Shown here piece after piece: positions 1-64,000 of a stretch of DNA of 64,000 bases. The notes under the pieces were generated by a model that was not told where the DNA came from, ran no database searches, and saw only the letters and a program-made list of their open reading frames with translations. The stretch is from Echinicola marina (lineage in GTDB: Bacteria; Bacteroidota; Bacteroidia; Cytophagales; Cyclobacteriaceae). The number at the start of each line of letters is the position of its first letter. Position 1 is the first letter of the stretch. A program made the position numbers and the translations under genes. The stretch covers positions 127,001-191,000 of the forward strand of contig NZ_CP080025.1 of assembly GCF_020463795.1 (NCBI RefSeq), written 5' to 3'.

Positions 1-104
1 TTAAAATTGATTTGCTGAAAATAGAGAGATTTTTCGGGATTATAAAATGAAAATAAAAGTTTGACAATAGCCAAAAATCACTTTTGTACATCCCTTAAAC
101 AAAA

Positions 105-159
105 CTGCCTCAAACGGCCTTTCAGTCAAAATCAAGACCTGAAGAACCTTCTGAGGCAG
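105..159 (-). terminator. weak hairpin downstream of proS
   Basis: An 8-bp inverted repeat (CTGCCTCA at 105-112 and TGAGGCAG at 152-159) with a 39-nt loop lies just past the proS stop codon. There is no clear U-tract, so it is only a possible 3' end structure. I see no gene in positions 1-182. Confidence 0.3.
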
Positions 160-182
160 CCAGTTTATAAACATAAGATTAC

Positions 183-1664
183 TTAGTAGGCCTTGGCAAA
201 TAAAACCCTTCCTTTTGATGGCTTGCCCGTCAACACGCACTCACCTGCTTCTGCTATTTGATCCAATGGAATACATCTAATTGTAGCCTTTGTCAATTCC
301 TTGATCTTTTCTTCCGTCTCAGAAGTACCATCCCAATGCGCAGAAACAAAACCTCCTTTCTCTTCCAAAACAGATTGGAATTCCTCCCAAGTATCCACTT
401 CAGTGGTTTTCTCATTACGGAAATCTAAGGCCTTTTGATAAATATTAGCTTGGATTTCATCTAATAAATCTACCAAAAGCTTTTCTATCTCTACTTCCCC
501 CAGATTGACCATTTCTTTGGTCAAGGTATCTCTCCTTGCCACTTCAATGGTGTTATTAGCCAAATCCCTTGGCCCCATTGCTATTCTTACCGGCACACCT
601 TTCAATTCATACTCTGCAAATTTCCAGCCTGGCTTGTGGGTATCTCTATGATCAAACTTCACCGATATTCCCAATGGCTTCAATTTATTCATGATTTCAT
701 GTGCCTTTTCTTCGATAGCCAGCAATTCCTCCTCACTCCTAAATATAGGAATGATCACTACCTGAATGGGTGCCAATTTAGGAGGCAAAACCAGTCCTTT
801 ATCATCTGAATGAGCCATGATCAAAGCCCCCATTAGGCGGGTACTCACCCCCCAAGAAGTCCCCCAAACATATTCTAGTCCCCCCTCCTTAGTTGCAAAT
901 TTCACATCAAAAGCTTTGGCAAAATTCTGCCCAAGAAAATGAGAGGTTCCAGCTTGCAGGGCCTTGCCATCCTGCATCATCGCCTCTATACAGTAAGTCT
1001 CCTCCGCGCCTGCAAAACGTTCATTTTCTGTTTTTAGCCCTTTCACGACAGGCACCCCCATATATTCCTCCGCAAACTGGGCATATACATTCATCATTTG
1101 CTCAGTTTCTTCTATGGCTTCTTCACGTGAAGAATGCGCAGTGTGTCCTTCTTGCCATAAAAATTCCGCTGTTCTGAGAAACAATCTGGTTCTCATCTCC
1201 CATCTCACCACATTGGCCCATTGGTTCACCTTCAAAGGTAAATCCCTATAAGACTGTATCCAATTCTTATAAGTACTCCAAATCACCGTCTCAGAAGTAG
1301 GACGGACTATTAGCTCTTCCTCCAACTTGGCCTCAGGATCTACCACTACACTTTTATTGTCCTCCGAATTCTTTAGTCTGTAATGAGTAACCACAGCACA
1401 TTCTTTGGCAAAACCTTCCACATGACTTGCCTCTTTGGACAAATACGACTTAGGGATAAAAAGCGGAAAATAAGCATTACTATGTCCTGTATCCTTAAAC
1501 ATCTGGTCCAGTTGCTGTTGCATCTTTTCCCAGATCGAATAACCATAGGGCTTAATGACCATACACCCTCTCACAGCGGAATTCTCCGCCAAATCAGCTC
1601 TTTTCACTAGTTCATTGTACCACAGGGAGTAATCCTCACTTCTTTTTGGCAGACCTTTGCTCAT
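183..1664 (-). CDS. proS: prolyl-tRNA synthetase, archaeal/eukaryal-type (ProS type 3)
   Basis: This class II aminoacyl-tRNA synthetase charges tRNA-Pro with proline in the cytoplasm. Seen in the 493-residue protein: the N-terminal catalytic core, the motif-2 region RPTSE (121-125), the proline-site stretch [14 protein letters not shown] (164-177), an anticodon-binding domain, and a C-terminal extension ending in Tyr (FAKAY). The length, the absence of a large editing insertion between motifs 2 and 3, and the terminal Tyr are family traits of the archaeal/eukaryal type, which is common in Bacteroidota. The gene is monocistronic, with a -7 element at 1721-1728 on the same strand. No truncation is seen. 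Confidence 0.96.
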
Positions 1665-1720
1665 TTGTATTATTTGTTGTTTTGAAAAAACTATTTAACT
1701 TTAGTTTCTATTTTGGGAAG

Positions 1721-1728
1721 CAAATATA
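1721..1728 (-). promoter_or_regulatory. Bacteroidota -7 element for proS
   Basis: On the minus strand this reads TATATTTG, an exact match to the Bacteroidota -7 consensus TAnnTTTG, 57 nt upstream of the proS start. No TTG is evident at the -33 position. Confidence 0.5.
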
Positions 1729-1796
1729 AATTAAAAAATTATAACCATCTTCCGAAGAGCACGTATATAGTGTTGAGTGTTGTAAACTAAACTATT

Positions 1797-3086
1797 ATGA
1801 ATAAAATTTTCGCATATCGATACCTTGGTTTCCTTGCCGCCCTGGGAATGGTTGGATGTAGCAGTAGTTATAGTGCTATGAATGGAGAATCAGACGACAT
1901 GTATTTCATGGCTTCGGATGATGCAGTAGTAACAGCAAATGCAGTTTCCAATAATACACCAAACAACTTCAGCAGATATGCTGAAGTCGAGGATACAGAG
2001 CAATATGCTCAGGAAAATTTTTCAGCTAAAAATGTTAATCCTGAATATATCGCAAAATACCAAGTCCAAAATGACACGATAACAGACGATATAGTGTATT
2101 TTGACGATGCCCCAGTTGAAGGTAATACCCAGGGAAGCGGAGATGTCAATGTTTACAATAATTTTTATGGTTATAGCAATCCGAAAGGCAATAGCTCTTG
2201 GAATACTAATCCATGGATGTACAGCTCTTTAGGATTCTATGGCGGACCTTATGGGTTATATCCTAGCTTTGGTTTCGGAGGATTTTACGACCCCTTCTGG
2301 GATCCTTGGTATGGTTTTAGGCCAGGATTCAACCTATCTATTGGGTTTGGGTTCGGTTTTGGAAGACCATGGGGCTACAGACCGTTTTATAGTCCATTCT
2401 ACGATCCTTTCTGGGGACCTAGTTACGCTTATGGCGGAGGATATTATGGAGGTTACTATGGCGGATATTATGGTCGACCTGTTATCATCAATAATATTTA
2501 CTCAAATGAAAGCAGAAGAATTGTAAGAGCCGCAAGTTCAAGAAGAGGTAGCTCAGTAATTTCCGCCAGTACAAGAAGGGCCACTTCCCCTACAGCTTCA
2601 AGAACCGATGCAAGAAGAAGTTTGGTCAACAGGGTCGACGCTAGTAGTAGCAGATCTTCCACAGATTTTAACAGATCTCAAAACGATTATACCAATGGCA
2701 GAAGCAGAATTACTTCCGCCACGCCAAGCAGGAGAACTGCTAACTCTGCAGTGATGACACGTCCTAGCAGCAGTGAAAGATCCAGAAGTGCTTACAGTCC
2801 AAGCAGAAGTACCACAAACCGCTCTGTGGCTCCTTCTAGCAGAACTAGATCCACTTACTCTGCCCCAAGTAGCAGAACCAGAAGTTCTTCACCATCATAT
2901 AACAGGAGTTCTTCCCCTTCTTATAACAGAAGCAGTACGCCCAGTAGGTCCAGTAGTACTTATTCGACTCCTACTAGAACCAGAAGTTCTAGTAGCTATA
3001 CTCCATCCAGAAGTAGCTCATCATCTTCCAGGAGCTCAGGAAGCGTGAGCAGAAGCTCTGGAGGTTCAAGAAGAGGGGGAAATTAA
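1797..3086 (+). CDS. Gly/Tyr-rich, Ser/Arg-repeat lipoprotein
   Basis: This is a predicted outer-surface or periplasmic lipoprotein of unknown function, 429 residues. The signal peptide ends in a lipobox with Cys21 (GMVGC). Residues about 22-120 are acidic and Asn-rich. Residues about 130-230 are very rich in Gly, Tyr, Phe and Pro with YYGGYYGG-type runs. From about residue 245 to the end the chain is almost only Ser, Arg, Thr and Pro in SSxSRSS-like degenerate repeats, so it is strongly basic and probably disordered. It stands alone between proS (divergent) and the porin-like gene, and a terminator overlaps its stop codon. I do not recognise a catalytic domain. A structural or nucleic-acid/polysaccharide-binding surface role is only a guess. 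Confidence 0.8.
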   Translation: MNKIFAYRYLGFLAALGMVGCSSSYSAMNGESDDMYFMASDDAVVTANAVSNNTPNNFSRYAEVEDTEQYAQENFSAKNVNPEYIAKYQVQNDTITDDIVYFDDAPVEGNTQGSGDVNVYNNFYGYSNPKGNSSWNTNPWMYSSLGFYGGPYGLYPSFGFGGFYDPFWDPWYGFRPGFNLSIGFGFGFGRPWGYRPFYSPFYDPFWGPSYAYGGGYYGGYYGGYYGRPVIINNIYSNESRRIVRAASSRRGSSVISASTRRATSPTASRTDARRSLVNRVDASSSRSSTDFNRSQNDYTNGRSRITSATPSRRTANSAVMTRPSSSERSRSAYSPSRSTTNRSVAPSSRTRSTYSAPSSRTRSSSPSYNRSSSPSYNRSSTPSRSSSTYSTPTRTRSSSSYTPSRSSSSSSRSSGSVSRSSGGSRRGGN

Positions 3087-3099
3087 TCCCCCTTTTTTT
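3075..3099 (+). terminator. Rho-independent terminator of the Ser/Arg lipoprotein gene
   Basis: GGGGGA (3075-3080) pairs with TCCCCC (3087-3092) and is followed by a run of seven T. The stem includes the final codons and the stop codon of the upstream gene. Confidence 0.75.
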
Positions 3100-3195
3100 A
3101 CAACATTTCCTTTCTCTTTCGTTAAATATTCAAGTATCCTGATAACAAAACTTAATGGCTTTTATTAGCCAGTGGGATTTCCATTTGAAAAATTT

Positions 3196-4692
3196 ATGAG
3201 ATTTAGTACTAAAAAAATTTTGGGCACAGTTCTTTTGGGGATTTTGTCTATCAATTTATCAAAAGCCCAAACCTTCGATGACGCATTGAGGTATAGTTAT
3301 TATAATGCTACAGGCTCTGCAAGAATAATGGGGATTGGAGGCAGCCAGTTTGCCCTTGGAGGAGACGTTTCTAATATTTCCGGAAACCCCGCAGGTTTGG
3401 GATTCTTCAGAAAATCTGAATTCAGCTTTACCCCTTCCTATGAAAACTGGCAATCAAATTCCAGTATCAATGGACAAAGCCAGTCTGAAAACACAGGGAA
3501 TTTTTCCCTTCCGAATTTAAGTATGGTATTCAGTACGGCAAAAGACCCTCTCAATCGTGACAGCTGGAGAGGCCACTCTTTTGGTATTAGTATCAATAGG
3601 ATCAGTAACTTTAACAATACTTTTAGTTACTCTCATAACCAAAGTCCTTCTTCACTATTAGATTATTATGCGGCAAGTTATATTGATGGAGAACCACCAG
3701 TTGGAGACCCTTCTGGACTCCCATTAGATGTGGAACTGGTATACTTTGACAATGCCACTCAGAACTTTTACCCTTCAGATTACACCTATAATTATAATGC
3801 TGACGGCACCCCTAACTACAATGACCCGATCGCCCCAAATCAGTCTGAACTTGTAGAAAAAGAAGGCAGTTTAAGTCAAGTTACCTTTGCTTACGGCTCA
3901 AACTATAAAAACAAACTGTTTATAGGTGGGTCAATCGGTATTACATCCTTCAGTTTTTCTTCTTATAAAACCTTTAATGAAGAATTTATTGACAACCAAA
4001 ATATCAAAGCCTTGGATTACACCATGCGAGAAAACCTTGGGCAAAGCGGCACAGGTATTAACCTTAATGCAGGCTTAATCTATAAACCTATAGACCAAAT
4101 TAATATTGGACTGTCTTATAGCTCTCCTACTTGGTACAGGTATGATGATAATTTTGATGCAGATATTACAGCAGAGTTTTTTGGTTTGGATGGAGCGTCA
4201 GAAGGTGAAGTATATGCACAAAGCAATATTTATTCTTCCCCCATCAACCTAAGAACCCCAAGTAAATTGAGTGCAGGAGCAGCCTTCTTTATCAATAAGA
4301 ATGGTTTTATCACGGCTGATATAGATTATCTTAATTATGGCTCCATGCACCTCTCCTCTCCTGATTATAGCTTAACGGGAACAAATGATGAAATCAGTAT
4401 TTCCGCTGGAGACGCTTTGAATTACAGAATTGGAGCTGAGTATAGGGTGAACTTATTTAGATTTAGGGCGGGTACAGCACTTTATGGTGATCCATATAAA
4501 AACACTGATTTTGACAGGACCAAAACTCAATATACTGGAGGAATAGGCGTAAAACTAGCTAAAATGTACATAGACTTTGCTTTTGTTCACAGTCAGTTTG
4601 ACACCTTTTATTTACCATATCCTGGAACTGATATCATTTCAACTGATAATAAAAGTAATAAAGGAATGCTTACTTTTGGATTTAATTTCTAA
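3196..4692 (+). CDS. FadL/OMPP1-like outer membrane beta-barrel protein
   Basis: This is a predicted outer-membrane beta-barrel of the OMPP1/FadL/TodX transport family, which moves hydrophobic compounds across the outer membrane; its actual substrate is unknown. A GTG at 3172 would add eight residues, but the ATG at 3196 begins a clean signal peptide (MRFSTKKILG, hydrophobic core, SKAQ cleavage region), so I prefer 3196 (498 aa). Early in the mature part comes GSARIMGIGGSQFALGGDVS followed by a SGNPAG element, as in Bacteroidota FadL-like proteins. Alternating beta strands and a terminal FGFNF follow. Its 3' end overlaps the convergent aroK gene by 11 bp, so no separate terminator fits between them. 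Confidence 0.85.
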   Translation: MRFSTKKILGTVLLGILSINLSKAQTFDDALRYSYYNATGSARIMGIGGSQFALGGDVSNISGNPAGLGFFRKSEFSFTPSYENWQSNSSINGQSQSENTGNFSLPNLSMVFSTAKDPLNRDSWRGHSFGISINRISNFNNTFSYSHNQSPSSLLDYYAASYIDGEPPVGDPSGLPLDVELVYFDNATQNFYPSDYTYNYNADGTPNYNDPIAPNQSELVEKEGSLSQVTFAYGSNYKNKLFIGGSIGITSFSFSSYKTFNEEFIDNQNIKALDYTMRENLGQSGTGINLNAGLIYKPIDQINIGLSYSSPTWYRYDDNFDADITAEFFGLDGASEGEVYAQSNIYSSPINLRTPSKLSAGAAFFINKNGFITADIDYLNYGSMHLSSPDYSLTGTNDEISISAGDALNYRIGAEYRVNLFRFRAGTALYGDPYKNTDFDRTKTQYTGGIGVKLAKMYIDFAFVHSQFDTFYLPYPGTDIISTDNKSNKGMLTFGFNF

Positions 4693-5212
4693 AATAGGTC
4701 ATCAGCTCAGAAATAAGAAACTCAGTGGTAATATCATCTCCGCTGAGTTTTATTTTTGCCTTCTGATAAAACTCCTCCCTTTCTGTCAATAAATCATATA
4801 GCTTTTGTGAAATTTCTGCCGTATCCAATCCTTGAAACATCGGGCGCTTGTCGGCTTCATTTTTAGTCAAACGCTTCAAAAGCTCACTGACACTTACTTC
4901 CAAATACACTGAAATCCCCCTTTGGTTGATCAGCTCCATATTCTCATTATAACAAGGCGCTCCCCCACCGGTTGAGAGCAAAAAGGAAGATTCTTTTTCC
5001 AATAATGCAGCCAACACCTTTGTTTCCAACTTCCTGAAATACCCCTCTCCTTTTGACAAGAAAATCTTGGGTATTTCCATCCCTTCCGCCCTGACGATTT
5101 CTTCATCAAGATCATAAAAATCAAAATTTAATTGTTTGGCCAGTAGCTTACCTAGGGTTGATTTACCAGAACCAGGCATACCTATCAAAACAATCTTAGA
5201 ATGGTGCTTCAT
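4682..5212 (-). CDS. aroK: shikimate kinase
   Basis: This enzyme phosphorylates shikimate at the 3-hydroxyl with ATP, the fifth step of aromatic amino acid synthesis. The 176-residue protein is of normal length for the family. Visible motifs are the Walker A P-loop GMPGSGKST (11-19), the shikimate-binding acidic pair D34/D36 (DLDEE), R60 in GYFRKLE, the glycine-rich STGGGAP (80-86) and the lid Arg in KRPMFQG. It is the last gene of a minus-strand operon: its ATG overlaps the stop of the DoxX-like gene in an ATGA arrangement, suggesting translational coupling. Its own 3' end overlaps the porin-like gene. Confidence 0.95.
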   Translation of the reverse strand: MKHHSKIVLIGMPGSGKSTLGKLLAKQLNFDFYDLDEEIVRAEGMEIPKIFLSKGEGYFRKLETKVLAALLEKESSFLLSTGGGAPCYNENMELINQRGISVYLEVSVSELLKRLTKNEADKRPMFQGLDTAEISQKLYDLLTEREEFYQKAKIKLSGDDITTEFLISELMTYFRN

Positions 5213-6306
5213 GGAGAGAGTAAACTTTTTACTTCCTCTGATTGAGGAGTATTATTGATGTGATATTTTTTTACTATAGTTCCTTCTTGGATCAATATTA
5301 TTCCCGGGTTGGAACGTATCATTGTTTTCACCACTGTGGCATCCCCATAATAATATGGAATATCCCACCCCTTTTCTGCCAAAAGGCCCTCAATTTCTTC
5401 AGCAGAACTTGCCGTAATAACTAGCACCTCTATATCACCTTTCAATTCATTAACCAAAGGGGTAATTTTATCCAACTCATTTTTGTCAACTTTCTCAAGG
5501 TTATTAAACAAAACCAACACTTTGTTTCCTTCAAGGATCAAGTCAGTAAAATCCCCCTGGTCTGTCCATACTGCAAAATCAGAAATTTTGGGCAAAAACT
5601 CAGGATTCTTAAGCTGCATATCCACAAACTCATAACTTTCATCTGTAGGGTACTCATCCAATATCACTTCCTTCCCATCCTTGCTCATGATATAGCGGTA
5701 TTCTAGCGTTCCAGAAGGCTGCATAGCTTTTTGAATATTTACCCCTTCCTTATACGCTCTAAAATCAATAATAGGAAGATTCCTAATGGCGTAAATAGAC
5801 ACCAACAGAGCTCCTAAGAAGCTTAACATGACAACGACTTTTGCCCACTTTCCATTACTATCCAACAGGTCCTTTTTAAATAAAAACAACACCCCAATCA
5901 ACACCAATAGAACAATATCCTTATAAAAGGATTGCCAAGGAGTTAATTTGATTGCATCTCCAAAACAACCACAATCTGTAACTTTGTTAAAATAGGCTGA
6001 ATAAAAAGTTAGAAATGTAAAGAACACAATAAGCAGCAACAAGAAATTAACGGTCAGGTTTTTCTTGACATTAAAAATCAGCATCACACCCAAAACTACC
6101 TCCAATACAATCAAAACAACCGATATAGTCAATGAATAAGGTATAAATACCTTAAAAAAACCCGCTATATCCTGCGAAAACACCTCGAAATACTCCTTCA
6201 GCTTAATAGAGGTCCCCACAGGATCATTCACCTTGATAAGCCCTGAAAAAACAAACAAGCCTCCGACCAAAAAGCGAAACAAGTTTAATATTATCTTTTT
6301 AAGCAT
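5209..6306 (-). CDS. DoxX/MauE-family membrane protein with C-terminal soluble domain
   Basis: This is a predicted inner-membrane protein of 365 residues. The N-terminal ~150 residues carry about four transmembrane helices in a DoxX/MauE-like arrangement, starting FRFLVGGLFVFSGLIKVNDP. They include the Cys-containing loop TDCGCFGDAIKLTPW that is typical of redox-associated members. A further helix follows. Residues about 200-365 form a soluble region that resembles a thioredoxin-like fold in its strand pattern but has no CxxC. Such proteins are common in Bacteroidota (BT_3928-like) and lack a firm function. The gene overlaps the DUF1599 gene by 8 bp and aroK by 4 bp, so the three are co-transcribed. 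Confidence 0.8.
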   Translation of the reverse strand: MLKKIILNLFRFLVGGLFVFSGLIKVNDPVGTSIKLKEYFEVFSQDIAGFFKVFIPYSLTISVVLIVLEVVLGVMLIFNVKKNLTVNFLLLLIVFFTFLTFYSAYFNKVTDCGCFGDAIKLTPWQSFYKDIVLLVLIGVLFLFKKDLLDSNGKWAKVVVMLSFLGALLVSIYAIRNLPIIDFRAYKEGVNIQKAMQPSGTLEYRYIMSKDGKEVILDEYPTDESYEFVDMQLKNPEFLPKISDFAVWTDQGDFTDLILEGNKVLVLFNNLEKVDKNELDKITPLVNELKGDIEVLVITASSAEEIEGLLAEKGWDIPYYYGDATVVKTMIRSNPGIILIQEGTIVKKYHINNTPQSEEVKSLLSP

Positions 6307-6850
6307 TTTTTGCTTCCTTTAACTTGATCAAACAAAATACGGAATAATTAATCATGTCCTGATAGTTGGCATCCACGCCTTCAGAAGCCAAAGTCTTACC
6401 TTGATTGTCTTCAATTTGTTTAACCCGATATAATTTCATCAAAATAATATCAGTAATAGAAGAGACACGCATATCTCTCCATGCTTCCCCATAATCATGG
6501 TTCTTGTTTTCCAAAAGGGAACGGGTAGCATCCACCCATTTATCATACAAAGGCTGTAATTCCTCAAAACTAAGTTCAAGCCTATCATCATCCTTTAGAT
6601 CCAACTGAATCAGCGCTATGATACAATAATTGATAATCCCAATAAATTCATCTTGAATAGGATCATTAACCATCTGAGTCCCTTTCTCCTGAATGGAACG
6701 AATTCTTTGAGCCTTGATGAATATCTGATCTGTAATAGAGGGCAGACGAAGTATTCTCCAAGCTGTTCCGTAATCAATGGTTTTCTTCTTAAAAAGTTCT
6801 TTACAAAGGGTAATAACTTGATTATATTCGCCTACTGTTTGCGTTTTCAA
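6299..6850 (-). CDS. DUF1599 protein (duplicated domain)
   Basis: This 183-residue soluble protein is built from two similar halves. The first contains KKTIDYGTAWRILRLPSITD followed by QIFIKAQRIRSIQ. The second contains NKNHDYGEAWRDMRVSSITD followed by IILMKLYRVKQIE. This is the DUF1599 signature (DYGxAWRxxRxxSITD). The family has been linked by domain databases to nucleotide-modification contexts, but its activity is not established. It is the first gene of the operon with the DoxX-like gene and aroK. Its start codon lies only 15 bp from the divergent folP start, so each promoter must lie inside the opposite gene. Confidence 0.85.
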   Translation of the reverse strand: MKTQTVGEYNQVITLCKELFKKKTIDYGTAWRILRLPSITDQIFIKAQRIRSIQEKGTQMVNDPIQDEFIGIINYCIIALIQLDLKDDDRLELSFEELQPLYDKWVDATRSLLENKNHDYGEAWRDMRVSSITDIILMKLYRVKQIEDNQGKTLASEGVDANYQDMINYSVFCLIKLKEAKNA

Positions 6851-6865
6851 AGCAATATTGATTTA

Positions 6866-7750
6866 ATGAAAGATACTCCAAAGTCTTCTTTAGAAATCGA
6901 AGATAAATTATTTCCCTCAAAAATAACACTTCAAATCAAAGGAAAGCTCCTATTCTTAAAAGATCCTTGCGTAATGGGAATCCTGAACATTACTCCGGAT
7001 TCCTTTTATGCAAAAAGCAGAGTCAATCAAAATGAATCCCAAATCTTGGATAAGGCTGAAAAAATGATTCAAGAGGGGGCCGAAATTCTTGACATTGGAG
7101 GGTATAGTAGCAGGCCCGGTGCAATAAACATTAGTACAGAAGAAGAAATCCAACGGGTCATTCCATCCGTAAATTCCATTAAGCAGCGTTTCCCTGACAC
7201 ATTATTATCCATCGATACTTTCAGACATGAGGTAGCAAAAGCCGCAGCTGATGTAGGGGCTGATATTATCAATGATATTTCTGGAGGAGAGCTAGATCAA
7301 AAAATGATCCCAACCGTGGGGAAATTAAAAATCCCGTATATCTGCATGCATATGAGGGGCAATCCTGAAACCATGCAGGCCAAAACGGAGTATAATAATA
7401 TTGAAAAGGAAGTTTTACTTTTTTTCAGCGAAAAGATAAAGCAATGCCAAGAAGCTGGTATTCATGACATCATCCTTGATCCTGGCTTTGGCTTTGCCAA
7501 AACTATCGAGCAAAATTATAGGATTATTAAAAACTTATCTTATTTTAAGTCTATTAAAAGCCCTATATTAGCAGGAGTCTCTAGAAAATCTATGATTTAT
7601 AAAACACTAGAGATTACTCCTGAAGAAGCCTTAAACGGAACTACAGCCTTGAATATGGCTGCCCTGATTAATGGCGCTAAGATCCTAAGAGTACATGATG
7701 TAAAAGAAGCTAAAGAAACGATAAGATTATATAAAAACATTTACCCTTGA
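6866..7750 (+). CDS. folP: dihydropteroate synthase
   Basis: This enzyme condenses 6-hydroxymethyl-dihydropterin pyrophosphate with p-aminobenzoate in folate synthesis. The open frame extends back to 6653, but that part is antisense to the DUF1599 gene. ATG 6866 gives 294 residues with a normal N-terminus. Visible motifs are MGILNITPDSF (37-47), GAEILDIGGYSSRPGA (71-86) with D76, SIDTFR (115-120), the MHMRG loop, DPGFGFAKT and the C-terminal GVSRKS and RVHDV. The downstream cdaA start TTG overlaps the folP stop TGA (TTGA), so the two genes are coupled. Confidence 0.94.
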   Translation: MKDTPKSSLEIEDKLFPSKITLQIKGKLLFLKDPCVMGILNITPDSFYAKSRVNQNESQILDKAEKMIQEGAEILDIGGYSSRPGAINISTEEEIQRVIPSVNSIKQRFPDTLLSIDTFRHEVAKAAADVGADIINDISGGELDQKMIPTVGKLKIPYICMHMRGNPETMQAKTEYNNIEKEVLLFFSEKIKQCQEAGIHDIILDPGFGFAKTIEQNYRIIKNLSYFKSIKSPILAGVSRKSMIYKTLEITPEEALNGTTALNMAALINGAKILRVHDVKEAKETIRLYKNIYP

Positions 7751-8607
7751 ACTTACTATTTAAAATAGGTTTTTTAGACGTATCTATCGTCAATATTATA
7801 GACATCACCTTGGTCAGTGTTCTGATTTACCAAGTCTATAAATTGATGCGGGGAAGTGTTGCGATCAAAATTTTCTTGGGATTCCTATCACTCTATCTGG
7901 TTTATTTGGTCGTTAATGCCGCTAAAATGGAGCTACTTTCCATTATTTTAGGCCAATTCATGGGAGTCGGTGTAATCGCTGCAATCATCTTATTTGCCCC
8001 TGAAATCAGGAAATTTCTCCTCATCATTGGTAAAACCTCCATCCTGTCCAATGAAAATGTACTTCAGGAATTATTGTTCTGGAGAAAGAAGGAAACCATG
8101 GCCTTTAACATCACACCAATCATTGAAGCATCCAAGTCTTTAGCAGGGACCAGTACCGGAGCCCTCATTGTGATCTCCAGAAATTCAGAATTAAAATTTT
8201 ACGCTGACAGTGGTGACCTTATTGATGCCGTGGTATCCAAAAGATTATTGATATCCATTTTCAATAAGTACAGCCCTTTACATGATGGTGCTGCAATCAT
8301 TTATAATGGAAAGGTAAAAGCCGCCCGTTGTATTTTACCTGTTACAGAAAAAGAACTTCCTGCCCATTTTGGATTGAGGCATCGAGCAGCCATTGGAATG
8401 TCAGAGGCTACGGATACTTTGGTATTGATCGTATCTGAAGAAACTGGCCAAGTTTCAATGGCCAAAAATGGAAATATCCTTCACAACCTTTCATTTCAGG
8501 AAGTCAGAGAAATGATTAACGCCTACTTAACCGGAACGGATATAGATGATAAATTTGAATATATAAGCCCCTTTGAAAGTAAAAAATTAAAAACAGCGTC
8601 CAACTGA
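7747..8607 (+). CDS. cdaA: diadenylate cyclase, CdaA-type
   Basis: This enzyme makes the second messenger c-di-AMP from two ATP at the inner membrane. The 286-residue protein has three hydrophobic N-terminal helices (about residues 15-90), a short linker, then a DisA_N cyclase domain. The catalytic motifs DGA (180-182, in SPLHDGAAI) and RHR (211-213, in LRHRAAIGMSE) are intact. The start is TTG at 7747, overlapping the folP stop; no better start lies upstream. No CdaR regulator gene follows, unlike in Firmicutes. A hairpin at 8613-8652 separates it from convergent kbl. Confidence 0.92.
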   Translation: MNLLFKIGFLDVSIVNIIDITLVSVLIYQVYKLMRGSVAIKIFLGFLSLYLVYLVVNAAKMELLSIILGQFMGVGVIAAIILFAPEIRKFLLIIGKTSILSNENVLQELLFWRKKETMAFNITPIIEASKSLAGTSTGALIVISRNSELKFYADSGDLIDAVVSKRLLISIFNKYSPLHDGAAIIYNGKVKAARCILPVTEKELPAHFGLRHRAAIGMSEATDTLVLIVSEETGQVSMAKNGNILHNLSFQEVREMINAYLTGTDIDDKFEYISPFESKKLKTASN

Positions 8608-8612
8608 AGTAT

Positions 8613-8652
8613 AAAAAAGGCAGCCTACTATTTGCTGACTGCCTCTATTTTT
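8613..8652. terminator. bidirectional terminator between cdaA and kbl
   Basis: AGGCAG (8619-8624) and CTGCCT (8639-8644) can pair. An A-run precedes and a T-run follows, so it can serve both convergent genes. Confidence 0.6.
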
Positions 8653-8656
8653 TCAC

Positions 8657-9853
8657 TTACTTAATCACATCCAGTTCTTTCCCAACAGCGATAAACGCTT
8701 CAATAGCTTTATCTAAATGTGATCGATCATGAGCCGCTGAAATTTGTACCCTGATCCTTGCTTGACCTTTTGGCACTACAGGATAGTAGAAACCTATTAC
8801 ATAAACCCCTCTTTCCAATAGTTTTTCTGCCATCTTTTGCGACAATACTGCATCATACAACATAATAGGTACAATTGGATGCACACCAGGCTTAATATCA
8901 AAACCAGCCTCTGTCATCTTTTCCCTAAAATAACGGGTATTATCCTCCAGTTTATCCCTTAGCTCGGTAGTACTGCTAAGCAGATCAAATACAGCTATGG
9001 AAGCTCCAGTGATCGACGGCGCCAGTGTATTGGAGAACAAATAAGGTCTGGACCTTTGTCTCAGGATATCTATGATTTCTTTTCTTCCAGAGGTAAATCC
9101 ACCAGAAGCCCCTCCAAGAGCCTTACCTAGGGTACCAGTAATGATATCCATCTTGCCCATCACACCTTTTAATTCATGGACGCCTCTCCCCGTTTTACCG
9201 ATAAACCCAGTAGAATGACACTCATCAGACATGACTATTGCGCCATATTTCTCCGCCAGTTCAACGATTTTATCCATTTGCGCAATTGTTCCATCCATAG
9301 AGAAGGCGCCATCTGTCACAATTAATTTCTGCTGGGCTCCTTTTTCGGTAGCTTCCTTTAGCTGCTCTTCAAGGTCCTCCATGTCATTATGCTTATACCT
9401 AAAGCGCATGGCCTTACAAAGTCTCACCCCATCAATGATAGAAGCATGATTAAGGGCATCAGAAATAATGGCATCCTCAGGGCCTAATAACGGCTCAAAA
9501 ACGCCTCCATTGGCATCAAATGCAGCCGCATACAAAATCGTATCTTCTGTACCCAAAAACTCACTGATCTTTCTTTCCAATTCCTTATGGATATCCTGTG
9601 TACCACAAATAAAACGCACTGAAGACATACCATAACCATGGCTATCAATGGCATCCTTAGCAGCTTGAATTACCTTGGGGTGACTGGAAAGGCCCAAGTA
9701 ATTATTGGCACAAAAATTCAAAACCACCTTCCCTTCATCAGTGGATATTTCAGCCCCCTGTGGGGAAGTAATGATTCTTTCGGTCTTGTAGAGTCCTGAA
9801 TCTTTAATTTCTTTCAGTTCCTTTTCTAATTTCTCTTTCAAACTTTCGTACAT
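8657..9853 (-). CDS. kbl: glycine C-acetyltransferase (2-amino-3-ketobutyrate CoA ligase)
   Basis: This PLP enzyme of the alpha-oxoamine synthase family cleaves 2-amino-3-oxobutyrate with CoA to glycine and acetyl-CoA, the second step of threonine degradation. At 398 residues it has normal length. Visible features are the substrate-binding region [15 protein letters not shown]136 (HASIIDG) stacking on PLP, D210 and H213 (SDECHSTGF) and the PLP Lys244 in [10 protein letters not shown]. It is divergent from the epimerase-type threonine dehydrogenase, which supplies its substrate. A TATATTTG -7 element lies at 9957-9964 on its strand. KBL and 8-amino-7-oxononanoate synthase are close relatives; the neighbour makes KBL the better call. 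Confidence 0.94.
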
Positions 9854-9956
9854 TTTTTATTTGGATTTAAATTCTATTTATTACTTTGAGAAATCTTTCG
9901 TCTAAATGTAGTTGAAATTATTTATAAATGGTAAAATTGAAATTATTAATTTTACA

Positions 9957-9964
9957 CAAATATA
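9957..9964 (-). promoter_or_regulatory. candidate -7 element for kbl
   Basis: The minus strand reads TATATTTG, an exact TAnnTTTG match, 104 nt upstream of kbl in the 168-bp divergent kbl/tdh spacer. No clear TTG is seen at -33. Confidence 0.4.
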
Positions 9965-10021
9965 AACCCTAAACGTTAAAAGAGATTAAGCTAAAATGAT
10001 TTAGCTAAGCTCAGGAAAATT

Positions 10022-10978
10022 ATGGAAAAAATACTAATTACCGGAGCAGCCGGACAATTGGGCTCAGAGCTTACCTTAGCATTGGCTGAGATTTATGGTG
10101 GAGAGAATATCTTTGCCACAGATATCAATGAGTCAGTAGCACACAAATTTGATTATTGCAATTTCCTTCCACTAAATGTAATGGATCGGGAAGGATTGAC
10201 AAAAATCGTCAAAAACGAAAAAATCACACAGATATACCATCTAGCGGCCATCCTTTCTGCCACAAGTGAAAAGAACCCTCTCTTTGCTTGGCAACTCAAC
10301 ATGGAAAGCTTGCTCTCCATTTTAGAATTGGCAAAAGAGCAAAAGCTGAATAAAATTTATTGGCCATCCTCCATTGCTGTTTTTGGCCCCAACACGCCAT
10401 TGCAAAACACACCCCAGCACTGTATCATGGACCCTAACACCGTCTATGGCATTTCAAAACAAGCTGGAGAAAGATGGTGTGAATACTACTTCCAAAAACA
10501 CAATGTAGATGTAAGAAGCATCAGGTATCCAGGATTGATTGGCTATAAATCATTGCCAGGTGGCGGAACAACCGATTACGCAGTAGATATCTTCCACAAA
10601 GCCATCGAAGGAGAAGATTTTGAGTGCTTCTTGAAAGAAGACACCTATCTTCCCATGATGTATATGCCTGATGGGATCAAAGCCACCCTCGACCTTATGC
10701 ACGCACCTGCTGAAAACATCAAAATCAGGTCTAGTTATAACCTTGGAGGAATCAGCTTCAACCCAAAGGAACTTTATGATTGTATCATTAGTCAAGGCGC
10801 AAAATTCAATATTAGTTACAATCCGGATTTTAGACAAAACATCGCGGACACTTGGCCTGACAGCATTGACGATAGTGCTGCCCAAAAAGACTGGGATTGG
10901 AAACATTCCTATGGGTTGGAAGAGATGACCAAAGATATTTTGACTAACTTACCAGAGTTTTTAGTCAATTTTAAATAA
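10022..10978 (+). CDS. L-threonine 3-dehydrogenase, epimerase (extended SDR) type
   Basis: This is a predicted NAD-dependent enzyme that oxidises L-threonine to 2-amino-3-oxobutyrate. The 318-residue protein has the extended-SDR Rossmann motif GAAGQLG (8-14), the LAAILSA segment and the catalytic Tyr142/Lys146 (YGISK). The stretch RYPGLIGYKSLPGGGTTDYA matches what I know of the epimerase-fold threonine dehydrogenases of Flavobacteria, which are unrelated to the zinc-dependent E. coli Tdh. Divergent kbl supports this call. The NlpE-like gene follows after 6 bp and is probably co-transcribed. A general sugar epimerase is the less likely alternative. Confidence 0.88.
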   Translation: MEKILITGAAGQLGSELTLALAEIYGGENIFATDINESVAHKFDYCNFLPLNVMDREGLTKIVKNEKITQIYHLAAILSATSEKNPLFAWQLNMESLLSILELAKEQKLNKIYWPSSIAVFGPNTPLQNTPQHCIMDPNTVYGISKQAGERWCEYYFQKHNVDVRSIRYPGLIGYKSLPGGGTTDYAVDIFHKAIEGEDFECFLKEDTYLPMMYMPDGIKATLDLMHAPAENIKIRSSYNLGGISFNPKELYDCIISQGAKFNISYNPDFRQNIADTWPDSIDDSAAQKDWDWKHSYGLEEMTKDILTNLPEFLVNFK

Positions 10979-10984
10979 TTAAAG

Positions 10985-11476
10985 ATGAAAAATTTCTATC
11001 TGCTAAGCATCGCTGTTCTTTTCTATCTGACATTTGCCTGTGATCAACCTGCAAATGAAACGGCTAACCAAGAACAGCCGGAAACAGGAATTTCCACCGC
11101 AGCAGATAAGATCCTCGAGAAAAAAACTTCAACTTGGTACACCTACGAAGGAACCATTCCTTGTGCTGACTGTAAAGGCATAAAAATGGTTCTTCAACTG
11201 GAGAACAATCCCGACAAGACCATTAGAGAGTTTAGGTTGACAGAAACTTACCTAGACACTCCAGAAGGTGACAGAAGCTTTGAAACCACTGGCACTTACG
11301 AAGTGAGCTATGGCATGAAAGCTGATCCAGGAGCCATGTTGATAAGCTTAATTGATGAGAATGACCAACAATTCAAAACTTTTCTTCAAGAAAAAGATGG
11401 TATTCACTTCACCCTCTTGGACAAAAACAAAAATAAAATTGATTCGAATTTGAACTATACTTTGACACAAAAATAA
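10985..11476 (+). CDS. NlpE-like lipoprotein
   Basis: This is a 163-residue lipoprotein. The signal peptide ends at Cys19 (LTFAC). The rest is a short linker and a domain beginning TWYTYEGTIPCADCKGIKMVL, with C60 and C63 as a CxxC pair. This is the NlpE N-terminal domain signature; in E. coli NlpE senses copper and envelope stress at the outer membrane. The second, C-terminal NlpE domain is absent here. It sits 6 bp after the threonine dehydrogenase gene and ends in a strong hairpin. A function in this organism is inferred only from the domain. Confidence 0.8.
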   Translation: MKNFYLLSIAVLFYLTFACDQPANETANQEQPETGISTAADKILEKKTSTWYTYEGTIPCADCKGIKMVLQLENNPDKTIREFRLTETYLDTPEGDRSFETTGTYEVSYGMKADPGAMLISLIDENDQQFKTFLQEKDGIHFTLLDKNKNKIDSNLNYTLTQK

Positions 11477-11499
11477 AACCTGGCTAGCCAGGTTTTATT
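11475..11499. terminator. bidirectional terminator between nlpE-like and arsC-like genes
   Basis: The palindrome AAAACCTGG-CTAG-CCAGGTTTT spans 11475-11496 and is followed by further T residues. It overlaps the ends of both convergent genes. Confidence 0.85.
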
Positions 11500-11851
11500 T
11501 TTTACCTAATATTTCTTCTTTTTTAAAGCCTGCCTGAATCTCACCATCAGGAAAAACCATTACTGGCCTTTTGATCATGCTACTATTTTTTGACAATAAA
11601 GGGATGGCGCTTGAGGCTGATTCTGCCTGGGCCTTTTCTTCATCACTCAATTTTCTATATGTAGTCCCTCGTTTATTCAACAAAACTTCCAATGGAACCT
11701 TGGAAAGAAAGGATCCTAAAAGTTCAGCTGTTGGCTGCTCCTTTTTATAATCATGAAAATCGTATTCCATCCCATTTTCTTCCAACAACTTAAAAGTCTT
11801 CTTCATTGTATCACAATTCTTGATACCATATACTTTTATCTTTTCTTGCAT
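11495..11851 (-). CDS. ArsC/Spx family reductase-like protein (YffB-like)
   Basis: This is a small thioredoxin-fold protein of 118 residues. It starts with KVYGIKNCDTMKK, with a single N-terminal Cys13 followed by DTM, like YffB-type ArsC relatives and unlike Spx, which has CxxC. The conserved MIKRPVMVFPDG segment with its KRP element lies near the C-terminus. ArsC relatives reduce arsenate or bind RNA polymerase, but YffB-type proteins lack a settled role. A complete Bacteroidota promoter precedes it (11884-11914). No ars genes are nearby, so arsenate resistance is not supported by context. Confidence 0.85.
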   Translation of the reverse strand: MQEKIKVYGIKNCDTMKKTFKLLEENGMEYDFHDYKKEQPTAELLGSFLSKVPLEVLLNKRGTTYRKLSDEEKAQAESASSAIPLLSKNSSMIKRPVMVFPDGEIQAGFKKEEILGKK

Positions 11852-11883
11852 ATATTTTCTATTTTGATGCTAATTTATTAGAT

Positions 11884-11914
11884 CAAAAGTAATAGACTGG
11901 CTTTTTCCGGGCAA
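11884..11914 (-). promoter_or_regulatory. Bacteroidota-type promoter of the arsC-like gene
   Basis: On the minus strand, TTG (11914-11912), a 20-nt spacer and TACTTTTG (11891-11884) fit the TTG / TAnnTTTG promoter pattern. The -7 element ends 33 nt before the start codon. It is the only promoter in the window where I see both elements well placed. Confidence 0.65.
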
Positions 11915-11995
11915 TTATTTCATTAAAATATCCAGCATAAAAGCTGATCAATAATCATTAACACAATAACCAAGTAAGCCACTTATTTGTATTGA

Positions 11996-13038
11996 ATGAA
12001 AAAGAACAGAAAATTAACCAAATGTCTAAATTGTGACCAAAACTTAAACCTTGAGGACAATTTCTGTCCTAACTGTGGTCAGGAGAACATGGACAAAAAT
12101 GTCTCCATTGGGCTTTTTATCAAAGATTTTTTCTCCAATTATATCAGCTTTGAAACCAAACTTTTTAGAACAATCCCGGTTTTATCAGCCAGCCAGGAAG
12201 ACTAAGTATTGAATTTAACGAAGGTAAAAGAACGAAATACATTCACCCCATTAGAATGTACCTCATTCTGTCTATTTTCTATTTTTTCATTATCAGTAGT
12301 CTCCTGCCAAAAAACCTTATAGACAAGGCCATTAACATGAATTCCACTCCTCCAGATTCATCCACTTCAACGGTAATCAATCTCACAGATTCTTTGGAGC
12401 AAAAAGAAATACAGGAATTGAAAGAGATTTTTGGAGATATAAGTACAGATAGCCTTTCAAAAAAACTTAACCTGCCTGACACATTAGATTCTTCGCCACT
12501 GCCCACAAAATCCGATTGGCAGGAGTTAAAAATCATGGCACAGGATGAAGAAATCCCTGACAGCACTTTTATGGATTTGCTTCATAGCAAATACAATTTC
12601 ATGACTGATCTGGACGACACTATGGTTCGAAATTTCATTGCCAATTCCAATCTGTTTTTTATCGAATCAGCTAAAAACCTTCCAGTGATGATGTTTGTGC
12701 TGCTTCCTTTTTTTGCTTTATTCATGAAGCTGTTATACATCAGGAATCCTGGTTTCTATGTGGAGCATTTGGTGGAAGGCTTACATTTGCACAGCTTTGC
12801 CTACCTTATTTATGGACTTGGTCTATTATTGATAAAATTCACTCCTGGAATCAGCGAATGGACTTTTTGGCTTTGTTTTATTGTAGTCAGCACCTACACC
12901 TATATATCCCTTCTTAAAACCCAAAAACAAGGATGGTTCAAAACCATGGTAAAATTCTGGTTATTGGGATTCTTCTATTTCACTACCCTGTCCATTGCAA
13001 TTCTGGTTGAGCTCTACCTCTCCTTACTATTGGTATAA
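11996..13038 (+). pseudogene. DUF3667 membrane protein gene with a frameshift
   Basis: Two open frames together make one DUF3667 protein. The first (11996-12205, 69 codons) has a zinc-ribbon N-terminus with C10, C13, C24 and C27 (CLNC, CPNC), then FFSNYISFETKLFRTIPV before it runs into a stop. The second frame carries ISQPGRLSIEFNEGKRTKYI, the normal family continuation (PGxLxxEYxxGKRxxYxxPxRxY), and goes on with a transmembrane segment, an acidic loop and four more hydrophobic segments to 13038. Adding one T to the TTTT run at 12180-12183 restores a single 347-codon frame. It is either a real inactivating mutation or a homopolymer sequencing error. ATG 12256 could restart the membrane part alone. 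Confidence 0.8.
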
Positions 13039-13064
13039 AAAAGCCAGTTCGATTGAACTGGCCT
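13037..13064 (-). terminator. terminator downstream of hemL
   Basis: GCCAGTTC (13043-13050) pairs with GAACTGGC (13055-13062) around a GATT loop. On the minus strand a T-run follows the stem, so it ends hemL transcription. Confidence 0.75.
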
Positions 13065-13071
13065 AAATTCC

Positions 13072-14364
13072 TTATGAGTGGATCTCTTTAAGCGATTCCT
13101 CATTGGCATAAATAATATGCTCAATATGCTCCTGCTTCAGTGAGGTTGAAAGGAATAAACTCTCAAATTGGGATGGCGCCAAATAAACCCCTCTTTTCAA
13201 CATGGCCTGGAAATATTTCCCAAACAAAGTTGTATCTGATTCCTTGGCAGACTCAAAGTCTGTCACCTCCTTATTTGTGAAGAACAAACTGTACATACTA
13301 CCTAAATGGGTTGCTGTATAATCTAGTCCTAATTTCTGCAAACTTTCTTTGATACCTTCTACTATAGCATTACCCGTGGCCTGTAAATCTTTATAAACAG
13401 TTGGTGTATCATGCAAGTATTGCAGCATCGCTAAACCTGCTGCCATAGCAATTGGATTCCCAGAGAGTGTGCCAGCTTGATATACCGGCCCAGAAGGTGA
13501 AACAAACTCCATGATTTCTTTCTTGCCACCATATGCACCTACAGGCATTCCTCCACCTATAATCTTACCCATGGTAGTCAAGTCAGGAGTAACGCCAAAA
13601 ACTTCCTGAGCGCCACCTTGTGCAAGACGGAAACCAGTCATTACCTCATCGAATATCAACACAATTCCCTCTTCATCACAAACCTTCCTCAAGCCTTCCA
13701 AAAAGCCTTCTTTAGGCAATACAAGCCCCATATTACCGGGAACAGGTTCCAAAATAATTGCAGCTACTTCATTTTTATTGGCCGCCACCAATTCTTTAAC
13801 TGCTTCAAGGTCATTATAAGGGGCTAACAAAGTATCTTTTGCCGTCCCCTTGGTGACGCCGGGGGAATTGGGTTCTCCCATTGTAATCGCTCCAGAACCG
13901 GCTGCAATCAAAAAAGAATCACCATGACCATGGTAATTACCTTCAAACTTGATAAACTTATCCCTACCTGTATAACCTCTTGCCAACCTAACTGCGGACA
14001 TCGTGGCCTCAGTTCCGGAATTAACCATTCTGACCTTATCCACAGACGGAACCATACTGGTGATCAGATCGGCAATCTCAATTTCCTTGGAAGTAGGTGC
14101 TCCAAAAGAAGTACCATCCTCCATTGCTTTAATAATCGCTTCCTTTATCATCGGGTGATTATGTCCAATGATCATCGGCCCCCAGCTATTGATCAACTCT
14201 ATGAACCGATTTCCATCCTCATCAAAAAGATATGGACCATCGGCCTTTTTTATGAACAAAGGATCCCCTCCTACTGCTTTGAAAGCTCTAACTGGAGAAT
14301 TTACTCCTCCAGGAATAAATTTTTGGGCCTTAGCAAAAAGCGCCTTACTATTATTGATATTCAT
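13072..14364 (-). CDS. hemL: glutamate-1-semialdehyde 2,1-aminomutase
   Basis: This PLP enzyme converts glutamate-1-semialdehyde to 5-aminolevulinate in C5-pathway tetrapyrrole synthesis. The 430-residue protein is full length. It begins with the usual FIPGGVNSPVRAFKAVGG, and has NSGTEATMSAVRLAR, NYHGHGDS, D239 in LIFDEVMTGFR and the PLP Lys267 in TTMGKIIGGGMPVGA. The gene follows a periplasmic-binding-protein gene by 5 bp, so the two are co-transcribed, and a terminator follows. Confidence 0.96.
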   Translation of the reverse strand: MNINNSKALFAKAQKFIPGGVNSPVRAFKAVGGDPLFIKKADGPYLFDEDGNRFIELINSWGPMIIGHNHPMIKEAIIKAMEDGTSFGAPTSKEIEIADLITSMVPSVDKVRMVNSGTEATMSAVRLARGYTGRDKFIKFEGNYHGHGDSFLIAAGSGAITMGEPNSPGVTKGTAKDTLLAPYNDLEAVKELVAANKNEVAAIILEPVPGNMGLVLPKEGFLEGLRKVCDEEGIVLIFDEVMTGFRLAQGGAQEVFGVTPDLTTMGKIIGGGMPVGAYGGKKEIMEFVSPSGPVYQAGTLSGNPIAMAAGLAMLQYLHDTPTVYKDLQATGNAIVEGIKESLQKLGLDYTATHLGSMYSLFFTNKEVTDFESAKESDTTLFGKYFQAMLKRGVYLAPSQFESLFLSTSLKQEHIEHIIYANEESLKEIHS

Positions 14365-14369
14365 TAAAA

Positions 14370-16037
14370 CTATAATTTAATTTCTTCTAGTTTTCCAGCA
14401 TTCAATTTCAATACTGGAACATACTGATTGGAGTGGCTATTGTTAAAATTCAGACCGAAACTTAAACTTCCTTCTACATTATTATTTTGGTCCAAGTTTC
14501 TTCTAAAATCAAACCCGCGCTGATTATTAATGGTTTTTGCTAGCCAGTTCATTAAATCATACCCTACATAGGCATTGGTCCCGGGATATACATGATATCG
14601 TTCAAAGAACCTATATCTATAATCCTCTACCGCCTTCTTCGACAAATCAATGGTATTATTCCCTACAAAATACAATTCATTCCCATCTAACATATCAAAA
14701 TTGGCAAAATTGAAATACAACCAACTGTCCATCACAAAAATTGGAGTTTCTGTTGTCTGAGATTCTAATAAAGAAAGGGTTGGTGACGCGATATAAGGAT
14801 CATCCGAGAAAATCACTATTTGATCTACGGATGCTGTGCTTCCTGGCCTAACACCTATATTTTCCATAAATCCCCTGATACTACTCGAATTCACCTTTTG
14901 ATTGAAGACCAACCTATAACCTCTTTTGGATGCTTCCTCGGCAAACTCACGAGCCATCAGTTCATCACGGGTAGAACCAGAATAAGCCAATGCTATCCGG
15001 TTACCTTTAACATGTGACCTGCTATAATTCAGAATCCTATCGACAATCACCTTGGTGGATGGCCTAAAAAGATATGCATACTCCATCCCATCAAAACCAT
15101 CTGTGATATTAGAAAGGGGATTGACAAATGGAATCCTATTATTTTGTGCAAAACCAGCAACAATCTCCGTTTCTTCAGGGTAAAGTGGCCCCACAATTAT
15201 ATCAGCCTTAGAAAAAAATGGGTCAGCCAAAATCTTGTTTACCACTTCATTTTTCCTTTCTGTATCAAAAGTTTTGACCTCTATATCCATTCCTTGCGAA
15301 CGAGCACGCTCAATAGCCATGCTAATTCCTTGGTACAATTCAAAAATAAAATTATTTCCTTCCAGATCACTGACGCCAGCCCCTCCTTGATAGTTAAATG
15401 GCAAAACGACTGCCACATCTAAGGTCTCATTCTTGATTCTGGCAGTGCCGGTATTCCCCTCCCCTAAATCCATATTCTCCATTTCAGCAAGAATCTTCTT
15501 CTCACCACTGGTCAAAACAGATTGGCTGAGCAGCTTCTCCTTCAAGGCAAGGGTATAACCTTTGTTTTGTTTAAAAGCCCCCCAATGTGCCGCCAAAAAA
15601 CTGGTAGTTGCATTTTTGCTTAAATAATCATAACTGGCTTTATACCCCTCTTTTTTTAGCATCTCACCATCTATTTTACTTATTTGACTTAGACCATCAT
15701 AGGCTTCATTTTGAGCAAAATAGACCAGTGTCAAAAGATAAAGCCCATCGTCTTCTCTCTCCCAATTATAGTTACCCAATAGATCAAGTAAGGTAGCCTG
15801 GGCCAATTGATATTGATTGTTTTTATAGGCGGACCTAGCAAAGTGATAACGGGCGTATAAGGACAAATTACCATACTCCTTATAATTCAAATAAGGCCTC
15901 AACTGATCCATGGCCTCTTCCTGATTGCCAAGGTCAATTAAGCGCACTGCTCCACTATATCCCTCCCCTTTTTGTTGGGCCATAGCAGATAAATGGAATA
16001 TCAGCCCCAAAAGTACTATTAGATATTTTTTTTTCAT
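14370..16037 (-). CDS. exported TPR plus periplasmic-binding-fold protein
   Basis: This is a predicted periplasmic protein of about 555 residues. ATG 16037 starts a clear signal peptide (MKKKYLIVLLGLIFHLSAMAQ); the open frame extends upstream to 16103 but that adds only a non-signal segment. Residues about 20-170 are helical with a TPR-like pattern. From about residue 205 the protein looks like a type 1 periplasmic-binding (amino-acid ABC transporter receptor) fold: VAVVLPFNYQGG, then IIVGPLYPEETE and FVNPLSN. The TPR plus binding-fold layout resembles LpoA-type penicillin-binding-protein activators, but no transporter or PBP gene is adjacent. It lies 5 bp before hemL. Confidence 0.75.
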   Translation of the reverse strand: MKKKYLIVLLGLIFHLSAMAQQKGEGYSGAVRLIDLGNQEEAMDQLRPYLNYKEYGNLSLYARYHFARSAYKNNQYQLAQATLLDLLGNYNWEREDDGLYLLTLVYFAQNEAYDGLSQISKIDGEMLKKEGYKASYDYLSKNATTSFLAAHWGAFKQNKGYTLALKEKLLSQSVLTSGEKKILAEMENMDLGEGNTGTARIKNETLDVAVVLPFNYQGGAGVSDLEGNNFIFELYQGISMAIERARSQGMDIEVKTFDTERKNEVVNKILADPFFSKADIIVGPLYPEETEIVAGFAQNNRIPFVNPLSNITDGFDGMEYAYLFRPSTKVIVDRILNYSRSHVKGNRIALAYSGSTRDELMAREFAEEASKRGYRLVFNQKVNSSSIRGFMENIGVRPGSTASVDQIVIFSDDPYIASPTLSLLESQTTETPIFVMDSWLYFNFANFDMLDGNELYFVGNNTIDLSKKAVEDYRYRFFERYHVYPGTNAYVGYDLMNWLAKTINNQRGFDFRRNLDQNNNVEGSLSFGLNFNNSHSNQYVPVLKLNAGKLEEIKL

Positions 16038-16208
16038 GGGTAAGATTAACTTAGAATGATTTACCAGAACAAAAGGAAAGACCTCCTCATTGGATGAGAG
16101 CAAGCATCAATTGACGTGCTCATGACTAAACCTGTTCCTGAACGCTTTGAATCAAATTTTATACCTTTCTTTGAAGGTTTACGAATTTAATTGATTTTGA
16201 TACAAAAC

Positions 16209-16241
16209 CAGATAAAAAAAGCCTGATTTACACCAGGCTTT
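16209..16241 (-). terminator. terminator downstream of guaA
   Basis: AAAGCCTG (16218-16225) pairs with CAGGCTTT (16234-16241). On the minus strand the stem is followed by a T-run. Confidence 0.75.
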
Positions 16242-16247
16242 ATAATT

Positions 16248-17777
16248 TTATTCCCACTCAATGGTGGCAGGTGGCTTAGAGCTGATATCATAAACAACTC
16301 TATTCACTCCTTTTACTTTATTTATTATTTCATTGGATATCAAACCCAAGAATTCATAAGGCAAATGCACCCAATCTGCTGTCATACCATCCACTGAGGA
16401 TACTGCTCTCAGCGCAACCACCTTTTCATAAGTCCGTTCATCTCCCATTACCCCTACAGATTGTACTGGCAATAAAATAGCACCAGCTTGCCAAACTTCA
16501 TCATATAGGCCATGATCCTTCAGACCCTTGATGAAAATATGATCCACCTCTTGAAGGGTCGCTACTTTCTCTTCAGTAATATCACCTAAAATCCTAATTG
16601 CCAAACCAGGACCAGGGAACGGATGTCTTCCGATAATTGCTTCTGGGATCTCCAAAGCTCTTCCTACAGCTCTTACGCCATCTTTAAATAAAGTATTTAA
16701 TGGCTCAACCACTTTTAACTTCATGAAGTCAGGCAAGCCTCCCACATTATGGTGAGATTTGATGGTTGCCGAAGGTCCATTGACAGACACAGACTCAATC
16801 ACGTCCGGATAGATGGTTCCTTGCCCTAACCATTTAACGCCCTCTATTTTGTGTGCCTCATCGTCAAATACTTCAATAAATGTATTTCCGATGGCCTTAC
16901 GTTTATCTTCAGGATCTGTCTTGCCTTTCAAGGAATCATAAAATCGCTGTTTGGCATCTACTCCAATCACGTTCAAGCCAAGATCTTTGTAGGACTCCAA
17001 TACCTCTTCATATTCATTTTTCCTGAGCAAACCATTATCTACAAAAACACAAGTAAGATGATCTCCAATGGCTTTATGAATCAAAATCGCAGCAACTGAT
17101 GAATCCACTCCTCCAGACAATCCCATCACTACTTTATCCTCTCCCAACTTCTCTTTTAGGCCTTCTATGGTGGAATCAATAAAAATATCTGATGTCCAAT
17201 CCTGACTGCATCCACAAATTTGGACCACAAAATTCCTCAACAAGTTCTTGCCTTCCAAGGAATGGGTTACTTCAGGGTGAAATTGAATACCATAAGTGTC
17301 TTCATCTTTCACTTTAAAGGCAGCCACCTTTACTGAAGGAGTACTGGAGATAACATCAAATCCCTCAGGTAATTCCTTAATGGTATCCCCATGAGACATC
17401 CATACTTGCGAATCATAGGATACTTCATGGAACAAATCTACGTGCTTATCTATATAACTTAGATTTGCCCGGCCGTATTCTCTGATCTCAGAAGGCAGTA
17501 CAGTCCCACCATATTTCTGAGCCAATAACTGGGACCCATAACATACACCCAACAAAGGAAGTTTTCCACGGAATTGATCGAGGTCCAAATCTGGAGCCCC
17601 TTCATCCCTAACCGAACAAGGACTGCCGGACAATATAACTCCTTTTATATCTGGAGTAATTTCTGGGATGTTATTGAATGGATGAATTTCACAGTACACA
17701 TCGAGTTCTCTTACTCTTCTGGCTATAAGCTGCGTATACTGCGAACCAAAATCTAGGATTAATATCTGTTCTGCCAT
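16248..17777 (-). CDS. guaA: GMP synthase (glutamine-hydrolysing)
   Basis: This enzyme aminates XMP to GMP using glutamine and ATP, the last step of guanylate synthesis. With ATG 17777 ([17 protein letters not shown]) the protein has 509 residues. It has a class I glutaminase domain with the nucleophile in LLGVCYGSQ and the His/Glu pair in QFHPEVTHS. An ATP-pyrophosphatase domain with the PP-loop GLSGGVDSS and the C-terminal dimerisation domain ending IEWE follow. An in-frame TTG at 17795 exists, but a TAACTTTG -7 element (17781-17788) lies directly before ATG 17777, which argues for the ATG and possibly for a leaderless mRNA. Confidence 0.97.
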
Positions 17778-17780
17778 GCG

Positions 17781-17788
17781 CAAAGTTA
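17781..17788 (-). promoter_or_regulatory. -7 element directly before guaA
   Basis: The minus strand reads TAACTTTG (exact TAnnTTTG), and its last base is only 4 nt from the guaA ATG. If used, transcription would begin at or very near the start codon. Confidence 0.45.
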
Positions 17789-17919
17789 ACCACACTTAAA
17801 GAAATGAAAAAGTACTTTCAGAAAATTTCGAAATAATATTTGGAATCCACTCAACAAAAGCTCTCCTGCTCCCACTTTATAGAATCAAAAAACCGTCACA
17901 ATCAATCCAAAAAAGGCAA

Positions 17920-17950
17920 AAAAAGTCCCCGCAAAAACCGCGAGGACTTT
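17920..17950 (-). terminator. terminator of the amino-sugar operon
   Basis: AGTCCCCGC (17924-17932) pairs with GCGAGGACT (17940-17948) apart from one mismatch. A T-run follows on the minus strand. Confidence 0.75.
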
Positions 17951-17974
17951 CCCATATGGCAATTTAATTTGCTT

Positions 17975-19381
17975 TTAAACCCTTACTTTGGTATTTCCTC
18001 CACCTTCTAGGGTAATGCTAACTGGCGTATTGGTTTTCCAAGCTCCACCAGTAAAGTCTGGCACATCAATAGAGGTAGCTCTATTGGCTACAGACCATTC
18101 AGACAATGGAGAAATAGCACTCCAAAGGGCTGCATCATAAACATCTTGATCCAACGGAAGTCCATTCCTAAGACAATCCACCAATCTCCATGTCATCATA
18201 AAGTCCATACCTCCGTGACCTCCGATTTTCTTGGCCATTTCACCCACTTTCTTGGTGATTTCTGGAGTATATTTTTCCTTCAGGTCATTCATTTGTTCCT
18301 CTGTAAACCACCTATGTCCAGTAGCGACACCTTCTTTTGGCCATTTTCTAGCAATCCCCTTGGTACCGCTTACCAAATGGATTCTTGAATATGGTCTTGG
18401 AGAAGTCACATCATGCTGGATCATGATAGAACGCCCTTTCTTGGTTTTCACAATAGTGGTGTTCATATTTCCTCTGTAATCCTCTTCTGCATAAGAAGCA
18501 AAGAAATTATCCTCTTCAGCTAGTTCCTGGGCATGCTTCTTCATCATGAAGTCATTACTTGACAAGGAAGTCAAATAATCCATTTGGTCACCTCTGTTGA
18601 TGTCCATGATCTGACAGATTGGTCCCAATCCATGAGTAGCATAAAGGTTACCATTTCGGAAGTTTTCCTTTAACCTCCACATATCCTCATAACCAGTTTT
18701 GCTGAAGTTCAATCCTAGCAAGTCATGTAAGTAAGCGCCTTCCCCATGCACGATATCTCCAAAGAAACCATCTCTGGCCATATTCAAGGTCATCATTTCG
18801 AAGAAGTCATAGCAACAGTTCTCCATCATCATGCAGTGCTTCTTAGTGCGCTCAGAAGTCTCCACCAATTCCCAGCATCCTTCCAAAGTAGTCGCAGCAG
18901 GAACCTCAATAGCAACGTGTTTATCTGATTCCATGGCATATACGGCCATTGGTACGTGCCAATCCCATGGAGTAAGGATGAAGATCAAATCGATGTCATC
19001 TCTGTCCACCATTTCTTTCCATGCATATGCTGACCCTGAATAAGTATCAGGATTGTGAGGCGTTCCTTTTAACTTTTCCTTCATCTTGTCCACCTTCTCA
19101 GGAACAAGGTCACAAATACCCTTTATCTCAACACCTTGTATTTTGCTCATTCGCTCTACGTGACCTGGACCACGCATCCCCAAACCAATGAATCCTACGC
19201 GAACTACATCTAGTTTTGGAGCGGCATAACCAGACATATTGAAACGCTGGTTTGCTTTTCTTTTGCTTTGTTTTAATACATTATCCATTTCGGCTTGAGT
19301 GAAGCCACTCATACCTGCTCCTACCAACCCCATGCCTGCCAATCCAGACAGCTTAAGAAAGTCTCTTCTATTATTGCTCAT
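17975..19381 (-). CDS. Tat-exported Gfo/Idh/MocA family protein, GH109-like
   Basis: This is a 468-residue NAD-dependent oxidoreductase-fold protein. The N-terminus has a twin-arginine signal (NNRRDFLKLSG, Arg5/Arg6) followed by a hydrophobic stretch. A Rossmann motif follows (GFIGLGMRG, 63-71, then GHVERM). The GMRGxG type of motif, the Tat signal and the length are those of GH109 proteins, which use bound NAD to hydrolyse alpha-N-acetylgalactosaminides. Generic Gfo/Idh/MocA dehydrogenases look similar, so the glycosidase call is an inference. It is the last gene of a six-gene operon, 77 bp after the amidohydrolase, and the operon's AgaS and aldolase genes fit N-acetylgalactosamine use. A terminator follows. 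Confidence 0.75.
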   Translation of the reverse strand: MSNNRRDFLKLSGLAGMGLVGAGMSGFTQAEMDNVLKQSKRKANQRFNMSGYAAPKLDVVRVGFIGLGMRGPGHVERMSKIQGVEIKGICDLVPEKVDKMKEKLKGTPHNPDTYSGSAYAWKEMVDRDDIDLIFILTPWDWHVPMAVYAMESDKHVAIEVPAATTLEGCWELVETSERTKKHCMMMENCCYDFFEMMTLNMARDGFFGDIVHGEGAYLHDLLGLNFSKTGYEDMWRLKENFRNGNLYATHGLGPICQIMDINRGDQMDYLTSLSSNDFMMKKHAQELAEEDNFFASYAEEDYRGNMNTTIVKTKKGRSIMIQHDVTSPRPYSRIHLVSGTKGIARKWPKEGVATGHRWFTEEQMNDLKEKYTPEITKKVGEMAKKIGGHGGMDFMMTWRLVDCLRNGLPLDQDVYDAALWSAISPLSEWSVANRATSIDVPDFTGGAWKTNTPVSITLEGGGNTKVRV

Positions 19382-19458
19382 TTTTATTATATGGTTAGTG
19401 TAATTTTTCTCTTTTTAATTTCTTCCTTGGCCTAATTGACAGGACAATAAACCATCTT

Positions 19459-20445
19459 CTACTGACCAAATCGATAAATCCTTGCGGCATTGGAATAAAA
19501 TATCTTTTCCAAAACTTCCTCAGGCAAAGCTAGTCCTTTAAAAGTCCCTGAAAATTCAGGAGCTTCCAATTCCTTTTCCGTTGCAAAGAAGTCCCAGTGG
19601 AATTTCCACAAATGCTCCAGCCTATCTGCTACACCTTGCTCTCCAAAAGACCCATCATCAATTACATCCGTTCCATAAATGATCCTGTCCTGATACTTGA
19701 TCATGAAGTTTCTCACATCTTCCCATCTCTCCTTGGATTGCAATTGCAAATGACAAACTCTTTCTGCCAAGTCTGTGAGCAAGTTAGGATATTTATCCAT
19801 TCGCTTACTTACTTCATCAATGCTGTATTCCATACTTAGCAAGTGAAGCCCCACAAAATTAAGCTTCGGATACTTTTCCAGCATATTATCCCTAGCATCC
19901 ATTTGCGCCATATAGGAAGGATATTCTGGATGAAGGTACATGTGATATTCTGGATGACCCTGAAAATAATTCCTATCCGAATCAACAGTCATTTCTTCCA
20001 ATGGCAACCAGCAATTTCTAGGCTCCCCTTGATGACCTATCAAAAGAATCTCATTTTCTTCCAAGTACTTGAATATAGGCGCTAAACTTTCATCATCGAT
20101 CATGATAAACCTACCATCTTTATCCTGTAAGTCCATCCCGATATTTTTCCAGATTTTTACTCCAACGGCACCATTGTCCAGACCTCTTTGAATTTGTGCA
20201 ATGGCCTTATCAGCCCAATCAGACTCACCCCAATTCTCTGTGGAGAAGGATGTGATATATTTGATCTGATTGGGATACTTTTTATCCAATTCCTTTATCA
20301 CCTGCTCTTGTCCCTCAATAGAATCAAAAAAAGGAATCTCAGTAATAATGGAAAGAAACGATACCCCATGCGCTAACGCTTTTTCCATTTTTTGGGTGGA
20401 AGTAGTGTTCAGATGTACGTGGGCGTCAATAAAGGGGCGTATCAT
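19459..20445 (-). CDS. amidohydrolase-family metal hydrolase
   Basis: This is a 328-residue TIM-barrel hydrolase of the amidohydrolase superfamily. Predicted metal and catalytic residues are H9 and H11 (DAHVH), K97 in GAVGVKIWK, H138 in LIGHQGE, H201 in GLHLLS and D260 in YGTDV. It has no signal peptide, so it is cytoplasmic. It starts the base after the aldolase stop and sits inside the amino-sugar operon. The expected step not covered by the other genes is deacetylation of N-acetylgalactosamine-6-phosphate, but the protein does not resemble NagA/AgaA closely, so that role is a hypothesis. A lactonase-type activity is an alternative. Confidence 0.75.
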   Translation of the reverse strand: MIRPFIDAHVHLNTTSTQKMEKALAHGVSFLSIITEIPFFDSIEGQEQVIKELDKKYPNQIKYITSFSTENWGESDWADKAIAQIQRGLDNGAVGVKIWKNIGMDLQDKDGRFIMIDDESLAPIFKYLEENEILLIGHQGEPRNCWLPLEEMTVDSDRNYFQGHPEYHMYLHPEYPSYMAQMDARDNMLEKYPKLNFVGLHLLSMEYSIDEVSKRMDKYPNLLTDLAERVCHLQLQSKERWEDVRNFMIKYQDRIIYGTDVIDDGSFGEQGVADRLEHLWKFHWDFFATEKELEAPEFSGTFKGLALPEEVLEKIFYSNAARIYRFGQ

Positions 20446-21270
20446 TTACTGTTCGTTTTTCATTATTTCCAACTTCTTAGTTACCAAACCGGTAACCGAT
20501 TCTGTAGCCTTAGGAAACACCTTTCTAAGGTCGATCTCCTCATTTTCTTTCAACAATTGCTGAAGTGTTTTCATGAAGATATTTTTGATTTCAGTAGCAA
20601 GATTCACCTTACAGATACCTTTAGAAATAGCCTCTCTCAATTGGGCCTCAGGCACCCCAGAACTACCGTGCAATACCAAAGTTGCTGGTGTAGCAGCTGC
20701 AATCTCAGTCAATAAGTCAAACTGCAATTTAGGTTCTTCTTTATAGAATCCATGGGCAGTACCAATTGAAATGGCCAAAGCATCTACTCCTGTTTGCTCC
20801 ACAAAAGTGCTTGCCTCTTCCGCTGTAGTAAAGCCTTGGTGCTCATGAGACTGACCTAACTTAGCCACATATCCCAATTCTGCCTCTACATGCGCTCCAT
20901 ATTTATGGGCTCTTTTTACTACTTCTTGGGTGATTTTCACATTTTCCTCAAAAGGCAATTCACTACCATCGATCATCACAGAATCAAAACCAGCATCCAA
21001 ACAAGCCTGAGCCAATTCTACTGATCCTCCATGGTCAAGGTGAATCCATCCTTTCACTCCATATTGCTCCAATGCCGCTCTACCCATGGCAACGGCAGTA
21101 TTTAAGCCCATATAATCAATTGAACTTTGGGTCAACTGAAGAATAATAGGTTCGTCCAAAGCTGAAGCGGCCTTCAATACTCCCTGAAGGGTTTCAAGGT
21201 TGTAGAAGTTAGTTGCTAAAAGGCCACGTTTCTTAGTGGTAAACTCTCTTAATTGATCTTTTATTTTCAT
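20446..21270 (-). CDS. class II ketose-bisphosphate aldolase (tagatose-1,6-bisphosphate type)
   Basis: This zinc aldolase is predicted to split tagatose- or fructose-1,6-bisphosphate to dihydroxyacetone phosphate and glyceraldehyde 3-phosphate. The 274-residue protein shows catalytic D79 and zinc ligand H80 (IHLDHGG), the signature GFDSVMIDGSELPFEENV, HVEAELGYV, H173 in GTAHGFY and H201 in VLHGSSG. Its length fits the KbaY/GatY subgroup. It follows the second PfkB kinase by 8 bp and abuts the amidohydrolase. The AgaS and LacC-like genes in the operon favour tagatose-1,6-bisphosphate as the substrate. Confidence 0.88.
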   Translation of the reverse strand: MKIKDQLREFTTKKRGLLATNFYNLETLQGVLKAASALDEPIILQLTQSSIDYMGLNTAVAMGRAALEQYGVKGWIHLDHGGSVELAQACLDAGFDSVMIDGSELPFEENVKITQEVVKRAHKYGAHVEAELGYVAKLGQSHEHQGFTTAEEASTFVEQTGVDALAISIGTAHGFYKEEPKLQFDLLTEIAAATPATLVLHGSSGVPEAQLREAISKGICKVNLATEIKNIFMKTLQQLLKENEEIDLRKVFPKATESVTGLVTKKLEIMKNEQ

Positions 21271-21278
21271 TATGACGA

Positions 21279-22223
21279 TTAGATTTCTTGATTTAAAATA
21301 CTCTTGGCCCTACTTTTTAAGTTTTCCATATTATCAAAAGCACCGGTTCCTCCCGCCGCAGTAGTATTGAGTGCACCGGTCAGATTGGCAAACTTCAGGC
21401 ATTCTTCCCAGGTATTTCCCTGTAGAAACTTACAGATAAAGCCTGCATTGAAACTATCCCCAGCTCCAATAGCATCAACAAATTGATCATTGATATAAGG
21501 TTCTGCCTTGATAATCTCCCCTTTTTGATAAACCAGTCCTCCTTTTATCCCCATCTTTAGGGCTATAATATTGGCATGGTCCTTCAGCTCTGCCAAGGCT
21601 TCATCTATTTCAGTCTTTCCTGTAAGAGAAAGCAACTCTGATTCATTCGGTAGAAATATATCCACATAAGGCAAACAGGACTTATAGTCAAAATCCCACT
21701 GGTCATCCGGATCTACTTGAAGATCCAGTGAAGTGCTCATCCCTGCTTCTTTGGCCTTTTTAAAGATCTCAGTGATATCTTTTTGAATTCCCTTTTGAAG
21801 AAAGTAATTGGACAAATGAAAATGCTTGTACTCCGATGCCTTTTCCCAAGGAATGTCTTCAATGGTCAAATCTTCCATAGCCCCACAATAAGTCACATTC
21901 GCTCTGTCCTGATCATAATTCATCACTACTGTCAAGCCCGTCTTGAACGCTTTGGAAACCGAAATATGCTCCACTCCGACTTGTTTGTTCTTTAAAGTTT
22001 CACACACAAACTGACCGAAATCATCATTTCCTACTTTTCCGCAAAAGGAAGTCTCAATTCCCAGGGTAGCTATATTGGAGGCAAATATGGCAGAAGAACT
22101 CCCCAAAGTCACATCCATCTTCTCGGCTACCTTTTCGGAACCCATTTCAGGAAATCCTTTGATTTGATTTAGGATCAAATCTATATTCAGTTCACCTACT
22201 ACTAAAAGGTCTTTTTTATGCAT
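21279..22223 (-). CDS. PfkB-family carbohydrate kinase (ribokinase/fructokinase-like)
   Basis: This is a 314-residue sugar kinase. N-terminal elements are VVGELNIDLIL and the TLGSSSAIFASNIATLG substrate loop. The catalytic C-terminal motif is DAIGAGDSFNAGF (250-262), with the base D256. It is less like the 1-phosphofructokinase branch than its upstream neighbour and closer to ribokinase/fructokinase types that phosphorylate free sugars. It overlaps the upstream kinase gene by 8 bp. In the operon it could phosphorylate the incoming amino sugar, leaving the other kinase for tagatose-6-phosphate. The substrate is inferred from context only. Confidence 0.85.
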   Translation of the reverse strand: MHKKDLLVVGELNIDLILNQIKGFPEMGSEKVAEKMDVTLGSSSAIFASNIATLGIETSFCGKVGNDDFGQFVCETLKNKQVGVEHISVSKAFKTGLTVVMNYDQDRANVTYCGAMEDLTIEDIPWEKASEYKHFHLSNYFLQKGIQKDITEIFKKAKEAGMSTSLDLQVDPDDQWDFDYKSCLPYVDIFLPNESELLSLTGKTEIDEALAELKDHANIIALKMGIKGGLVYQKGEIIKAEPYINDQFVDAIGAGDSFNAGFICKFLQGNTWEECLKFANLTGALNTTAAGGTGAFDNMENLKSRAKSILNQEI

Positions 22224-23139
22224 AACTTAATTCTTTTATTGACACCTTAGGAAGCAATTCCTCCACATCCGAACGATACAACATTCCCAAATCTTCTCTC
22301 AGACAGTTAGCAGCTCCAAAAGCAACTCCATGCCTAGCGATCTCCTCGACAGAAAACCCTTGGTTCACCCCATAGGCTATCCCTGCAGTCAAACAATCTC
22401 CACTTCCAACAGTACTTACTACCTGATCAATCACTACATTGGCATGAATTATCTTTCCTAAATAGCCAAGATAAAGTCCTTCCTTTCCCCGGGTAAGTGC
22501 TACCAAATCCACTTTCTCACTTAAAACCTGCATGGCCTCCAAAGGATCATCCTTTCCACAAAGCTCCTTTGCTTCATGTTCATTGAGATGCAATCCAAAA
22601 AAACCTCTTTCCAGCGCATTGGCAAGTTGTATACCACTACAGTCCAAAATGACTTTTTTGCCTTTTTCTTCTGCTATCGCTGTCATTTCTGCATAAGCAA
22701 ATGCTGGGCTTCCTTTAGGCCAAGAGCCAGAAAGGACTGCAAGACCAGCATTATCCAAATGCTCGCTGAAGTTTTTTATAAATGCAAGATACTGTCCCTC
22801 ATTTAACTCGGGACCTGGCTCCAACAATTCTGTATGATGCAAATCCTCGTCCTCTGAAAGAAAGGTATAGCACTTTCTATTGGCACCTACCAATTCAGGC
22901 CCATAGCTTTTCATTCCCAATTCTTCACAAAACTCCCTTATCCATTTACCTGAATGCCCAGCCCAACTACCCAATAAATCAGTTTTTGAACCAAACTCAT
23001 TAAGGGCCATGGCTACATGAACACCTTTTCCTCCTGCAAACTCCTGTAGTTTCGTTATCCTATTGGCAACACCCAGTTCCATCGTATTCAACCATGCATA
23101 AGTATCCACTGAAGGATTAGGACAAACTGAAAGGATCAT
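22216..23139 (-). CDS. 1-phosphofructokinase/tagatose-6-phosphate kinase family (LacC-like)
   Basis: This is a 307-residue PfkB-family kinase of the phosphosugar branch (LacC, FruK). Seen: the family opening LSVCPNPSVDTYAWL, EFAGGKGVHVAMAL (34-47) and the catalytic STVGSGDCLTAGIAYG region with D248. It starts 6 bp after the isomerase gene. In an AgaS-aldolase operon its expected reaction is tagatose-6-phosphate to tagatose-1,6-bisphosphate with ATP. Fructose-1-phosphate is the alternative substrate, but no fructose PTS gene is present here. Confidence 0.87.
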   Translation of the reverse strand: MILSVCPNPSVDTYAWLNTMELGVANRITKLQEFAGGKGVHVAMALNEFGSKTDLLGSWAGHSGKWIREFCEELGMKSYGPELVGANRKCYTFLSEDEDLHHTELLEPGPELNEGQYLAFIKNFSEHLDNAGLAVLSGSWPKGSPAFAYAEMTAIAEEKGKKVILDCSGIQLANALERGFFGLHLNEHEAKELCGKDDPLEAMQVLSEKVDLVALTRGKEGLYLGYLGKIIHANVVIDQVVSTVGSGDCLTAGIAYGVNQGFSVEEIARHGVAFGAANCLREDLGMLYRSDVEELLPKVSIKELSYA

Positions 23140-23145
23140 GTCAAT

Positions 23146-24315
23146 TTACTTTTTGTATATAATTACTCCTTGAACTACCCTGCTGATCGCTCCACTTACA
23201 GAAGGATTATCAGGTTGCAAGCCTAATTGAAGACATTTGTAAAAACCTAATAACTGCCCTACCATGGTAGCAGGCAACACATTGAATACCGCATCCTCAG
23301 CAGCTCCTTCAACAGGTATATTCAAAATAGAATTATACTCTTCTACATTTTCGTCACCGAAACAAACGGTTTTAATATCTCTTTTATCCTGTCCGATACT
23401 CAAAGCCAAATCATTTTCATATTGGACGACATGGGCATCTTTTGCAAATAAATATACTACCAAAGAATCCTCATTGGCCACTGCCCTAGGTCCATGCCTG
23501 AAACCTAAGAAAGAATCATGCTTACAAACCACTTGACCATCAGTTAGCTCCTGTAATTTCAAATGACACTCCCTTGACACCCCTAGCATTGAACCCGATC
23601 CAAGGAAAATCACTCTTTTGAAATCGCGTTCTGCCAAAGCCTCAAAATCTTCCAATTGATGATGCAGGATATGATTAGCGGTAGCAACAGCATTATCAAA
23701 GGCTGGTTTTAACTTATCCAATGCTTTAATTCCCGCAACCATCAAAACAGTCAGCAACATAGAAGTAAAACTTCCTGTCATTGCAAGGCTATTGTCATTT
23801 GCTGCTTCAGGCAATACAATTGCCAAACAGTTTCCTTCACACTCGTTGGCATAAGCCGCCAATTGCCCCTCAGCATTACATGTAATGACCAAATGATATA
23901 TTTGATTACAAAACTTATCTGCCAATCTTACCGCTTCCACACTCTCTGGACTATTCCCTGACCTTGCAAAAGAAACCAAAACTGTTGGTGTACCAGCCAT
24001 GAAAAATAATTCCGGATGCGTCACCAAATCGGTAGTCGCAATGGCCTGAGTCAACACACCGGTTTTTTGCTGAACGATGCCCTGAGCTGATTCTCCGATA
24101 AACGCCGATGAACCTGCCCCAGTCAAGATTATCCTAGCATTACCTTTTTCAAAAATTGGATCAACAAAATCCTGGATCTTCTCCTTCATTTGATCCACTT
24201 GTTCATAAACCTGGCTCCATAGCTCTGGCTGCCCAGCTATTTCTTTTGCTGTGTGAAATGCCCCTTTTTTCTCTGCTAATTCAGTATTAAGGGTCAAGTA
24301 AGTGGTTTGTATCAT
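23146..24315 (-). CDS. AgaS-like SIS-domain sugar-phosphate isomerase/deaminase
   Basis: This 389-residue protein has two SIS domains. The first shows ILTGAGSSAFIGESA (63-77) and SFARSGNSPES (115-125); the second begins about residue 215 with VIFLGSGSMLGVSRE and includes HDSFLGFRHGPRA. This pattern is that of AgaS, the galactosamine-6-phosphate deaminase/isomerase that yields tagatose-6-phosphate, and the length is right. It is the first gene of the operon; a 471-bp spacer upstream carries TTTCATTT-type repeats. GlmS-like isomerases share the fold but have a glutaminase domain, which is absent here. Confidence 0.85.
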   Translation of the reverse strand: MIQTTYLTLNTELAEKKGAFHTAKEIAGQPELWSQVYEQVDQMKEKIQDFVDPIFEKGNARIILTGAGSSAFIGESAQGIVQQKTGVLTQAIATTDLVTHPELFFMAGTPTVLVSFARSGNSPESVEAVRLADKFCNQIYHLVITCNAEGQLAAYANECEGNCLAIVLPEAANDNSLAMTGSFTSMLLTVLMVAGIKALDKLKPAFDNAVATANHILHHQLEDFEALAERDFKRVIFLGSGSMLGVSRECHLKLQELTDGQVVCKHDSFLGFRHGPRAVANEDSLVVYLFAKDAHVVQYENDLALSIGQDKRDIKTVCFGDENVEEYNSILNIPVEGAAEDAVFNVLPATMVGQLLGFYKCLQLGLQPDNPSVSGAISRVVQGVIIYKK

Positions 24316-24439
24316 ATCTATTTTTTCTATAAAATCAAATTAATCGGGCAACCTCACCTGCACAAAACTTCATGCAAGAACCTATTAATTACCTTTTGAT
24401 TACAAAAACCTCTCAGAAATCGACTTACGCCCAATTTCC

Positions 24440-24505
24440 TTTCGTTTTATAACTACTTCAAATTAAACGAAATAAAATGAAACAAAAAAATTTCAATACG
24501 TTTTT
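24440..24505 (-). promoter_or_regulatory. candidate DeoR/AgaR-type operator upstream of the agaS-like gene
   Basis: The minus strand of 24465-24482 reads TTTCATTTTATTTCGTTT, which fits the TTTCRTTTYRTTTYNYTT pattern I recall for the E. coli AgaR operator. A facing half-site TTTCGTTT lies at 24440-24447 (inverted against AAACGAAA 24465-24472), and TTTCAATACGTTT lies at 24491-24503 on the plus strand. A weaker copy (TTTCATTTTCTTACGTT) is at 24682-24698. The site is about 150 bp upstream of the operon start. No DeoR regulator gene is in the window. Confidence 0.45.
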
Positions 24506-24732
24506 AACAAAGCTGCAAACATGAACCTAGCCTTGCCTTCCTCTCCTATCCACTCATATTAAGGAATCAAAACGAGGATTTTCGGCCACTATTATCTAAA
24601 ATGAGAAAAAATCAGTTTAAATCATTCTTTACATAACCGATTAGAAATTAATAATAAAATAATTATTTCAATACATTTAATTTTCATTTTCTTACGTTAA
24701 ATTGAAACAAGTAAAAAACATCTTTATCCTAT

Positions 24733-24762
24733 AAAAAAAGGACAGCTTTTGGCTGCCCTTTA
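24733..24762 (-). terminator. terminator of the M42 peptidase gene
   Basis: A hairpin made by AAGGACAGC and GCTGCCCTT (one bulge or mismatch per arm) around TTTTG has a T-run following on the minus strand. Confidence 0.65.
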
Positions 24763-24786
24763 ATATTTAACATATTTCACTATCTC

Positions 24787-25854
24787 CTATTCGATGTATT
24801 TGAAGTTAAATCCTGGATCTAAATCCTCTAAAAATGCTACAATCAAATCAATCACTGACTGAATATCTTTTTTACTAGCTGTCTCGACAGTAGTATGCAT
24901 ATATTTCAAAGGAAGAGAAATCAAGGCAGAAGGCACCCCATCATTGGAATAAGCAAATGCGTCAGTATCTGTACCTGTACTTCTGGAAGCCGCTGCTCTC
25001 TGAAATGGCAACTTCCTTTTTTTTGCTGAAGCGATGACCAAATCCAATAGCTTTTTATGTACTGAAGCCCCATAAGTCAACACAGGTCCTTTACCAGCCA
25101 CCTGTTCTCCGCTTGTGATTTTATTATACATGGGAGCTGTAGTGTCATGGCATACATCAGTAATCACAGCCAAATTGGGTTTTATCTTGGCAGCGATCAT
25201 TTCAGCACCTCTTAACCCTATTTCTTCTTGTACCGCATTCACAATATAAAGACCAAATGGCAATGCTCTTCCGCTGTCTCTTAACTTCTTGGCTACTTGA
25301 GCTATCATATAACCTCCGATTCGGTTATCCAGCGCTCTTCCTGCATAAAATTTACCATTTAGATCCATCAGTTCATCTCGGAAGGTCACCACACAACCAA
25401 CATGAACCCCTAATTCTTCTACCTCTTCCTTTGACCTTGCTCCTACATCAATAAAAATATTTTCCAAGCTTGGCTTATCTTCCTTATCTCCCTTCCTAAC
25501 ATGTATGGCCGGCCATCCAAATATCCCTGGGATTATCTTCTCATCTGTGTGGATATTTACCCGCATGGAAGGCGCAATCATATGATCTGAGCCTCCATTT
25601 CTCCTTACATAAATATATCCCTCTGGCGTAATATAGTTCACAAACCAGCTAATTTCATCAGCATGAGCCTCTATCACCACTTTAAAAGAGGCTTCTGGAT
25701 TGATAACACCTACTGCTGTGCCATAAGCATCCGTAAAATATTCATCCACATAAGGCTTTAAATAATCCAACCAGATTTGCTGACCAGAAGCTTCAAAGCC
25801 TGTGGGAGAGGCATTGTTTAGGTATTTATAGAGAAATTGTTCTTCGTTTGTCAT
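24787..25854 (-). CDS. M42-family metallo-aminopeptidase
   Basis: This is a 355-residue cytoplasmic dinuclear-metal aminopeptidase (M42, glutamyl aminopeptidase/endoglucanase M type). It opens with LNNASPTGFE, the usual family start. Metal ligands are H64 and D66 in EAHADEISW, and the Asp of the RALDNRIGG motif. The Glu pair is in AVQEEIGLRGA, with an Asp in ITDVCHDTT and a His in YMHTTVET. These enzymes form large tetrahedral assemblies and trim peptides. It is flanked by a terminator on one side and the four-helix protein gene on the other, and probably has its own transcript. Confidence 0.9.
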   Translation of the reverse strand: MTNEEQFLYKYLNNASPTGFEASGQQIWLDYLKPYVDEYFTDAYGTAVGVINPEASFKVVIEAHADEISWFVNYITPEGYIYVRRNGGSDHMIAPSMRVNIHTDEKIIPGIFGWPAIHVRKGDKEDKPSLENIFIDVGARSKEEVEELGVHVGCVVTFRDELMDLNGKFYAGRALDNRIGGYMIAQVAKKLRDSGRALPFGLYIVNAVQEEIGLRGAEMIAAKIKPNLAVITDVCHDTTAPMYNKITSGEQVAGKGPVLTYGASVHKKLLDLVIASAKKRKLPFQRAAASRSTGTDTDAFAYSNDGVPSALISLPLKYMHTTVETASKKDIQSVIDLIVAFLEDLDPGFNFKYIE

Positions 25855-25931
25855 AAAACTAAATTAATATGGTATTTGCTTATTATGTTAAATGTAAACT
25901 ACTTGATTAATACTCTAATCAAGTAACTATG

Positions 25932-26297
25932 TTACAATTTTCTACTCTTTTTTATAGAAGAAATATGGCCATTTAAGAGCTTCAAGCAATCATAATGATA
26001 ATCTCGATAATCTTTTAGATCATCTATAGAAATCAAACCTTCGTCAAAAGCAACAATCATATGGTCTAATGTTTCAAAAAGAGATCCTCTAGCCTGTCTA
26101 CAAAATTGGATATTCTCATCATAAGTTCCTCTTCCAAACCCTTCCGCAATATTATTCCCTATAGACCTTGAAGATTTTTTCACCTGACTGACCAGTACAA
26201 ACTTCTCCTCAACCGGGAAATCGCTTACTAGGTTAGCGGCAAAAACCCTTAAATCTCTCGCTTTTCCCCATACTTCGAGCTCCTCAAAACTATTCAT
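25932..26297 (-). CDS. four-helix-bundle protein (23S rRNA IVS-type)
   Basis: This is a 121-residue all-helical protein of the family first found in 23S rRNA intervening sequences. Seen: FEELEVWGKARDL, then the FPVEEKFVLVSQVKKSSRSI helix, then the very conserved GNNIAEGFGRG motif. The family forms pentameric bundles with no settled function. Here it is not near any rRNA gene. It lies between the acyl-CoA carboxylase and M42 genes on the same strand, with spacers of 56 and 77 bp. Confidence 0.9.
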   Translation of the reverse strand: MNSFEELEVWGKARDLRVFAANLVSDFPVEEKFVLVSQVKKSSRSIGNNIAEGFGRGTYDENIQFCRQARGSLFETLDHMIVAFDEGLISIDDLKDYRDYHYDCLKLLNGHISSIKKSRKL

Positions 26298-26353
26298 AAA
26301 TTAAAATCTATAAAAACTACCATAACCCCATTACCAATACCTCCTATTTTCTC

Positions 26354-27937
26354 TCACAAAGGAATATTCCCATGCTTCTTTTTGGGCAGTACATCCACCT
26401 TGTTTTCCAACATTTTAAATCCAGAAATTAACTTTTTCCGGGTATTCGAAGGTAAAATCACCTCATCCACATATCCCCTGTGCGCAGCTCTGTAGGGATT
26501 TGCAAATTCCCTGGTGTATTCATCGATTTTTTCTTGCAGCTTTTCCTCGGGATTCTCTGCATTAGCAATCTCCTTCTTAAAAATGATCTCTGCCGCCCCC
26601 TTTGCTCCCATCACGGCAATTTCAGCAGTCGGCCATGCAAAATTCAAGTCAGCACCGATATGCTTGGAATTCATCACATCATAAGCTCCACCGTAGGCCT
26701 TCCGCGTTATCACTGTTATCCGGGGAACAGTTGCTTCCGAAAAGGCATAGAGCAGTTTTGCCCCATTGGAAATAATACCATTCCACTCTTGGTCAGTCCC
26801 AGGCAAAAAACCCGGCACATCTACCAAAACCAATAAGGGAATATTGAAACAATCACAAAATCGAACAAACCTTGCGGCCTTAATAGAAGCATGATTATCC
26901 AAAACACCCGCCAAAGACTGAGGCTGGTTTCCGACGATACCAATACTCCTTCCTGCTATCCTGCCAAATCCAACGACCATATTATCGGCATAATCCTTAT
27001 GCACCTCCAAAAAGCTGTCTTCATCAACAATTCCTCTTACCACCTTACGCATATCATAAGGATGATTAGGATTTTCAGGAACAATACTATCCAATTCCTT
27101 TCTCGCTTCATCCCTTCTCATTTCATAAAAATATACAGGAGCATCGTCCTCACAATTTTGAGGCATATAGCTTAACAGCCGCTTTATATTCATAATACAT
27201 TCTACCTCATTTGCACAGGCAAAATGGGTCACGCCACTTTTCACACTGTGTGCACTCGCCCCTCCCAGCTCCTCCGCGGTTACATTTTCCTGGGTCACAG
27301 TCTTCACCACATTTGGACCTGTCACAAACATATAAGAAGTTTCCTCCACCATCATAATAAAATCTGTAATAGCAGGAGAATAAACAGCCCCTCCTGCGCA
27401 CGGCCCCATGATGGCCGAAATCTGAGGTATCACACCTGAAGCTAAGGTATTTCTGTAAAAAATATCTGCATAGCCACCTAGTGAACTCACCCCTTCTTGA
27501 ATCCTAGCACCACCAGAGTCATTTAAGCCTATTACTGGAGCTCCATTTTTCATGGCCATATCCATAATTTTACAAATTTTCTCTGCATGCGTTTCTGACA
27601 AGGATCCCCCAAAGACTGTAAAATCCTGGGAAAACACATAAACTAACCTTCCATTTACCTCTCCATAACCCGTAATCACTCCATCTCCTAGGTAATATTC
27701 CTTATCTAGTCCAAAGTCCTTACAACGGTGCATTTTAAACTTGTCTATCTCTTGAAAAGTCCCTTCATCTATCAATAAATCTACTCTCTCCCGCGCTGTC
27801 AGCTTGCCCTTTTCATGTTGAATTGCTATCCTGTCCTTTCCTCCACCTTGAAGTGATTCCTCATTTTTCTTTTTTAACAGATCCAATTTTTCTTGATTAC
27901 CTGGCAAGGTATACACTCCTTTGGTTGAACTTTTCAT
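26354..27937 (-). CDS. acyl-CoA carboxylase beta subunit (carboxyltransferase)
   Basis: This 527-residue carboxyltransferase moves CO2 from carboxybiotin to an acyl-CoA, most likely propionyl-CoA, giving methylmalonyl-CoA. It has the crotonase-like N- and C-halves of the PccB/methylmalonyl-CoA decarboxylase alpha family: [19 protein letters not shown], the first oxyanion region SGGARIQEG with [12 protein letters not shown], and the second-half [25 protein letters not shown] and [10 protein letters not shown]. It is full length. No biotin carboxylase or BCCP is adjacent; accB and accC lie 28 kb away. A TATATTTG -7 element is 26 nt upstream. Acetyl-CoA or decarboxylase function cannot be excluded. 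Confidence 0.9.
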
Positions 27938-27962
27938 GGGCTTATGTTTTAGTAGCTTTAAC

Positions 27963-27970
27963 CAAATATA
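27963..27970 (-). promoter_or_regulatory. -7 element for the acyl-CoA carboxylase gene
   Basis: The minus strand reads TATATTTG, an exact TAnnTTTG match, ending 26 nt before the start codon. Confidence 0.5.
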
Positions 27971-28130
27971 ATCAGGATGGCCATAGGGATGAAATTTTCA
28001 GCTTCATTATGACTGTTGAATTATCCTGTTTTTTACAGCAACCATTTACACTCTTTCTCTCATAAAGTCCGGCAATCACTAAGCTTTTTAAATAAACTTT
28101 TTATATTCGCACAACCAAAAGAAGGGCATT

Positions 28131-29102
28131 ATGAGAGATGCAAAGGCAGCCATCATTGATATGGGGACCAACACATTCCATTTGTTGTTAGTAGAACTTG
28201 ATAAAGGTGGTTTTAAAACCATCTACAAGGAAAAGGTCCCAGTAAAAATTGGACAAAAAGGAATAAGCAAAAACTTTATCCACCCGGATGCTGAGAAAAG
28301 AGCCCTCGATACCCTTACGCATTTCAGGAAGGAAATTGATGCAAATGGTATCCAGCAAATTTATGCTTTTGCCACCAGCGCTGTACGTAATGCCCGAAAT
28401 GGAAGCCAATTTGTAAAAGACATCAAAGAAAAGGTCAATATAAAAGTAAATGTCATCGATGGGGACCAGGAAGCCCAGCTGATATATGAAGGTATTAATT
28501 TTAGTGGATCCTTAAATGCCGAAAACAGCCTTATGATGGATATCGGCGGCGGTTCTGTTGAATTTATCATCGGCAACGAAAAAGAGGTCTTATGGAAGCA
28601 AAGCTTTGAAATCGGGGGCCAAAGAATGCTTGACCTTTTCCATTATCATGATCCCATCCTCGGAGAGGAAGTTGTAAAGCTTACACAGTACCTCAAAGAA
28701 AAGCTCACTGATCTCATCAATGCCCTGGAAAAGTACAAACCCAAAAGGCTGGTAGGAGCATCCGGGACTTTTGACACACTCACTGACATGTACTATGCCT
28801 CTTCCAAACTCTCAAAAATACAAGGACAAAGTGTTTTCCACTTACCCAGGGCCGCATTTGAAATATTAGCCCAAAAGCTGGTCACCCTAAACAAAGCGCA
28901 AAGACTCCAAATCCCAGGAATGATCCCAATGAGGGTAGACATGATCGTAGTCGCTTCCTGTTTGATAGAATTTATCTTACAATATGTGGACGCTCCCGAA
29001 CTTGTTTGTTCCAATTACGCTTTAAAAGAGGGGGTAATCTCCAGGCTGATCAACAAGAATGAAATGTTGCCATGTGGAGACATGGAAAACGCCAGACCAT
29101 AA
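28131..29102 (+). CDS. Ppx/GppA-family phosphatase
   Basis: This 323-residue protein of the actin-like ASKHA fold is predicted to hydrolyse polyphosphate or pppGpp. Seen: the phosphate-1 motif IDMGTNTFHLLLVE near the N-terminus, the adenosine-type segment MDIGGGSVEFIIG (about 138-150) and the GASGTFDTL motif. It is shorter than E. coli Ppx and lacks the C-terminal HD-like domains, as is usual in Bacteroidota. A near-consensus -7 (TATATTCG) lies at 28102-28109. The dehydrogenase gene downstream follows after 50 bp. Confidence 0.88.
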   Translation: MRDAKAAIIDMGTNTFHLLLVELDKGGFKTIYKEKVPVKIGQKGISKNFIHPDAEKRALDTLTHFRKEIDANGIQQIYAFATSAVRNARNGSQFVKDIKEKVNIKVNVIDGDQEAQLIYEGINFSGSLNAENSLMMDIGGGSVEFIIGNEKEVLWKQSFEIGGQRMLDLFHYHDPILGEEVVKLTQYLKEKLTDLINALEKYKPKRLVGASGTFDTLTDMYYASSKLSKIQGQSVFHLPRAAFEILAQKLVTLNKAQRLQIPGMIPMRVDMIVVASCLIEFILQYVDAPELVCSNYALKEGVISRLINKNEMLPCGDMENARP

Positions 29103-29152
29103 AATTTTAAATCATAGACCTTCAGGTCTCAGACCTTCAAATAAAAATCAGC

Positions 29153-30229
29153 ATGAACTTTAACTTTGAAGGGCTATTTGCCTTTACCAAAAGTATTTTC
29201 ATCAAAATGGGCTGTCCAGAAGAAGACGCCCAAACAGCCACTGAAGTTTTACTATCTGCCGACTTAAGAGGGGTAGACTCTCATGGCGTAGCCCGTTTAT
29301 CCGGCTATGTGAGACTTTGGGAAGCTGGACGGATAAATCCCCAACCCAATATAAGAATCGTCCATGAAAGCCCTAGCACAGCCGTGGTAGATGGAGACGG
29401 GGGCCTTGGTTTGGTAGTCGCCCCATATGCCATGAAAGTAGCTATTGAAAAAGCAAAAAATGCTGGCACCGGTTGGGTTTCAGTCAAAAACTCTAACCAC
29501 TACGGCATTGCTGGACACCATGCCATGCAAGCTTTAAAGCATGACATGATTGGCATGTCCATGACCAATGCTAGCCCATTGGTAAGCCCCACTTTCTCCA
29601 AAGAAAGATTATTGGGTACCAATCCTATAGCTGTAGCTATACCAGCCAATGAACAACCCGCTTTTGTTGCAGACATGGCCACCACCACCGCTGCAAATGG
29701 CAAACTGGAAATTCTACAAAGAAAAGAGGAACAAGCACCTTCAGGTTGGATACAGGACAAAGAGGGCAACCCCACCACCAATCCTTATGGTGTCAAAGAA
29801 GGTGGTGCCCTGCTCCCTTTGGGTGGCGACAGGGAACACGGCTCCCACAAAGGTTATGCACTGGGATCTATCGTTGACATTTTCTCTGCCGTGCTTTCTG
29901 GTGCCAATTACGGCCCGTGGGTCCCTCCATTTGTTGCCTTTTTACAGCCAGACCCAAACCCAGTTGGAGAAGGCATTGGACACTTCTTTGGAGCCATGAG
30001 AGTAGATGCTTTCAGGCCGGCCGATGAATTCAAAGCCCATATGGACAATTGGATCTGCAGATTCCGCAAAGCCAAAACCACTCCAGGAAATGAAAAAGTT
30101 TTGGTCCCTGGTGATCCTGAAAGGGAGCTTGAGAAAGAACGAATCAAGAACGGCATTCCTCTCCTTAAACCAGTAGAAAATGATCTTAGAGAACTCGGAA
30201 AAAAATTAGAGGTTGAATTCTCTCTTTAA
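29153..30229 (+). CDS. Ldh-family NAD(P)-dependent dehydrogenase (malate/lactate/ureidoglycolate type)
   Basis: This is a 358-residue member of the YlbC/Ldh2/MdhB family, which oxidises 2-hydroxyacids. Seen: the family motif ADLRGVDSHGVARLSGYV, VKNSNHYGIAGHHAMQA, NPIAVAIPA and the C-terminal GHFFGAMRVDAF. Its substrate may be malate, L-lactate, ureidoglycolate or a sugar-derived acid and cannot be told from sequence. A strong terminator follows. The 50-bp spacer upstream holds a short AGACCT repeat but nothing coding. Confidence 0.88.
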   Translation: MNFNFEGLFAFTKSIFIKMGCPEEDAQTATEVLLSADLRGVDSHGVARLSGYVRLWEAGRINPQPNIRIVHESPSTAVVDGDGGLGLVVAPYAMKVAIEKAKNAGTGWVSVKNSNHYGIAGHHAMQALKHDMIGMSMTNASPLVSPTFSKERLLGTNPIAVAIPANEQPAFVADMATTTAANGKLEILQRKEEQAPSGWIQDKEGNPTTNPYGVKEGGALLPLGGDREHGSHKGYALGSIVDIFSAVLSGANYGPWVPPFVAFLQPDPNPVGEGIGHFFGAMRVDAFRPADEFKAHMDNWICRFRKAKTTPGNEKVLVPGDPERELEKERIKNGIPLLKPVENDLRELGKKLEVEFSL

Positions 30230-30234
30230 TTCCT

Positions 30235-30285
30235 CCCAAGACATCAACAACCCAAGCTATTGATGTCTTGGGTTTTATATTTTTT
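30235..30285 (+). terminator. strong Rho-independent terminator after the Ldh-type gene
   Basis: CCCAAGACATCAA (30235-30247) and TTGATGTCTTGGG (30260-30272) form a perfect 13-bp stem, followed by T-rich sequence. Confidence 0.9.
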
Positions 30286-30350
30286 TGTTTTTTTTCATTT
30301 AACACCTTCTTAACCATAGAAATTTCAAGCTATTTTTTTATCTTATTCGC

Positions 30351-30845
30351 ATGTCAAAATTCCATCATTACCAAACCGTCTTAGAGTGGACCGGAAATTC
30401 CGGTATGGGTACTCGCGGCTATCTTGCCTACCAAAGAAATTTTGAAATCATCACAGAGGGAAAGCCTCATTTATTGGGAAGTGCGGATCCCTGTTTTAGG
30501 GGTGATAAAACCCGCCACAACCCGGAAGAGATGTTTCTCGCAAGTATATCTTCTTGTCATATGCTGTGGTACCTTCATCTCTGTGCAGAAGCGGGTGTAA
30601 GTGTCGTAGCATATGAAGACCACGCTGAAGGCATCATGCATGAAAACAAGAATGGATCGGGCCAATTTAATGAAGTCGTACTTTATCCTGTGGTTACAGT
30701 GGAAGCAGAATCCATGAAGACTAAAGCCATGCAATTACATGAAGAAGCCAAAAAACATTGTTTCATAGCCAACAGCTGCAATTTCCCTATCAGACACAAG
30801 CCAGTAATAAGGTTGGCGAAAAAAAATGCTTCAGCCCAATACTGA
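30351..30845 (+). CDS. OsmC-family protein
   Basis: This is a 164-residue OsmC/YhfA-type protein. Members with two reactive Cys residues reduce organic hydroperoxides. Seen: the strand TRGYLAYQRNFEI, NPEEMFLASISSCHMLWYL with the first Cys (about residue 67) and CFIANSCNFPI with the second near the C-terminus. The layout is that of the thiol peroxidase core. The gene is monocistronic, placed after a terminator. The following 206 bp to the mannose-1-P guanylyltransferase gene show nothing I can name. Confidence 0.9.
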   Translation: MSKFHHYQTVLEWTGNSGMGTRGYLAYQRNFEIITEGKPHLLGSADPCFRGDKTRHNPEEMFLASISSCHMLWYLHLCAEAGVSVVAYEDHAEGIMHENKNGSGQFNEVVLYPVVTVEAESMKTKAMQLHEEAKKHCFIANSCNFPIRHKPVIRLAKKNASAQY

Positions 30846-31051
30846 GCCAATAAGAAGAATTTAATTTCTAAAAAAGTTGTCGAAACCTTGGCTTTTATTC
30901 GCCCTTTACGACCTTAAAACCTCAAGTTTCGGATAATAAAAAAAATCTTCTCACTTAAGACTCGATAAACTTCAAAAGGACCAACCCAAAGAAAAATTGC
31001 TCATTGGATTAATCCTTTCATGCATATTGTACAAGCAAGTCTGTTCACATC

Positions 31052-32128
31052 TTAAATAAAATCCTCTCCTTTACTCTTGGCATCAGAAACAAATTCTTTG
31101 AATTTCTTCTCAGCATCCAGCTTACATATAAGAATTACATTTTCGGTTTCATTAATCAAGTAATTATCCAATCCATGGACAACTACCAACTTTTTTGGAG
31201 AAACCTTAATATAACTGTTGGTAGTATCATATAACACTGCATTGGCGTCAACAACATTATTATCCTCATCCCTTTCCTTTATCTGGTGCACACTCATCCA
31301 AGAACCTAGATCAGACCAACCAAAGTTGCTTTTCAGTAAATACACATCCTCTGATTTTTCCATAATTCCATAATCCAATGAAACATTTTTCACTAAGGAA
31401 TAGGCTCTTTTCACAAATTCGTACTCTTTCTCTGTGCCATAAAAATGATGCCCCTCTTCAAAGACCTCGGCCACTTCGGGCATTTGCTTTTCAAAAGCCT
31501 TTATAATAGACGCATTTTTCCAAACAAACATCCCACTGTTCCACACAAAGTCCCCACTTTCCAAAAATGTCTCCGCCAGTTTGGCATTTGGTTTTTCGGT
31601 AAAAGTCTTGACCTTTTTCAGTGCTCCCACATTTGCACCTTCTTTGTACTGGATATAGCCATAGCCGGTTTCAGGTCGATTGGGTTCTATCCCAATCGCG
31701 ATTAGCCTATGATGATGCTCAGCTTCAGCCAGGCCCTGCTTGATTTTCCTTTGAAAGGAAATCTCATCTAACACCAAATGATCAGATGGAGTCAATATCA
31801 CCCTTGCGTCTGGATCTGCTCGTTTGATCTTATAACTGGCATATGCCACACAAGTAGCCGTATTCCTTCTCAACGGTTCTGCAAGAATTTGACTTGCAGA
31901 AATATCAGGTAACTGCTCTTTGACAATATCTACATACATTTGATTGGTAACGACCAAAAAGTGCTCAGGGTCTGACAATTTCACAAACCGATCAAAGGTC
32001 ATTTGAAGCAAGGTTCTTCCTGTACCTAAAATATCCAAAAATTGTTTTGGATAATTATTCCTACTATAAGGCCAAAATTTAGACCCGATTCCTCCGGCGA
32101 GTACTACAATATATGGTTGTTTTTGCAT
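31052..32128 (-). CDS. mannose-1-phosphate guanylyltransferase
   Basis: This enzyme makes GDP-mannose from mannose-1-phosphate and GTP for surface polysaccharides. It is 358 residues, so it has only the nucleotidyltransferase domain and not the C-terminal mannose-6-phosphate isomerase domain of bifunctional ManC. Seen: VVLAGGIGSKFWPYSR followed closely by PKQFLDILG (the usual GGxGxRxWPxSR has Lys here), ILTPSDHLV, ETGYGYIQY, FTEKP and the WNSGMFVW block. It follows the KdsD-like isomerase by 8 bp, so the two are co-transcribed for envelope sugar synthesis. Confidence 0.92.
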   Translation of the reverse strand: MQKQPYIVVLAGGIGSKFWPYSRNNYPKQFLDILGTGRTLLQMTFDRFVKLSDPEHFLVVTNQMYVDIVKEQLPDISASQILAEPLRRNTATCVAYASYKIKRADPDARVILTPSDHLVLDEISFQRKIKQGLAEAEHHHRLIAIGIEPNRPETGYGYIQYKEGANVGALKKVKTFTEKPNAKLAETFLESGDFVWNSGMFVWKNASIIKAFEKQMPEVAEVFEEGHHFYGTEKEYEFVKRAYSLVKNVSLDYGIMEKSEDVYLLKSNFGWSDLGSWMSVHQIKERDEDNNVVDANAVLYDTTNSYIKVSPKKLVVVHGLDNYLINETENVILICKLDAEKKFKEFVSDAKSKGEDFI

Positions 32129-32136
32129 GATTCATT

Positions 32137-33105
32137 TTAAACAATACCCTCTTTCATCAAGTCATGAATATGGATAAACCCAACAATCTTTTCTTTATCC
32201 ATAACGACCAATTGGGTGATGTTGTATTCCTTCATCATATTCAAGGCTCGAATGGCGTATTCTCCTACCCCTATGGTCTTGGGACCTTTGGTCATGATGT
32301 CCTTTGCCTTGACAGTAGAAAGGTCCTGCTTTTGCTCCAACATCCTCCTTAAATCCCCATCTGTCACAATGCCAACCAAGCTCCCCTCAACATTTTGGAC
32401 TGCAGTTGCCCCCAGCCTTTTTCCACTAATCTCCAATATCACTTTGGCCAAATCATCCTTTTCCGAAACAAGGGGAAGAGTATCTTTTACCACTAAATCC
32501 TCGACAGTAAGATAAAGTTGTTTGCCCAAGGAACCTCCTGGGTGGAACTTTGCAAAGTCATCACTTCCAAAGCCCTTTGCCTCCAACAGACAAACAGCCA
32601 ATGCATCCCCAAGTGCCATATGAGCCGTGGTACTTGTGGTTGGAGCTAAATTAAGTGGGCAGGCTTCACTTTCAATCGTGGCATCCAAAACAAAATCGGC
32701 TTGCTTAGCCAGATAACTATCTTTGTTACTTACCAAAGCTGCCAGCTTAGATCCCATTTTTTTGAGCATAGGCACTAAAACTTTCACTTCAGGAGTATTG
32801 CCACTTTTAGAAATACAAATTACAAAATCTTCCTTTTGAATCATACCCAAATCCCCATGAATGGCATCAGCGGCATGCATAAATAATGCAGGTGTTCCTG
32901 TGGAGTTCAAAGTAGCCACTATTTTGGTAGCCACAATGGCACTTTTGCCCACCCCGGTAATCACCACTCGCCCTCTTGAAAGCAGTATTTCATTTACACA
33001 AGCTTCAAATTCATCATCAATTTGACCAATTAAATTCTGTACTGCTTCAGCCTCTATTTTGAGGACACGAATGGCACTGTTTTTAATATTTTTTATTATA
33101 TTCAA
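32137..33105 (-). CDS. kdsD: KpsF/GutQ-family sugar-phosphate isomerase (arabinose-5-phosphate isomerase)
   Basis: This 322-residue enzyme is predicted to convert ribulose-5-phosphate to arabinose-5-phosphate, the first step of KDO synthesis for lipopolysaccharide. It has an N-terminal SIS domain (VVITGVGKSAIVATKIVATLNSTG split over 47-70, then ISKSGNTPEVK and NLAPTTSTT), followed by two CBS domains (VEDLVVKDTLP..., KAKDIMTKGPKT...). The length is typical. A TACCTTTG -7 element is 29 nt upstream, overlapping head-to-head with a recQ-side element. Confidence 0.9.
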   Translation of the reverse strand: MNIIKNIKNSAIRVLKIEAEAVQNLIGQIDDEFEACVNEILLSRGRVVITGVGKSAIVATKIVATLNSTGTPALFMHAADAIHGDLGMIQKEDFVICISKSGNTPEVKVLVPMLKKMGSKLAALVSNKDSYLAKQADFVLDATIESEACPLNLAPTTSTTAHMALGDALAVCLLEAKGFGSDDFAKFHPGGSLGKQLYLTVEDLVVKDTLPLVSEKDDLAKVILEISGKRLGATAVQNVEGSLVGIVTDGDLRRMLEQKQDLSTVKAKDIMTKGPKTIGVGEYAIRALNMMKEYNITQLVVMDKEKIVGFIHIHDLMKEGIV

Positions 33106-33123
33106 TTTTACCGAGGTTATTAT

Positions 33124-33141
33124 TAAATTTGTACAAAGGTA
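33124..33141. promoter_or_regulatory. back-to-back -7 elements between kdsD and recQ
   Basis: TAAATTTG on the plus strand (33124-33131, 74 nt before recQ) and TACCTTTG on the minus strand (33134-33141, 29 nt before kdsD) are both exact TAnnTTTG matches, 2 bp apart. The two polymerases could not load at the same time. Confidence 0.5.
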
Positions 33142-33204
33142 AAATTATTTACTTTAAATATTTAATGAAAAGCATTCGGCAAATCATTAAAAAGACAGAA
33201 TGGA

Positions 33205-35382
33205 GTGGATATAAAAATTAAAGAGAACCTCAAGAAAATTTTTGGCTTCAACCAATTCAGAGGGAACCAAGAAGCAATAGTTGACAATATTTCACAAGGT
33301 AATAATACCTTTGTCATCATGCCCACCGGGGCGGGTAAATCGCTTTGCTATCAGCTACCTGCTGTCACAAGCGAGGGGACAGCCATAGTCATTTCTCCGC
33401 TGATCGCATTGATGAAAAATCAAGTGGATCAGTTGAATGCTTTTGGGATAAACGCCCACTTCCTAAATTCTACCCTCAGTAAATCTGAAACCAACCGGGT
33501 CAAAAGCCAAGTCCTAAGTGGAGACACCAAACTGCTCTATGTAGCACCTGAATCCCTCACTAAGGAAGAAAACATAACTTTCCTAAAGTCTGCCAAACTC
33601 AGCTTTGTAGCCATTGATGAGGCCCATTGTATTTCAGAATGGGGGCATGATTTCAGACCTGAATATCGAAAAATAAAATCCATCATTGGCCAAATAGGAG
33701 AGAATCTACCGATCATCGCCTTGACAGCCACCGCTACGCCCAAGGTCCAACAAGATATTCAGCGAAACCTAAATATGGAAGATGCTGATCTTTTCAAATC
33801 TTCCTTTAACAGGACCAATCTTTTTTATGAAGTGCGTCCTAAGGTCAAGAATGAGACCAAAAAGCAGCTTATCAAATACGTAAAGTCACACAAGGGCAAG
33901 TCTGGCATCATCTATTGCCTCAGCAGAAAAAAAGTGCAAGAAATCGCTGAACTGCTTAAGGTCAACGGAATCAACGCTGTCCCCTACCATGCAGGACTGG
34001 AGGCTGCTACCAGAGTAAAAAACCAAGACGATTTTCTCAATGAAGAAATCGAGGTGGTCGTAGCCACCATTGCATTTGGAATGGGTATTGACAAACCGGA
34101 TGTCCGATATGTCATCCATTATGATGTTCCAAAATCCCTTGAAGGCTACTATCAAGAAACCGGAAGAGCAGGAAGAGATGGACTCGAAGGTCATTGTTTG
34201 ATGTTCTACAAATTCGATGATATCATCAAGCTAGAAAAATTCAACAAGGACAAGCCCGTCAATGAGAGGGAAAATGCCAAAGTCTTGCTGCAAGAAATGG
34301 CTGCCTATGCAGAAAGCTCTGTGTGCCGTAGAAGGGTTTTGCTCCACTATTTTGGAGAAAGCCTCAATGAAGACTGTGGATACTGTGATAACTGTAAGAA
34401 AAAGAAAGATGCTTTCGACGGCCAAAAGGACATTCAAATAGCCATTGAAGCGGTTAAGACCACCAACCAGCGTTTTAATCTCGACCATATCGTCAAAGTC
34501 ATCCAAGGTGAGCAAAACGAATATATGGAGAGCTATAAACACGATGGGCTTACCGTATTTGGACAAGGAAAAGACAAAGATGAGCGCCATTGGAAATCGG
34601 TAATCAGACAGGCCATGATCCTCCACTTCTTGGATAAGGATATTGAAAATTATGGTGTCATCAAACTTTCATCAATCAGCGAAGATTTCCTTAAAGATCC
34701 ACATCCAGTGATGTTGAGCAAAGATCATGATTTTGAGGAAATGATAGAAAATGAGGAATCAGAAGAATTCAGCAATGGCAAAAAAGCTTACGATGAAAAG
34801 CTCTTCGAACTGCTTAAAGTAGAAAGAAAAAGGGTTGCCAAATCAAAAGGATTGCCACCATATGTAATCTTCCAAGACCCTTCATTGGAAGAGATGGCGA
34901 CGGTCTACCCTACCACCCGTGAAGAACTCGCACAAATTAATGGGGTTGGTATGGGAAAAGTCGCTAAATTTGGGTCTCCATTTCTCAAACTAATTGAAAA
35001 TTATGTTGAGGAGAACGACATCATTACAGCTTCGGATGTAGTGGTCAAAACAGCAGGCACCAGATCCAAAGTCAAAATATCCATTATTCAACAAGTGGAC
35101 AGGAAAGTGGACCTGGATGAGATTGCCACCAATCTAAACATTGGCATGACGGAGTTATTGCAGGAGATAGAACAAATAATTTACAGTGGTACAAAATTAA
35201 ACATCAATTACTATATCAATAATATCATGGATGAAGACCGTGAGGACACCCTTCACGATTATTTCATGAACGCAGAAACAGATAATATCAGAGAGGCATT
35301 ACATGAACTTGAAGACGAAGACTTCGGCGAAGAGGAAATTCGAGTGTATAGAATCAAGTTTATTTCAGACCATGCCAATTAA
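33205..35382 (+). CDS. recQ: ATP-dependent DNA helicase RecQ
   Basis: This is a 3'-5' SF2 helicase for DNA repair and recombination. The 725-residue protein has Walker A PTGAGKSLCYQLP, the DEAH box and aromatic loop IDEAHCISEWGHDFRPEY, motif VI QETGRAGRDG, a zinc-binding set (CRRRVLLHYFGE followed by CGYCDNC), a winged-helix RQC domain and an HRDC domain (LPPYVIFQDPSLEEMA). About 100 extra residues follow the HRDC domain, as in other Bacteroidota RecQ. The start is GTG at 33205; no in-frame ATG fits better. purD follows after 15 bp. Confidence 0.95.
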   Translation: MDIKIKENLKKIFGFNQFRGNQEAIVDNISQGNNTFVIMPTGAGKSLCYQLPAVTSEGTAIVISPLIALMKNQVDQLNAFGINAHFLNSTLSKSETNRVKSQVLSGDTKLLYVAPESLTKEENITFLKSAKLSFVAIDEAHCISEWGHDFRPEYRKIKSIIGQIGENLPIIALTATATPKVQQDIQRNLNMEDADLFKSSFNRTNLFYEVRPKVKNETKKQLIKYVKSHKGKSGIIYCLSRKKVQEIAELLKVNGINAVPYHAGLEAATRVKNQDDFLNEEIEVVVATIAFGMGIDKPDVRYVIHYDVPKSLEGYYQETGRAGRDGLEGHCLMFYKFDDIIKLEKFNKDKPVNERENAKVLLQEMAAYAESSVCRRRVLLHYFGESLNEDCGYCDNCKKKKDAFDGQKDIQIAIEAVKTTNQRFNLDHIVKVIQGEQNEYMESYKHDGLTVFGQGKDKDERHWKSVIRQAMILHFLDKDIENYGVIKLSSISEDFLKDPHPVMLSKDHDFEEMIENEESEEFSNGKKAYDEKLFELLKVERKRVAKSKGLPPYVIFQDPSLEEMATVYPTTREELAQINGVGMGKVAKFGSPFLKLIENYVEENDIITASDVVVKTAGTRSKVKISIIQQVDRKVDLDEIATNLNIGMTELLQEIEQIIYSGTKLNINYYINNIMDEDREDTLHDYFMNAETDNIREALHELEDEDFGEEEIRVYRIKFISDHAN

Positions 35383-35397
35383 ACTAGATTAAATTTC

Positions 35398-36690
35398 ATG
35401 AACATATTATTATTAGGAAGTGGAGGCAGAGAACATGCCTTTGCTTATAAGATTGTTAACAGCCCAAAGTGTGACCAATTATTCGTAGCCCCTGGAAATG
35501 CAGGAACAGCAGCTATTGCCAATAATGTTGCTTTGAGCATAACAGACTTTCCAGCACTTAAGGAGTTTGTCCTATCCAACAATATCGAAATGATCGTTAT
35601 TGGACCGGAAGAGCCTTTGGTAAAAGGCGTGGCAGATTATTTTGCAGAGCAAGAAGAAACAAAGAACATCCCTGTAGTAGGACCAAAAAAATTGGGTGCC
35701 ACACTCGAAGGGAGTAAAGATTTCTCCAAGCAATTCATGCAGCGAAACAATGTCCCTACTGCTGCTTCCGCAACCTTCACCAAAGAAACAGTTGAAGAAG
35801 GTTTGCAATATTTAAAATCGCAAAACTTACCCATCGTATTAAAAGCTGATGGGCTAGCTGCAGGCAAGGGGGTTTTGATCTGTGAAAGCCTAGAAGATGC
35901 TGAAAATTCCTTTAAGGAAATGTTGCTCGAAAGCAAATTTGGAGCGGCTTCCGACATGGTTGTTATTGAAGAATTTCTTAAAGGAATAGAGCTTTCTGTA
36001 TTTGTGGCCACTGATGGAAAAGGCTATAAAATCCTTCCAGAAGCAAAAGATTACAAACGCATCGGTGAAAAAGACACAGGATTAAACACTGGCGGAATGG
36101 GCGCAGTAAGTCCTGTTCCCTTTGCAGACGATGCCTTTATGCAGAAAGTAGAAGATAAGGTAGTAAAACCAACTATTGCCGGCCTTGAGAAAGAAAACAT
36201 CGATTATAAAGGTTTTATATTCATTGGATTAATGAATACCAACGGTGAGCCTTATGTGATAGAATACAATGTACGTATGGGTGACCCGGAAACCCAAGCG
36301 GTACTTCCACGAATCAAGAGTGATTTTGTGGATTTGCTATTGGCCATTGGCACTGGAAACCTGTCTAACTATACATTAGAATTAGAGGATTTCACTGCTA
36401 CTACTGTAGTAATGGTTGCTGGAGGATACCCTGGAAGTTATCCTAAGGGAGACAAAATCAGTGGCCTTGAAAATGAGAATAACAGTAGCCTTACTTTCCA
36501 CGCCGGCACCACAAACAATGAGCAAGGAGATGTGCTTACGAATGGCGGAAGAGTGATGGGGATTACCGGCAAAGGACAAAGTGTAGAAGAAGCACTTTCC
36601 AATGCCTATTCCAGGGTTAATGAAATCACCTGGAAAGATGTCTATTTCCGAAAAGATATCGGTCAGGACATTTTAAATTATGGTAAATGA
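35398..36690 (+). CDS. purD: phosphoribosylamine-glycine ligase
   Basis: This ATP-grasp enzyme joins phosphoribosylamine and glycine in purine synthesis. It is 430 residues, the normal length. Seen: MNILLLGSGGREHAFAYK at the N-terminus, GPEEPLVKG, PIVLKADGLAAGKGV (ATP-binding), the DYKRIGEKDTGLNTGGMGA signature and YNVRMGDPETQ (metal ligands). It shares a transcript with recQ. A short hairpin at 36710-36729 with no T-run follows. Confidence 0.96.
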   Translation: MNILLLGSGGREHAFAYKIVNSPKCDQLFVAPGNAGTAAIANNVALSITDFPALKEFVLSNNIEMIVIGPEEPLVKGVADYFAEQEETKNIPVVGPKKLGATLEGSKDFSKQFMQRNNVPTAASATFTKETVEEGLQYLKSQNLPIVLKADGLAAGKGVLICESLEDAENSFKEMLLESKFGAASDMVVIEEFLKGIELSVFVATDGKGYKILPEAKDYKRIGEKDTGLNTGGMGAVSPVPFADDAFMQKVEDKVVKPTIAGLEKENIDYKGFIFIGLMNTNGEPYVIEYNVRMGDPETQAVLPRIKSDFVDLLLAIGTGNLSNYTLELEDFTATTVVMVAGGYPGSYPKGDKISGLENENNSSLTFHAGTTNNEQGDVLTNGGRVMGITGKGQSVEEALSNAYSRVNEITWKDVYFRKDIGQDILNYGK

Positions 36691-36709
36691 TACCATAACC
36701 AATTCACGA

Positions 36710-36729
36710 GGAGACTGCCTTCAGTCTCC
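36710..36729 (+). terminator. hairpin between purD and the PSP1 gene
   Basis: GGAGACT (36710-36716) pairs with AGTCTCC (36723-36729) around a 6-nt loop. No T-run follows, so it may be an attenuator, an mRNA-stability element or nothing. Confidence 0.35.
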
Positions 36730-36748
36730 CTAAATAATAGCTAGCTTT

Positions 36749-38191
36749 ATGGCAGGATGTAGTAGCTGCTCTACCACTTCAGGAAGCGGTGGGTGTCAAA
36801 ATAATGGCACTTGTGGTACGAGCGATTGTAATAAAATGAATTCATTTGATTGGCTATCCCATATGGGCATACCGACAATTGATACCTTCGATATAGTAGA
36901 AATCAAGTTCAAGGGAGGAAGAAAAGATTACTACCGCAATGTCAATCATCTTAAATTGACCACTGGTGATCCTGTGGTGTTAGATGTCCCCAATGGACAT
37001 CATATAGGATACGTTTCATTGCAGGGTGAGCTTGTTCGCTTACAAATGCAAAAGAGGAAAATCAAAAATGATGATAATATCCTCAAGATCTATCGACTTG
37101 CAAATCAAAAAGACCTTGAAAAATGGGAAGAAGCCAAAAACCGTGAAGTTCCCACCCTTTATCGAACCAAACAGATCATCGATGAAATAAAACTGGAGAT
37201 GAAATTGTCTGATGTTGAATTTCAGGCAGACAATTCAAAAGCCACTTTCTATTACTCAGCAGACGATCGAGTGGACTTCAGGGAATTGATCAAAATCTTG
37301 GCCTCTGAATTTAAAATCAGGGTTGAGATGAGACAGATAAGCCTCAGACAAGAAGCCGGTAGACTTGGTGGAATTGGTGTTTGTGGACGAGAATTATGTT
37401 GTTCTACTTGGATACACGAATTCAAAAGCGTGAGTACTTCGGCAGCTAGGTACCAAAACCTTTCTCTTAACCCTACCAAACTTTCGGGACAATGCGGAAG
37501 ACTTAAGTGCTGCCTTAATTACGAATTGGACACTTATATGTCTGCCTTGGAGGATATTCCCAATATCGAAAAACCATTATTAACAGAAGCTGGTTCAGCT
37601 AAACTCCAAAAGACTGATATCTTTAGGAAACTGATGTGGTTCAGCTACAATAATGAAAACAACTGGCATTCCATAGATTGTGAACGTGTTCAGGAAATCA
37701 TTGAAATGAATGAACAGGGCAAAAAACCTTTTAGCCTTGAAATGGACGATATGATGGACATGGAAGACGATCGCAATAAGTCCAATATGGATCTGGAAAT
37801 GCTGGACCAAAAGTTTAAAAGCAAGACAAAGAAAAAGAAAAGACGTAAACCTAAACCTAAAGGGCCAAACCCAAACCAGTCTACCCAACAAGGGGAGAGC
37901 AAAACCGCTTCAAAAGGAGGTGCTCCACAAGAAAAGCAAGGCTCTCCTAAGGGACGTAATAGCAGACGAAATGGTCCTGGACAAAGCCCTGGACAAAACA
38001 AAAGAAGAAGCGAAGCAAAAGGTAATTCCCAAAACAAAACTATTCAAAAGCCGTCTGCCACAGATCCAAAAAGTGAAGGCAAGGATGCCTCCAATTCCTC
38101 TCAAAAGCCTAAAGGTAACAGAAGGAAAAATGCTCCAAGGAAAAAGAACAACAGAAACAACCAAAATAAAGGACCTAAGAACAATGAATAA
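36749..38191 (+). CDS. PSP1/RicT-type protein with Cys-rich N-terminus and basic tail
   Basis: This is a 480-residue protein of the PSP1 family (B. subtilis RicT/YaaT, part of an Fe-S-containing complex affecting RNA processing). The PSP1 core runs from about residue 45 to 300 and has the conserved Cys motifs VCGRELCC (C212, C217, C218) and QCGRLKCC (C249, C254, C255). The N-terminus is unusually Cys-rich (C4, C7, C16, C22, C27). Residues about 345-480 are low-complexity Lys/Arg/Asn/Gly/Pro with KKKKRRKPKPK-type runs, so they are likely disordered and RNA-binding. The start of gldH overlaps its last codons, so the two genes are coupled. Confidence 0.88.
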   Translation: MAGCSSCSTTSGSGGCQNNGTCGTSDCNKMNSFDWLSHMGIPTIDTFDIVEIKFKGGRKDYYRNVNHLKLTTGDPVVLDVPNGHHIGYVSLQGELVRLQMQKRKIKNDDNILKIYRLANQKDLEKWEEAKNREVPTLYRTKQIIDEIKLEMKLSDVEFQADNSKATFYYSADDRVDFRELIKILASEFKIRVEMRQISLRQEAGRLGGIGVCGRELCCSTWIHEFKSVSTSAARYQNLSLNPTKLSGQCGRLKCCLNYELDTYMSALEDIPNIEKPLLTEAGSAKLQKTDIFRKLMWFSYNNENNWHSIDCERVQEIIEMNEQGKKPFSLEMDDMMDMEDDRNKSNMDLEMLDQKFKSKTKKKKRRKPKPKGPNPNQSTQQGESKTASKGGAPQEKQGSPKGRNSRRNGPGQSPGQNKRRSEAKGNSQNKTIQKPSATDPKSEGKDASNSSQKPKGNRRKNAPRKKNNRNNQNKGPKNNE

Positions 38192-38663
38192 GAAACCTTC
38201 GTTTCTCCATTTTATTATTTTAGGACTATTGACCTCTGGGGCATTCTCCTGCGATTCTAAGAGAATTTATGAGGAATACCATGGGCTTTCTGAATATTCC
38301 TGGGCGGTTGCAGACACTTTAACTTTCGAAGTGCCTCCCATAACAGCATCAGCCTCGCCAATGTCCACCTTGAGAATCAAGTATAATGACAGTTATGACT
38401 ATTATAATATTTATGTCAAATACATTCTGAAGGACAGCCTTGATAGCCTCATAGACAATCAACTTTTGGACATCTACCTTTTCGATCCAAAGACAGGAAA
38501 ACCTTTAGGCGATGGTTTTGGAAATACTTATACCCAATTGGACACAATACCTTTCAAAAACAAGGGGCAACAGATGCCATTAAAAGTACAACTGATCCAA
38601 TACATGAGAAGTAAAGAACTCAAAGGGATTGAATCCATTGGACTAAAAATAGAAAAGGAGTGA
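38184..38663 (+). CDS. gldH: gliding-motility lipoprotein GldH
   Basis: This is a 159-residue lipoprotein. ATG 38184 starts a signal peptide (MNKKPSFLHFIILGLLTSGA) ending at the lipobox Cys in GAFSC; the longer open frame to 37920 is a shadow within the PSP1 gene. The SDSKRIYEEYH-like start, SEYSWAVADTLTFEVPP and the C-terminal KGIESIGLKIEKE match GldH. The protein is needed for gliding in Flavobacterium, but also occurs in non-gliding Bacteroidota. The PSP1-gldH pairing is common in this phylum. It overlaps PSP1 by 8 bp and ends in a bidirectional terminator. Confidence 0.9.
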   Translation: MNKKPSFLHFIILGLLTSGAFSCDSKRIYEEYHGLSEYSWAVADTLTFEVPPITASASPMSTLRIKYNDSYDYYNIYVKYILKDSLDSLIDNQLLDIYLFDPKTGKPLGDGFGNTYTQLDTIPFKNKGQQMPLKVQLIQYMRSKELKGIESIGLKIEKE

Positions 38664-38688
38664 TGAACACATCACTCCTTTTTATTTG
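38653..38688. terminator. bidirectional terminator between gldH and the helicase gene
   Basis: AAAAGGAGTGATG (38653-38665) and CATCACTCCTTTT (38670-38682) form a perfect 13-bp stem with an AACA loop. A-runs and T-runs flank it on the two sides. Confidence 0.9.
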
Positions 38689-41600
38689 TCATTTCAAATT
38701 TGGTCTGTAACAAATCTTCATGATCAAGCCAATATTGCCTGCTAAAAACAAAAACCACATTCCAGCCCTTTTGCCTCAATAATTGGGAATGATATACAAA
38801 GGCCTCTTTGGCAGTCTTAGATGAAAAAAGCCTATCATCATCTGTCAATATAGCCCCTAAATACTTATCTCCCTCAAGCAATTCCAAATCCATCACACGT
38901 GAAATAGACCTGTCCTTTAATTCATGATTTCCATAAATCCCCTCTAATTTCCCCTTCAAATACCATGAACTTGCAAAACCAGCCGTATCCTTTTCTTGGA
39001 GCCTCACCTTCTCTCCTGAAGCTATTTCCTCAGCATAAGCCAAATAATCACGAAGCATTTTAACACCAGGATTGAGAGTTTGCCTCTCCTTAAAATCCCT
39101 GGGAGATATACTGCTCACTACTACCACCCTATTTCTGGCCCTGGTCACAGCCACATTTAACCTATTGATTCCTCCTTCCTTGGATAGCAATCCAAAGTTG
39201 GCAGTAAATTTTCCTACTTTATTTTTAGCATAACCAATAGAAAAAATCACTTCATCAAATTCATCCCCTTGTACATTTTCAATATTCTTCACCTTCACCT
39301 TTGCCGAGGACACAGCGTTATCTGAAGAAATATACGCTGAAATCAATTCCATCTGAAAGTAATTAAAAGTAATCACCCCAATTTCAACTTCTGGCCTATC
39401 TTTGATAATTCCCCTTATTTCTTCTAACACTGCTTCAGCCTCAACCTTATTGGATTGCTTATCCCACACACCATTTACCTTCACCCATTTATATGAATTT
39501 TCCGCTTCATTCAATGAATTCATATCTGGCAACATGCTAAGTTGATCATGATAAAAATATCGGTTGGAAAAAGCTATCAGCGACAAATTCTTACTTCGAT
39601 AATGGCCTTCCAATGCATATTTCTTAAAGTAATTCGATGCCAGGTCCAAAAGCGAATTGGATTCCAATTCCAGGCCTTCCTCATCTGATTCCAAACGGAT
39701 CTTGTAAAGATCAAAAGGCTGTAATTGTTGACTATCCCCCGCAACGACGACTTGTTTCCCCCTAAGCATAGCAGGTAGTCCCCTTTCAGCAAAGCACTGT
39801 GACGACTCATCAAAAACCACCAAATCAAAGCGGTTTTCCAAAGGAAAAAGTGCCGAAACAGTTTCTGGTGAAGCCAACCAACACGGAACCAGTTTAAATA
39901 TTTCCGACTCGAACTCCTCTATTAGCTTCTTTATTGTCCAAAGCCTTTTTTGCTTACTTACCTGATGCAAAAGGTCCCGATAGGTAACCAAATTATTAAG
40001 CCTATTGTATTCAAGTTTTTTGAAGGTGTTTTCTCTTAACCTCAGTTCTGCAATAAACCTGCTTATTTTTATCTTCTCTTCTACAGAAGCAGTAAATTCT
40101 TCAAGGATATCCTTCACTTTCTGAAGGCTGATCTCCTGCAAAACGGGGTATTTTGCCTCTATATGCTCTATCCAACTGAACCTTAAGCCCTTCAAAAAAA
40201 CTTCTTGCAATTCCTCAAAAGACTTTTCAGGATAGGTATCAATAAGCTTATTGATGACCTCTATATCCACTGATCGTAATTTTCTCTTTAGCCTGTCCAG
40301 CGCTACTATTTCCGTAAAATCCTGAGTGATTGTACGCTTTACCATCTCCAGTTTTTCATCGTTAGAGGCTGTAAGCAAATGCTTAATCTGAATAGGACTG
40401 AAATAATTCTTCCATTGGGTAGTCTTCATCTCTATCAGACCATTGATCCCAATCAATTCCTGAAGTATCTGTCGATATTGGTCAAAATCAGTTTTTTCAA
40501 AAACCAAATAAGGAGAAAGCATACCCAGCTCCTCCAAAATAAACTTGGCCTTCAATGCCTCCTTCAAAATATGTGATTGATGATTGAATGTCGTAAAATC
40601 AAATGGTTTGGTGGGCATATCCACCCATTCCTTACGATCTAATAATGTATATTGGTGATTCAGGTTCAAACGATTCTCCAACATTTTCACCAATAAATTT
40701 AACCCCTCCCTATCTCTGTTAAGCCCATTCTTTTTCAATAAATCCCACACCCCCTTGTACTCATTTCTGTAAAAGACCAAGCTAATTGACTTCCACCATG
40801 ACTCCTTCATCTGAAGCACATGCAACACTTTTTCATATACAGCTTCCACATACTTGTCACTGACTGTCCACTCTATTCCTTCTTCAGAAAGTAGCTTTTT
40901 CACTACATCCACCTTATTCTCCAGCCATAACCTATCCAGTTCCCCTTTGGGATATATCATCAACTTTTTAAGGGTTTGGAAAATCTCTTTATTTGAAACG
41001 ATCGCCTCCAACTCTTCCAACCTATTCCTATGCTCAAACGACTGGTAGACTAATGGAAATTCAAATGGCTGATACAAGAGATTACCTAGAATTTTTTCTG
41101 CTGTTTGCTTCAGTTCTTTTATTTCCTGTAGGTTCTCTTTGAAGCGATTGATCACATTAGGCGTGAACTGGGCAAAATCCACCCTGTGCAACCAAAATGA
41201 ATCCGGACTTTCATACTTCGGTTGATAATAATTATACTCCTTAAAATCCCGAAGGAATTCATCTAATGAATCCCAATGGTAATTTTTATAATATTGCGTC
41301 AGGTTAAAATGCTCATCTTCAAAACTCGAGCTGATATATAGCTCTTTGATGGGCACTCCACATTCTTCTGTATTAAAAAGTGCATGCCGATAATCTTCCA
41401 AAAATTCCGCATGTGTTTCGATGGTTCTTACAGTCTGGCTGAAATTGCGCTCCAATTGAATTGCATCCAAACTTCTGTTAAGTTCCTGATAGCGTTCTAA
41501 AGACTGAATTTGGTCTCCTATTTTCTTAAAAAGCCTATTTCTGTCAGCTCTAAAATCATGAACCAAGGCCAAAAATGCTGAAAAACCCTGCTGAGCTAAT

Positions 41601-42652
41601 CTCGAGTTCACCACCTCCAGTGCAGCCCTTTTCTGAGACACCACCAAGACCTTTTTGCCCCGGGAAATAAAATCAATAACCAAGTTACAGATCAATTGTG
41701 ATTTACCTGTGCCTGGTGGCCCCTGAACCACGCAAGAACCTCCCTCTCTCACCGTTTTGAGTACTTCTTCTTGGCTTGCATCCATGGGAAATGTATTGAA
41801 CAAATTCCCCTCCTTTAAGGACAAAACCTGTTCCTCATCCTGCACAAACCAGTCCATAAACAGTTCCTCGAGATTCTCTGAAGTATATTTTTCCTTCAGT
41901 TCTTCATAATCACGTATCAAAAATGAACTCTTCTGGGAAAACTGTCCCAAAACCGCATTGGGCTTTAATTTCAACACACCAGTTTTGGAATGCTTCTCGC
42001 TTTCATTGGAACTCCTTTCTCCAAAATCATCTAGCTTTCCCTCAAACAAATCCTGATTGAAATTAAGCGTGAGTTCCTTTTTGAGATAATGGTAAAGCTC
42101 AGTCAAAAAGGCTCTGGGTTCTTTGGAAAAATTTTCTATTGCATTTTCCCACCATTCTTTTTTAAAACTGATTTGATGGGCATGGGCATATGCCAATAAA
42201 AAGGATTTATTGATAAAAGGCTGATCTCCAGATTTTTTTTGCAAATACCAATAATTCCCCTCTTGAACCAGTCTGACGGGAAAAAACAACAAAGGACATC
42301 TAATAATCTGGTCATTGGGCAGCTTACCTTCCACGAAGGGCCAGGCCACAAAGAGACTCTTCTCTCCACTCTCCTCTTCTGTCAGCCTTGCATATTGACT
42401 GATTCCCTTAATACGGTTTGAAACCTCATTGGTGTTTTTATCCCGAGCATCAGCTATTTTGAGTAAAGGAATTTTCTTCTTCCTCCCCAACAATTCTTGA
42501 ATATAGTTGAAAGCATTTTGATGCTCCAAAAACTCAAGGTCTTTCAGGTCTATCATTTGGGAACTGATTACCCGTGGAAGATGAATGGACCTGTTTTTAG
42601 CAGACAGATCCATCAGCCTATTCATATAAACCTGAAAGAGATCTTGTATCAT
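38672..42652 (-). CDS. large SF1 (UPF1-like) helicase with C-terminal nuclease-like domain
   Basis: This is a 1326-residue protein of the multidomain AAA/SF1 helicase type (DUF4011-like N-terminus: MNRLMDLSAKNRSIHLPR). Walker A is GPPGTGKSQ (311-319). A long helical insertion of some 550 residues follows. Next come motif II as VVFDESSQCFAERGLPAML, motif III VVAGDSQQLQPF, YRSKNLSLIAFSNRYF, motif V VQGDEFDEVIFS and motif VI VAVTRARNRVVVVSS. The last ~120 residues resemble the PD-(D/E)xK-like domain that ends such proteins, but the expected catalytic E-x-D/G reads ILTDDD here. It probably unwinds DNA or RNA; a defence role is only a possibility. It follows an SDR gene by 5 bp. Confidence 0.82.
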   Translation of the reverse strand: MIQDLFQVYMNRLMDLSAKNRSIHLPRVISSQMIDLKDLEFLEHQNAFNYIQELLGRKKKIPLLKIADARDKNTNEVSNRIKGISQYARLTEEESGEKSLFVAWPFVEGKLPNDQIIRCPLLFFPVRLVQEGNYWYLQKKSGDQPFINKSFLLAYAHAHQISFKKEWWENAIENFSKEPRAFLTELYHYLKKELTLNFNQDLFEGKLDDFGERSSNESEKHSKTGVLKLKPNAVLGQFSQKSSFLIRDYEELKEKYTSENLEELFMDWFVQDEEQVLSLKEGNLFNTFPMDASQEEVLKTVREGGSCVVQGPPGTGKSQLICNLVIDFISRGKKVLVVSQKRAALEVVNSRLAQQGFSAFLALVHDFRADRNRLFKKIGDQIQSLERYQELNRSLDAIQLERNFSQTVRTIETHAEFLEDYRHALFNTEECGVPIKELYISSSFEDEHFNLTQYYKNYHWDSLDEFLRDFKEYNYYQPKYESPDSFWLHRVDFAQFTPNVINRFKENLQEIKELKQTAEKILGNLLYQPFEFPLVYQSFEHRNRLEELEAIVSNKEIFQTLKKLMIYPKGELDRLWLENKVDVVKKLLSEEGIEWTVSDKYVEAVYEKVLHVLQMKESWWKSISLVFYRNEYKGVWDLLKKNGLNRDREGLNLLVKMLENRLNLNHQYTLLDRKEWVDMPTKPFDFTTFNHQSHILKEALKAKFILEELGMLSPYLVFEKTDFDQYRQILQELIGINGLIEMKTTQWKNYFSPIQIKHLLTASNDEKLEMVKRTITQDFTEIVALDRLKRKLRSVDIEVINKLIDTYPEKSFEELQEVFLKGLRFSWIEHIEAKYPVLQEISLQKVKDILEEFTASVEEKIKISRFIAELRLRENTFKKLEYNRLNNLVTYRDLLHQVSKQKRLWTIKKLIEEFESEIFKLVPCWLASPETVSALFPLENRFDLVVFDESSQCFAERGLPAMLRGKQVVVAGDSQQLQPFDLYKIRLESDEEGLELESNSLLDLASNYFKKYALEGHYRSKNLSLIAFSNRYFYHDQLSMLPDMNSLNEAENSYKWVKVNGVWDKQSNKVEAEAVLEEIRGIIKDRPEVEIGVITFNYFQMELISAYISSDNAVSSAKVKVKNIENVQGDEFDEVIFSIGYAKNKVGKFTANFGLLSKEGGINRLNVAVTRARNRVVVVSSISPRDFKERQTLNPGVKMLRDYLAYAEEIASGEKVRLQEKDTAGFASSWYLKGKLEGIYGNHELKDRSISRVMDLELLEGDKYLGAILTDDDRLFSSKTAKEAFVYHSQLLRQKGWNVVFVFSRQYWLDHEDLLQTKFEMTNKKE

Positions 42653-42657
42653 AATAA

Positions 42658-43470
42658 TTATTTGAATGGGGAATCCTTTTCCTTTGCCATATGATTATAA
42701 ACAATTCCGTCCATTATCCCAGGAATCCACTTGTTCAAAAACACGGCCAGCTTACCTTCTCTGGTCAAGACCAAATCCCTTTTTCGCTTATATGTAGCAT
42801 GAACAATATGTCTGGCAACCTCCTCCGAACTCATCATGTCATTTTCATCCCTCGGAGATTCACCTTGAGCACTCCCATCCCCAGTAAGTGCATTATTCCT
42901 GATATTAGAGGACGTAAAGCCAGGGCAGGCCACTAGTATATGTACTCCCCTTTTCATTACTTCTGTCCGCAAAGACTCCATAAAACCATTCATGGCATAT
43001 TTACTGGCAGTATAAGCTGTTCTAGCCGGAGTCCCTCGATAGCCATTAATAGATGATACGCCGACTACCGAACCTTTATTTTCTAGAATAGAAGGCAAAC
43101 AATATTTAGTAGCATAGACAGTCCCCCAAAAATTAGTATCCATAACTTTATGAAAAACCTCCGTATCCAATTCCTCAAAAAGGGCCCTCATGGAAATACC
43201 GGCATTATTGACCAAAACATCAATCTTTCCATAGTGCTTAATTACTTCTTCAGCCATTCTTTTGTTATCCGCTTCTACTCCAGCATCTGCCAAAATCCCC
43301 TTGGCCTCCAAACCTGCATCCGCTAACTTCTTAAGGCTATTATCAAGCTTAACCTGGTTTCTACCGGTAATCACTATTTTGGCACCCTCATTCCCAAAAG
43401 CCTCTGCGCATGCCTCTCCTATCCCAGAAGTAGCACCGGTCACAATCACAACTTTATCCTTAAATTTCAT
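42658..43470 (-). CDS. SDR-family oxidoreductase
   Basis: This is a 270-residue classical short-chain dehydrogenase. Seen: the NAD(P)-binding TGATSGIGEACAEAF, NNAGISMRALFEE, the catalytic Ser in SSINGYRG and the YTASK active site (Tyr and Lys) followed by MNGFMESLRTEV. ITGRN after strand 2 fits NADP preference. The C-terminus (FLNKWIPGIMDGIVYNHMAK) is hydrophobic, as in SDRs acting on lipids. The substrate is unknown. It precedes the helicase gene by 5 bp on the same strand; functional linkage is unclear. Confidence 0.88.
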   Translation of the reverse strand: MKFKDKVVIVTGATSGIGEACAEAFGNEGAKIVITGRNQVKLDNSLKKLADAGLEAKGILADAGVEADNKRMAEEVIKHYGKIDVLVNNAGISMRALFEELDTEVFHKVMDTNFWGTVYATKYCLPSILENKGSVVGVSSINGYRGTPARTAYTASKYAMNGFMESLRTEVMKRGVHILVACPGFTSSNIRNNALTGDGSAQGESPRDENDMMSSEEVARHIVHATYKRKRDLVLTREGKLAVFLNKWIPGIMDGIVYNHMAKEKDSPFK

Positions 43471-43656
43471 TCTAATACTTTACTTTAAACCTAAAGATAA
43501 TCATTTCAACTTATTTGGAAATTTCTTGAAAAAGAAGTTCCTGATACTCATATCGCAAAAGACTAAGATACAGGACTTAATTATTTATCTCTTCTGCTCC
43601 ATGGACCCGAAAAATTCTCTTCCTCCAAAACCTTATCCCATTTCAAAGATTATGAT

Positions 43657-43664
43657 TAATTTTG
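43657..43664 (+). promoter_or_regulatory. -7 element just before rlmD
   Basis: TAATTTTG is an exact TAnnTTTG match whose last base is 7 nt before ATG 43671. Transcription would begin about 2 nt before the start codon, so the mRNA may be leaderless. Confidence 0.45.
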
Positions 43665-43670
43665 CAGCCT

Positions 43671-45080
43671 ATGTCGAGAAAGATGAAAAATAAGGTTCTG
43701 GAAAACCTTACTATCGAGCGGATTGCCTCAGAGGGCAAATGTGTAACCCATTATGAAGGGAAAGTGGTTTTCGTCCAACAAGTAGCCCCAGGAGATGTGG
43801 TTGATGTCCGCATTACCAAGGGCAAAAGTAGTTTCATGGAAGGCCAGGCCATCAAGATCCACAAATACTCTGAAGACCGAGTGGATCCTTTCTGTTCCCA
43901 TTTTGGGGTATGCGGAGGGTGTAAATGGCAACATATCAATTATGAACTTCAACTCGCTTACAAAAGACAACAAGTACTTGATCAATTTAGCAGGATTGCA
44001 AAAGTGCCCATCCCTGAGGTAATGCCCATCATTGGCTCTGCCGACACCCAGTATTACCGAAACAAACTTGACTTCACCTTTTCCAATAACAGGTGGCTGA
44101 CCCGTGAAGAAATTGATTCTGGAAAGGATTTTGAAAGAAATGCCCTTGGATTTCATATCCCTAAGCGTTTTGATAAAATCGTTGACATCGATCATTGTTA
44201 CCTTCAGGGAGGGATTTCTAATGACGTGAGAAATGAGCTGAGAAAGTTTGCATTAGAAAATGACATCAGCTTCTTTGATATGATCCAGCAAGTGGGACTA
44301 CTAAGGAACTTGATCATTCGTACAAGCTCCACTGGAGAGACGATGGTCATTGTTCAATTCGGCGAAAACCAGCCTCAGGAAATTCAAAGAGTGATGGATT
44401 TCTTGGCAGAGAGATTCCCAGAAATCACTTCGCTGCTTTACATCATCAACCTCAAGAAAAACGAAACCTTCCACGATCAGGACATCCATACCTTCAAAGG
44501 CCGAGACTATATCATTGAAAAAATGGAGGAGCTGGAGTTTAGAGTGGGCCCCAAGTCCTTTTACCAAACCAATTCCAAACAAGCTTACGAATTATATAAA
44601 GTCGCAAGAGAACTTGCAAACCTAAATGGTGACGAGGTTGTGTATGATTTATACACAGGCACAGGAACCATTGCCAATTTTGTTGCGAAAAAAGCCAAAC
44701 AGGTAATAGGTATTGAATATGTAGAAGCTGCCATAGAGGATGCTAAGCTTAACGCTGAAGTAAACAGCCTTGACAACACGCTCTTTTATGCAGGAGACAT
44801 GAAAGACATTCTCAATGATGAATTCATTGCAGCACATGCCGCACCAGATGTAATCATTACAGATCCTCCTAGAGCAGGAATGCATGATGACGTAGTCAAT
44901 ATGTTATTAAAATTAGAGGCTCCCAAAATAGTTTACGTGAGCTGTAATCCTGCTACCCAAGCTAGAGATGTTGCGTTATTGGGAGAAAAATACCAAGTAG
45001 TCAAGGTTCAGCCTGTGGACATGTTTCCGCAGACTTACCATGTAGAAAATGTAGTATTATTGACCTTAAAATCATCATGA
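43671..45080 (+). CDS. rlmD: 23S rRNA (uracil-C5)-methyltransferase, RlmD/RumA family
   Basis: This is a SAM-dependent RNA methyltransferase with an Fe-S cluster, predicted to methylate a uridine of 23S rRNA (U1939 in E. coli for RlmD). I choose ATG 43671 (469 aa); a TTG at 43662 is inside the -7 element, and ATG 43683 is also possible. Seen: an N-terminal TRAM-like domain, the Fe-S Cys set CSHFGVCGGCKWQH, SFYQTNSKQAYELYK, the SAM motif YDLYTGTGTIANF, TDPPRAGM and the nucleophile Cys in YVSCNPATQARD. RlmC and RlmCD paralogues act on other uridines, so site specificity is inferred. The next gene overlaps by ATGA. Confidence 0.92.
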   Translation: MSRKMKNKVLENLTIERIASEGKCVTHYEGKVVFVQQVAPGDVVDVRITKGKSSFMEGQAIKIHKYSEDRVDPFCSHFGVCGGCKWQHINYELQLAYKRQQVLDQFSRIAKVPIPEVMPIIGSADTQYYRNKLDFTFSNNRWLTREEIDSGKDFERNALGFHIPKRFDKIVDIDHCYLQGGISNDVRNELRKFALENDISFFDMIQQVGLLRNLIIRTSSTGETMVIVQFGENQPQEIQRVMDFLAERFPEITSLLYIINLKKNETFHDQDIHTFKGRDYIIEKMEELEFRVGPKSFYQTNSKQAYELYKVARELANLNGDEVVYDLYTGTGTIANFVAKKAKQVIGIEYVEAAIEDAKLNAEVNSLDNTLFYAGDMKDILNDEFIAAHAAPDVIITDPPRAGMHDDVVNMLLKLEAPKIVYVSCNPATQARDVALLGEKYQVVKVQPVDMFPQTYHVENVVLLTLKSS

Positions 45081-45454
45081 TAAGAGACGATAATGACCCA
45101 GAATTGAATGGCAAATACTTAGGAACCATTACCAAGGATTTTGTCAAAGTAGCAGACACTCTTAAGGAAGCTTCTTACCAAATACGGTCCAGGAAATTCT
45201 CTGACCACCCTATATTTCCCGTTTGCAAAACGGAACAAGCTATTGGGCAGCTGCTAATAGGTAATAAAGACATAAAAGTGGACTGGAACTATTATATCAC
45301 CTATTTGGATGAATTTGTTCAAAGAAAGCTAGTGGATGAAAAAGCCATTGAAGACTTCAAGAAATCCTATAAAGATCCAGACGAATTTTGTTGCTTATTT
45401 GTCATAGATCAGGATTTCACCAATTTTGTCTATATCCCTTATCCAAATGAATAA
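45077..45454 (+). CDS. small acidic protein coupled to rlmD, function unknown
   Basis: This 125-residue soluble protein has no signal peptide or recognised domain. It is mixed alpha/beta by eye with segments YLGTITKDFVKVADTLKEA and FCCLFVIDQDFTNFVYIPYP. The composition (Tyr-, Phe- and Asp-rich) is that of a normal folded protein. Its ATG overlaps the rlmD stop (ATGA), which points to translational coupling and perhaps a joint role in rRNA maturation, but this is inference. A strong bidirectional terminator follows. Confidence 0.75.
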   Translation: MIRDDNDPELNGKYLGTITKDFVKVADTLKEASYQIRSRKFSDHPIFPVCKTEQAIGQLLIGNKDIKVDWNYYITYLDEFVQRKLVDEKAIEDFKKSYKDPDEFCCLFVIDQDFTNFVYIPYPNE

Positions 45455-45460
45455 AAAAAC

Positions 45461-45497
45461 AAAAAGCCTTGCTAAACATATATTAGCAAGGCTTTTC
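45461..45497. terminator. bidirectional terminator between the small protein gene and HIT gene
   Basis: AAAAAGCCTTGCTAA (45461-45475) and TTAGCAAGGCTTTT (45483-45496) form a long near-perfect stem with A- and T-runs on either side. Confidence 0.9.
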
Positions 45498-45517
45498 TAC
45501 AGTTAACAGTTAAAAAG

Positions 45518-45916
45518 TTAGAGCTTTACTTCCTTCTTGATTTTTTCAGCAATGGCTGCCATTTCTTCGTTTTCCAACTTCAGCTTTGGACGGGTAAAAT
45601 TAATATCGTCCATACTGTTCAACGGCACCAGATGAACATGCACATGAGGCACCTCTAATCCAATCACTGCTACCCCTACACGGGTACACTTGATCGTTTT
45701 GTCCACAGCCTTTGCCACCTTTTTTGAAAAGAGGTGCAATCCTGCTAACAATTCATCTTCTAAATCGAAGATATAATCTACCTCCTTCTTAGGCACAACT
45801 AGCACATGGCCTTTCACCAAAGGCATGATATCAAGGAAGGCGATATAATTCTCATCCTCGGCCACGATATGACCGGGAATTTCTCTATTAATGATTTTTG
45901 TGAAAATACTTGACAT
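45518..45916 (-). CDS. HIT-family nucleotide hydrolase
   Basis: This is a 132-residue histidine-triad protein (Hint/HinT branch) that hydrolyses nucleoside phosphoramidates or adenylated substrates. I choose ATG 45916 (MSSIFTKIINREIPGH); the open frame to 45952 would run through the greA terminator hairpin. Seen: IFTKIINREIPGHIV, FLDIMPLVKGHVLVVPK and the catalytic triad HVHVHLVP near residue 100. It lies downstream of greA on the same strand, with the terminator between them. Confidence 0.93.
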   Translation of the reverse strand: MSSIFTKIINREIPGHIVAEDENYIAFLDIMPLVKGHVLVVPKKEVDYIFDLEDELLAGLHLFSKKVAKAVDKTIKCTRVGVAVIGLEVPHVHVHLVPLNSMDDINFTRPKLKLENEEMAAIAEKIKKEVKL

Positions 45917-45927
45917 TGGGATAAAAA

Positions 45928-45959
45928 TAAAAAATCCCGATTGAAATTCCATCGGGATT
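45928..45959 (-). terminator. terminator between greA and the HIT gene
   Basis: AATCCCGAT (45933-45941) pairs with ATCGGGATT (45951-45959). On the minus strand a T-rich run follows, so greA transcription may stop or be attenuated before the HIT gene. Confidence 0.65.
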
Positions 45960-45966
45960 GATATAA

Positions 45967-46440
45967 TTAGTAATTAATTTCTAATACTTCGAACTCTATA
46001 ACTCCTGCCGGAGCATTGATTTGTGCAATTTCACCTACTTTCTTACCTAAAAGACCTTTGCCAAAAGGTGATGACAATGAAATCTTGTTTGCCTTCAAAT
46101 CCGCCTCTTCTTCGGATACCAAGGTATAAGCTACTGTCATGCCATTTTTGACATTTTTAATTTTAACTGTACTTAAAATTCCCACCTTAGATGTATCCAT
46201 TTTTGAATTATCCAACACACGTGCATTGCCAACCACTTCCTCCAATTTGGAAATTTTCAATTCCAAAAGACCTTGAGCATCCTTAGCGGCATCATATTCT
46301 GCATTTTCACTAAGGTCTCCTTTGTCCCTTGCTTCTGCTATCTGCTTGGCAATATCCTGCCTTCCCTTCGTCTTCAACTGCTGAAGTTCATCTTTTAACT
46401 TCCTTAGACCCTCTTCAGTATAATATTGTACTTTTCCCAT
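45967..46440 (-). CDS. greA: transcription elongation factor GreA
   Basis: This protein binds the RNA polymerase secondary channel and triggers cleavage of backtracked RNA. With ATG 46440 (MGKVQYYTEEGLRKL) it is 157 residues; ATG 46446 adds two. Seen: the N-terminal coiled coil with the tip DLSENAEYDAAKDAQ (the essential acidic residues in GDLSENAEY) and the FKBP-like C-terminal domain (ISLSSPFGKGLLGKKVGE). The length is normal for GreA. Confidence 0.95.
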   Translation of the reverse strand: MGKVQYYTEEGLRKLKDELQQLKTKGRQDIAKQIAEARDKGDLSENAEYDAAKDAQGLLELKISKLEEVVGNARVLDNSKMDTSKVGILSTVKIKNVKNGMTVAYTLVSEEEADLKANKISLSSPFGKGLLGKKVGEIAQINAPAGVIEFEVLEINY

Positions 46441-46469
46441 AGTCAAATTAATTTAACAAAGCTTGAAAA

Positions 46470-46503
46470 ATAAAAGAACGGTCTCATTACTGAAGACCGT
46501 TAT
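46470..46503 (-). terminator. terminator downstream of the D-2-hydroxyacid dehydrogenase gene
   Basis: AACGGTCT (46477-46484) pairs with AGACCGTT (46494-46501). A T-rich run follows on the minus strand, just before greA begins. Confidence 0.7.
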
Positions 46504-46595
46504 TAAAATCCTGCTTTTATTTGCGTGTAAGGCAAATATAATCATTACCTAACGATAATACAATCTTAAGGTTTAGATTGTTATCTCCATAAACC

Positions 46596-47531
46596 CTATT
46601 TTATAGGAAAGGCAGTTTGTATTTTCTCCACCAATACCTGATTAATTTTCTCATATGATTGGAAAGTCCATCCAGCAATATGAGGACTAAAAATCACATT
46701 ATTCCTTTCACAAAGGGCTTCAAAAGACCTTTTTTGTTCCACTGTCAAAGTAGCCAGTTTCTCATTCTCCAGCACATCCAACAAGGCTCCCTTAAGCTTT
46801 CCATTGGACAAGGCCTTGTTCAAGGTTTCAAAGCTAATCACTTCCCCCCTAGCAGTATTGATCAGGTAAAACGGCTTCTTGAAGCCCATCAAAACCTCCA
46901 TGCTAAAGAAATCTCTGGTTTCTGGGGTCAAAGGGACATGAATACTAAGAACATCAGCCTTTTCTTGGATCTCCTCAAAACTTGCTTCTTGGGCAAATTC
47001 ATCTCCATAGTCTTTTTTATATTTATCATAGGCTAAGACTTTCACCTCAAAACCTTTAAGTTTTTTGGCAAAAGTACTCCCCATGTTTCCATAACCAAAA
47101 ACCCCAATTGTCTTACCTTTCAGCTCCTCACCCCTATTTCCTTCTCTGTCCCAAACCCCACTTCTCACTTCCTTATCAGCTTTGGTAAAGTGATTGAAAA
47201 GTGCCAAAAGCATCCCTATGGCATGTTCTCCCACAGCATCACGGTTTCCTTCCGGTGCATGAAAAAGCTTAATCCCATGTTCTTCTATATAATCCAGGTC
47301 AATTTTATCCAACCCAGCACCTGCCCTTCCTATGAACTTCAATTGGGCAGCTTTTTCCAATAGAGGCTTATCCATAGGGGTTTTGGACCGAATAATCAGA
47401 CCTTCGTATTCGCTCACAATCTCTTCAATTTCCGGCCTTTTAATATCTGGCCTATAATCCACCTGAAAGCCAACCTCTTCCAAAAGAGGCACAATGCTTT
47501 CATGCATATCATCAATAATTAGAATTCTCAT
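46596..47531 (-). CDS. D-2-hydroxyacid dehydrogenase (SerA-like)
   Basis: This is a 311-residue NAD-dependent 2-hydroxyacid dehydrogenase. Seen: IIRSKTPMDKPLLEKA, the FIGRAGAGLDKID block with the substrate Arg, APEGNRDAVGEHAIGMLLAL, the Rossmann motif GVFGYGNMGSTFAK, the Arg in INTARGEV and the late PHIAGWT with the catalytic His. It lacks the ACT domain of long SerA. The EGNRDAVGEHA segment is typical of Bacteroidota 3-phosphoglycerate dehydrogenase-like proteins, so serine synthesis is possible; other 2-hydroxyacids remain open. It stands alone, with a terminator downstream. Confidence 0.88.
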   Translation of the reverse strand: MRILIIDDMHESIVPLLEEVGFQVDYRPDIKRPEIEEIVSEYEGLIIRSKTPMDKPLLEKAAQLKFIGRAGAGLDKIDLDYIEEHGIKLFHAPEGNRDAVGEHAIGMLLALFNHFTKADKEVRSGVWDREGNRGEELKGKTIGVFGYGNMGSTFAKKLKGFEVKVLAYDKYKKDYGDEFAQEASFEEIQEKADVLSIHVPLTPETRDFFSMEVLMGFKKPFYLINTARGEVISFETLNKALSNGKLKGALLDVLENEKLATLTVEQKRSFEALCERNNVIFSPHIAGWTFQSYEKINQVLVEKIQTAFPIK

Positions 47532-47580
47532 ATATTAATTAGTTTCTATTAGGGTGACTATTCCGCCAATGGCAAACAAA

Positions 47581-48948
47581 TTATAAATTTAATAGCATCA
47601 TCGCTACTAGAAAATAGACCGCCAAGCCCAAAAGGTCATTGGCTGTGGTAATAAATGGTCCTGAAGCCATCGCCGGATTGATTCCAAATTTATCCAAAAC
47701 AATAGGGGTAACTGTTCCCATAAAGGATGCCAAAAGAACAACACTAAATAAAGCCAAGCCTACCACGACTCCAAACTCAACTTTTTCCTTATACACAAAT
47801 ATCACCGTTCCAAAAACGATCAGTCCCAACACTATTCCATTAAGAATGGCTACCAAAAGCACCTTTGCAAACCGTTTCCCTATACTTTCGGCAAAAACAG
47901 ATTTAGCAGCTAAAGACTGCACTACCAAAGATGAGGACTGAATCCCCACATTTCCTCCCGTGGCTGTAATCAAAGGGATGAACGAGGCCAGCTGCAAATA
48001 TTTTTCCAATCCTTCTTCAAACACTCCAATTATCTTAGCTCCCATCAAACCTCCTAAGCAACCAATCATTAACCAAGGGAGCCTCGCCTTAGAAAGTCTG
48101 AAAACAGAATCGGATTCCTCCACATCATCCGAAATACCCGTCATGGCCTGCATATCTTCTTCTGCCTGTTCACGGATCACATCCAAAACGTCATCGACAG
48201 TAATCCTTCCGACCAATTTGTTTTTCGCATTCACCACGGGCAGAGCTTCCAAGTCATACCTACGCATAATTTCAGCCACTTCCTCCTCATCCATATAAGT
48301 AGGAACTGAAATAATATCGTCTTCGTAAATATCCTTGATTTTGGTATTGGAAGCAGACAAAATGATCTTTTTCAAAGCCACCCTGCCAATCAGACTCTCT
48401 TTATTATCCACCACATAGATGGAATAAATTTTCTCCACATTTTCAGCCTGTCGACGGATCTCTTCAATTGTCTGAACCACAGTCCAATTAAGGTTGGCCT
48501 TAATAAATTCCTTTGCCATTAGGGCGCCAGCACTTCCTTCTTCATATCGAAGAAGTTCCTGGATATACCCCGACTTTTCTTTTTCTTGGATATTACTGAT
48601 GACCTCTTCCCTATCCTTGACCACTAGCTGGTTCAGGATATCCACCGCATCATCAGATTCCATATTATCCAACAGACCAGCCAGCTCGACAGAATCCATC
48701 TCTTGCACCACCTTGAACTGAGGCTCTTCATCCAGTTCTATCAGTACATCTGCAGAAAATTCCTTGTCCAGTGTTCTCAACACAAAAAGAGCCTCTTCCA
48801 TGTCCAATTCATCCAGCAATGATGCCACATCGGCCTCATTGGCACCATCTATAGACTCACGGATGGACACAGCGTCCCCTGCCTCAATGCTCTCTTTTAA
48901 GCTCTCAAGGTATTCTTTGGATAACTCAAACTCTTTTATTTTTTCCAA
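47581..48948 (-). CDS. mgtE: magnesium transporter MgtE
   Basis: This is a 455-residue Mg2+ channel/transporter of the inner membrane. It has the acidic N-domain of helical repeats (about 1-130), two CBS domains (about 135-260, with LVGRITVDDVLDVI at the second) that sense Mg2+, a connecting helix and five transmembrane segments from about 290. The first pore segment includes GCLGGLMGAKII and the second TATGGNVGIQSSSLVVQ, the conserved pore region. Its start overlaps the rsmA stop by 13 bp, so it is the second gene of that operon. Confidence 0.95.
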   Translation of the reverse strand: MEKIKEFELSKEYLESLKESIEAGDAVSIRESIDGANEADVASLLDELDMEEALFVLRTLDKEFSADVLIELDEEPQFKVVQEMDSVELAGLLDNMESDDAVDILNQLVVKDREEVISNIQEKEKSGYIQELLRYEEGSAGALMAKEFIKANLNWTVVQTIEEIRRQAENVEKIYSIYVVDNKESLIGRVALKKIILSASNTKIKDIYEDDIISVPTYMDEEEVAEIMRRYDLEALPVVNAKNKLVGRITVDDVLDVIREQAEEDMQAMTGISDDVEESDSVFRLSKARLPWLMIGCLGGLMGAKIIGVFEEGLEKYLQLASFIPLITATGGNVGIQSSSLVVQSLAAKSVFAESIGKRFAKVLLVAILNGIVLGLIVFGTVIFVYKEKVEFGVVVGLALFSVVLLASFMGTVTPIVLDKFGINPAMASGPFITTANDLLGLAVYFLVAMMLLNL

Positions 48949-49718
48949 GACGCTTCCAGTTTATTGGTTAAAGAAATAAAAGATGCCACATCTAGCTGTT
49001 CAGCTCTTTTGTCCAAAATTGGATCTAACTTCATATCTTCCGACAAACCCAAAGACTTAAGTGCATTTCTCAAGGTTTTCCTCCTAGTGCTGAACCCTTG
49101 TTTCACCACTCTAAAAAACAATTTCTCATTACAATCCAGTACTTTGACACCATTCCTTTTCAACCTGATCACTCCGCTATCTACCTTAGGTGGCGGGTCA
49201 AAAACCCCTGGAGGCACCGTAAATAAATATTCAATATCATAATATGCCTGCAATAGCACACTCAGTATTCCATAGTCTTTGTTCCCATGTGGTGAGGCGA
49301 TTCTTCTGGCCACTTCTTTTTGAAGCATACAAACTACTTCGGTCACCTTATTCCGCTCATCCATCACCTTAAAGAATATCTGAGAAGATATATTATATGG
49401 AAAATTCCCTGCAATGATATATTCACCATCTATGACCTTCGAAAAATCAAATTGCAAGAAATCTGCATCAATAATCTGTTCTCTTAACTGCGGGTATTTT
49501 TTATGCAAATACGCAATAGATTCCTTATCTATATCAACTAAGAACAAATCCCAATGCTCTTCCAAAAGAAAGTCCGTCAACACCCCCATCCCAGGCCCTA
49601 TCTCCAACACTTGTCTGACATCTTGGTGTCCAGAAACAGACTTGGCAATTTTTTCCGCAATACCAAGGTCGGTTAGGAAGTGCTGCCCCAAGTGCTTTTT
49701 TGCTCTGACTTTCTCCAT
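48936..49718 (-). CDS. rsmA: 16S rRNA (adenine1518-N6/adenine1519-N6)-dimethyltransferase
   Basis: This enzyme dimethylates two adjacent adenines near the 3' end of 16S rRNA during small-subunit assembly. The 260-residue protein has KKHLGQHFLTD at the start, the SAM-binding EIGPGMGVLTDFLL, ADFLQFDF and the catalytic GNFPYNISSQI (NxPY type). The C-terminal domain shows VDSGVIRL and FSTRRKTLRNALK. The length is normal. It is co-transcribed with mgtE and has a TAATTTTG -7 element 38 nt upstream. Confidence 0.96.
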   Translation of the reverse strand: MEKVRAKKHLGQHFLTDLGIAEKIAKSVSGHQDVRQVLEIGPGMGVLTDFLLEEHWDLFLVDIDKESIAYLHKKYPQLREQIIDADFLQFDFSKVIDGEYIIAGNFPYNISSQIFFKVMDERNKVTEVVCMLQKEVARRIASPHGNKDYGILSVLLQAYYDIEYLFTVPPGVFDPPPKVDSGVIRLKRNGVKVLDCNEKLFFRVVKQGFSTRRKTLRNALKSLGLSEDMKLDPILDKRAEQLDVASFISLTNKLEASWKK

Positions 49719-49755
49719 CTTTAGTTCTCTGATAAATTTATACTAAATTGCCTTC

Positions 49756-49763
49756 CAAAATTA
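49756..49763 (-). promoter_or_regulatory. -7 element for rsmA-mgtE
   Basis: The minus strand reads TAATTTTG, an exact TAnnTTTG match, ending 38 nt before rsmA in a 54-bp divergent spacer. Confidence 0.45.
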
Positions 49764-49772
49764 AGACAATAT

Positions 49773-51209
49773 ATGCTAACTGCCATAAGATTATTAGACT
49801 CTCCAAAAAATCTTCTTTCTACAACCGGTGTTGTTTTCATCTCCCATGAAGATGAAATTCAAAACTTCCCCTTGGGCGATGATAAGAAAATCTTTATTAA
49901 ACAGGAACTTTTTGAAAATAAGAAAAGAGAATTACTTTTTGCGGATGATAAATGCAAGCTACTATTTATTAGACCTAAAAGACATGAAGAGGGAGCTTAC
50001 AAGCTAGAATTGGCTAGAAAATCAGGAGCCAAGGGCTGGGCTTTCCTCAAGGATATCGGCCAAACAAACCTCTACTATTTCGGTAAATCCGAGAAATTAT
50101 TCCTCGCTTTCGTCGAGGGACTTGTTTTGGCTTCCTATCAATTCGACAAATATAAAAGTGATAAGAAAAAATCAAACAACACGCTTGGAATCCACTCTCC
50201 AATTTCTGAAGACTGTAATCTTGAGGAATTACTGCATTTGACCATAGCCACTTTTGAGGCCAGAAACCTAGTCAATGAACCTGTTATCTATCTTAACGCA
50301 CTCAAGCTTGGCGAGGAAATCAAACGACTGGGGGAAAAATACGGCTTTGAAACCGAAGTTCTGGACAGGTCCCAAATCAATTCTCTGAAGATGGCAGGTT
50401 TAATGGCGGTAAATGCAGGAAGTGAAATACCTCCGACATTTTCCATTTTACATTATAAACCCAAAACCGGCAGAAAATTCAAAAAACCCATTGTCTTAGT
50501 TGGCAAAGGAGTAGTTTACGATACTGGTGGATTAAGTCTCAAACCAACTCCTAACGCTATGGACTTCATGAAAGCGGATATGGCAGGAGCTGCCGCAGTA
50601 ATTGGGGCAATTTGTGCCGTGGCTCAATTAAAGCTACCAATGGAAGTGATAGGATTGATCCCCGCAACTGATAATAGACCGGGTTTTAATGCCGTAACTC
50701 CAGGAGATATCATTACCTTTGCAAACGGCAAAACAGTTGAAATACTTAATACTGATGCTGAAGGAAGGTTGATCTTAGCAGATGCCTTGATTTATGCCCA
50801 AAAGTATGATCCCAAATTGGTCATTGACCTAGCGACCTTAACGGGATCTGCAGCAGGTGCATTGGGAAAAGAAGGTGCTGTAATGATGGGCAAGGCTTAT
50901 GACGAAGAAAAAAGTTTCCTCAAAATCGCCAGTCAGGAAGTCTTCGAGCGATTGGTCGAATTCCCACTTTGGGAGGAATATGGGAAGCAATTAAAATCAT
51001 CCGTTGCAGACATCACAAACCTGGGAGGGCCTACGGCAGGAGCAATTACTGCAGGCAAGTTCCTGGAACATTTTATTGATTATAATTGGGTACATATAGA
51101 TATTGCAGGACCCGCATTCATAAAATCCGGTGAAGATTATAGAACAACCGGCGGAACTGGATTTGGCGTAAGGTTAATCACCCAGTTTTTGAAAAACATT
51201 TCTAATTGA
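49773..51209 (+). CDS. leucyl aminopeptidase (M17 family)
   Basis: This is a 478-residue cytosolic two-zinc aminopeptidase. The C-terminal catalytic domain has LVGKGVVYDTGGLSLKP (with the metal-binding Lys and Asp), MKADMAGAAAVIGA, NRPGFNAVTPGD and the family signature NTDAEGRLILADAL, followed by DLATLTGSA. The first ~170 residues form the N-terminal alpha/beta domain. The length fits PepA. The gene is divergent from rsmA and is followed 6 bp later by pdxA. Confidence 0.94.
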   Translation: MLTAIRLLDSPKNLLSTTGVVFISHEDEIQNFPLGDDKKIFIKQELFENKKRELLFADDKCKLLFIRPKRHEEGAYKLELARKSGAKGWAFLKDIGQTNLYYFGKSEKLFLAFVEGLVLASYQFDKYKSDKKKSNNTLGIHSPISEDCNLEELLHLTIATFEARNLVNEPVIYLNALKLGEEIKRLGEKYGFETEVLDRSQINSLKMAGLMAVNAGSEIPPTFSILHYKPKTGRKFKKPIVLVGKGVVYDTGGLSLKPTPNAMDFMKADMAGAAAVIGAICAVAQLKLPMEVIGLIPATDNRPGFNAVTPGDIITFANGKTVEILNTDAEGRLILADALIYAQKYDPKLVIDLATLTGSAAGALGKEGAVMMGKAYDEEKSFLKIASQEVFERLVEFPLWEEYGKQLKSSVADITNLGGPTAGAITAGKFLEHFIDYNWVHIDIAGPAFIKSGEDYRTTGGTGFGVRLITQFLKNISN

Positions 51210-51215
51210 TCACGA

Positions 51216-52235
51216 ATGAATCAGAAACAAAATAAACCCGTTATTGGCATTACTATCGGGGATATCAATGGCATAGGTGCGGAAGTCACCATGAAGGCTT
51301 TGATGGATAACAGGATATTAAAGCAAATCACCCCTGTTATTTATGCCCACGGAAAAGCAATTACCTTTTACAGGAAGTTGCTTAAGATGGAGGATTTCAA
51401 TTTTATGCAAGTTAGAAATATAGATGAAATCCATCCTAAAAAGATCAATGTCATTAACGTAGCAGAAAATTGTCCTGAGGTCATGCCCTGTGTCGAAACC
51501 CAAGAATCAGGAAAGATGGCACTTGCAGCCCTGGACAAAGCCATCGAAGATATCAAATCAGAAAAGATCAACGGCATCGTCACTGCCCCTCTAAACAAGA
51601 ACAACATCAACTCAGAAGAGCTCAAATTCATTGGCCATACGGAGTACTTGACCCACGCTTTTGAGACAAAGGAGAGCATGATGTTTATGGTCGCTGAGGA
51701 CATCCGAGTGGGTTTGGTTTCCGGACATGTCCCTTTGGCAGAAGTAGCCAATAATGTGACTGGCAAGAAAATCAAACAAAAATTAAAAATAATGTTAAAG
51801 TCATTAAAAGATGACTTTGGCATCCAAAAACCTAAAATCGCGGTATTGGGACTCAATCCCCATGCCGGTGAAGACGGGCTTTTAGGTAAAGAAGAAGAAG
51901 AAATCATCAAACCAGCTATCCGTGAATTCAAAGACCAAGGACACATGATCTTCGGACCATATGCAGCTGATGGTTTCTTTGGGATGATGCATCAGATGAA
52001 GTTTGACGGCATACTAGCCATGTACCATGACCAAGGTCTTATTCCATTCAAAACATTGGCATTTGAATCCGGGGTAAACTTTACCGCTGGTTTGCCTGTT
52101 ATCAGAACATCACCTGATCACGGAACTGCTTACAATATTGCAGGAAAAAACGTTGCTGACGAAGGTTCTATGCGTGCTGCGATCTTTACAGCTATAGATA
52201 TAATCTCCCAAAAAACCGATTGGGAAGAAGAGTAA
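51216..52235 (+). CDS. pdxA: 4-hydroxythreonine-4-phosphate dehydrogenase
   Basis: This enzyme oxidises 4-phosphohydroxy-L-threonine in pyridoxal phosphate synthesis. The 339-residue protein has GITIGDINGIGAEVT at the start, TAPLNKNNI, the metal-binding His in IGHTEYLTHAF, SGHVPLAEV, LGLNPHAGEDG and YHDQGLIPFK. The C-terminal RTSPDHGTAYNIAG is the family block. It is 6 bp after the aminopeptidase gene, so the two share a transcript. Confidence 0.95.
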   Translation: MNQKQNKPVIGITIGDINGIGAEVTMKALMDNRILKQITPVIYAHGKAITFYRKLLKMEDFNFMQVRNIDEIHPKKINVINVAENCPEVMPCVETQESGKMALAALDKAIEDIKSEKINGIVTAPLNKNNINSEELKFIGHTEYLTHAFETKESMMFMVAEDIRVGLVSGHVPLAEVANNVTGKKIKQKLKIMLKSLKDDFGIQKPKIAVLGLNPHAGEDGLLGKEEEEIIKPAIREFKDQGHMIFGPYAADGFFGMMHQMKFDGILAMYHDQGLIPFKTLAFESGVNFTAGLPVIRTSPDHGTAYNIAGKNVADEGSMRAAIFTAIDIISQKTDWEEE

Positions 52236-52280
52236 AATAAATAAATCAGTGGTATATTTTATATTTATAAAATAGTTCAC

Positions 52281-52288
52281 TAAATTTG
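52281..52288 (+). promoter_or_regulatory. -7 element for yceD-rpmF
   Basis: TAAATTTG is an exact TAnnTTTG match, ending 26 nt before the GTG start of the YceD-like gene. Confidence 0.5.
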
Positions 52289-52313
52289 CGGTCTTAAATT
52301 AGCAGGAGGAATA

Positions 52314-52877
52314 GTGAAATTCTGGAGAGCTTTTGATATTGAGATCATCAAACTAAATGAAGGAAAGCATGAATTTACCTTCAACATTGATGATGATTTC
52401 TTCTCCCATTTCAAGGATAATGAGATGGCAGAAAAAGGTGACATCACAGTCACGGTTTTGCTTAATAAGCAAGCAAACGTACTTGAGGCAATATATAAAA
52501 TAGAGGGCACGGTAGAACTCACCTGTGACAGGAGTTTGGAAAAATTTGACCAAATACTGGAAACAGAACAAAAAATCATCTACAAATATGGCCCTGAGGA
52601 GCAGGAGATCAATGAAGAAATATTCATGATCACTAGGGACACTCCAAGTATCAATGTTGCCCAATTGATTTATGAGTTTATTATTCTTGCCTTACCAGCC
52701 AAGAAACTTCATCCTGACTTCAGGGACGAGGAAGATGAAATGGATGGTGAAGGCGAGTTTGTATATTGGTCGGATGAAGAAGAGGGAGATGCTGACGAAA
52801 CAGCCCAACCTGAAAACACAGATGACCTTGTAGATCCCAGATGGGAAGCATTAAAAAGTATTAAGAAAAAAGATTAA
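52314..52877 (+). CDS. YceD/DUF177-family protein
   Basis: This 187-residue acidic protein is the usual partner gene of rpmF; the family has been linked to 23S rRNA metabolism. The start is GTG 52314 (MKFWRAFDIEIIKLNEG). Seen: VEGT-like segment YKIEGTVELTCDRSLEKF, with one Cys of the family's CxRCL-type motif kept (CDRSL), and an acidic C-terminus (EEDEMDGEGE, WSDEEEGDADE) ending in WEALKSIKKKD. rpmF follows after 18 bp. Confidence 0.88.
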   Translation: MKFWRAFDIEIIKLNEGKHEFTFNIDDDFFSHFKDNEMAEKGDITVTVLLNKQANVLEAIYKIEGTVELTCDRSLEKFDQILETEQKIIYKYGPEEQEINEEIFMITRDTPSINVAQLIYEFIILALPAKKLHPDFRDEEDEMDGEGEFVYWSDEEEGDADETAQPENTDDLVDPRWEALKSIKKKD

Positions 52878-52895
52878 TCTAAAAATTGTATAGAG

Positions 52896-53087
52896 ATGGC
52901 ACATCCTAAACGAAAAATTTCGAAAACCAGAAGAGACAAGAGAAGAACGCACTATAAGTTGACCGCTCCTGGTTTGGCACAATGCCCAACAACTGGCGAG
53001 TACCACCTTCCTCACAGAGCTTACTGGCTAGACGGTAAACTGTACTACAAAGGACAGGTGATCATTGAAAAAGAGGTGCTTGCATAA
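52896..53087 (+). CDS. rpmF: 50S ribosomal protein L32
   Basis: This is a 63-residue ribosomal protein. It starts [19 protein letters not shown], the L32 signature. The zinc-ribbon part has only one Cys ([13 protein letters not shown]), so this is the C-minus form that does not bind zinc. It ends [11 protein letters not shown]. It follows yceD and is followed by a terminator at 53135-53171. Confidence 0.96.
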
Positions 53088-53134
53088 GCTTAAAACATTT
53101 TAGTAAGTTGCGAATACGCTAATTACAAAAAAAC

Positions 53135-53171
53135 AAAATCCATTTAGGCAAAGTCTTAAATGGATTTTTTT
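53135..53171 (+). terminator. Rho-independent terminator after rpmF
   Basis: AAAATCCATTTA (53135-53146) and TAAATGGATTTT (53157-53168) form a perfect 12-bp stem followed by T residues. It separates yceD-rpmF from the fabH group. Confidence 0.88.
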
Positions 53172-53313
53172 ATGCGTAAACCGCAGTAATCTTGGAGACA
53201 TACTTTAAAAACGTGGCTTTTAGGATTCTACTTGCAAAATTACTTGGTGGTAAGGCACATTTTAAATAATTTTGGAAGCCTAATTTAATTTGTGGCAGTA
53301 GCAAAACATAATC

Positions 53314-53409
53314 ATGTCACATAAGAAGTATCCAAAGGGTAAATACCAATATCATCCACGCCATGTGGAGAGGCATTTGCCAAAACATAAATTAAATGGA
53401 AAAAACTAG
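53314..53409 (+). CDS. 31-codon His/Lys-rich ORF overlapping fabH
   Basis: This small open frame encodes [18 protein letters not shown] and goes on to [13 protein letters not shown], 31 residues with five His, seven Lys and only two acidic or so residues. It starts 18 bp before nothing else coding and its end overlaps the first 14 bp of fabH in another frame, an arrangement that suits translational coupling. A near-consensus -7 (TTAATTTG, one mismatch) lies about 20 bp upstream. I do not recognise it. It could be a leader peptide, a microprotein or chance. Confidence 0.35.
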
Positions 53410-54394
53410 AGCTGTTATAACCGGAGTGAATGGATGGGTCCCTGACTATATCCTCACCAATAAAGAGCTGGAAACAATGGTGGAAACCAGTGATGAGTGG
53501 ATCACCAGTAGGACAGGTATTAAAGAAAGAAGAATTCTTAAGGGAGAGAATCAAGGCACTTCGGTAATTGGCGCCAACGCAGTAAAGGGATTATTGGAGA
53601 AAACCAACACCAATCCCGAGGACATTGACCTGATTATTTGTGCCACTGTAACACCTGACATGCCCTTCCCTTCTTGTGCCAATCTCATTGCAGATAAAGT
53701 GGGCGCAAAAAACAGTTACAGTTTTGATATTTCTGCAGCCTGTTCCGGCTTTTTATATGCCCTAACCATAGGCAGCCAGTTCATTGAAACTGGTATGCAC
53801 AAGAAAGTGATCGTCGTAGGGGCAGATAAAATGTCTTCTATTGTAAATTACGAAGATAGAACAACCTGTATTATCTTTGGCGATGGTGGCGGAGCGGTTC
53901 TTTTGGAACCAACTACTGAAGAGCTTGGGGTAATGGACTCTATCCATCATTCTGATGGTTCTGGAGCACCATACCTGCACATTAAAGCAGGAGGAAGCCT
54001 TATTCCAGCCAGTATAGAATCGGTAAAAGCCAAACAACACTACGCCTACCAAGAAGGCTCCACAGTATTTAAATTTGCAGTCACTAACATGGCCGAAGTA
54101 AGTGCTGAAATAATGGAGAAAAACAACCTTAAGGGAGATGACATCGCTTGGCTGGTACCGCATCAAGCCAACAAAAGGATCATTGATGCCACAGCCAATA
54201 GAATGAACGTGGGACCTGAAAAGGTAATGATCAATATAGAAAATTACGGAAACACTACAGCAGGAACCATCCCCCTATGTTTATGGGATTATGAATCCAA
54301 ACTGAAAAAAGGGGACAACCTGATCCTAGCTGCCTTTGGCGGTGGATTTACTTGGGGGTCTGTTTACCTAAAATGGGGCTACGATCCAAAATAA
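53396..54394 (+). CDS. fabH: beta-ketoacyl-ACP synthase III
   Basis: This enzyme condenses acetyl-CoA with malonyl-ACP to start fatty acid synthesis. The 332-residue protein has [15 protein letters not shown], the active-site Cys in [13 protein letters not shown] (about residue 113), His in [11 protein letters not shown], Asn in [11 protein letters not shown] and the C-terminal [16 protein letters not shown]. It leads a run to efp, accB and accC, all on the plus strand. plsX, often next to rpmF and fabH in bacteria, is not present here. Confidence 0.96.
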
Positions 54395-54421
54395 TTATAT
54401 TTAACAAATCAAATAATCAAA

Positions 54422-54985
54422 ATGGCTAGTACTGCAGATTTCAAAAATGGTCTGTGCATGGAGTTCAACAATGACATCTATTCCATTGTAGAATTCCAGC
54501 ATGTAAAACCTGGTAAAGGTGCTGCTTTTGTCAGGACCAAATTGAAAAGCCTAACAACCGGAAAGGTTCTCGACAAAACCTTCAATGCCGGTGAAAAAAT
54601 CACTACAGCAAGGGTAGAAAGAAGGCAACACCAGTTTTTGTATGCAGATGACATGGGGCATCACTTCATGGACACCACTACTTTTGAGCAAATCCCTATA
54701 GAAGAAAAACTAATAGAAAGAGCTGACTTGATGAAAGAAGGACAGTTGGTTGATATTTTGATCCATGATGAAACAGAAACCCCTTTAGGGGTGGAGTTAC
54801 CACCATTTGTGGAGCTAATGATCACTTATACTGAACCTGGGATCAAAGGTGATACCGCTACAAACGCACTAAAACCAGCCACCTTGGAAACTGGTGCTAC
54901 CGTAATGGTTCCTTTGTTTGTAGATCAAGACACTCTTATTAAAGTGGATACCAGAGATGGTTCTTATTCTGAAAGAGTAAAATAA
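54422..54985 (+). CDS. efp: translation elongation factor P
   Basis: This factor relieves ribosome stalling at polyproline. The 187-residue protein has three OB/KOW-type domains: DFKNGLCMEFNNDIYSIVEF, HVKPGKGAAFVRTKLK and the C-terminal ATLETGATVMVPLFVDQDT with DGSYSERVK. The loop-tip residue is Lys32 (PGKGAAF), so a Lys-type EF-P, which in some bacteria is modified. No modification enzyme gene is in the window. It is between fabH and accB. Confidence 0.97.
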   Translation: MASTADFKNGLCMEFNNDIYSIVEFQHVKPGKGAAFVRTKLKSLTTGKVLDKTFNAGEKITTARVERRQHQFLYADDMGHHFMDTTTFEQIPIEEKLIERADLMKEGQLVDILIHDETETPLGVELPPFVELMITYTEPGIKGDTATNALKPATLETGATVMVPLFVDQDTLIKVDTRDGSYSERVK

Positions 54986-55081
54986 TTGCAAAGACACTTG
55001 CTCTATAGACCAAGTATCTTACCGTTTTTAATTGGCCATTAATAACTCTATGTATATTAGAGTTTTAGAAAACTAAAAATT

Positions 55082-55558
55082 ATGAAAGCGAAAGAAATCC
55101 AAGAACTAATAGATTTTATCTCCAACTCGGGTTTAGCCGAGGTAAAAATCGAAACAGATGAGTTTAAGCTATCCATCAAAAAGAATGCTTCTGAAGCTCA
55201 AGTTGTAAAAGTAGCAGAACAAGCCGCACCAGCAGCAGTCGCTGCGCCAGCACCTGCTCCAGTAGCGGAAAGCACTCCGGCTCCAGCACCTGCTCCTGCA
55301 GCTGACAATGCTAACTATGTAGAAATCAAATCCCCAATGATCGGTACATTCTACACTACTCCTAACCCAGATTCTGATCCTTTTGTATCTGTGGGAGACA
55401 GTATAAAACAAGGGCAAGCTGTTTGTATCATTGAAGCCATGAAACTTTTCAACGAAATCGAATCAGAAGTTTCTGGAAAAATCGTAAAAATCTTGGTTGA
55501 TAATGCTTCTCCTGTAGAATACGATCAACCTCTTTTCTTAGTTGATCCAGCCGGATAA
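55082..55558 (+). CDS. accB: biotin carboxyl carrier protein of acetyl-CoA carboxylase
   Basis: This carries CO2 on biotin between the biotin carboxylase and the carboxyltransferase. The 158-residue protein has an N-terminal helix domain, an Ala/Pro-rich linker (about 48-75) and a biotinyl domain with biotin-Lys121 in [10 protein letters not shown], preceded by the thumb region [13 protein letters not shown]. accC follows after 29 bp. Confidence 0.97.
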
Positions 55559-55587
55559 TTCTTTTTTATACAAACTAGATATATATC

Positions 55588-56937
55588 GTGTTTAATAAAA
55601 TATTAATAGCCAACAGAGGAGAAATTGCACTCAGGGTCATCCGTACCTGTAAGGAAATGGGGATCAAAACGGTAGCGGTTTACTCCACTGCAGACAAAGA
55701 CAGTCTACATGTAAGGTTTGCTGACGAAGCCGTATGCATAGGAGCGGCTCCAAGTAGGGAATCCTACCTAAATATCCCCAGAATAATTGCTGCAGCAGAA
55801 ATCACCAATGCAGACGCCATTCACCCTGGATATGGCTTCCTCTCTGAAAACGCAGAGTTCTCCAAAATATGCGAAGAGTACAACATCAAGTTTATTGGTG
55901 CCAGCTCTGACATGATTGATAAAATGGGAGACAAAGCCACCGCAAAGGCCACAATGAAAGCCGCCGGCGTACCTACTATACCTGGTTCAGAGGGACTATT
56001 GGAAACCATGGAACAAGGTATCAAGATTGCTGGAGAAATGGGCTACCCAGTTATCTTAAAGGCAACTGCCGGAGGTGGTGGACGAGGTATGAGAATTGTA
56101 CATGAAGAAAGCGGATTCAAAAAGGCTTGGGATGACGCCCGCCAAGAGTCAGGAGCTGCCTTTGGAAATGACGGACTTTACTTAGAGAAATTTGTAGAAG
56201 AACCTCGACATATTGAAATCCAAGTAGTCGGTGACAGCAAGGGCAAAGCATGCCATCTATCAGAAAGAGACTGCTCCATCCAAAGAAGACACCAAAAATT
56301 GGTTGAAGAAACCCCTTCTCCATTTATTACGGATGAACTTCGTGAAGCAATGGGCACTGCAGCCATCAAGGGTGCCGAAGCGATTGGTTATGAAGGTGCC
56401 GGTACCATTGAATTTTTGGTAGACAAACATAGAAACTTCTACTTTATGGAGATGAATACCAGGATTCAGGTAGAACATCCAATTACGGAAGAGGTTACTG
56501 ATTTTGACCTAATCAAAGAACAAATCAAGGTTGCTGCAGGAATACCTATCTCTGGCAAAAACTACTATCCAAAGTTATATGCTATGGAATGCAGAATCAA
56601 TGCCGAAGATCCTGCAAATGGATTCCGTCCTAGCCCAGGAAAAATCAACAACCTTCACCTTCCTGGTGGCCGTGGCGTAAGGGTAGATAGTCATGTCTAT
56701 GCTGGATATATGATTCCGCCAAATTACGATTCCATGATCGCCAAACTTATCGTAAGTGGTCAGTCCAGAGAAGAGGTAATTGTACGGATGAAAAGGGCTT
56801 TGGAAGAGTTTGTAATCGATGGAATCAAGACTACCATTCCATTCCACCTAGCGCTTCTGGAAGACGAAGAATTCAAAGCTGGTAACTTTACTACGAAGTT
56901 CCTAGAAACCTTTGATTTCTCGGTAATCAAAGGATAA
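55588..56937 (+). CDS. accC: biotin carboxylase subunit of acetyl-CoA carboxylase
   Basis: This ATP-grasp enzyme carboxylates the biotin on AccB. It is 449 residues, with a GTG start at 55588 ([19 protein letters not shown]). Seen: [13 protein letters not shown], the glycine-rich ATP lid [49 protein letters not shown] (split by the metal-binding Glu), [11 protein letters not shown] and [13 protein letters not shown]. It closes the group and is followed by a terminator. accA and accD are not in the window. Confidence 0.97.
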
Positions 56938-56958
56938 AAGATCATAGTAGAAAAACAG

Positions 56959-56993
56959 GAAAGGCTATTCTATATTTAGAATAGCCTTTTTCT
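56959..56993 (+). terminator. Rho-independent terminator after accC
   Basis: AAGGCTATTCTA (56961-56972) pairs with TAGAATAGCCTT (56977-56988), followed by a T-run. Confidence 0.88.
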
Positions 56994-57061
56994 TGCATAA
57001 AACTCAACCCAGTCAATATTAAACTAGGCATCTCACTAAGACGCAGAAAAAATATTTTATT

Positions 57062-57673
57062 CTACTCAACACATGCTACCTCATACTGAGACTCTACATA
57101 TACTGAGTAATAAAGATATCTGGAAAGGACTACTTCATAGTACTCCCAATTCCCTTCTCCTGCACCAGTCTTTTGTGTAGCTGTCCCTGTATGTATATCC
57201 AATTCATCAGGTGAAATATTATCAGGTGGAGTTAAATTAAAGCCCCCGATTTTCACATTGGTAATCTCAGGCACAAAGGTCCATTCATCTACATCTATCC
57301 TAATACGAAGTTTAACAAAATCTCCTGGTGAAGCACCTTGAGGCACTTCTCCTTCCAATAACTCATTTACTTTTACAGCACCAATAAATTTACCTCTTAC
57401 CGATGATTCCAAATACACCCACTTTATTTCAGCACCATTAGCATTATTCACATCATATGCCGGTATTTCAATATATTTGGCACGTTTTCCATCAGTTGTA
57501 AATCTTAAACCTATGGCCCAGGAACTTTCAGGTGTATAGCACTTATCCTTTCCGATAGAAGGGACCGTGTCATCAGAACCTACCTCATTACAAGCCATAA
57601 AGGACACGAGTATTACAATTAAAACTAAACCCCAAACCTTGTCCAGGAATTTAGAAGTATAAAAATTTTCCAT
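57062..57673 (-). CDS. orphan lipoprotein, function unknown
   Basis: This 203-residue protein has a signal peptide with a hydrophobic core (VWGLVLIVILVSF) and a lipobox-like Cys28 (SFMACNE), so it is a predicted lipoprotein. The mature part is mostly beta: WAIGLRFTTDGKRAKYIEIP, WVYLESSVRGKFIGAVKV, FVKLRIRIDVDEWTFVPEI. I do not recognise a family. No neighbour gives a hint. It is next to a 564-bp non-coding stretch. Confidence 0.7.
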   Translation of the reverse strand: MENFYTSKFLDKVWGLVLIVILVSFMACNEVGSDDTVPSIGKDKCYTPESSWAIGLRFTTDGKRAKYIEIPAYDVNNANGAEIKWVYLESSVRGKFIGAVKVNELLEGEVPQGASPGDFVKLRIRIDVDEWTFVPEITNVKIGGFNLTPPDNISPDELDIHTGTATQKTGAGEGNWEYYEVVLSRYLYYSVYVESQYEVACVE

Positions 57674-58237
57674 CTGAAGTTGAGTTGATTACATTTGAAT
57701 TTACCTAATTCAAACTACAAAAAAAATAATTTAAAATACATTTTTATTGTTTTAAAATATAAAAAAACAAGCGAACCAAATTCGTAAATGAATCAGACAT
57801 ATTCATCAATCAATGGGTATTGAAACTATTCAAATCATTGTATTCACTTAGCATTAAGCTACAAAAACGTAGGATGTAAAAATTCAATCTCAAAAATTGA
57901 AATTATTGATCCTCCAATTTCATCCCCAGTAGTCAATAATTCATCTATCAAATAAGCTCTTTTCTACACGCATGGTTTCTCCTATGAAACTTCTACATAA
58001 AACTTTCCTCACCCAATCTAATAAATAAAATGTATTCAAAAAATCCAGTTGATAAATGCTTTGAATCATACCTTAAAATCAGACTTTCATACCTTTAATT
58101 CCAAAGCTTAATATTTTCTTGACAGACAAATAATATTTAATTCCCCAAAAGCCAAACCATAATTTATAGACCTCCTTAAAGATTCTTGCCATTTTTTAAA
58201 GTATATTGAATATTCATCACATTAAATTTTACCGCCT
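57674..58237. other. 564-bp gene-free stretch
   Basis: This AT-rich stretch has no credible ORF, RNA signature or repeat that I can find. It separates the orphan lipoprotein (minus) from the epimerase gene (plus), so it should contain both their promoters. Confidence 0.5.
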
Positions 58238-59209
58238 ATGCAAACTATACTTGGATCAGGAGGAATAATTGGAACCCAATTGGCACAGGAACTCACCACT
58301 TATACCAAGAAAATCCGCTTGGTGAGTAGACATCCCAAATTGGTCAATACCGGTGATGAAGTTTTTCCTGCCAATCTTTTAGACATTAAAGAAACTCAAA
58401 AAGCACTAAATGGCTCTTCAATAGCTTATCTAACTATTGGTTTCCCCTATAAAACCCGGATTTGGCAAGAAGCTTGGCCAAAAATCATGAACAACGTCAT
58501 AAAGACCTGTTCAGAACAAAACATAAAATTAGTATTTTTTGACAATGTCTACATGTATGACACCTTTCATATAGGTCATATGACCGAATCAACCCCAGTA
58601 CTTCCCGTCAGTAAAAAAGGCAAGGTAAGGGCTCTAATAGCCGAAAAGCTAATGGAAGCAACGGCCAAGAAAAAACTTAATGCACTAATAGCCCGGTCGG
58701 CTGACTTCTATGGACCATCAACCCCAATGAAAAGCATTATGACAGAAATGGTTTTCAAACCTCTTTCTAAAGGCAAATCTGCCAAATGGTTCGGCAACAG
58801 CCATTGCCCACATTCCTTTACTTACACTCCTGATGCAGGAAAAGCCACTGCAATGCTAGGGAATACACCCGACGCTTTCAACCAAGTATGGCACCTTCCT
58901 ACTGCCCCTAATCCACCCTCAGGAAAAGAATGGATTCATATGGTAGCCAAAGAAATGTCGGTAAGTCCCCACTACCAGACCATTCCAAAATGGATTTTCA
59001 ATATATCCGAAATTTTTGTTCCCTTTATGAGAGAGCTCAATGAAATGCTTTATCAATATGAACAGCCTTATGTATTTGATAGTAAAAAATTCGAAGAGCT
59101 CTTTTTTTTCAAGCCCACCTCCTATCTAGAGGGAATCAGAAGAATTATAAAAAAAGACTATCGCTATAAAGCAGCTCAAAAAGATGACCTACTTTTCGGG
59201 ACAAAATAG
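58238..59209 (+). CDS. NAD(P)-binding epimerase-like protein
   Basis: This is a 323-residue Rossmann-fold protein of the atypical/extended SDR group. The motif is GSGGIIGTQLAQEL near the N-terminus (a variant GxxGxxG), followed by RLVSRHP after strand 2, which suggests NADP. FFDNVYMYD with Tyr, and ARSADFYGPST match nucleoside-diphosphate-sugar epimerase-like proteins. The catalytic YxxxK is not obvious, so the activity is uncertain. It has no operon partner. Confidence 0.8.
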   Translation: MQTILGSGGIIGTQLAQELTTYTKKIRLVSRHPKLVNTGDEVFPANLLDIKETQKALNGSSIAYLTIGFPYKTRIWQEAWPKIMNNVIKTCSEQNIKLVFFDNVYMYDTFHIGHMTESTPVLPVSKKGKVRALIAEKLMEATAKKKLNALIARSADFYGPSTPMKSIMTEMVFKPLSKGKSAKWFGNSHCPHSFTYTPDAGKATAMLGNTPDAFNQVWHLPTAPNPPSGKEWIHMVAKEMSVSPHYQTIPKWIFNISEIFVPFMRELNEMLYQYEQPYVFDSKKFEELFFFKPTSYLEGIRRIIKKDYRYKAAQKDDLLFGTK

Positions 59210-59227
59210 GTCATCTCAAAATAAGCT

Positions 59228-59800
59228 TTATTCCTTTTCTCCTTCAATATCCAGCACCAACTCTTCGTACCATGCCTCACCATATTTTCGGATCAACGCA
59301 TCCTTCACAAACTTATAAATAGGAACATTCAACTCCTTACCCAAACCACAAGCAGGACTGCAAATATCCCATCGATCATAATTCAAAGCGTCATATTCAT
59401 CATATTTGGTCACCCTAACTGGATATAAATGACAGCTGATAGGCTTCTTATAGTCTATCTCCCCATTAATATGAGCCTCTTCTATACCACATTTAAGAAT
59501 CCCCTTATCATCTTTGATCGCATATGCGCACTCCTTATTTTCCCCAACGGTTGGAGTGCCTTTATCTCCCTCCATATCGTACACCCAAGTACCTTGCTCC
59601 TCGATGACCCTTCTCCCCTCCTCGGTAAGGTATTTTTTCACCTTAGGATAGATTTCATCGAGAATAGCCGTTTCTTCATCATCCAATGGCGCTCCTGCAT
59701 CTCCTTCCACACAACAAGCCCCTTTACATCTCTCCAAATTACACACAAAGAAATGCTCTTTTAGATCATCACTAAGTACTGCGTTTCCTATTAATATCAT
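59228..59800 (-). CDS. DUF3109-family Cys-rich protein
   Basis: This 190-residue protein is of the DUF3109 family, related to YkgJ-type zinc- or iron-binding proteins. The eight or so Cys residues are in [35 protein letters not shown] and [10 protein letters not shown], a pattern fit for metal binding. The open frame extends to 59920, but ATG 59800 ([13 protein letters not shown]) is preceded at 21 nt by a TAACTTTG -7 element and is the family's usual start. It is divergent from rnpB. Confidence 0.88.
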
Positions 59801-59820
59801 AACTCTCCCTTTTACTAGCA

Positions 59821-59828
59821 CAAAGTTA
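59821..59828 (-). promoter_or_regulatory. -7 element for the DUF3109 gene
   Basis: The minus strand reads TAACTTTG, an exact TAnnTTTG match, 21 nt before ATG 59800. It supports that start over the longer open frame, which would contain the promoter. Confidence 0.55.
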
Positions 59829-59914
59829 GGAAAACTAATAGGTATTATGATCCTAATTGGTACAATTACTGCTTTTAGTTCAAAAATATCATGGGAAATC
59901 CCGTAATTTGCATT

Positions 59915-60319
59915 GTGCAAGTCAGCTTGTCGCCATGATTACCTCTCCAAGAGGTAGTTAGGGAGGAAAGTCCGGGCAACATAGAGCGCCATACTTCCTA
60001 ACGGGAAGGGGCAAAGCTGGCGACGGCTTTGTCACAGATAGTGCCACAGAAAACAAACCGTCCGCTGCAGTGGATAAGGGTGAAAAGGTGGAGTAAGAGC
60101 CCACCGGGCTTCGGGTGACCGAAGTTGCATGGTAAACCTTATGGGTTGAAAGATCAAATAGGCCCCGGTCCAAGAGCTGCTCGTTCAATCTGGAATGGCT
60201 TCTGTCATTGCCGGAAACCGAGGTGGGTAGATCGATAGATCCTGATTGCGAAGTCAGGACCAGATAAATGACAAGAACCATCTTTTGATGGTTACAGAAC
60301 CCGGCTTATAGACTTGCAC
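59915..60319 (+). ncRNA. rnpB: RNase P RNA (bacterial class A)
   Basis: This is the catalytic RNA that matures tRNA 5' ends. The ends pair as P1 (GTGCAAGTC at 59915-59923 with GACTTGCAC at 60311-60319). The 5' conserved block GGAGGAAAGTCCGGGC and the 3' block ACAGAACCCGGCTTATAG form P4, and GTGCCACAGAAAACAAACCG and GGTAAACC lie between. About 405 nt is normal. Upstream, TAATTTG ends 5 nt before the RNA start, a near -7 element with a one-base shorter spacer. Positions of both ends are good to a few bases. Confidence 0.96.
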
Positions 60320-60346
60320 TTTTTACTTTTATTAAACATAATTTGT

Positions 60347-61504
60347 ATGCAGAAAATCTTGATTATTGATGATGAAAAAGTCATCAGATCGACCCTTAAG
60401 GAAATTTTAGAATACGAAAATTATGAGATTTTTGAGGCTCAAGATGGAGTTGAAGGACTCAAAATGATCGAAAGCCAAGACTTTGACCTTGTATTATGTG
60501 ACATTAAGATGCCCAAAATGGATGGGCTGGAGGTAATTGACAAGGTCAGCAAAATGGATAAACAACCCCAGTTTATCATGATTTCTGCACACGGTTCCAT
60601 AGAATCGGCGGTTGAAGCCACCAAGAAAGGGGCTTTTGATTTCATCCCCAAACCTCCGGACCTGAACAGGTTATTACTGACAGTAAGAAATGCACTGGAT
60701 AAAAACAACCTCGTGACAGAAACCAAAGTCCTAAAGAAAAAGCTTTCCAAAAAACTGGATATGGTAGGTGAATCAGAAGCCATCAGCCAAGTGAAGGAAA
60801 CCATTGAAAAGGTAGCTCCTACAGATGCCAGGGTTCTTATCACAGGTCCAAATGGAACGGGAAAAGAACTGGTAGCACACTGGCTTCACCAAAAAAGCAA
60901 TCGCTCCAACGCTCCTTTTATAGCAGTAAACTGTGCTGCTATTCCCTCAGAATTGATAGAAAGTGAATTATTTGGACATGAAAAAGGAGCCTTTACCTCA
61001 GCCAATAAACAGCGCCAAGGTAAATTTGAACAGGCCAATGGAGGTACTATTTTCCTGGACGAGATAGGCGACATGAGCCTTTCTGCTCAAGCCAAAGTAT
61101 TAAGGGCACTCCAAGAACATAAAATCACTAGAGTAGGAGGCGACAAGGACATTAAAGTTGATGTCAGGGTATTGGCAGCCACAAACAAGGACCTCAAAAG
61201 GGAAATCGAAGAAAATAATTTCAGAGAAGACCTTTACCACCGATTAAGTGTTATTCTAATCCAGGTCCCTGCGCTCAAAGACAGAAAAGAAGATATCCCG
61301 TTATTGGTAGACAGGTTCTTGGATGATATTGCCAAAGAATATGGCACTTCTAAAAAATCCATAGAAAAAGAAGCCATAAAGCAACTTCAGCAATTTCCTT
61401 GGACAGGTAATATCAGAGAATTGAGGAATGTCGTAGAGAGATTAGTGATCTTATGTAACCAAACAATCACATTAGAGGACATAAAAAAATACGCTGACTA
61501 TTAA
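60347..61504 (+). CDS. NtrC-type sigma-54 response regulator lacking a DNA-binding domain
   Basis: This 385-residue protein has a receiver domain with phospho-acceptor D52 (LCDIKMPKMDG) and a sigma-54 AAA+ domain. The AAA+ domain shows Walker A GPNGTGKE (167-174), the sigma-54 contact loop GAFTSA (214-219, usually GAFTGA), Walker B IFLDEIGDM and the FPWTGNIRELRN C-terminal block. It stops at EDIKKYADY, so the Fis-type helix-turn-helix is missing. ATG 60347 (MQKILIIDDEKVIRS) is preferred over the TTG/ATG further upstream. It directly follows rnpB. No histidine kinase gene is adjacent. Confidence 0.92.
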   Translation: MQKILIIDDEKVIRSTLKEILEYENYEIFEAQDGVEGLKMIESQDFDLVLCDIKMPKMDGLEVIDKVSKMDKQPQFIMISAHGSIESAVEATKKGAFDFIPKPPDLNRLLLTVRNALDKNNLVTETKVLKKKLSKKLDMVGESEAISQVKETIEKVAPTDARVLITGPNGTGKELVAHWLHQKSNRSNAPFIAVNCAAIPSELIESELFGHEKGAFTSANKQRQGKFEQANGGTIFLDEIGDMSLSAQAKVLRALQEHKITRVGGDKDIKVDVRVLAATNKDLKREIEENNFREDLYHRLSVILIQVPALKDRKEDIPLLVDRFLDDIAKEYGTSKKSIEKEAIKQLQQFPWTGNIRELRNVVERLVILCNQTITLEDIKKYADY

Positions 61505-61521
61505 AATCAGCGTATTTTTTT
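61485..61521 (+). terminator. Rho-independent terminator of the NtrC-type gene
   Basis: AAATACGCTGA (61487-61497) pairs with TCAGCGTATTT (61507-61517) and a T-run follows. The stem covers the stop codon. Confidence 0.88.
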
Positions 61522-61639
61522 ATCCTTTTACTTCTTGGCTTTCCATTGCCTTTGCATATGCTGGACAAGGTTTACTTGAGGCGCATGCTCCCAAAGCCAA
61601 GAGGCAAGAAGCTAAAATAACTGCTGCTAGTTTTCTCAT
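61520..61639 (-). CDS. 39-residue small lipoprotein
   Basis: This small gene encodes a 39-residue protein: MRKLAAVILASCLLALGAC is a clear lipoprotein signal with the lipobox Cys19 (LGAC), followed by only ASSKPCPAYAKAMESQEVKG. The mature peptide is about 21 residues with one further Cys. It starts 1 bp from a perfect 13-bp inverted repeat at 61641-61674. The arrangement of signal and stop is too tidy to be chance. It may be a small envelope protein like those seen near regulators; its role is unknown. Confidence 0.7.
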   Translation of the reverse strand: MRKLAAVILASCLLALGACASSKPCPAYAKAMESQEVKG

Positions 61640-61640
61640 G

Positions 61641-61674
61641 ATAATAATATTTGATCTAAACCAAATATTATTAT
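61641..61674. promoter_or_regulatory. perfect inverted repeat upstream of the small lipoprotein
   Basis: ATAATAATATTTG (61641-61653) and CAAATATTATTAT (61662-61674) are perfect 13-bp inverted repeats around an 8-bp loop, AT-rich except for one base pair. It sits at -1 of the small lipoprotein gene, so it may be an operator or an RNA hairpin covering the ribosome-binding region. Confidence 0.6.
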
Positions 61675-61693
61675 TTATGTAAGGAATACAAAA

Positions 61694-62698
61694 TTAATTG
61701 ACCATTAAATTACAGCCCCTCACTTCACTATTGTCAAATCGTCCAAGGATTTCCAGCATTCCATCTTCATCAAACCTTCCCAAATCTTGTGTCTCTATAA
61801 AAGCACAGGAATGAAAATTGGCCAAATCAATGATATTAACTCCTCCCTGAGCCTTTTTACTCCAGGACAAGGGATCGTTTACGTCCCTTAGAAAAACTTT
61901 CATAGACCTAGGAAGCAGGTATTTTCCATTACCTTTTGAGTATGCCTGTGACATTAGCTCCGTCATCCCATATTCAGAATGAATTGGATCAACTTTAAAA
62001 GCACTTTTGTATATATCATGCACCTCTTCCCTGATCATTTCCTTGCGACGACCTTTCATCCCTCCAGTTTCCATAACAATCAAATTGCTCATTTGCGGAA
62101 ACTTCTCTTCATACCGCTCCGCCAAATCCAGCAAGGCAAAAGTCACTCCCAAAAGCAACACCTTCTTACCATCATTGACCGATTTCAAATACTGAAGTTT
62201 CTCTATGAGCTCTTGATAATTATATAAATAAAATCCGGACTGATCTGAATTGGATTTTTTAATAAAATGATCGGCCATGGCAACTAAAGAACTCCCCTTC
62301 CTCTCCAAGTAAGCAGGTAATAGTGCCAACACATGAAAATCACTTAACTCACCATAAAAAGACTCAAAAAGTGTCTCTGCATGGTTTAAATAAAAATCAC
62401 TAGACCATACATAATGCCTGCTGGTAATCTGCCCTGTAGTCCCACTACTTGAGTAAAAGTCACTGAATAAGGCTGACTCTCCGCAAATCACTTGGTGCGA
62501 TTTAAAAAAACCAATAGGTAAAAACGGAATATCCTCTACCCTTTGAACTTCTTCGGAATTAATTCCCCTAGCATCCAAATACGCTTTGTAAACTTCATTT
62601 TCTCCCGCTTGAAACTTAAACAAACCCAAAGCCAATTCATCAAAGTTAGATGCGTCCAGAATTTCCAATTGCTCTAAAAAACTTTTGAAATAATTCAT
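61694..62698 (-). CDS. LuxE/PaaK-like acyl-activating protein
   Basis: This 334-residue protein is of the acyl-protein synthetase LuxE type, an ANL-superfamily adenylation fold that activates fatty or aryl acids. Seen: IPFLPIGFFKSHQV, the nucleotide loop FYSSSGTTGQITSRHY, VMETGGMKGRRKEM and YGMTELMSQAY (motif A5-like). ATG 62698 is preferred to TTG 62722 because -7 elements lie at 62720-62737. LuxE in Vibrio is part of a lux operon, but no luciferase or reductase gene is nearby. The target acid is unknown; polysaccharide or lipid tailoring is possible. Confidence 0.87.
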   Translation of the reverse strand: MNYFKSFLEQLEILDASNFDELALGLFKFQAGENEVYKAYLDARGINSEEVQRVEDIPFLPIGFFKSHQVICGESALFSDFYSSSGTTGQITSRHYVWSSDFYLNHAETLFESFYGELSDFHVLALLPAYLERKGSSLVAMADHFIKKSNSDQSGFYLYNYQELIEKLQYLKSVNDGKKVLLLGVTFALLDLAERYEEKFPQMSNLIVMETGGMKGRRKEMIREEVHDIYKSAFKVDPIHSEYGMTELMSQAYSKGNGKYLLPRSMKVFLRDVNDPLSWSKKAQGGVNIIDLANFHSCAFIETQDLGRFDEDGMLEILGRFDNSEVRGCNLMVN

Positions 62699-62719
62699 CG
62701 TTTTATTATCTATAGTGGA

Positions 62720-62737
62720 CAAATTTAAGCAAATTTA
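62720..62737 (-). promoter_or_regulatory. two tandem -7 elements for the LuxE-like gene
   Basis: The minus strand carries TAAATTTG twice (62720-62727 and 62730-62737), each an exact TAnnTTTG match, 10 bp apart. The near one ends 22 nt before ATG 62698. Confidence 0.5.
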
Positions 62738-62773
62738 AGATTAGGAATATTTAATTAACTATTACAAGCAAAT

Positions 62774-63445
62774 ATGAGAGCAAAGAGCTATATATATGTC
62801 TTGATATCATTTTTTTTTGTGGGAGCCTGTGTTTCTCCTCCTGACAATTTCCCTACAGTTCCAGAAATCAACTTTTCGAACATATCCTATGTCGAAATGG
62901 ACAATGGAGTCGACTCTTTGATCATAGCTTTGAGATTCAAAGATGCTGAAGGTGATTTAGGCTTAGACTCGAGAGACATCAACCCTCCCTTTCACCCTTT
63001 TGAATTCCTTAGAGACAACCAAGGAAATTTGATCACCTATTCCAATCGACCTACTGATGCACCTGAATACAATCCTATTGACTGGGCAGTGAGGCCCACT
63101 GTAGATAACATTGAGATTAAGGATACATTATGGGTAAAGCAAAACCCAAATTACAACAATATTTTCATGCAATTTTTTATTAAAAGAAATGGAAATTACG
63201 AAGAGTTCAAGTGGTCTGACCCTCCTTACTATACCACAGTTGATGGTAGGTTCCCTGAAATACTTTCTTCAGACAACCCTAGAGCCATAGAAGGAACGAT
63301 ACAATATGCTATTCAATCTTCAGGTTGGAGGCCCATATTCAGAAATGATACCATTAGGGTAAATGTTCAAATTCAGGACCGGGCATTAAACAAAAGTAAT
63401 ATCATCTCAACTCCCGATTTTACCCTGAACCAAATAATGAAATAA
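62774..63445 (+). CDS. lipoprotein, function unknown
   Basis: This 223-residue protein starts with a signal peptide (MRAKSYIYVLISFFFVGAC) ending in the lipobox Cys19. The mature part begins PPDNFPTVPEINFSNISYVE and includes FKDAEGDLGLDSRDINPPF, a segment seen in many Bacteroidota surface lipoproteins with calcium-like Asp-rich loops. I cannot name a function. It is divergent from the LuxE-like gene with 75 bp between them, and a terminator follows. Confidence 0.75.
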   Translation: MRAKSYIYVLISFFFVGACVSPPDNFPTVPEINFSNISYVEMDNGVDSLIIALRFKDAEGDLGLDSRDINPPFHPFEFLRDNQGNLITYSNRPTDAPEYNPIDWAVRPTVDNIEIKDTLWVKQNPNYNNIFMQFFIKRNGNYEEFKWSDPPYYTTVDGRFPEILSSDNPRAIEGTIQYAIQSSGWRPIFRNDTIRVNVQIQDRALNKSNIISTPDFTLNQIMK

Positions 63446-63446
63446 A

Positions 63447-63474
63447 AAAAACTTCTCTTTAGAAGCTTTTTTTT
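63447..63474. terminator. terminator between the lipoprotein and E1 genes
   Basis: AAAACTTCT and AGAAGCTTTT pair imperfectly around CTTT, with A-run upstream and T-run downstream, fit for either direction. Confidence 0.6.
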
Positions 63475-63497
63475 ATTTCATTCCTATAATCAACTGC

Positions 63498-64000
63498 TTA
63501 CCACATTGGATAACTTTTCGGATCAACCTCATTCATCATTCGATAAGCTGTTTCTACCACATCATCCGCACTTGGCTTTGAAAAATAATCCCCATCTGTG
63601 GAATAAGCAGGCCTATGGGCTTTGGCCGGCAATGTCACTGGTTCGGAATCTAAATGGAAATAAGCCTTCTGCTCTTCCAAAACTTGCTGCATCATATAAG
63701 CAGTTCCTCCACCTGGAACATCTTCATCTGCAAAAATAACCCTATTGGTCTTCTTAATAGAACCTACGATAACATGATGGATATCAAATGGCAATAAAGT
63801 TTGCACATCTATCACCTCTAAAGAAACACCATATTCTTCCAGTTGCTCCGCTGCCTCTAAAACTATTTTGCACATTGCGCCATAAGTCACTATGGTAATG
63901 TCTGTCCCTTCTTTTAATATCTCAGGCTTACCTAAAGCAACAGTAAATTCTCCGACATTAGTTGGCATTTTCTCCTTTTGCCTGTAAGCATTCAGGCATT
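63498..64000 (-). CDS. 2-oxoacid dehydrogenase E1 component, C-terminal part (cut by window end)
   Basis: This is the C-terminal ~166 residues of a thiamine-dependent dehydrogenase E1 beta part. The frame stays open to position 64000 (LNAYRQKEKMPTNVGEF), so the internal ATG at 63968 is not the start. Seen: the E1-beta/transketolase C-terminal domain KEGTDITIVTYGAMCKIVLE, VSLEVIDVQTLLPFD, FADEDVPGGGTAYMMQQV and PAYSTDGDYFSKPSADDV. This fits the branched-chain 2-oxoisovalerate or related E1, often an alpha-beta fusion in Bacteroidota. The substrate cannot be told from this part. Confidence 0.9.
   Translation of the reverse strand, partial: CLNAYRQKEKMPTNVGEFTVALGKPEILKEGTDITIVTYGAMCKIVLEAAEQLEEYGVSLEVIDVQTLLPFDIHHVIVGSIKKTNRVIFADEDVPGGGTAYMMQQVLEEQKAYFHLDSEPVTLPAKAHRPAYSTDGDYFSKPSADDVVETAYRMMNEVDPKSYPMW

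Follow-up and report, generated by a model that had tools for sequence, protein, structure and literature searches.

A putative AgaR-controlled, PTS-independent operon for N-acetylgalactosamine catabolism in Echinicola marina

Gene content and recurrence of the operon

The analyzed window, i.e., the whole stretch of 64,000 nucleotides from Echinicola marina contig NZ_CP080025.1, contains six adjacent open reading frames on the minus strand. The original prediction had described this gene set with gaps of 6, -8, 8, 0 and 77 bp, and all positions and distances were recovered from the ORF listing of the window. The genes and their flanking features are as follows:

23146-24315, minus strand: agaS, first gene, predicted SIS-fold galactosamine-6-phosphate deaminase/isomerase (profiles, PDB match, comparison with E. 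coli AgaS)
22216-23139, minus strand: lacC-like predicted tagatose-6-phosphate kinase, PfkB family, 1-PFK/LacC branch (profiles, PDB matches)
21279-22223, minus strand: second PfkB kinase, putative 6-kinase for galactosamine or GalNAc (profiles, PDB match, agaS neighborhood)
20446-21270, minus strand: class II ketose-bisphosphate aldolase, proposed KbaY-like tagatose-1,6-bisphosphate aldolase (profiles, comparison with E. coli KbaY)
19459-20445, minus strand: PF04909 amidohydrolase lacking an N-terminal extension, candidate deacetylase for GalNAc or GalNAc-6-phosphate (profile, conserved residues, structural model)
17975-19381, minus strand: GH109 protein with Tat-like start, putative alpha-N-acetylgalactosaminidase (profiles, PDB matches, start judged by eye)
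24460-24487, minus strand: predicted AgaR-type operator of overlapping TTTC repeats upstream of agaS (perfect match to TTTCRTTTYRTTTYNYTT at 24465-24482)
17919-17953, minus strand: terminator-like hairpin 3' of the last gene (hairpin scan, weak)
24737-24761, minus strand: terminator-like hairpin between the agaS promoter and the next upstream gene at 24787-25854 (hairpin scan, weak)

The two hairpins are weak evidence for the operon boundaries, as shuffled sequence yielded a mean of 4.8 compared with the two in the scanned stretch. AgaS and the amidohydrolase occur together in ten of eleven Echinicola genomes, and the eleventh (G002) has neither. The order agaS-lacC-pfkB-aldolase-amidohydrolase, for which a search in other genomes had been proposed, was found again in several further genera. 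Because of this co-presence and the recurring gene order, we do not consider the gene set a chance assembly.

The tagatose-6-phosphate branch and the GH109 protein

The agaS product matches PDB entry 3odp with 289 bits and is 36% identical to E. coli AgaS over 385 residues. TIGR02815 is its best model by far (370.6 bits, cut-off 529.2). The closest solved relatives of the LacC-like kinase are the tagatose-6-phosphate kinases 2jgv and 2jg1 (110 bits); it reaches 116.2 with the lacC equivalog (cut-off 409.55) and 205.2 with the 1-PFK subfamily model, slightly short of the cut-off of 216.4. The aldolase belongs to the class II ketose-bisphosphate family and shares 39% identity with E. coli KbaY over 231 residues. 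The broad families thus fit all three proteins, while the scores for AgaS, LacC and tagatose aldolase stay under the specific NCBIfam cut-offs. The tagatose-6-phosphate branch is supported by substitutions in related clusters: GatZ/KbaZ-like proteins are present and LacC is missing in three of them (L146, L147, L157), and LacD stands where the aldolase would be in L157. It is very likely that the operon serves GalNAc or galactosamine catabolism via AgaS, tagatose-6-phosphate, the LacC-like kinase and the aldolase.

The last gene encodes a protein with a GFO_IDH_MocA fold and a GH109 C-terminal domain (PF01408, 57.2 bits, cut-off 24; PF21252, 145.1 bits, cut-off 27), which starts, as seen by eye, with a Tat-like RRDFLK motif. 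It matches 6t2b with 339 bits and 2ixa with 240 bits, structures that we take to originate from Akkermansia and Elizabethkingia, respectively. The PF21252 match and the score with 6t2b rule out that the operon copy is an unrelated oxidoreductase.

AgaR and its operator

The absence of a local regulator, as originally predicted, holds for the operon itself, but a repressor gene is present elsewhere in the genome. At 204 kb, 53 kb distant from the operon, a protein is encoded that exceeds the cut-off of the AgaR equivalog NF040755 (268.4 versus 260 bits) and is 40% identical to E. coli AgaR. The pattern TTTCRTTTYRTTTYNYTT, which we take to be the E. coli AgaR consensus, has three perfect matches in the 5.69-Mb genome, one of them upstream of agaS. 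As a control, the pattern was applied to the aga locus of E. coli K-12, where three sites upstream of agaR-kbaZ or agaS matched it perfectly. When one mismatch is allowed, 17 sites appear in the Echinicola genome, no more than the 20 obtained with the reversed pattern, so a regulon cannot be drawn from such sites. Of 37 regions upstream of agaS, 18 lack the operator even when two mismatches are tolerated. Together, the repressor equivalog and the operator of AgaR type provide independent, sequence-based support for the GalNAc reading.

Missing components and transport

Two absences noted for the locus extend to the whole genome. NagA/AgaA is not encoded at a score above cut-off anywhere (best TIGR00221 score 28.9 bits, cut-off 225.65), and the N-terminal domain of PTS enzyme I (PF05524) is without a match; as a control, the same profile matched in 7 of 14 genomes. 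A NagA-like match above 40 bits is likewise missing from 21 of 29 genomes containing AgaS; the other eight, four of them Echinicola, have a NagA-like protein above 150 bits. The route had been called potentially complete, and here the prediction must be corrected: AgaS, tagatose-6-phosphate, the LacC-like kinase and the aldolase are backed by the AgaR equivalog, the operator and the GatZ/KbaZ-like and LacD replacements, but a transporter is not encoded locally. The suggested look elsewhere in the genome revealed a candidate sodium:solute symporter at 1.57 Mb, far from the operon, and no AgaR-type site with up to two mismatches was found in its 19.9-kb stretch. Related clusters contain DeoR/AgaR-like genes, SusC/D or SSF symporters.

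The PF04909 amidohydrolase and the second PfkB kinase

The amidohydrolase scores 53.5 bits with PF04909 (cut-off 26.4). It has no NCBIfam match at an E-value of 0.001 and does not belong to the NagA family (TIGR00221). Its conserved residues are H9, H11, K97, H138, H201 and D260, and H9, H11, H138, H201 and D260 are invariant in 35 sequences. In the TIM-barrel hydrolases of the amidohydrolase superfamily, the HxH, H, H and D residues are metal ligands. The predicted structure, from which the strand order was taken, has a pLDDT of 93.8. Foldseek returned remote relatives (TM about 0.5), namely LigY, LigJ, hydantoinase and dihydroorotase; because of this remoteness no substrate can be read from the matches, and none of the best 50 of 55 matches at E 0.001 or better is named as a sugar deacetylase. 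Searching the PDB by sequence yielded one match to granulysin, which is spurious. We know of no PF04909 sugar deacetylase.

Among 19 genomes collected via AgaS alone, without use of the amidohydrolase, 16 carry a family member beside agaS (13 with 46-57% and three with 32-36% identity), and 17 carry a relative of the second PfkB kinase near agaS. The amidohydrolase family is not represented near agaS in the three others, G067, G337 and G214; the first two also lack NagA, and their closest amidohydrolase is either absent or 29% identical at best. In the AgaS genomes G024, G453 and G461 the family is present solely at a distance from agaS. Distant PF04909 proteins (24-26%) are all that is found near agaS in G461 and G337. 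Conversely, three Leeuwenhoekiella genomes that have no AgaS contain an extension-less copy of 56-59% identity, and a Balneolaceae MAG (L053, 2.3 Mb) has the extension-less form without an AgaS match. Linkage of the two proteins is hence not absolute. With this gene neighborhood the amidohydrolase appears as the best candidate for the deacetylase.

The best PDB match of the second PfkB kinase is YdjH. Its top models, iolC and ribokinase, remain under their cut-offs, and no equivalog cut-off was reached. We infer all substrate assignments, above all those of this kinase and the amidohydrolase, as well as the order of their reactions.

Proposed pathway and order of reactions

We consider it probable that the genes form an AgaR-controlled, PTS-independent GalNAc catabolic operon with steps from release by GH109 to aldolase cleavage. 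The exported GH109 enzyme would release terminal alpha-GalNAc in the cell envelope, and a transporter encoded elsewhere, possibly the symporter at 1.57 Mb, would import it. The PF04909 amidohydrolase would deacetylate the sugar, more likely in its free form, and the second PfkB kinase would phosphorylate C6. AgaS would then convert galactosamine-6-phosphate to tagatose-6-phosphate and ammonia, the LacC-like kinase would form the bisphosphate, and the aldolase would cleave it. The chemical route is a known one, but the deacetylase and the first kinase come from families that the tools and papers used do not tie to it.

Relatives of the amidohydrolase bear on the order of the two early steps. 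We classified these proteins as exported or cytoplasmic by the length and appearance of the sequence ahead of the DxHxH motif; for the GH109 count given below, the L157 protein was set as cytoplasmic by hand, since its ORF is long when read from the first start and an inner methionine aligns with the start of its relative in L158. A sister clade is exported-looking and has a conserved core in common with the operon form, and in Adhaeribacter aerolatus two such relatives occupy the operon slot of the amidohydrolase. In 11 of 52 loci, GH109 lies no more than 5 kb from the exported-looking form, a count that leaves out GH109-like matches under 55% in other loci. AgaS was found in two of 21 searched genomes whose locus has the exported-looking form (26 of 27 loci searched, L087 left out; the N-terminus in L091 is equivocal). 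Given the exported-looking sister clade, the shared core and the occupied operon slot, we lean to removal of the acetyl group from the free sugar before phosphorylation, contrary to the order first predicted. Tentatively, the amidohydrolase may even found a new family of deacetylases for free or glycosidic GalNAc, with a cytoplasmic clade in aga operons and a sister clade that is exported to the envelope and in part encoded next to GH109; the textbook aga order would then be reversed.

The order of the original prediction, in which GalNAc-6-phosphate is first formed by the second PfkB kinase and then deacetylated by the amidohydrolase, is credible though doubtful. Excerpts of PMC12118421 and PMC2996990 describe the E. 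coli deacetylase as acting on GalNAc-6-phosphate and Shewanella as having a permease and a GalNAc kinase in place of the PTS. An N-terminal extension is missing from the operon amidohydrolase, and forms of this kind, with the exception of that in L143, make up a supported group of their own. However, sequence comparison revealed no lysine or arginine specific to the AgaS-linked form, and the exported-looking proteins that share its core and fill its slot in A. aerolatus are unlikely to act on a sugar phosphate.

It is unlikely that the amidohydrolase performs another hydrolysis on GalNAc-containing material while the deacetylating enzyme is encoded elsewhere in the genome. Such a role would agree with the remote folds, the lack of a named sugar deacetylase among the best 50 of 55 matches, the three of 19 AgaS genomes without the gene near agaS, and its retention in Leeuwenhoekiella without AgaS. 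The lack of NagA/AgaA above cut-off, the linkage in 16 of 19 genomes and the proximity of exported-looking relatives to GH109 in 11 of 52 loci all speak for a deacetylase instead.

Substrate of the operon

It appears improbable that the operon serves not GalNAc but galactosamine, a different amino sugar or a ketose. E. coli AgaS serves galactosamine too, according to excerpts of PMC3668189, and AgaS clusters without a deacetylase candidate exist (G067 and G337). On the other hand, the GH109 gene within the operon and, provided that it encodes a deacetylase, the amidohydrolase gene indicate an N-acetylated sugar, and the agaR gene is located near a gene for a GH20 hexosaminidase. A sugar acid or inositol operon does not agree with the presence of AgaS, an AgaR equivalog and an operator of AgaR type, despite the iolC and ribokinase scores of the second kinase.

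Comparison with known systems

The E. coli aga/gam regulon comprises agaR, kbaZ, agaVWEF, agaA, agaS, kbaY and agaBCDI. The Echinicola system has in common with it AgaS (36% identity), a KbaY-type aldolase (39% over 231 residues), AgaR (40%) and the operator pattern. It differs in lacking PTS enzyme I and AgaA, in having a LacC-like kinase for KbaZ, two PfkB kinases, a PF04909 amidohydrolase and GH109 within the operon, and in the position of agaR 53 kb away. Among solved structures, the product of the second gene is closest to the LacC tagatose-6-phosphate kinases 2jgv and 2jg1; it stays below the lacC cut-off. With the GH109 alpha-N-acetylgalactosaminidases 6t2b and 2ixa, the putative Echinicola enzyme shares the two-domain family over most of its length; unlike these, it is placed inside a catabolic operon. 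A description of such a GalNAc operon in Bacteroidota was not found in the literature searched by title and abstract. If our reading is true, a PF04909 subfamily acquires a function and the AgaR operator has been kept between phyla. In excerpts, a survey of gut bacteria reports the GalNAc pathway in Actinobacteria, Firmicutes and Proteobacteria only and treats AgaA as its crucial signature (PMC5583593); annotation based on AgaA would then overlook a Bacteroidota route. By described roles, the system resembles the non-PTS pathway of Shewanella, consisting of AgaP, AgaK, AgaA-II and AgaS, where, according to excerpts of PMC2996990 and PMC12118421, a kinase and a permease likewise stand in for the PTS and the deacetylase is a variant one.

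Operon organization and gene families

The window covers positions 127001-191000 of one 5.69-Mb contig, and its ORF listing confirmed the arrangement on which the original prediction was based, six minus-strand genes with intergenic gaps of 6, -8, 8, 0 and 77 bp:
17975-24315, minus strand: agaS, genes for a LacC-like kinase, a second PfkB kinase, an aldolase and an amidohydrolase, and a GH109 gene

Two terminator-like hairpins, one 3' of the last gene and one preceding the agaS promoter, constitute weak evidence, because such sites are no commoner there than in shuffled sequence. A small protein of 121 aa encoded at 25932-26297 resembles the four-helix-bundle (S23-type) family by eye.

AgaS is a SIS domain protein (289 bits to 3odp, 229 bits to 3c3j) sharing 36% identity with E. 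coli AgaS; with 370.6 bits it stays under the TIGR02815 cut-off of 529.2. For the LacC-like kinase, tagatose-6-phosphate kinases are the nearest solved relatives and NCBIfam cut-offs are not reached. The second kinase belongs to the PfkB family, has YdjH as its nearest solved relative and falls under every model cut-off. The ketose-bisphosphate aldolase passes the cbbA subfamily cut-off (240.2 versus 215.6) and does not reach the tagatose-specific ones. The amidohydrolase is a PF04909 member that matches no NCBIfam model, and the exported protein belongs to GH109 (PF21252 match, 339 bits to 6t2b), with RRDFLK at its start as judged by eye.

Linkage of the amidohydrolase to agaS

A genome-collection scan with the amidohydrolase as query confirmed 242 stretches, and the best 80 of these were taken as loci. 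The closest named relative among them is Echinicola salinicaeni (L029, 98% amidohydrolase identity). Amidohydrolase and AgaS occur in the same 10 of 11 Echinicola genomes, E. marina included; G002 lacks both. At an amidohydrolase identity of at least 55%, agaS is present in 18 of 21 loci (L029-L049), the remaining three stemming from Leeuwenhoekiella. In this genus, L044, L045 and L049 have an amidohydrolase of the short form, which lacks an N-terminal extension (56-59% identical), and no AgaS match in their genomes, and L047, from a metagenome-assembled genome, has agaS-lacC-pfkB-aldolase-amidohydrolase. The usual order in related loci is agaS-lacC-pfkB-aldolase-amidohydrolase-(GH109)-DeoR regulator, frequently accompanied by divergent susC/susD genes and in some cases by an SSF symporter gene; in L043 and L048 only agaS, pfkB, amidohydrolase and regulator genes of this set are present.

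Since many loci had been drawn with the amidohydrolase, which introduces bias, AgaS alone was used as query against 395 genomes of the phylum and was found in 20, including that of E. marina. Counts for the other 19 were taken from agaS neighbourhoods together with a genome search for the amidohydrolase. In 16, a member of its family is encoded no more than 8 kb from agaS (13 at 46-57% identity; G250, G254 and G383 at 32-36%); none was found near agaS in G067, G337 and G214. The second PfkB gene is near agaS in 17 of the 19, up to ~7 kb away, and a DeoR/AgaR-like regulator is encoded in 17 of the 19 fetched stretches, two of them as fragments at the stretch end. In three AgaS genomes outside the 19 (G024, G453, G461) the amidohydrolase gene is away from agaS. 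One is Pricia antarctica (G453, genome of L050), where the AgaS match (C29:126062-127210) holds one internal TGA and the closest amidohydrolase is ~18 kb distant on the same contig. In 37 distinct AgaS loci, a biased set from which four duplicates and short AgaS fragments were left out, genes near agaS encode PfkB (35), amidohydrolase (34), aldolase (32), LacC (22) and GH109 at 55% identity or more (15). In the aga clusters of L051, L145, L148 and L169, a second, distant PF04909 type (23-26% identity) with a signal-like start is encoded next to the pfkB or aldolase gene.

In L146, L147 and L157, LacC is missing and GatZ/KbaZ-like proteins are encoded instead. These exceed the PF08013 cut-off, with a strong match in L147, whose protein shares 49% identity with E. 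coli KbaZ, and weak ones in L146 and L157; all three are under TIGR02810. L157 also encodes a LacD-type aldolase (NF009498 over cut-off). KbaZ/AgaZ has been proposed as tagatose-6-phosphate kinase in the account available (PMC12118421), and these LacC-less clusters provide replacement evidence for the tagatose branch. Clusters L145-L148 contain an EamA transporter gene.

Proposed deacetylation step

NagA/AgaA and PTS proteins had been noted as absent; genome-wide, the best TIGR00221 match reaches only 28.9 bits and PTS enzyme I gives none. In 29 AgaS-positive genomes, searched alongside AgaS-less G002, NagA-like matches above 40 bits are missing from 21 and exceed 150 bits in eight (G003, G004, G006, G010, G214, G218, G227, G258), two of them surpassing the cut-off. 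Among genomes without the amidohydrolase near agaS, G214 has a NagA-like protein slightly under cut-off (223.6 bits), and G067 and G337 have none.

The amidohydrolase was modelled with a mean pLDDT of 93.8, and its nearest solved structures are remote (TM ~0.5). H9, H11, K97 (on the fourth strand), H138, H201 and D260 are invariant in 35 sequences. Two-metal amidohydrolases in which a lysine is carboxylated have such a set of ligands, and the enzyme is probably of this type.

One hundred relatives of normal length with at least 40% identity comprise 34 short forms in AgaS loci, five short forms without AgaS in the locus and 61 extended forms, whose N-terminal stretch is signal-like or lipoprotein-like. 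In the tree, every short form save the long-branched L143 falls into one group (support 100/96), and the extended forms occupy one side of a weakly supported branch (73/0). The conserved core is common to both, and the alignment revealed no lysine or arginine specific to the AgaS-linked form. Among the genomes with extended forms, 21 were searched for AgaS and two have it. One is Adhaeribacter aerolatus (L168), in which agaS-lacC-pfkB-aldolase is immediately followed by two copies of the lipoprotein-like type (44-45%) and, further on, by genes for a third, distant PF04909 protein and a pair of GH109-like proteins (33-36%). In the other, Chryseolinea (L169), the cluster's PF04909 content is one distant protein (24%). 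Extended forms are encoded within 5 kb of GH109 (at least 55% identity) in 11 of 52 loci. Twelve loci (L056, L065, L074, L080, L082, L084, L085, L086, L089, L093, L096, L108) combine an exported-looking amidohydrolase with a ~412-aa protein family, whose L074 copy has no Pfam match; GH109 (61-65%) is near in 11, and an AgaS search of five of these genomes (L056, L074, L085, L096, L108) gave no match in any.

Judged from its N-termini, the sister clade appears to act outside the cytoplasm, which suggests a non-phosphorylated substrate. The original prediction let the second PfkB kinase form GalNAc-6-phosphate before deacetylation. In view of the extended sister clade, the shared core, the operon slot in L168 and the proximity of GH109, the cytoplasmic steps in E. 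marina more likely begin with removal of the acetyl group from free GalNAc, although the exported forms may act on a different substrate.

Regulation and transport

In E. marina, the cluster-borne DeoR gene has its counterpart apart from the operon, ~0.9 kb from a GH20 (beta-)hexosaminidase gene:
204082-204837 (L159:9077-9838): agaR counterpart

Its product is 78% identical to the Galbibacter protein and 40% to E. coli AgaR, and it exceeds the NCBI AgaR cut-off of 260 (268.4; Galbibacter protein 266.0). An endonuclease/phosphatase-family gene is also nearby, and a second AgaR-like paralog (41%) resides at 2122352. Gibbs sampling of 18 upstream regions yielded a TTTCGTTT-type motif with scores of 285.0 at width 14 and 341.3 at width 20, versus 183.1 and 211.2 for the best of six shuffled sets. 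This contrast overstates the significance, since the shuffled sets were restarted less often and the real regions are related to one another. A putative operator at 24465-24482 perfectly matches TTTCRTTTYRTTTYNYTT, which we take to be the E. coli AgaR consensus. The 5.69 Mb of the E. marina genome contain three perfect matches and, at up to one mismatch, 17 versus 20 for the reversed control. The E. coli K-12 aga locus has three perfect matches, one in the agaR-kbaZ interval and two ahead of agaS. AgaR binding to the agaR-kbaZ and agaS promoters is reported there, in the part of the account available (PMC3668189). With up to two mismatches, 37 agaS upstream regions (12.95 kb) contain 37 matches, overlapping ones counted apart, versus 105 in all scanned loci (1616 kb, these regions included), a ratio inflated by AT-rich promoters and near-identical Echinicola rows; 19 of the 37 regions have at least one.

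The closest homologue of the SSF symporter that adjoins agaS in several relatives (62% identity) is encoded elsewhere:
1570086-1571858 (L160:9087-10868): SSF symporter gene, divergent from an APH-family kinase gene

The kinase (350 aa) is by eye possibly an amino-sugar 1-kinase, and a BT_2158-like oxidoreductase, under cut-off, is also encoded beside the symporter. No AgaR-type site was found in the 19.9-kb symporter stretch, and the Echinicola loci (L029-L031) showed no susC/susD genes adjacent to agaS. Given this and its distance from the operon, the symporter is only a candidate GalNAc transporter. The proposed GalNAc pathway emerges largely supported and strengthened, but 'complete' is too strong a term for it.

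Comparison with known pathways

In searches of open papers, no listed title or displayed abstract described such an operon arrangement. For gut genomes, the GalNAc pathway is reported, in the relevant passages of one study, only for Actinobacteria, Firmicutes and Proteobacteria (PMC5583593). A GalNAc pathway that dispenses with the PTS has precedent, a kinase-permease variant being described for Shewanella in the excerpts available (PMC2996990, PMC12118421); the E. marina operon is a new form of a known pathway.
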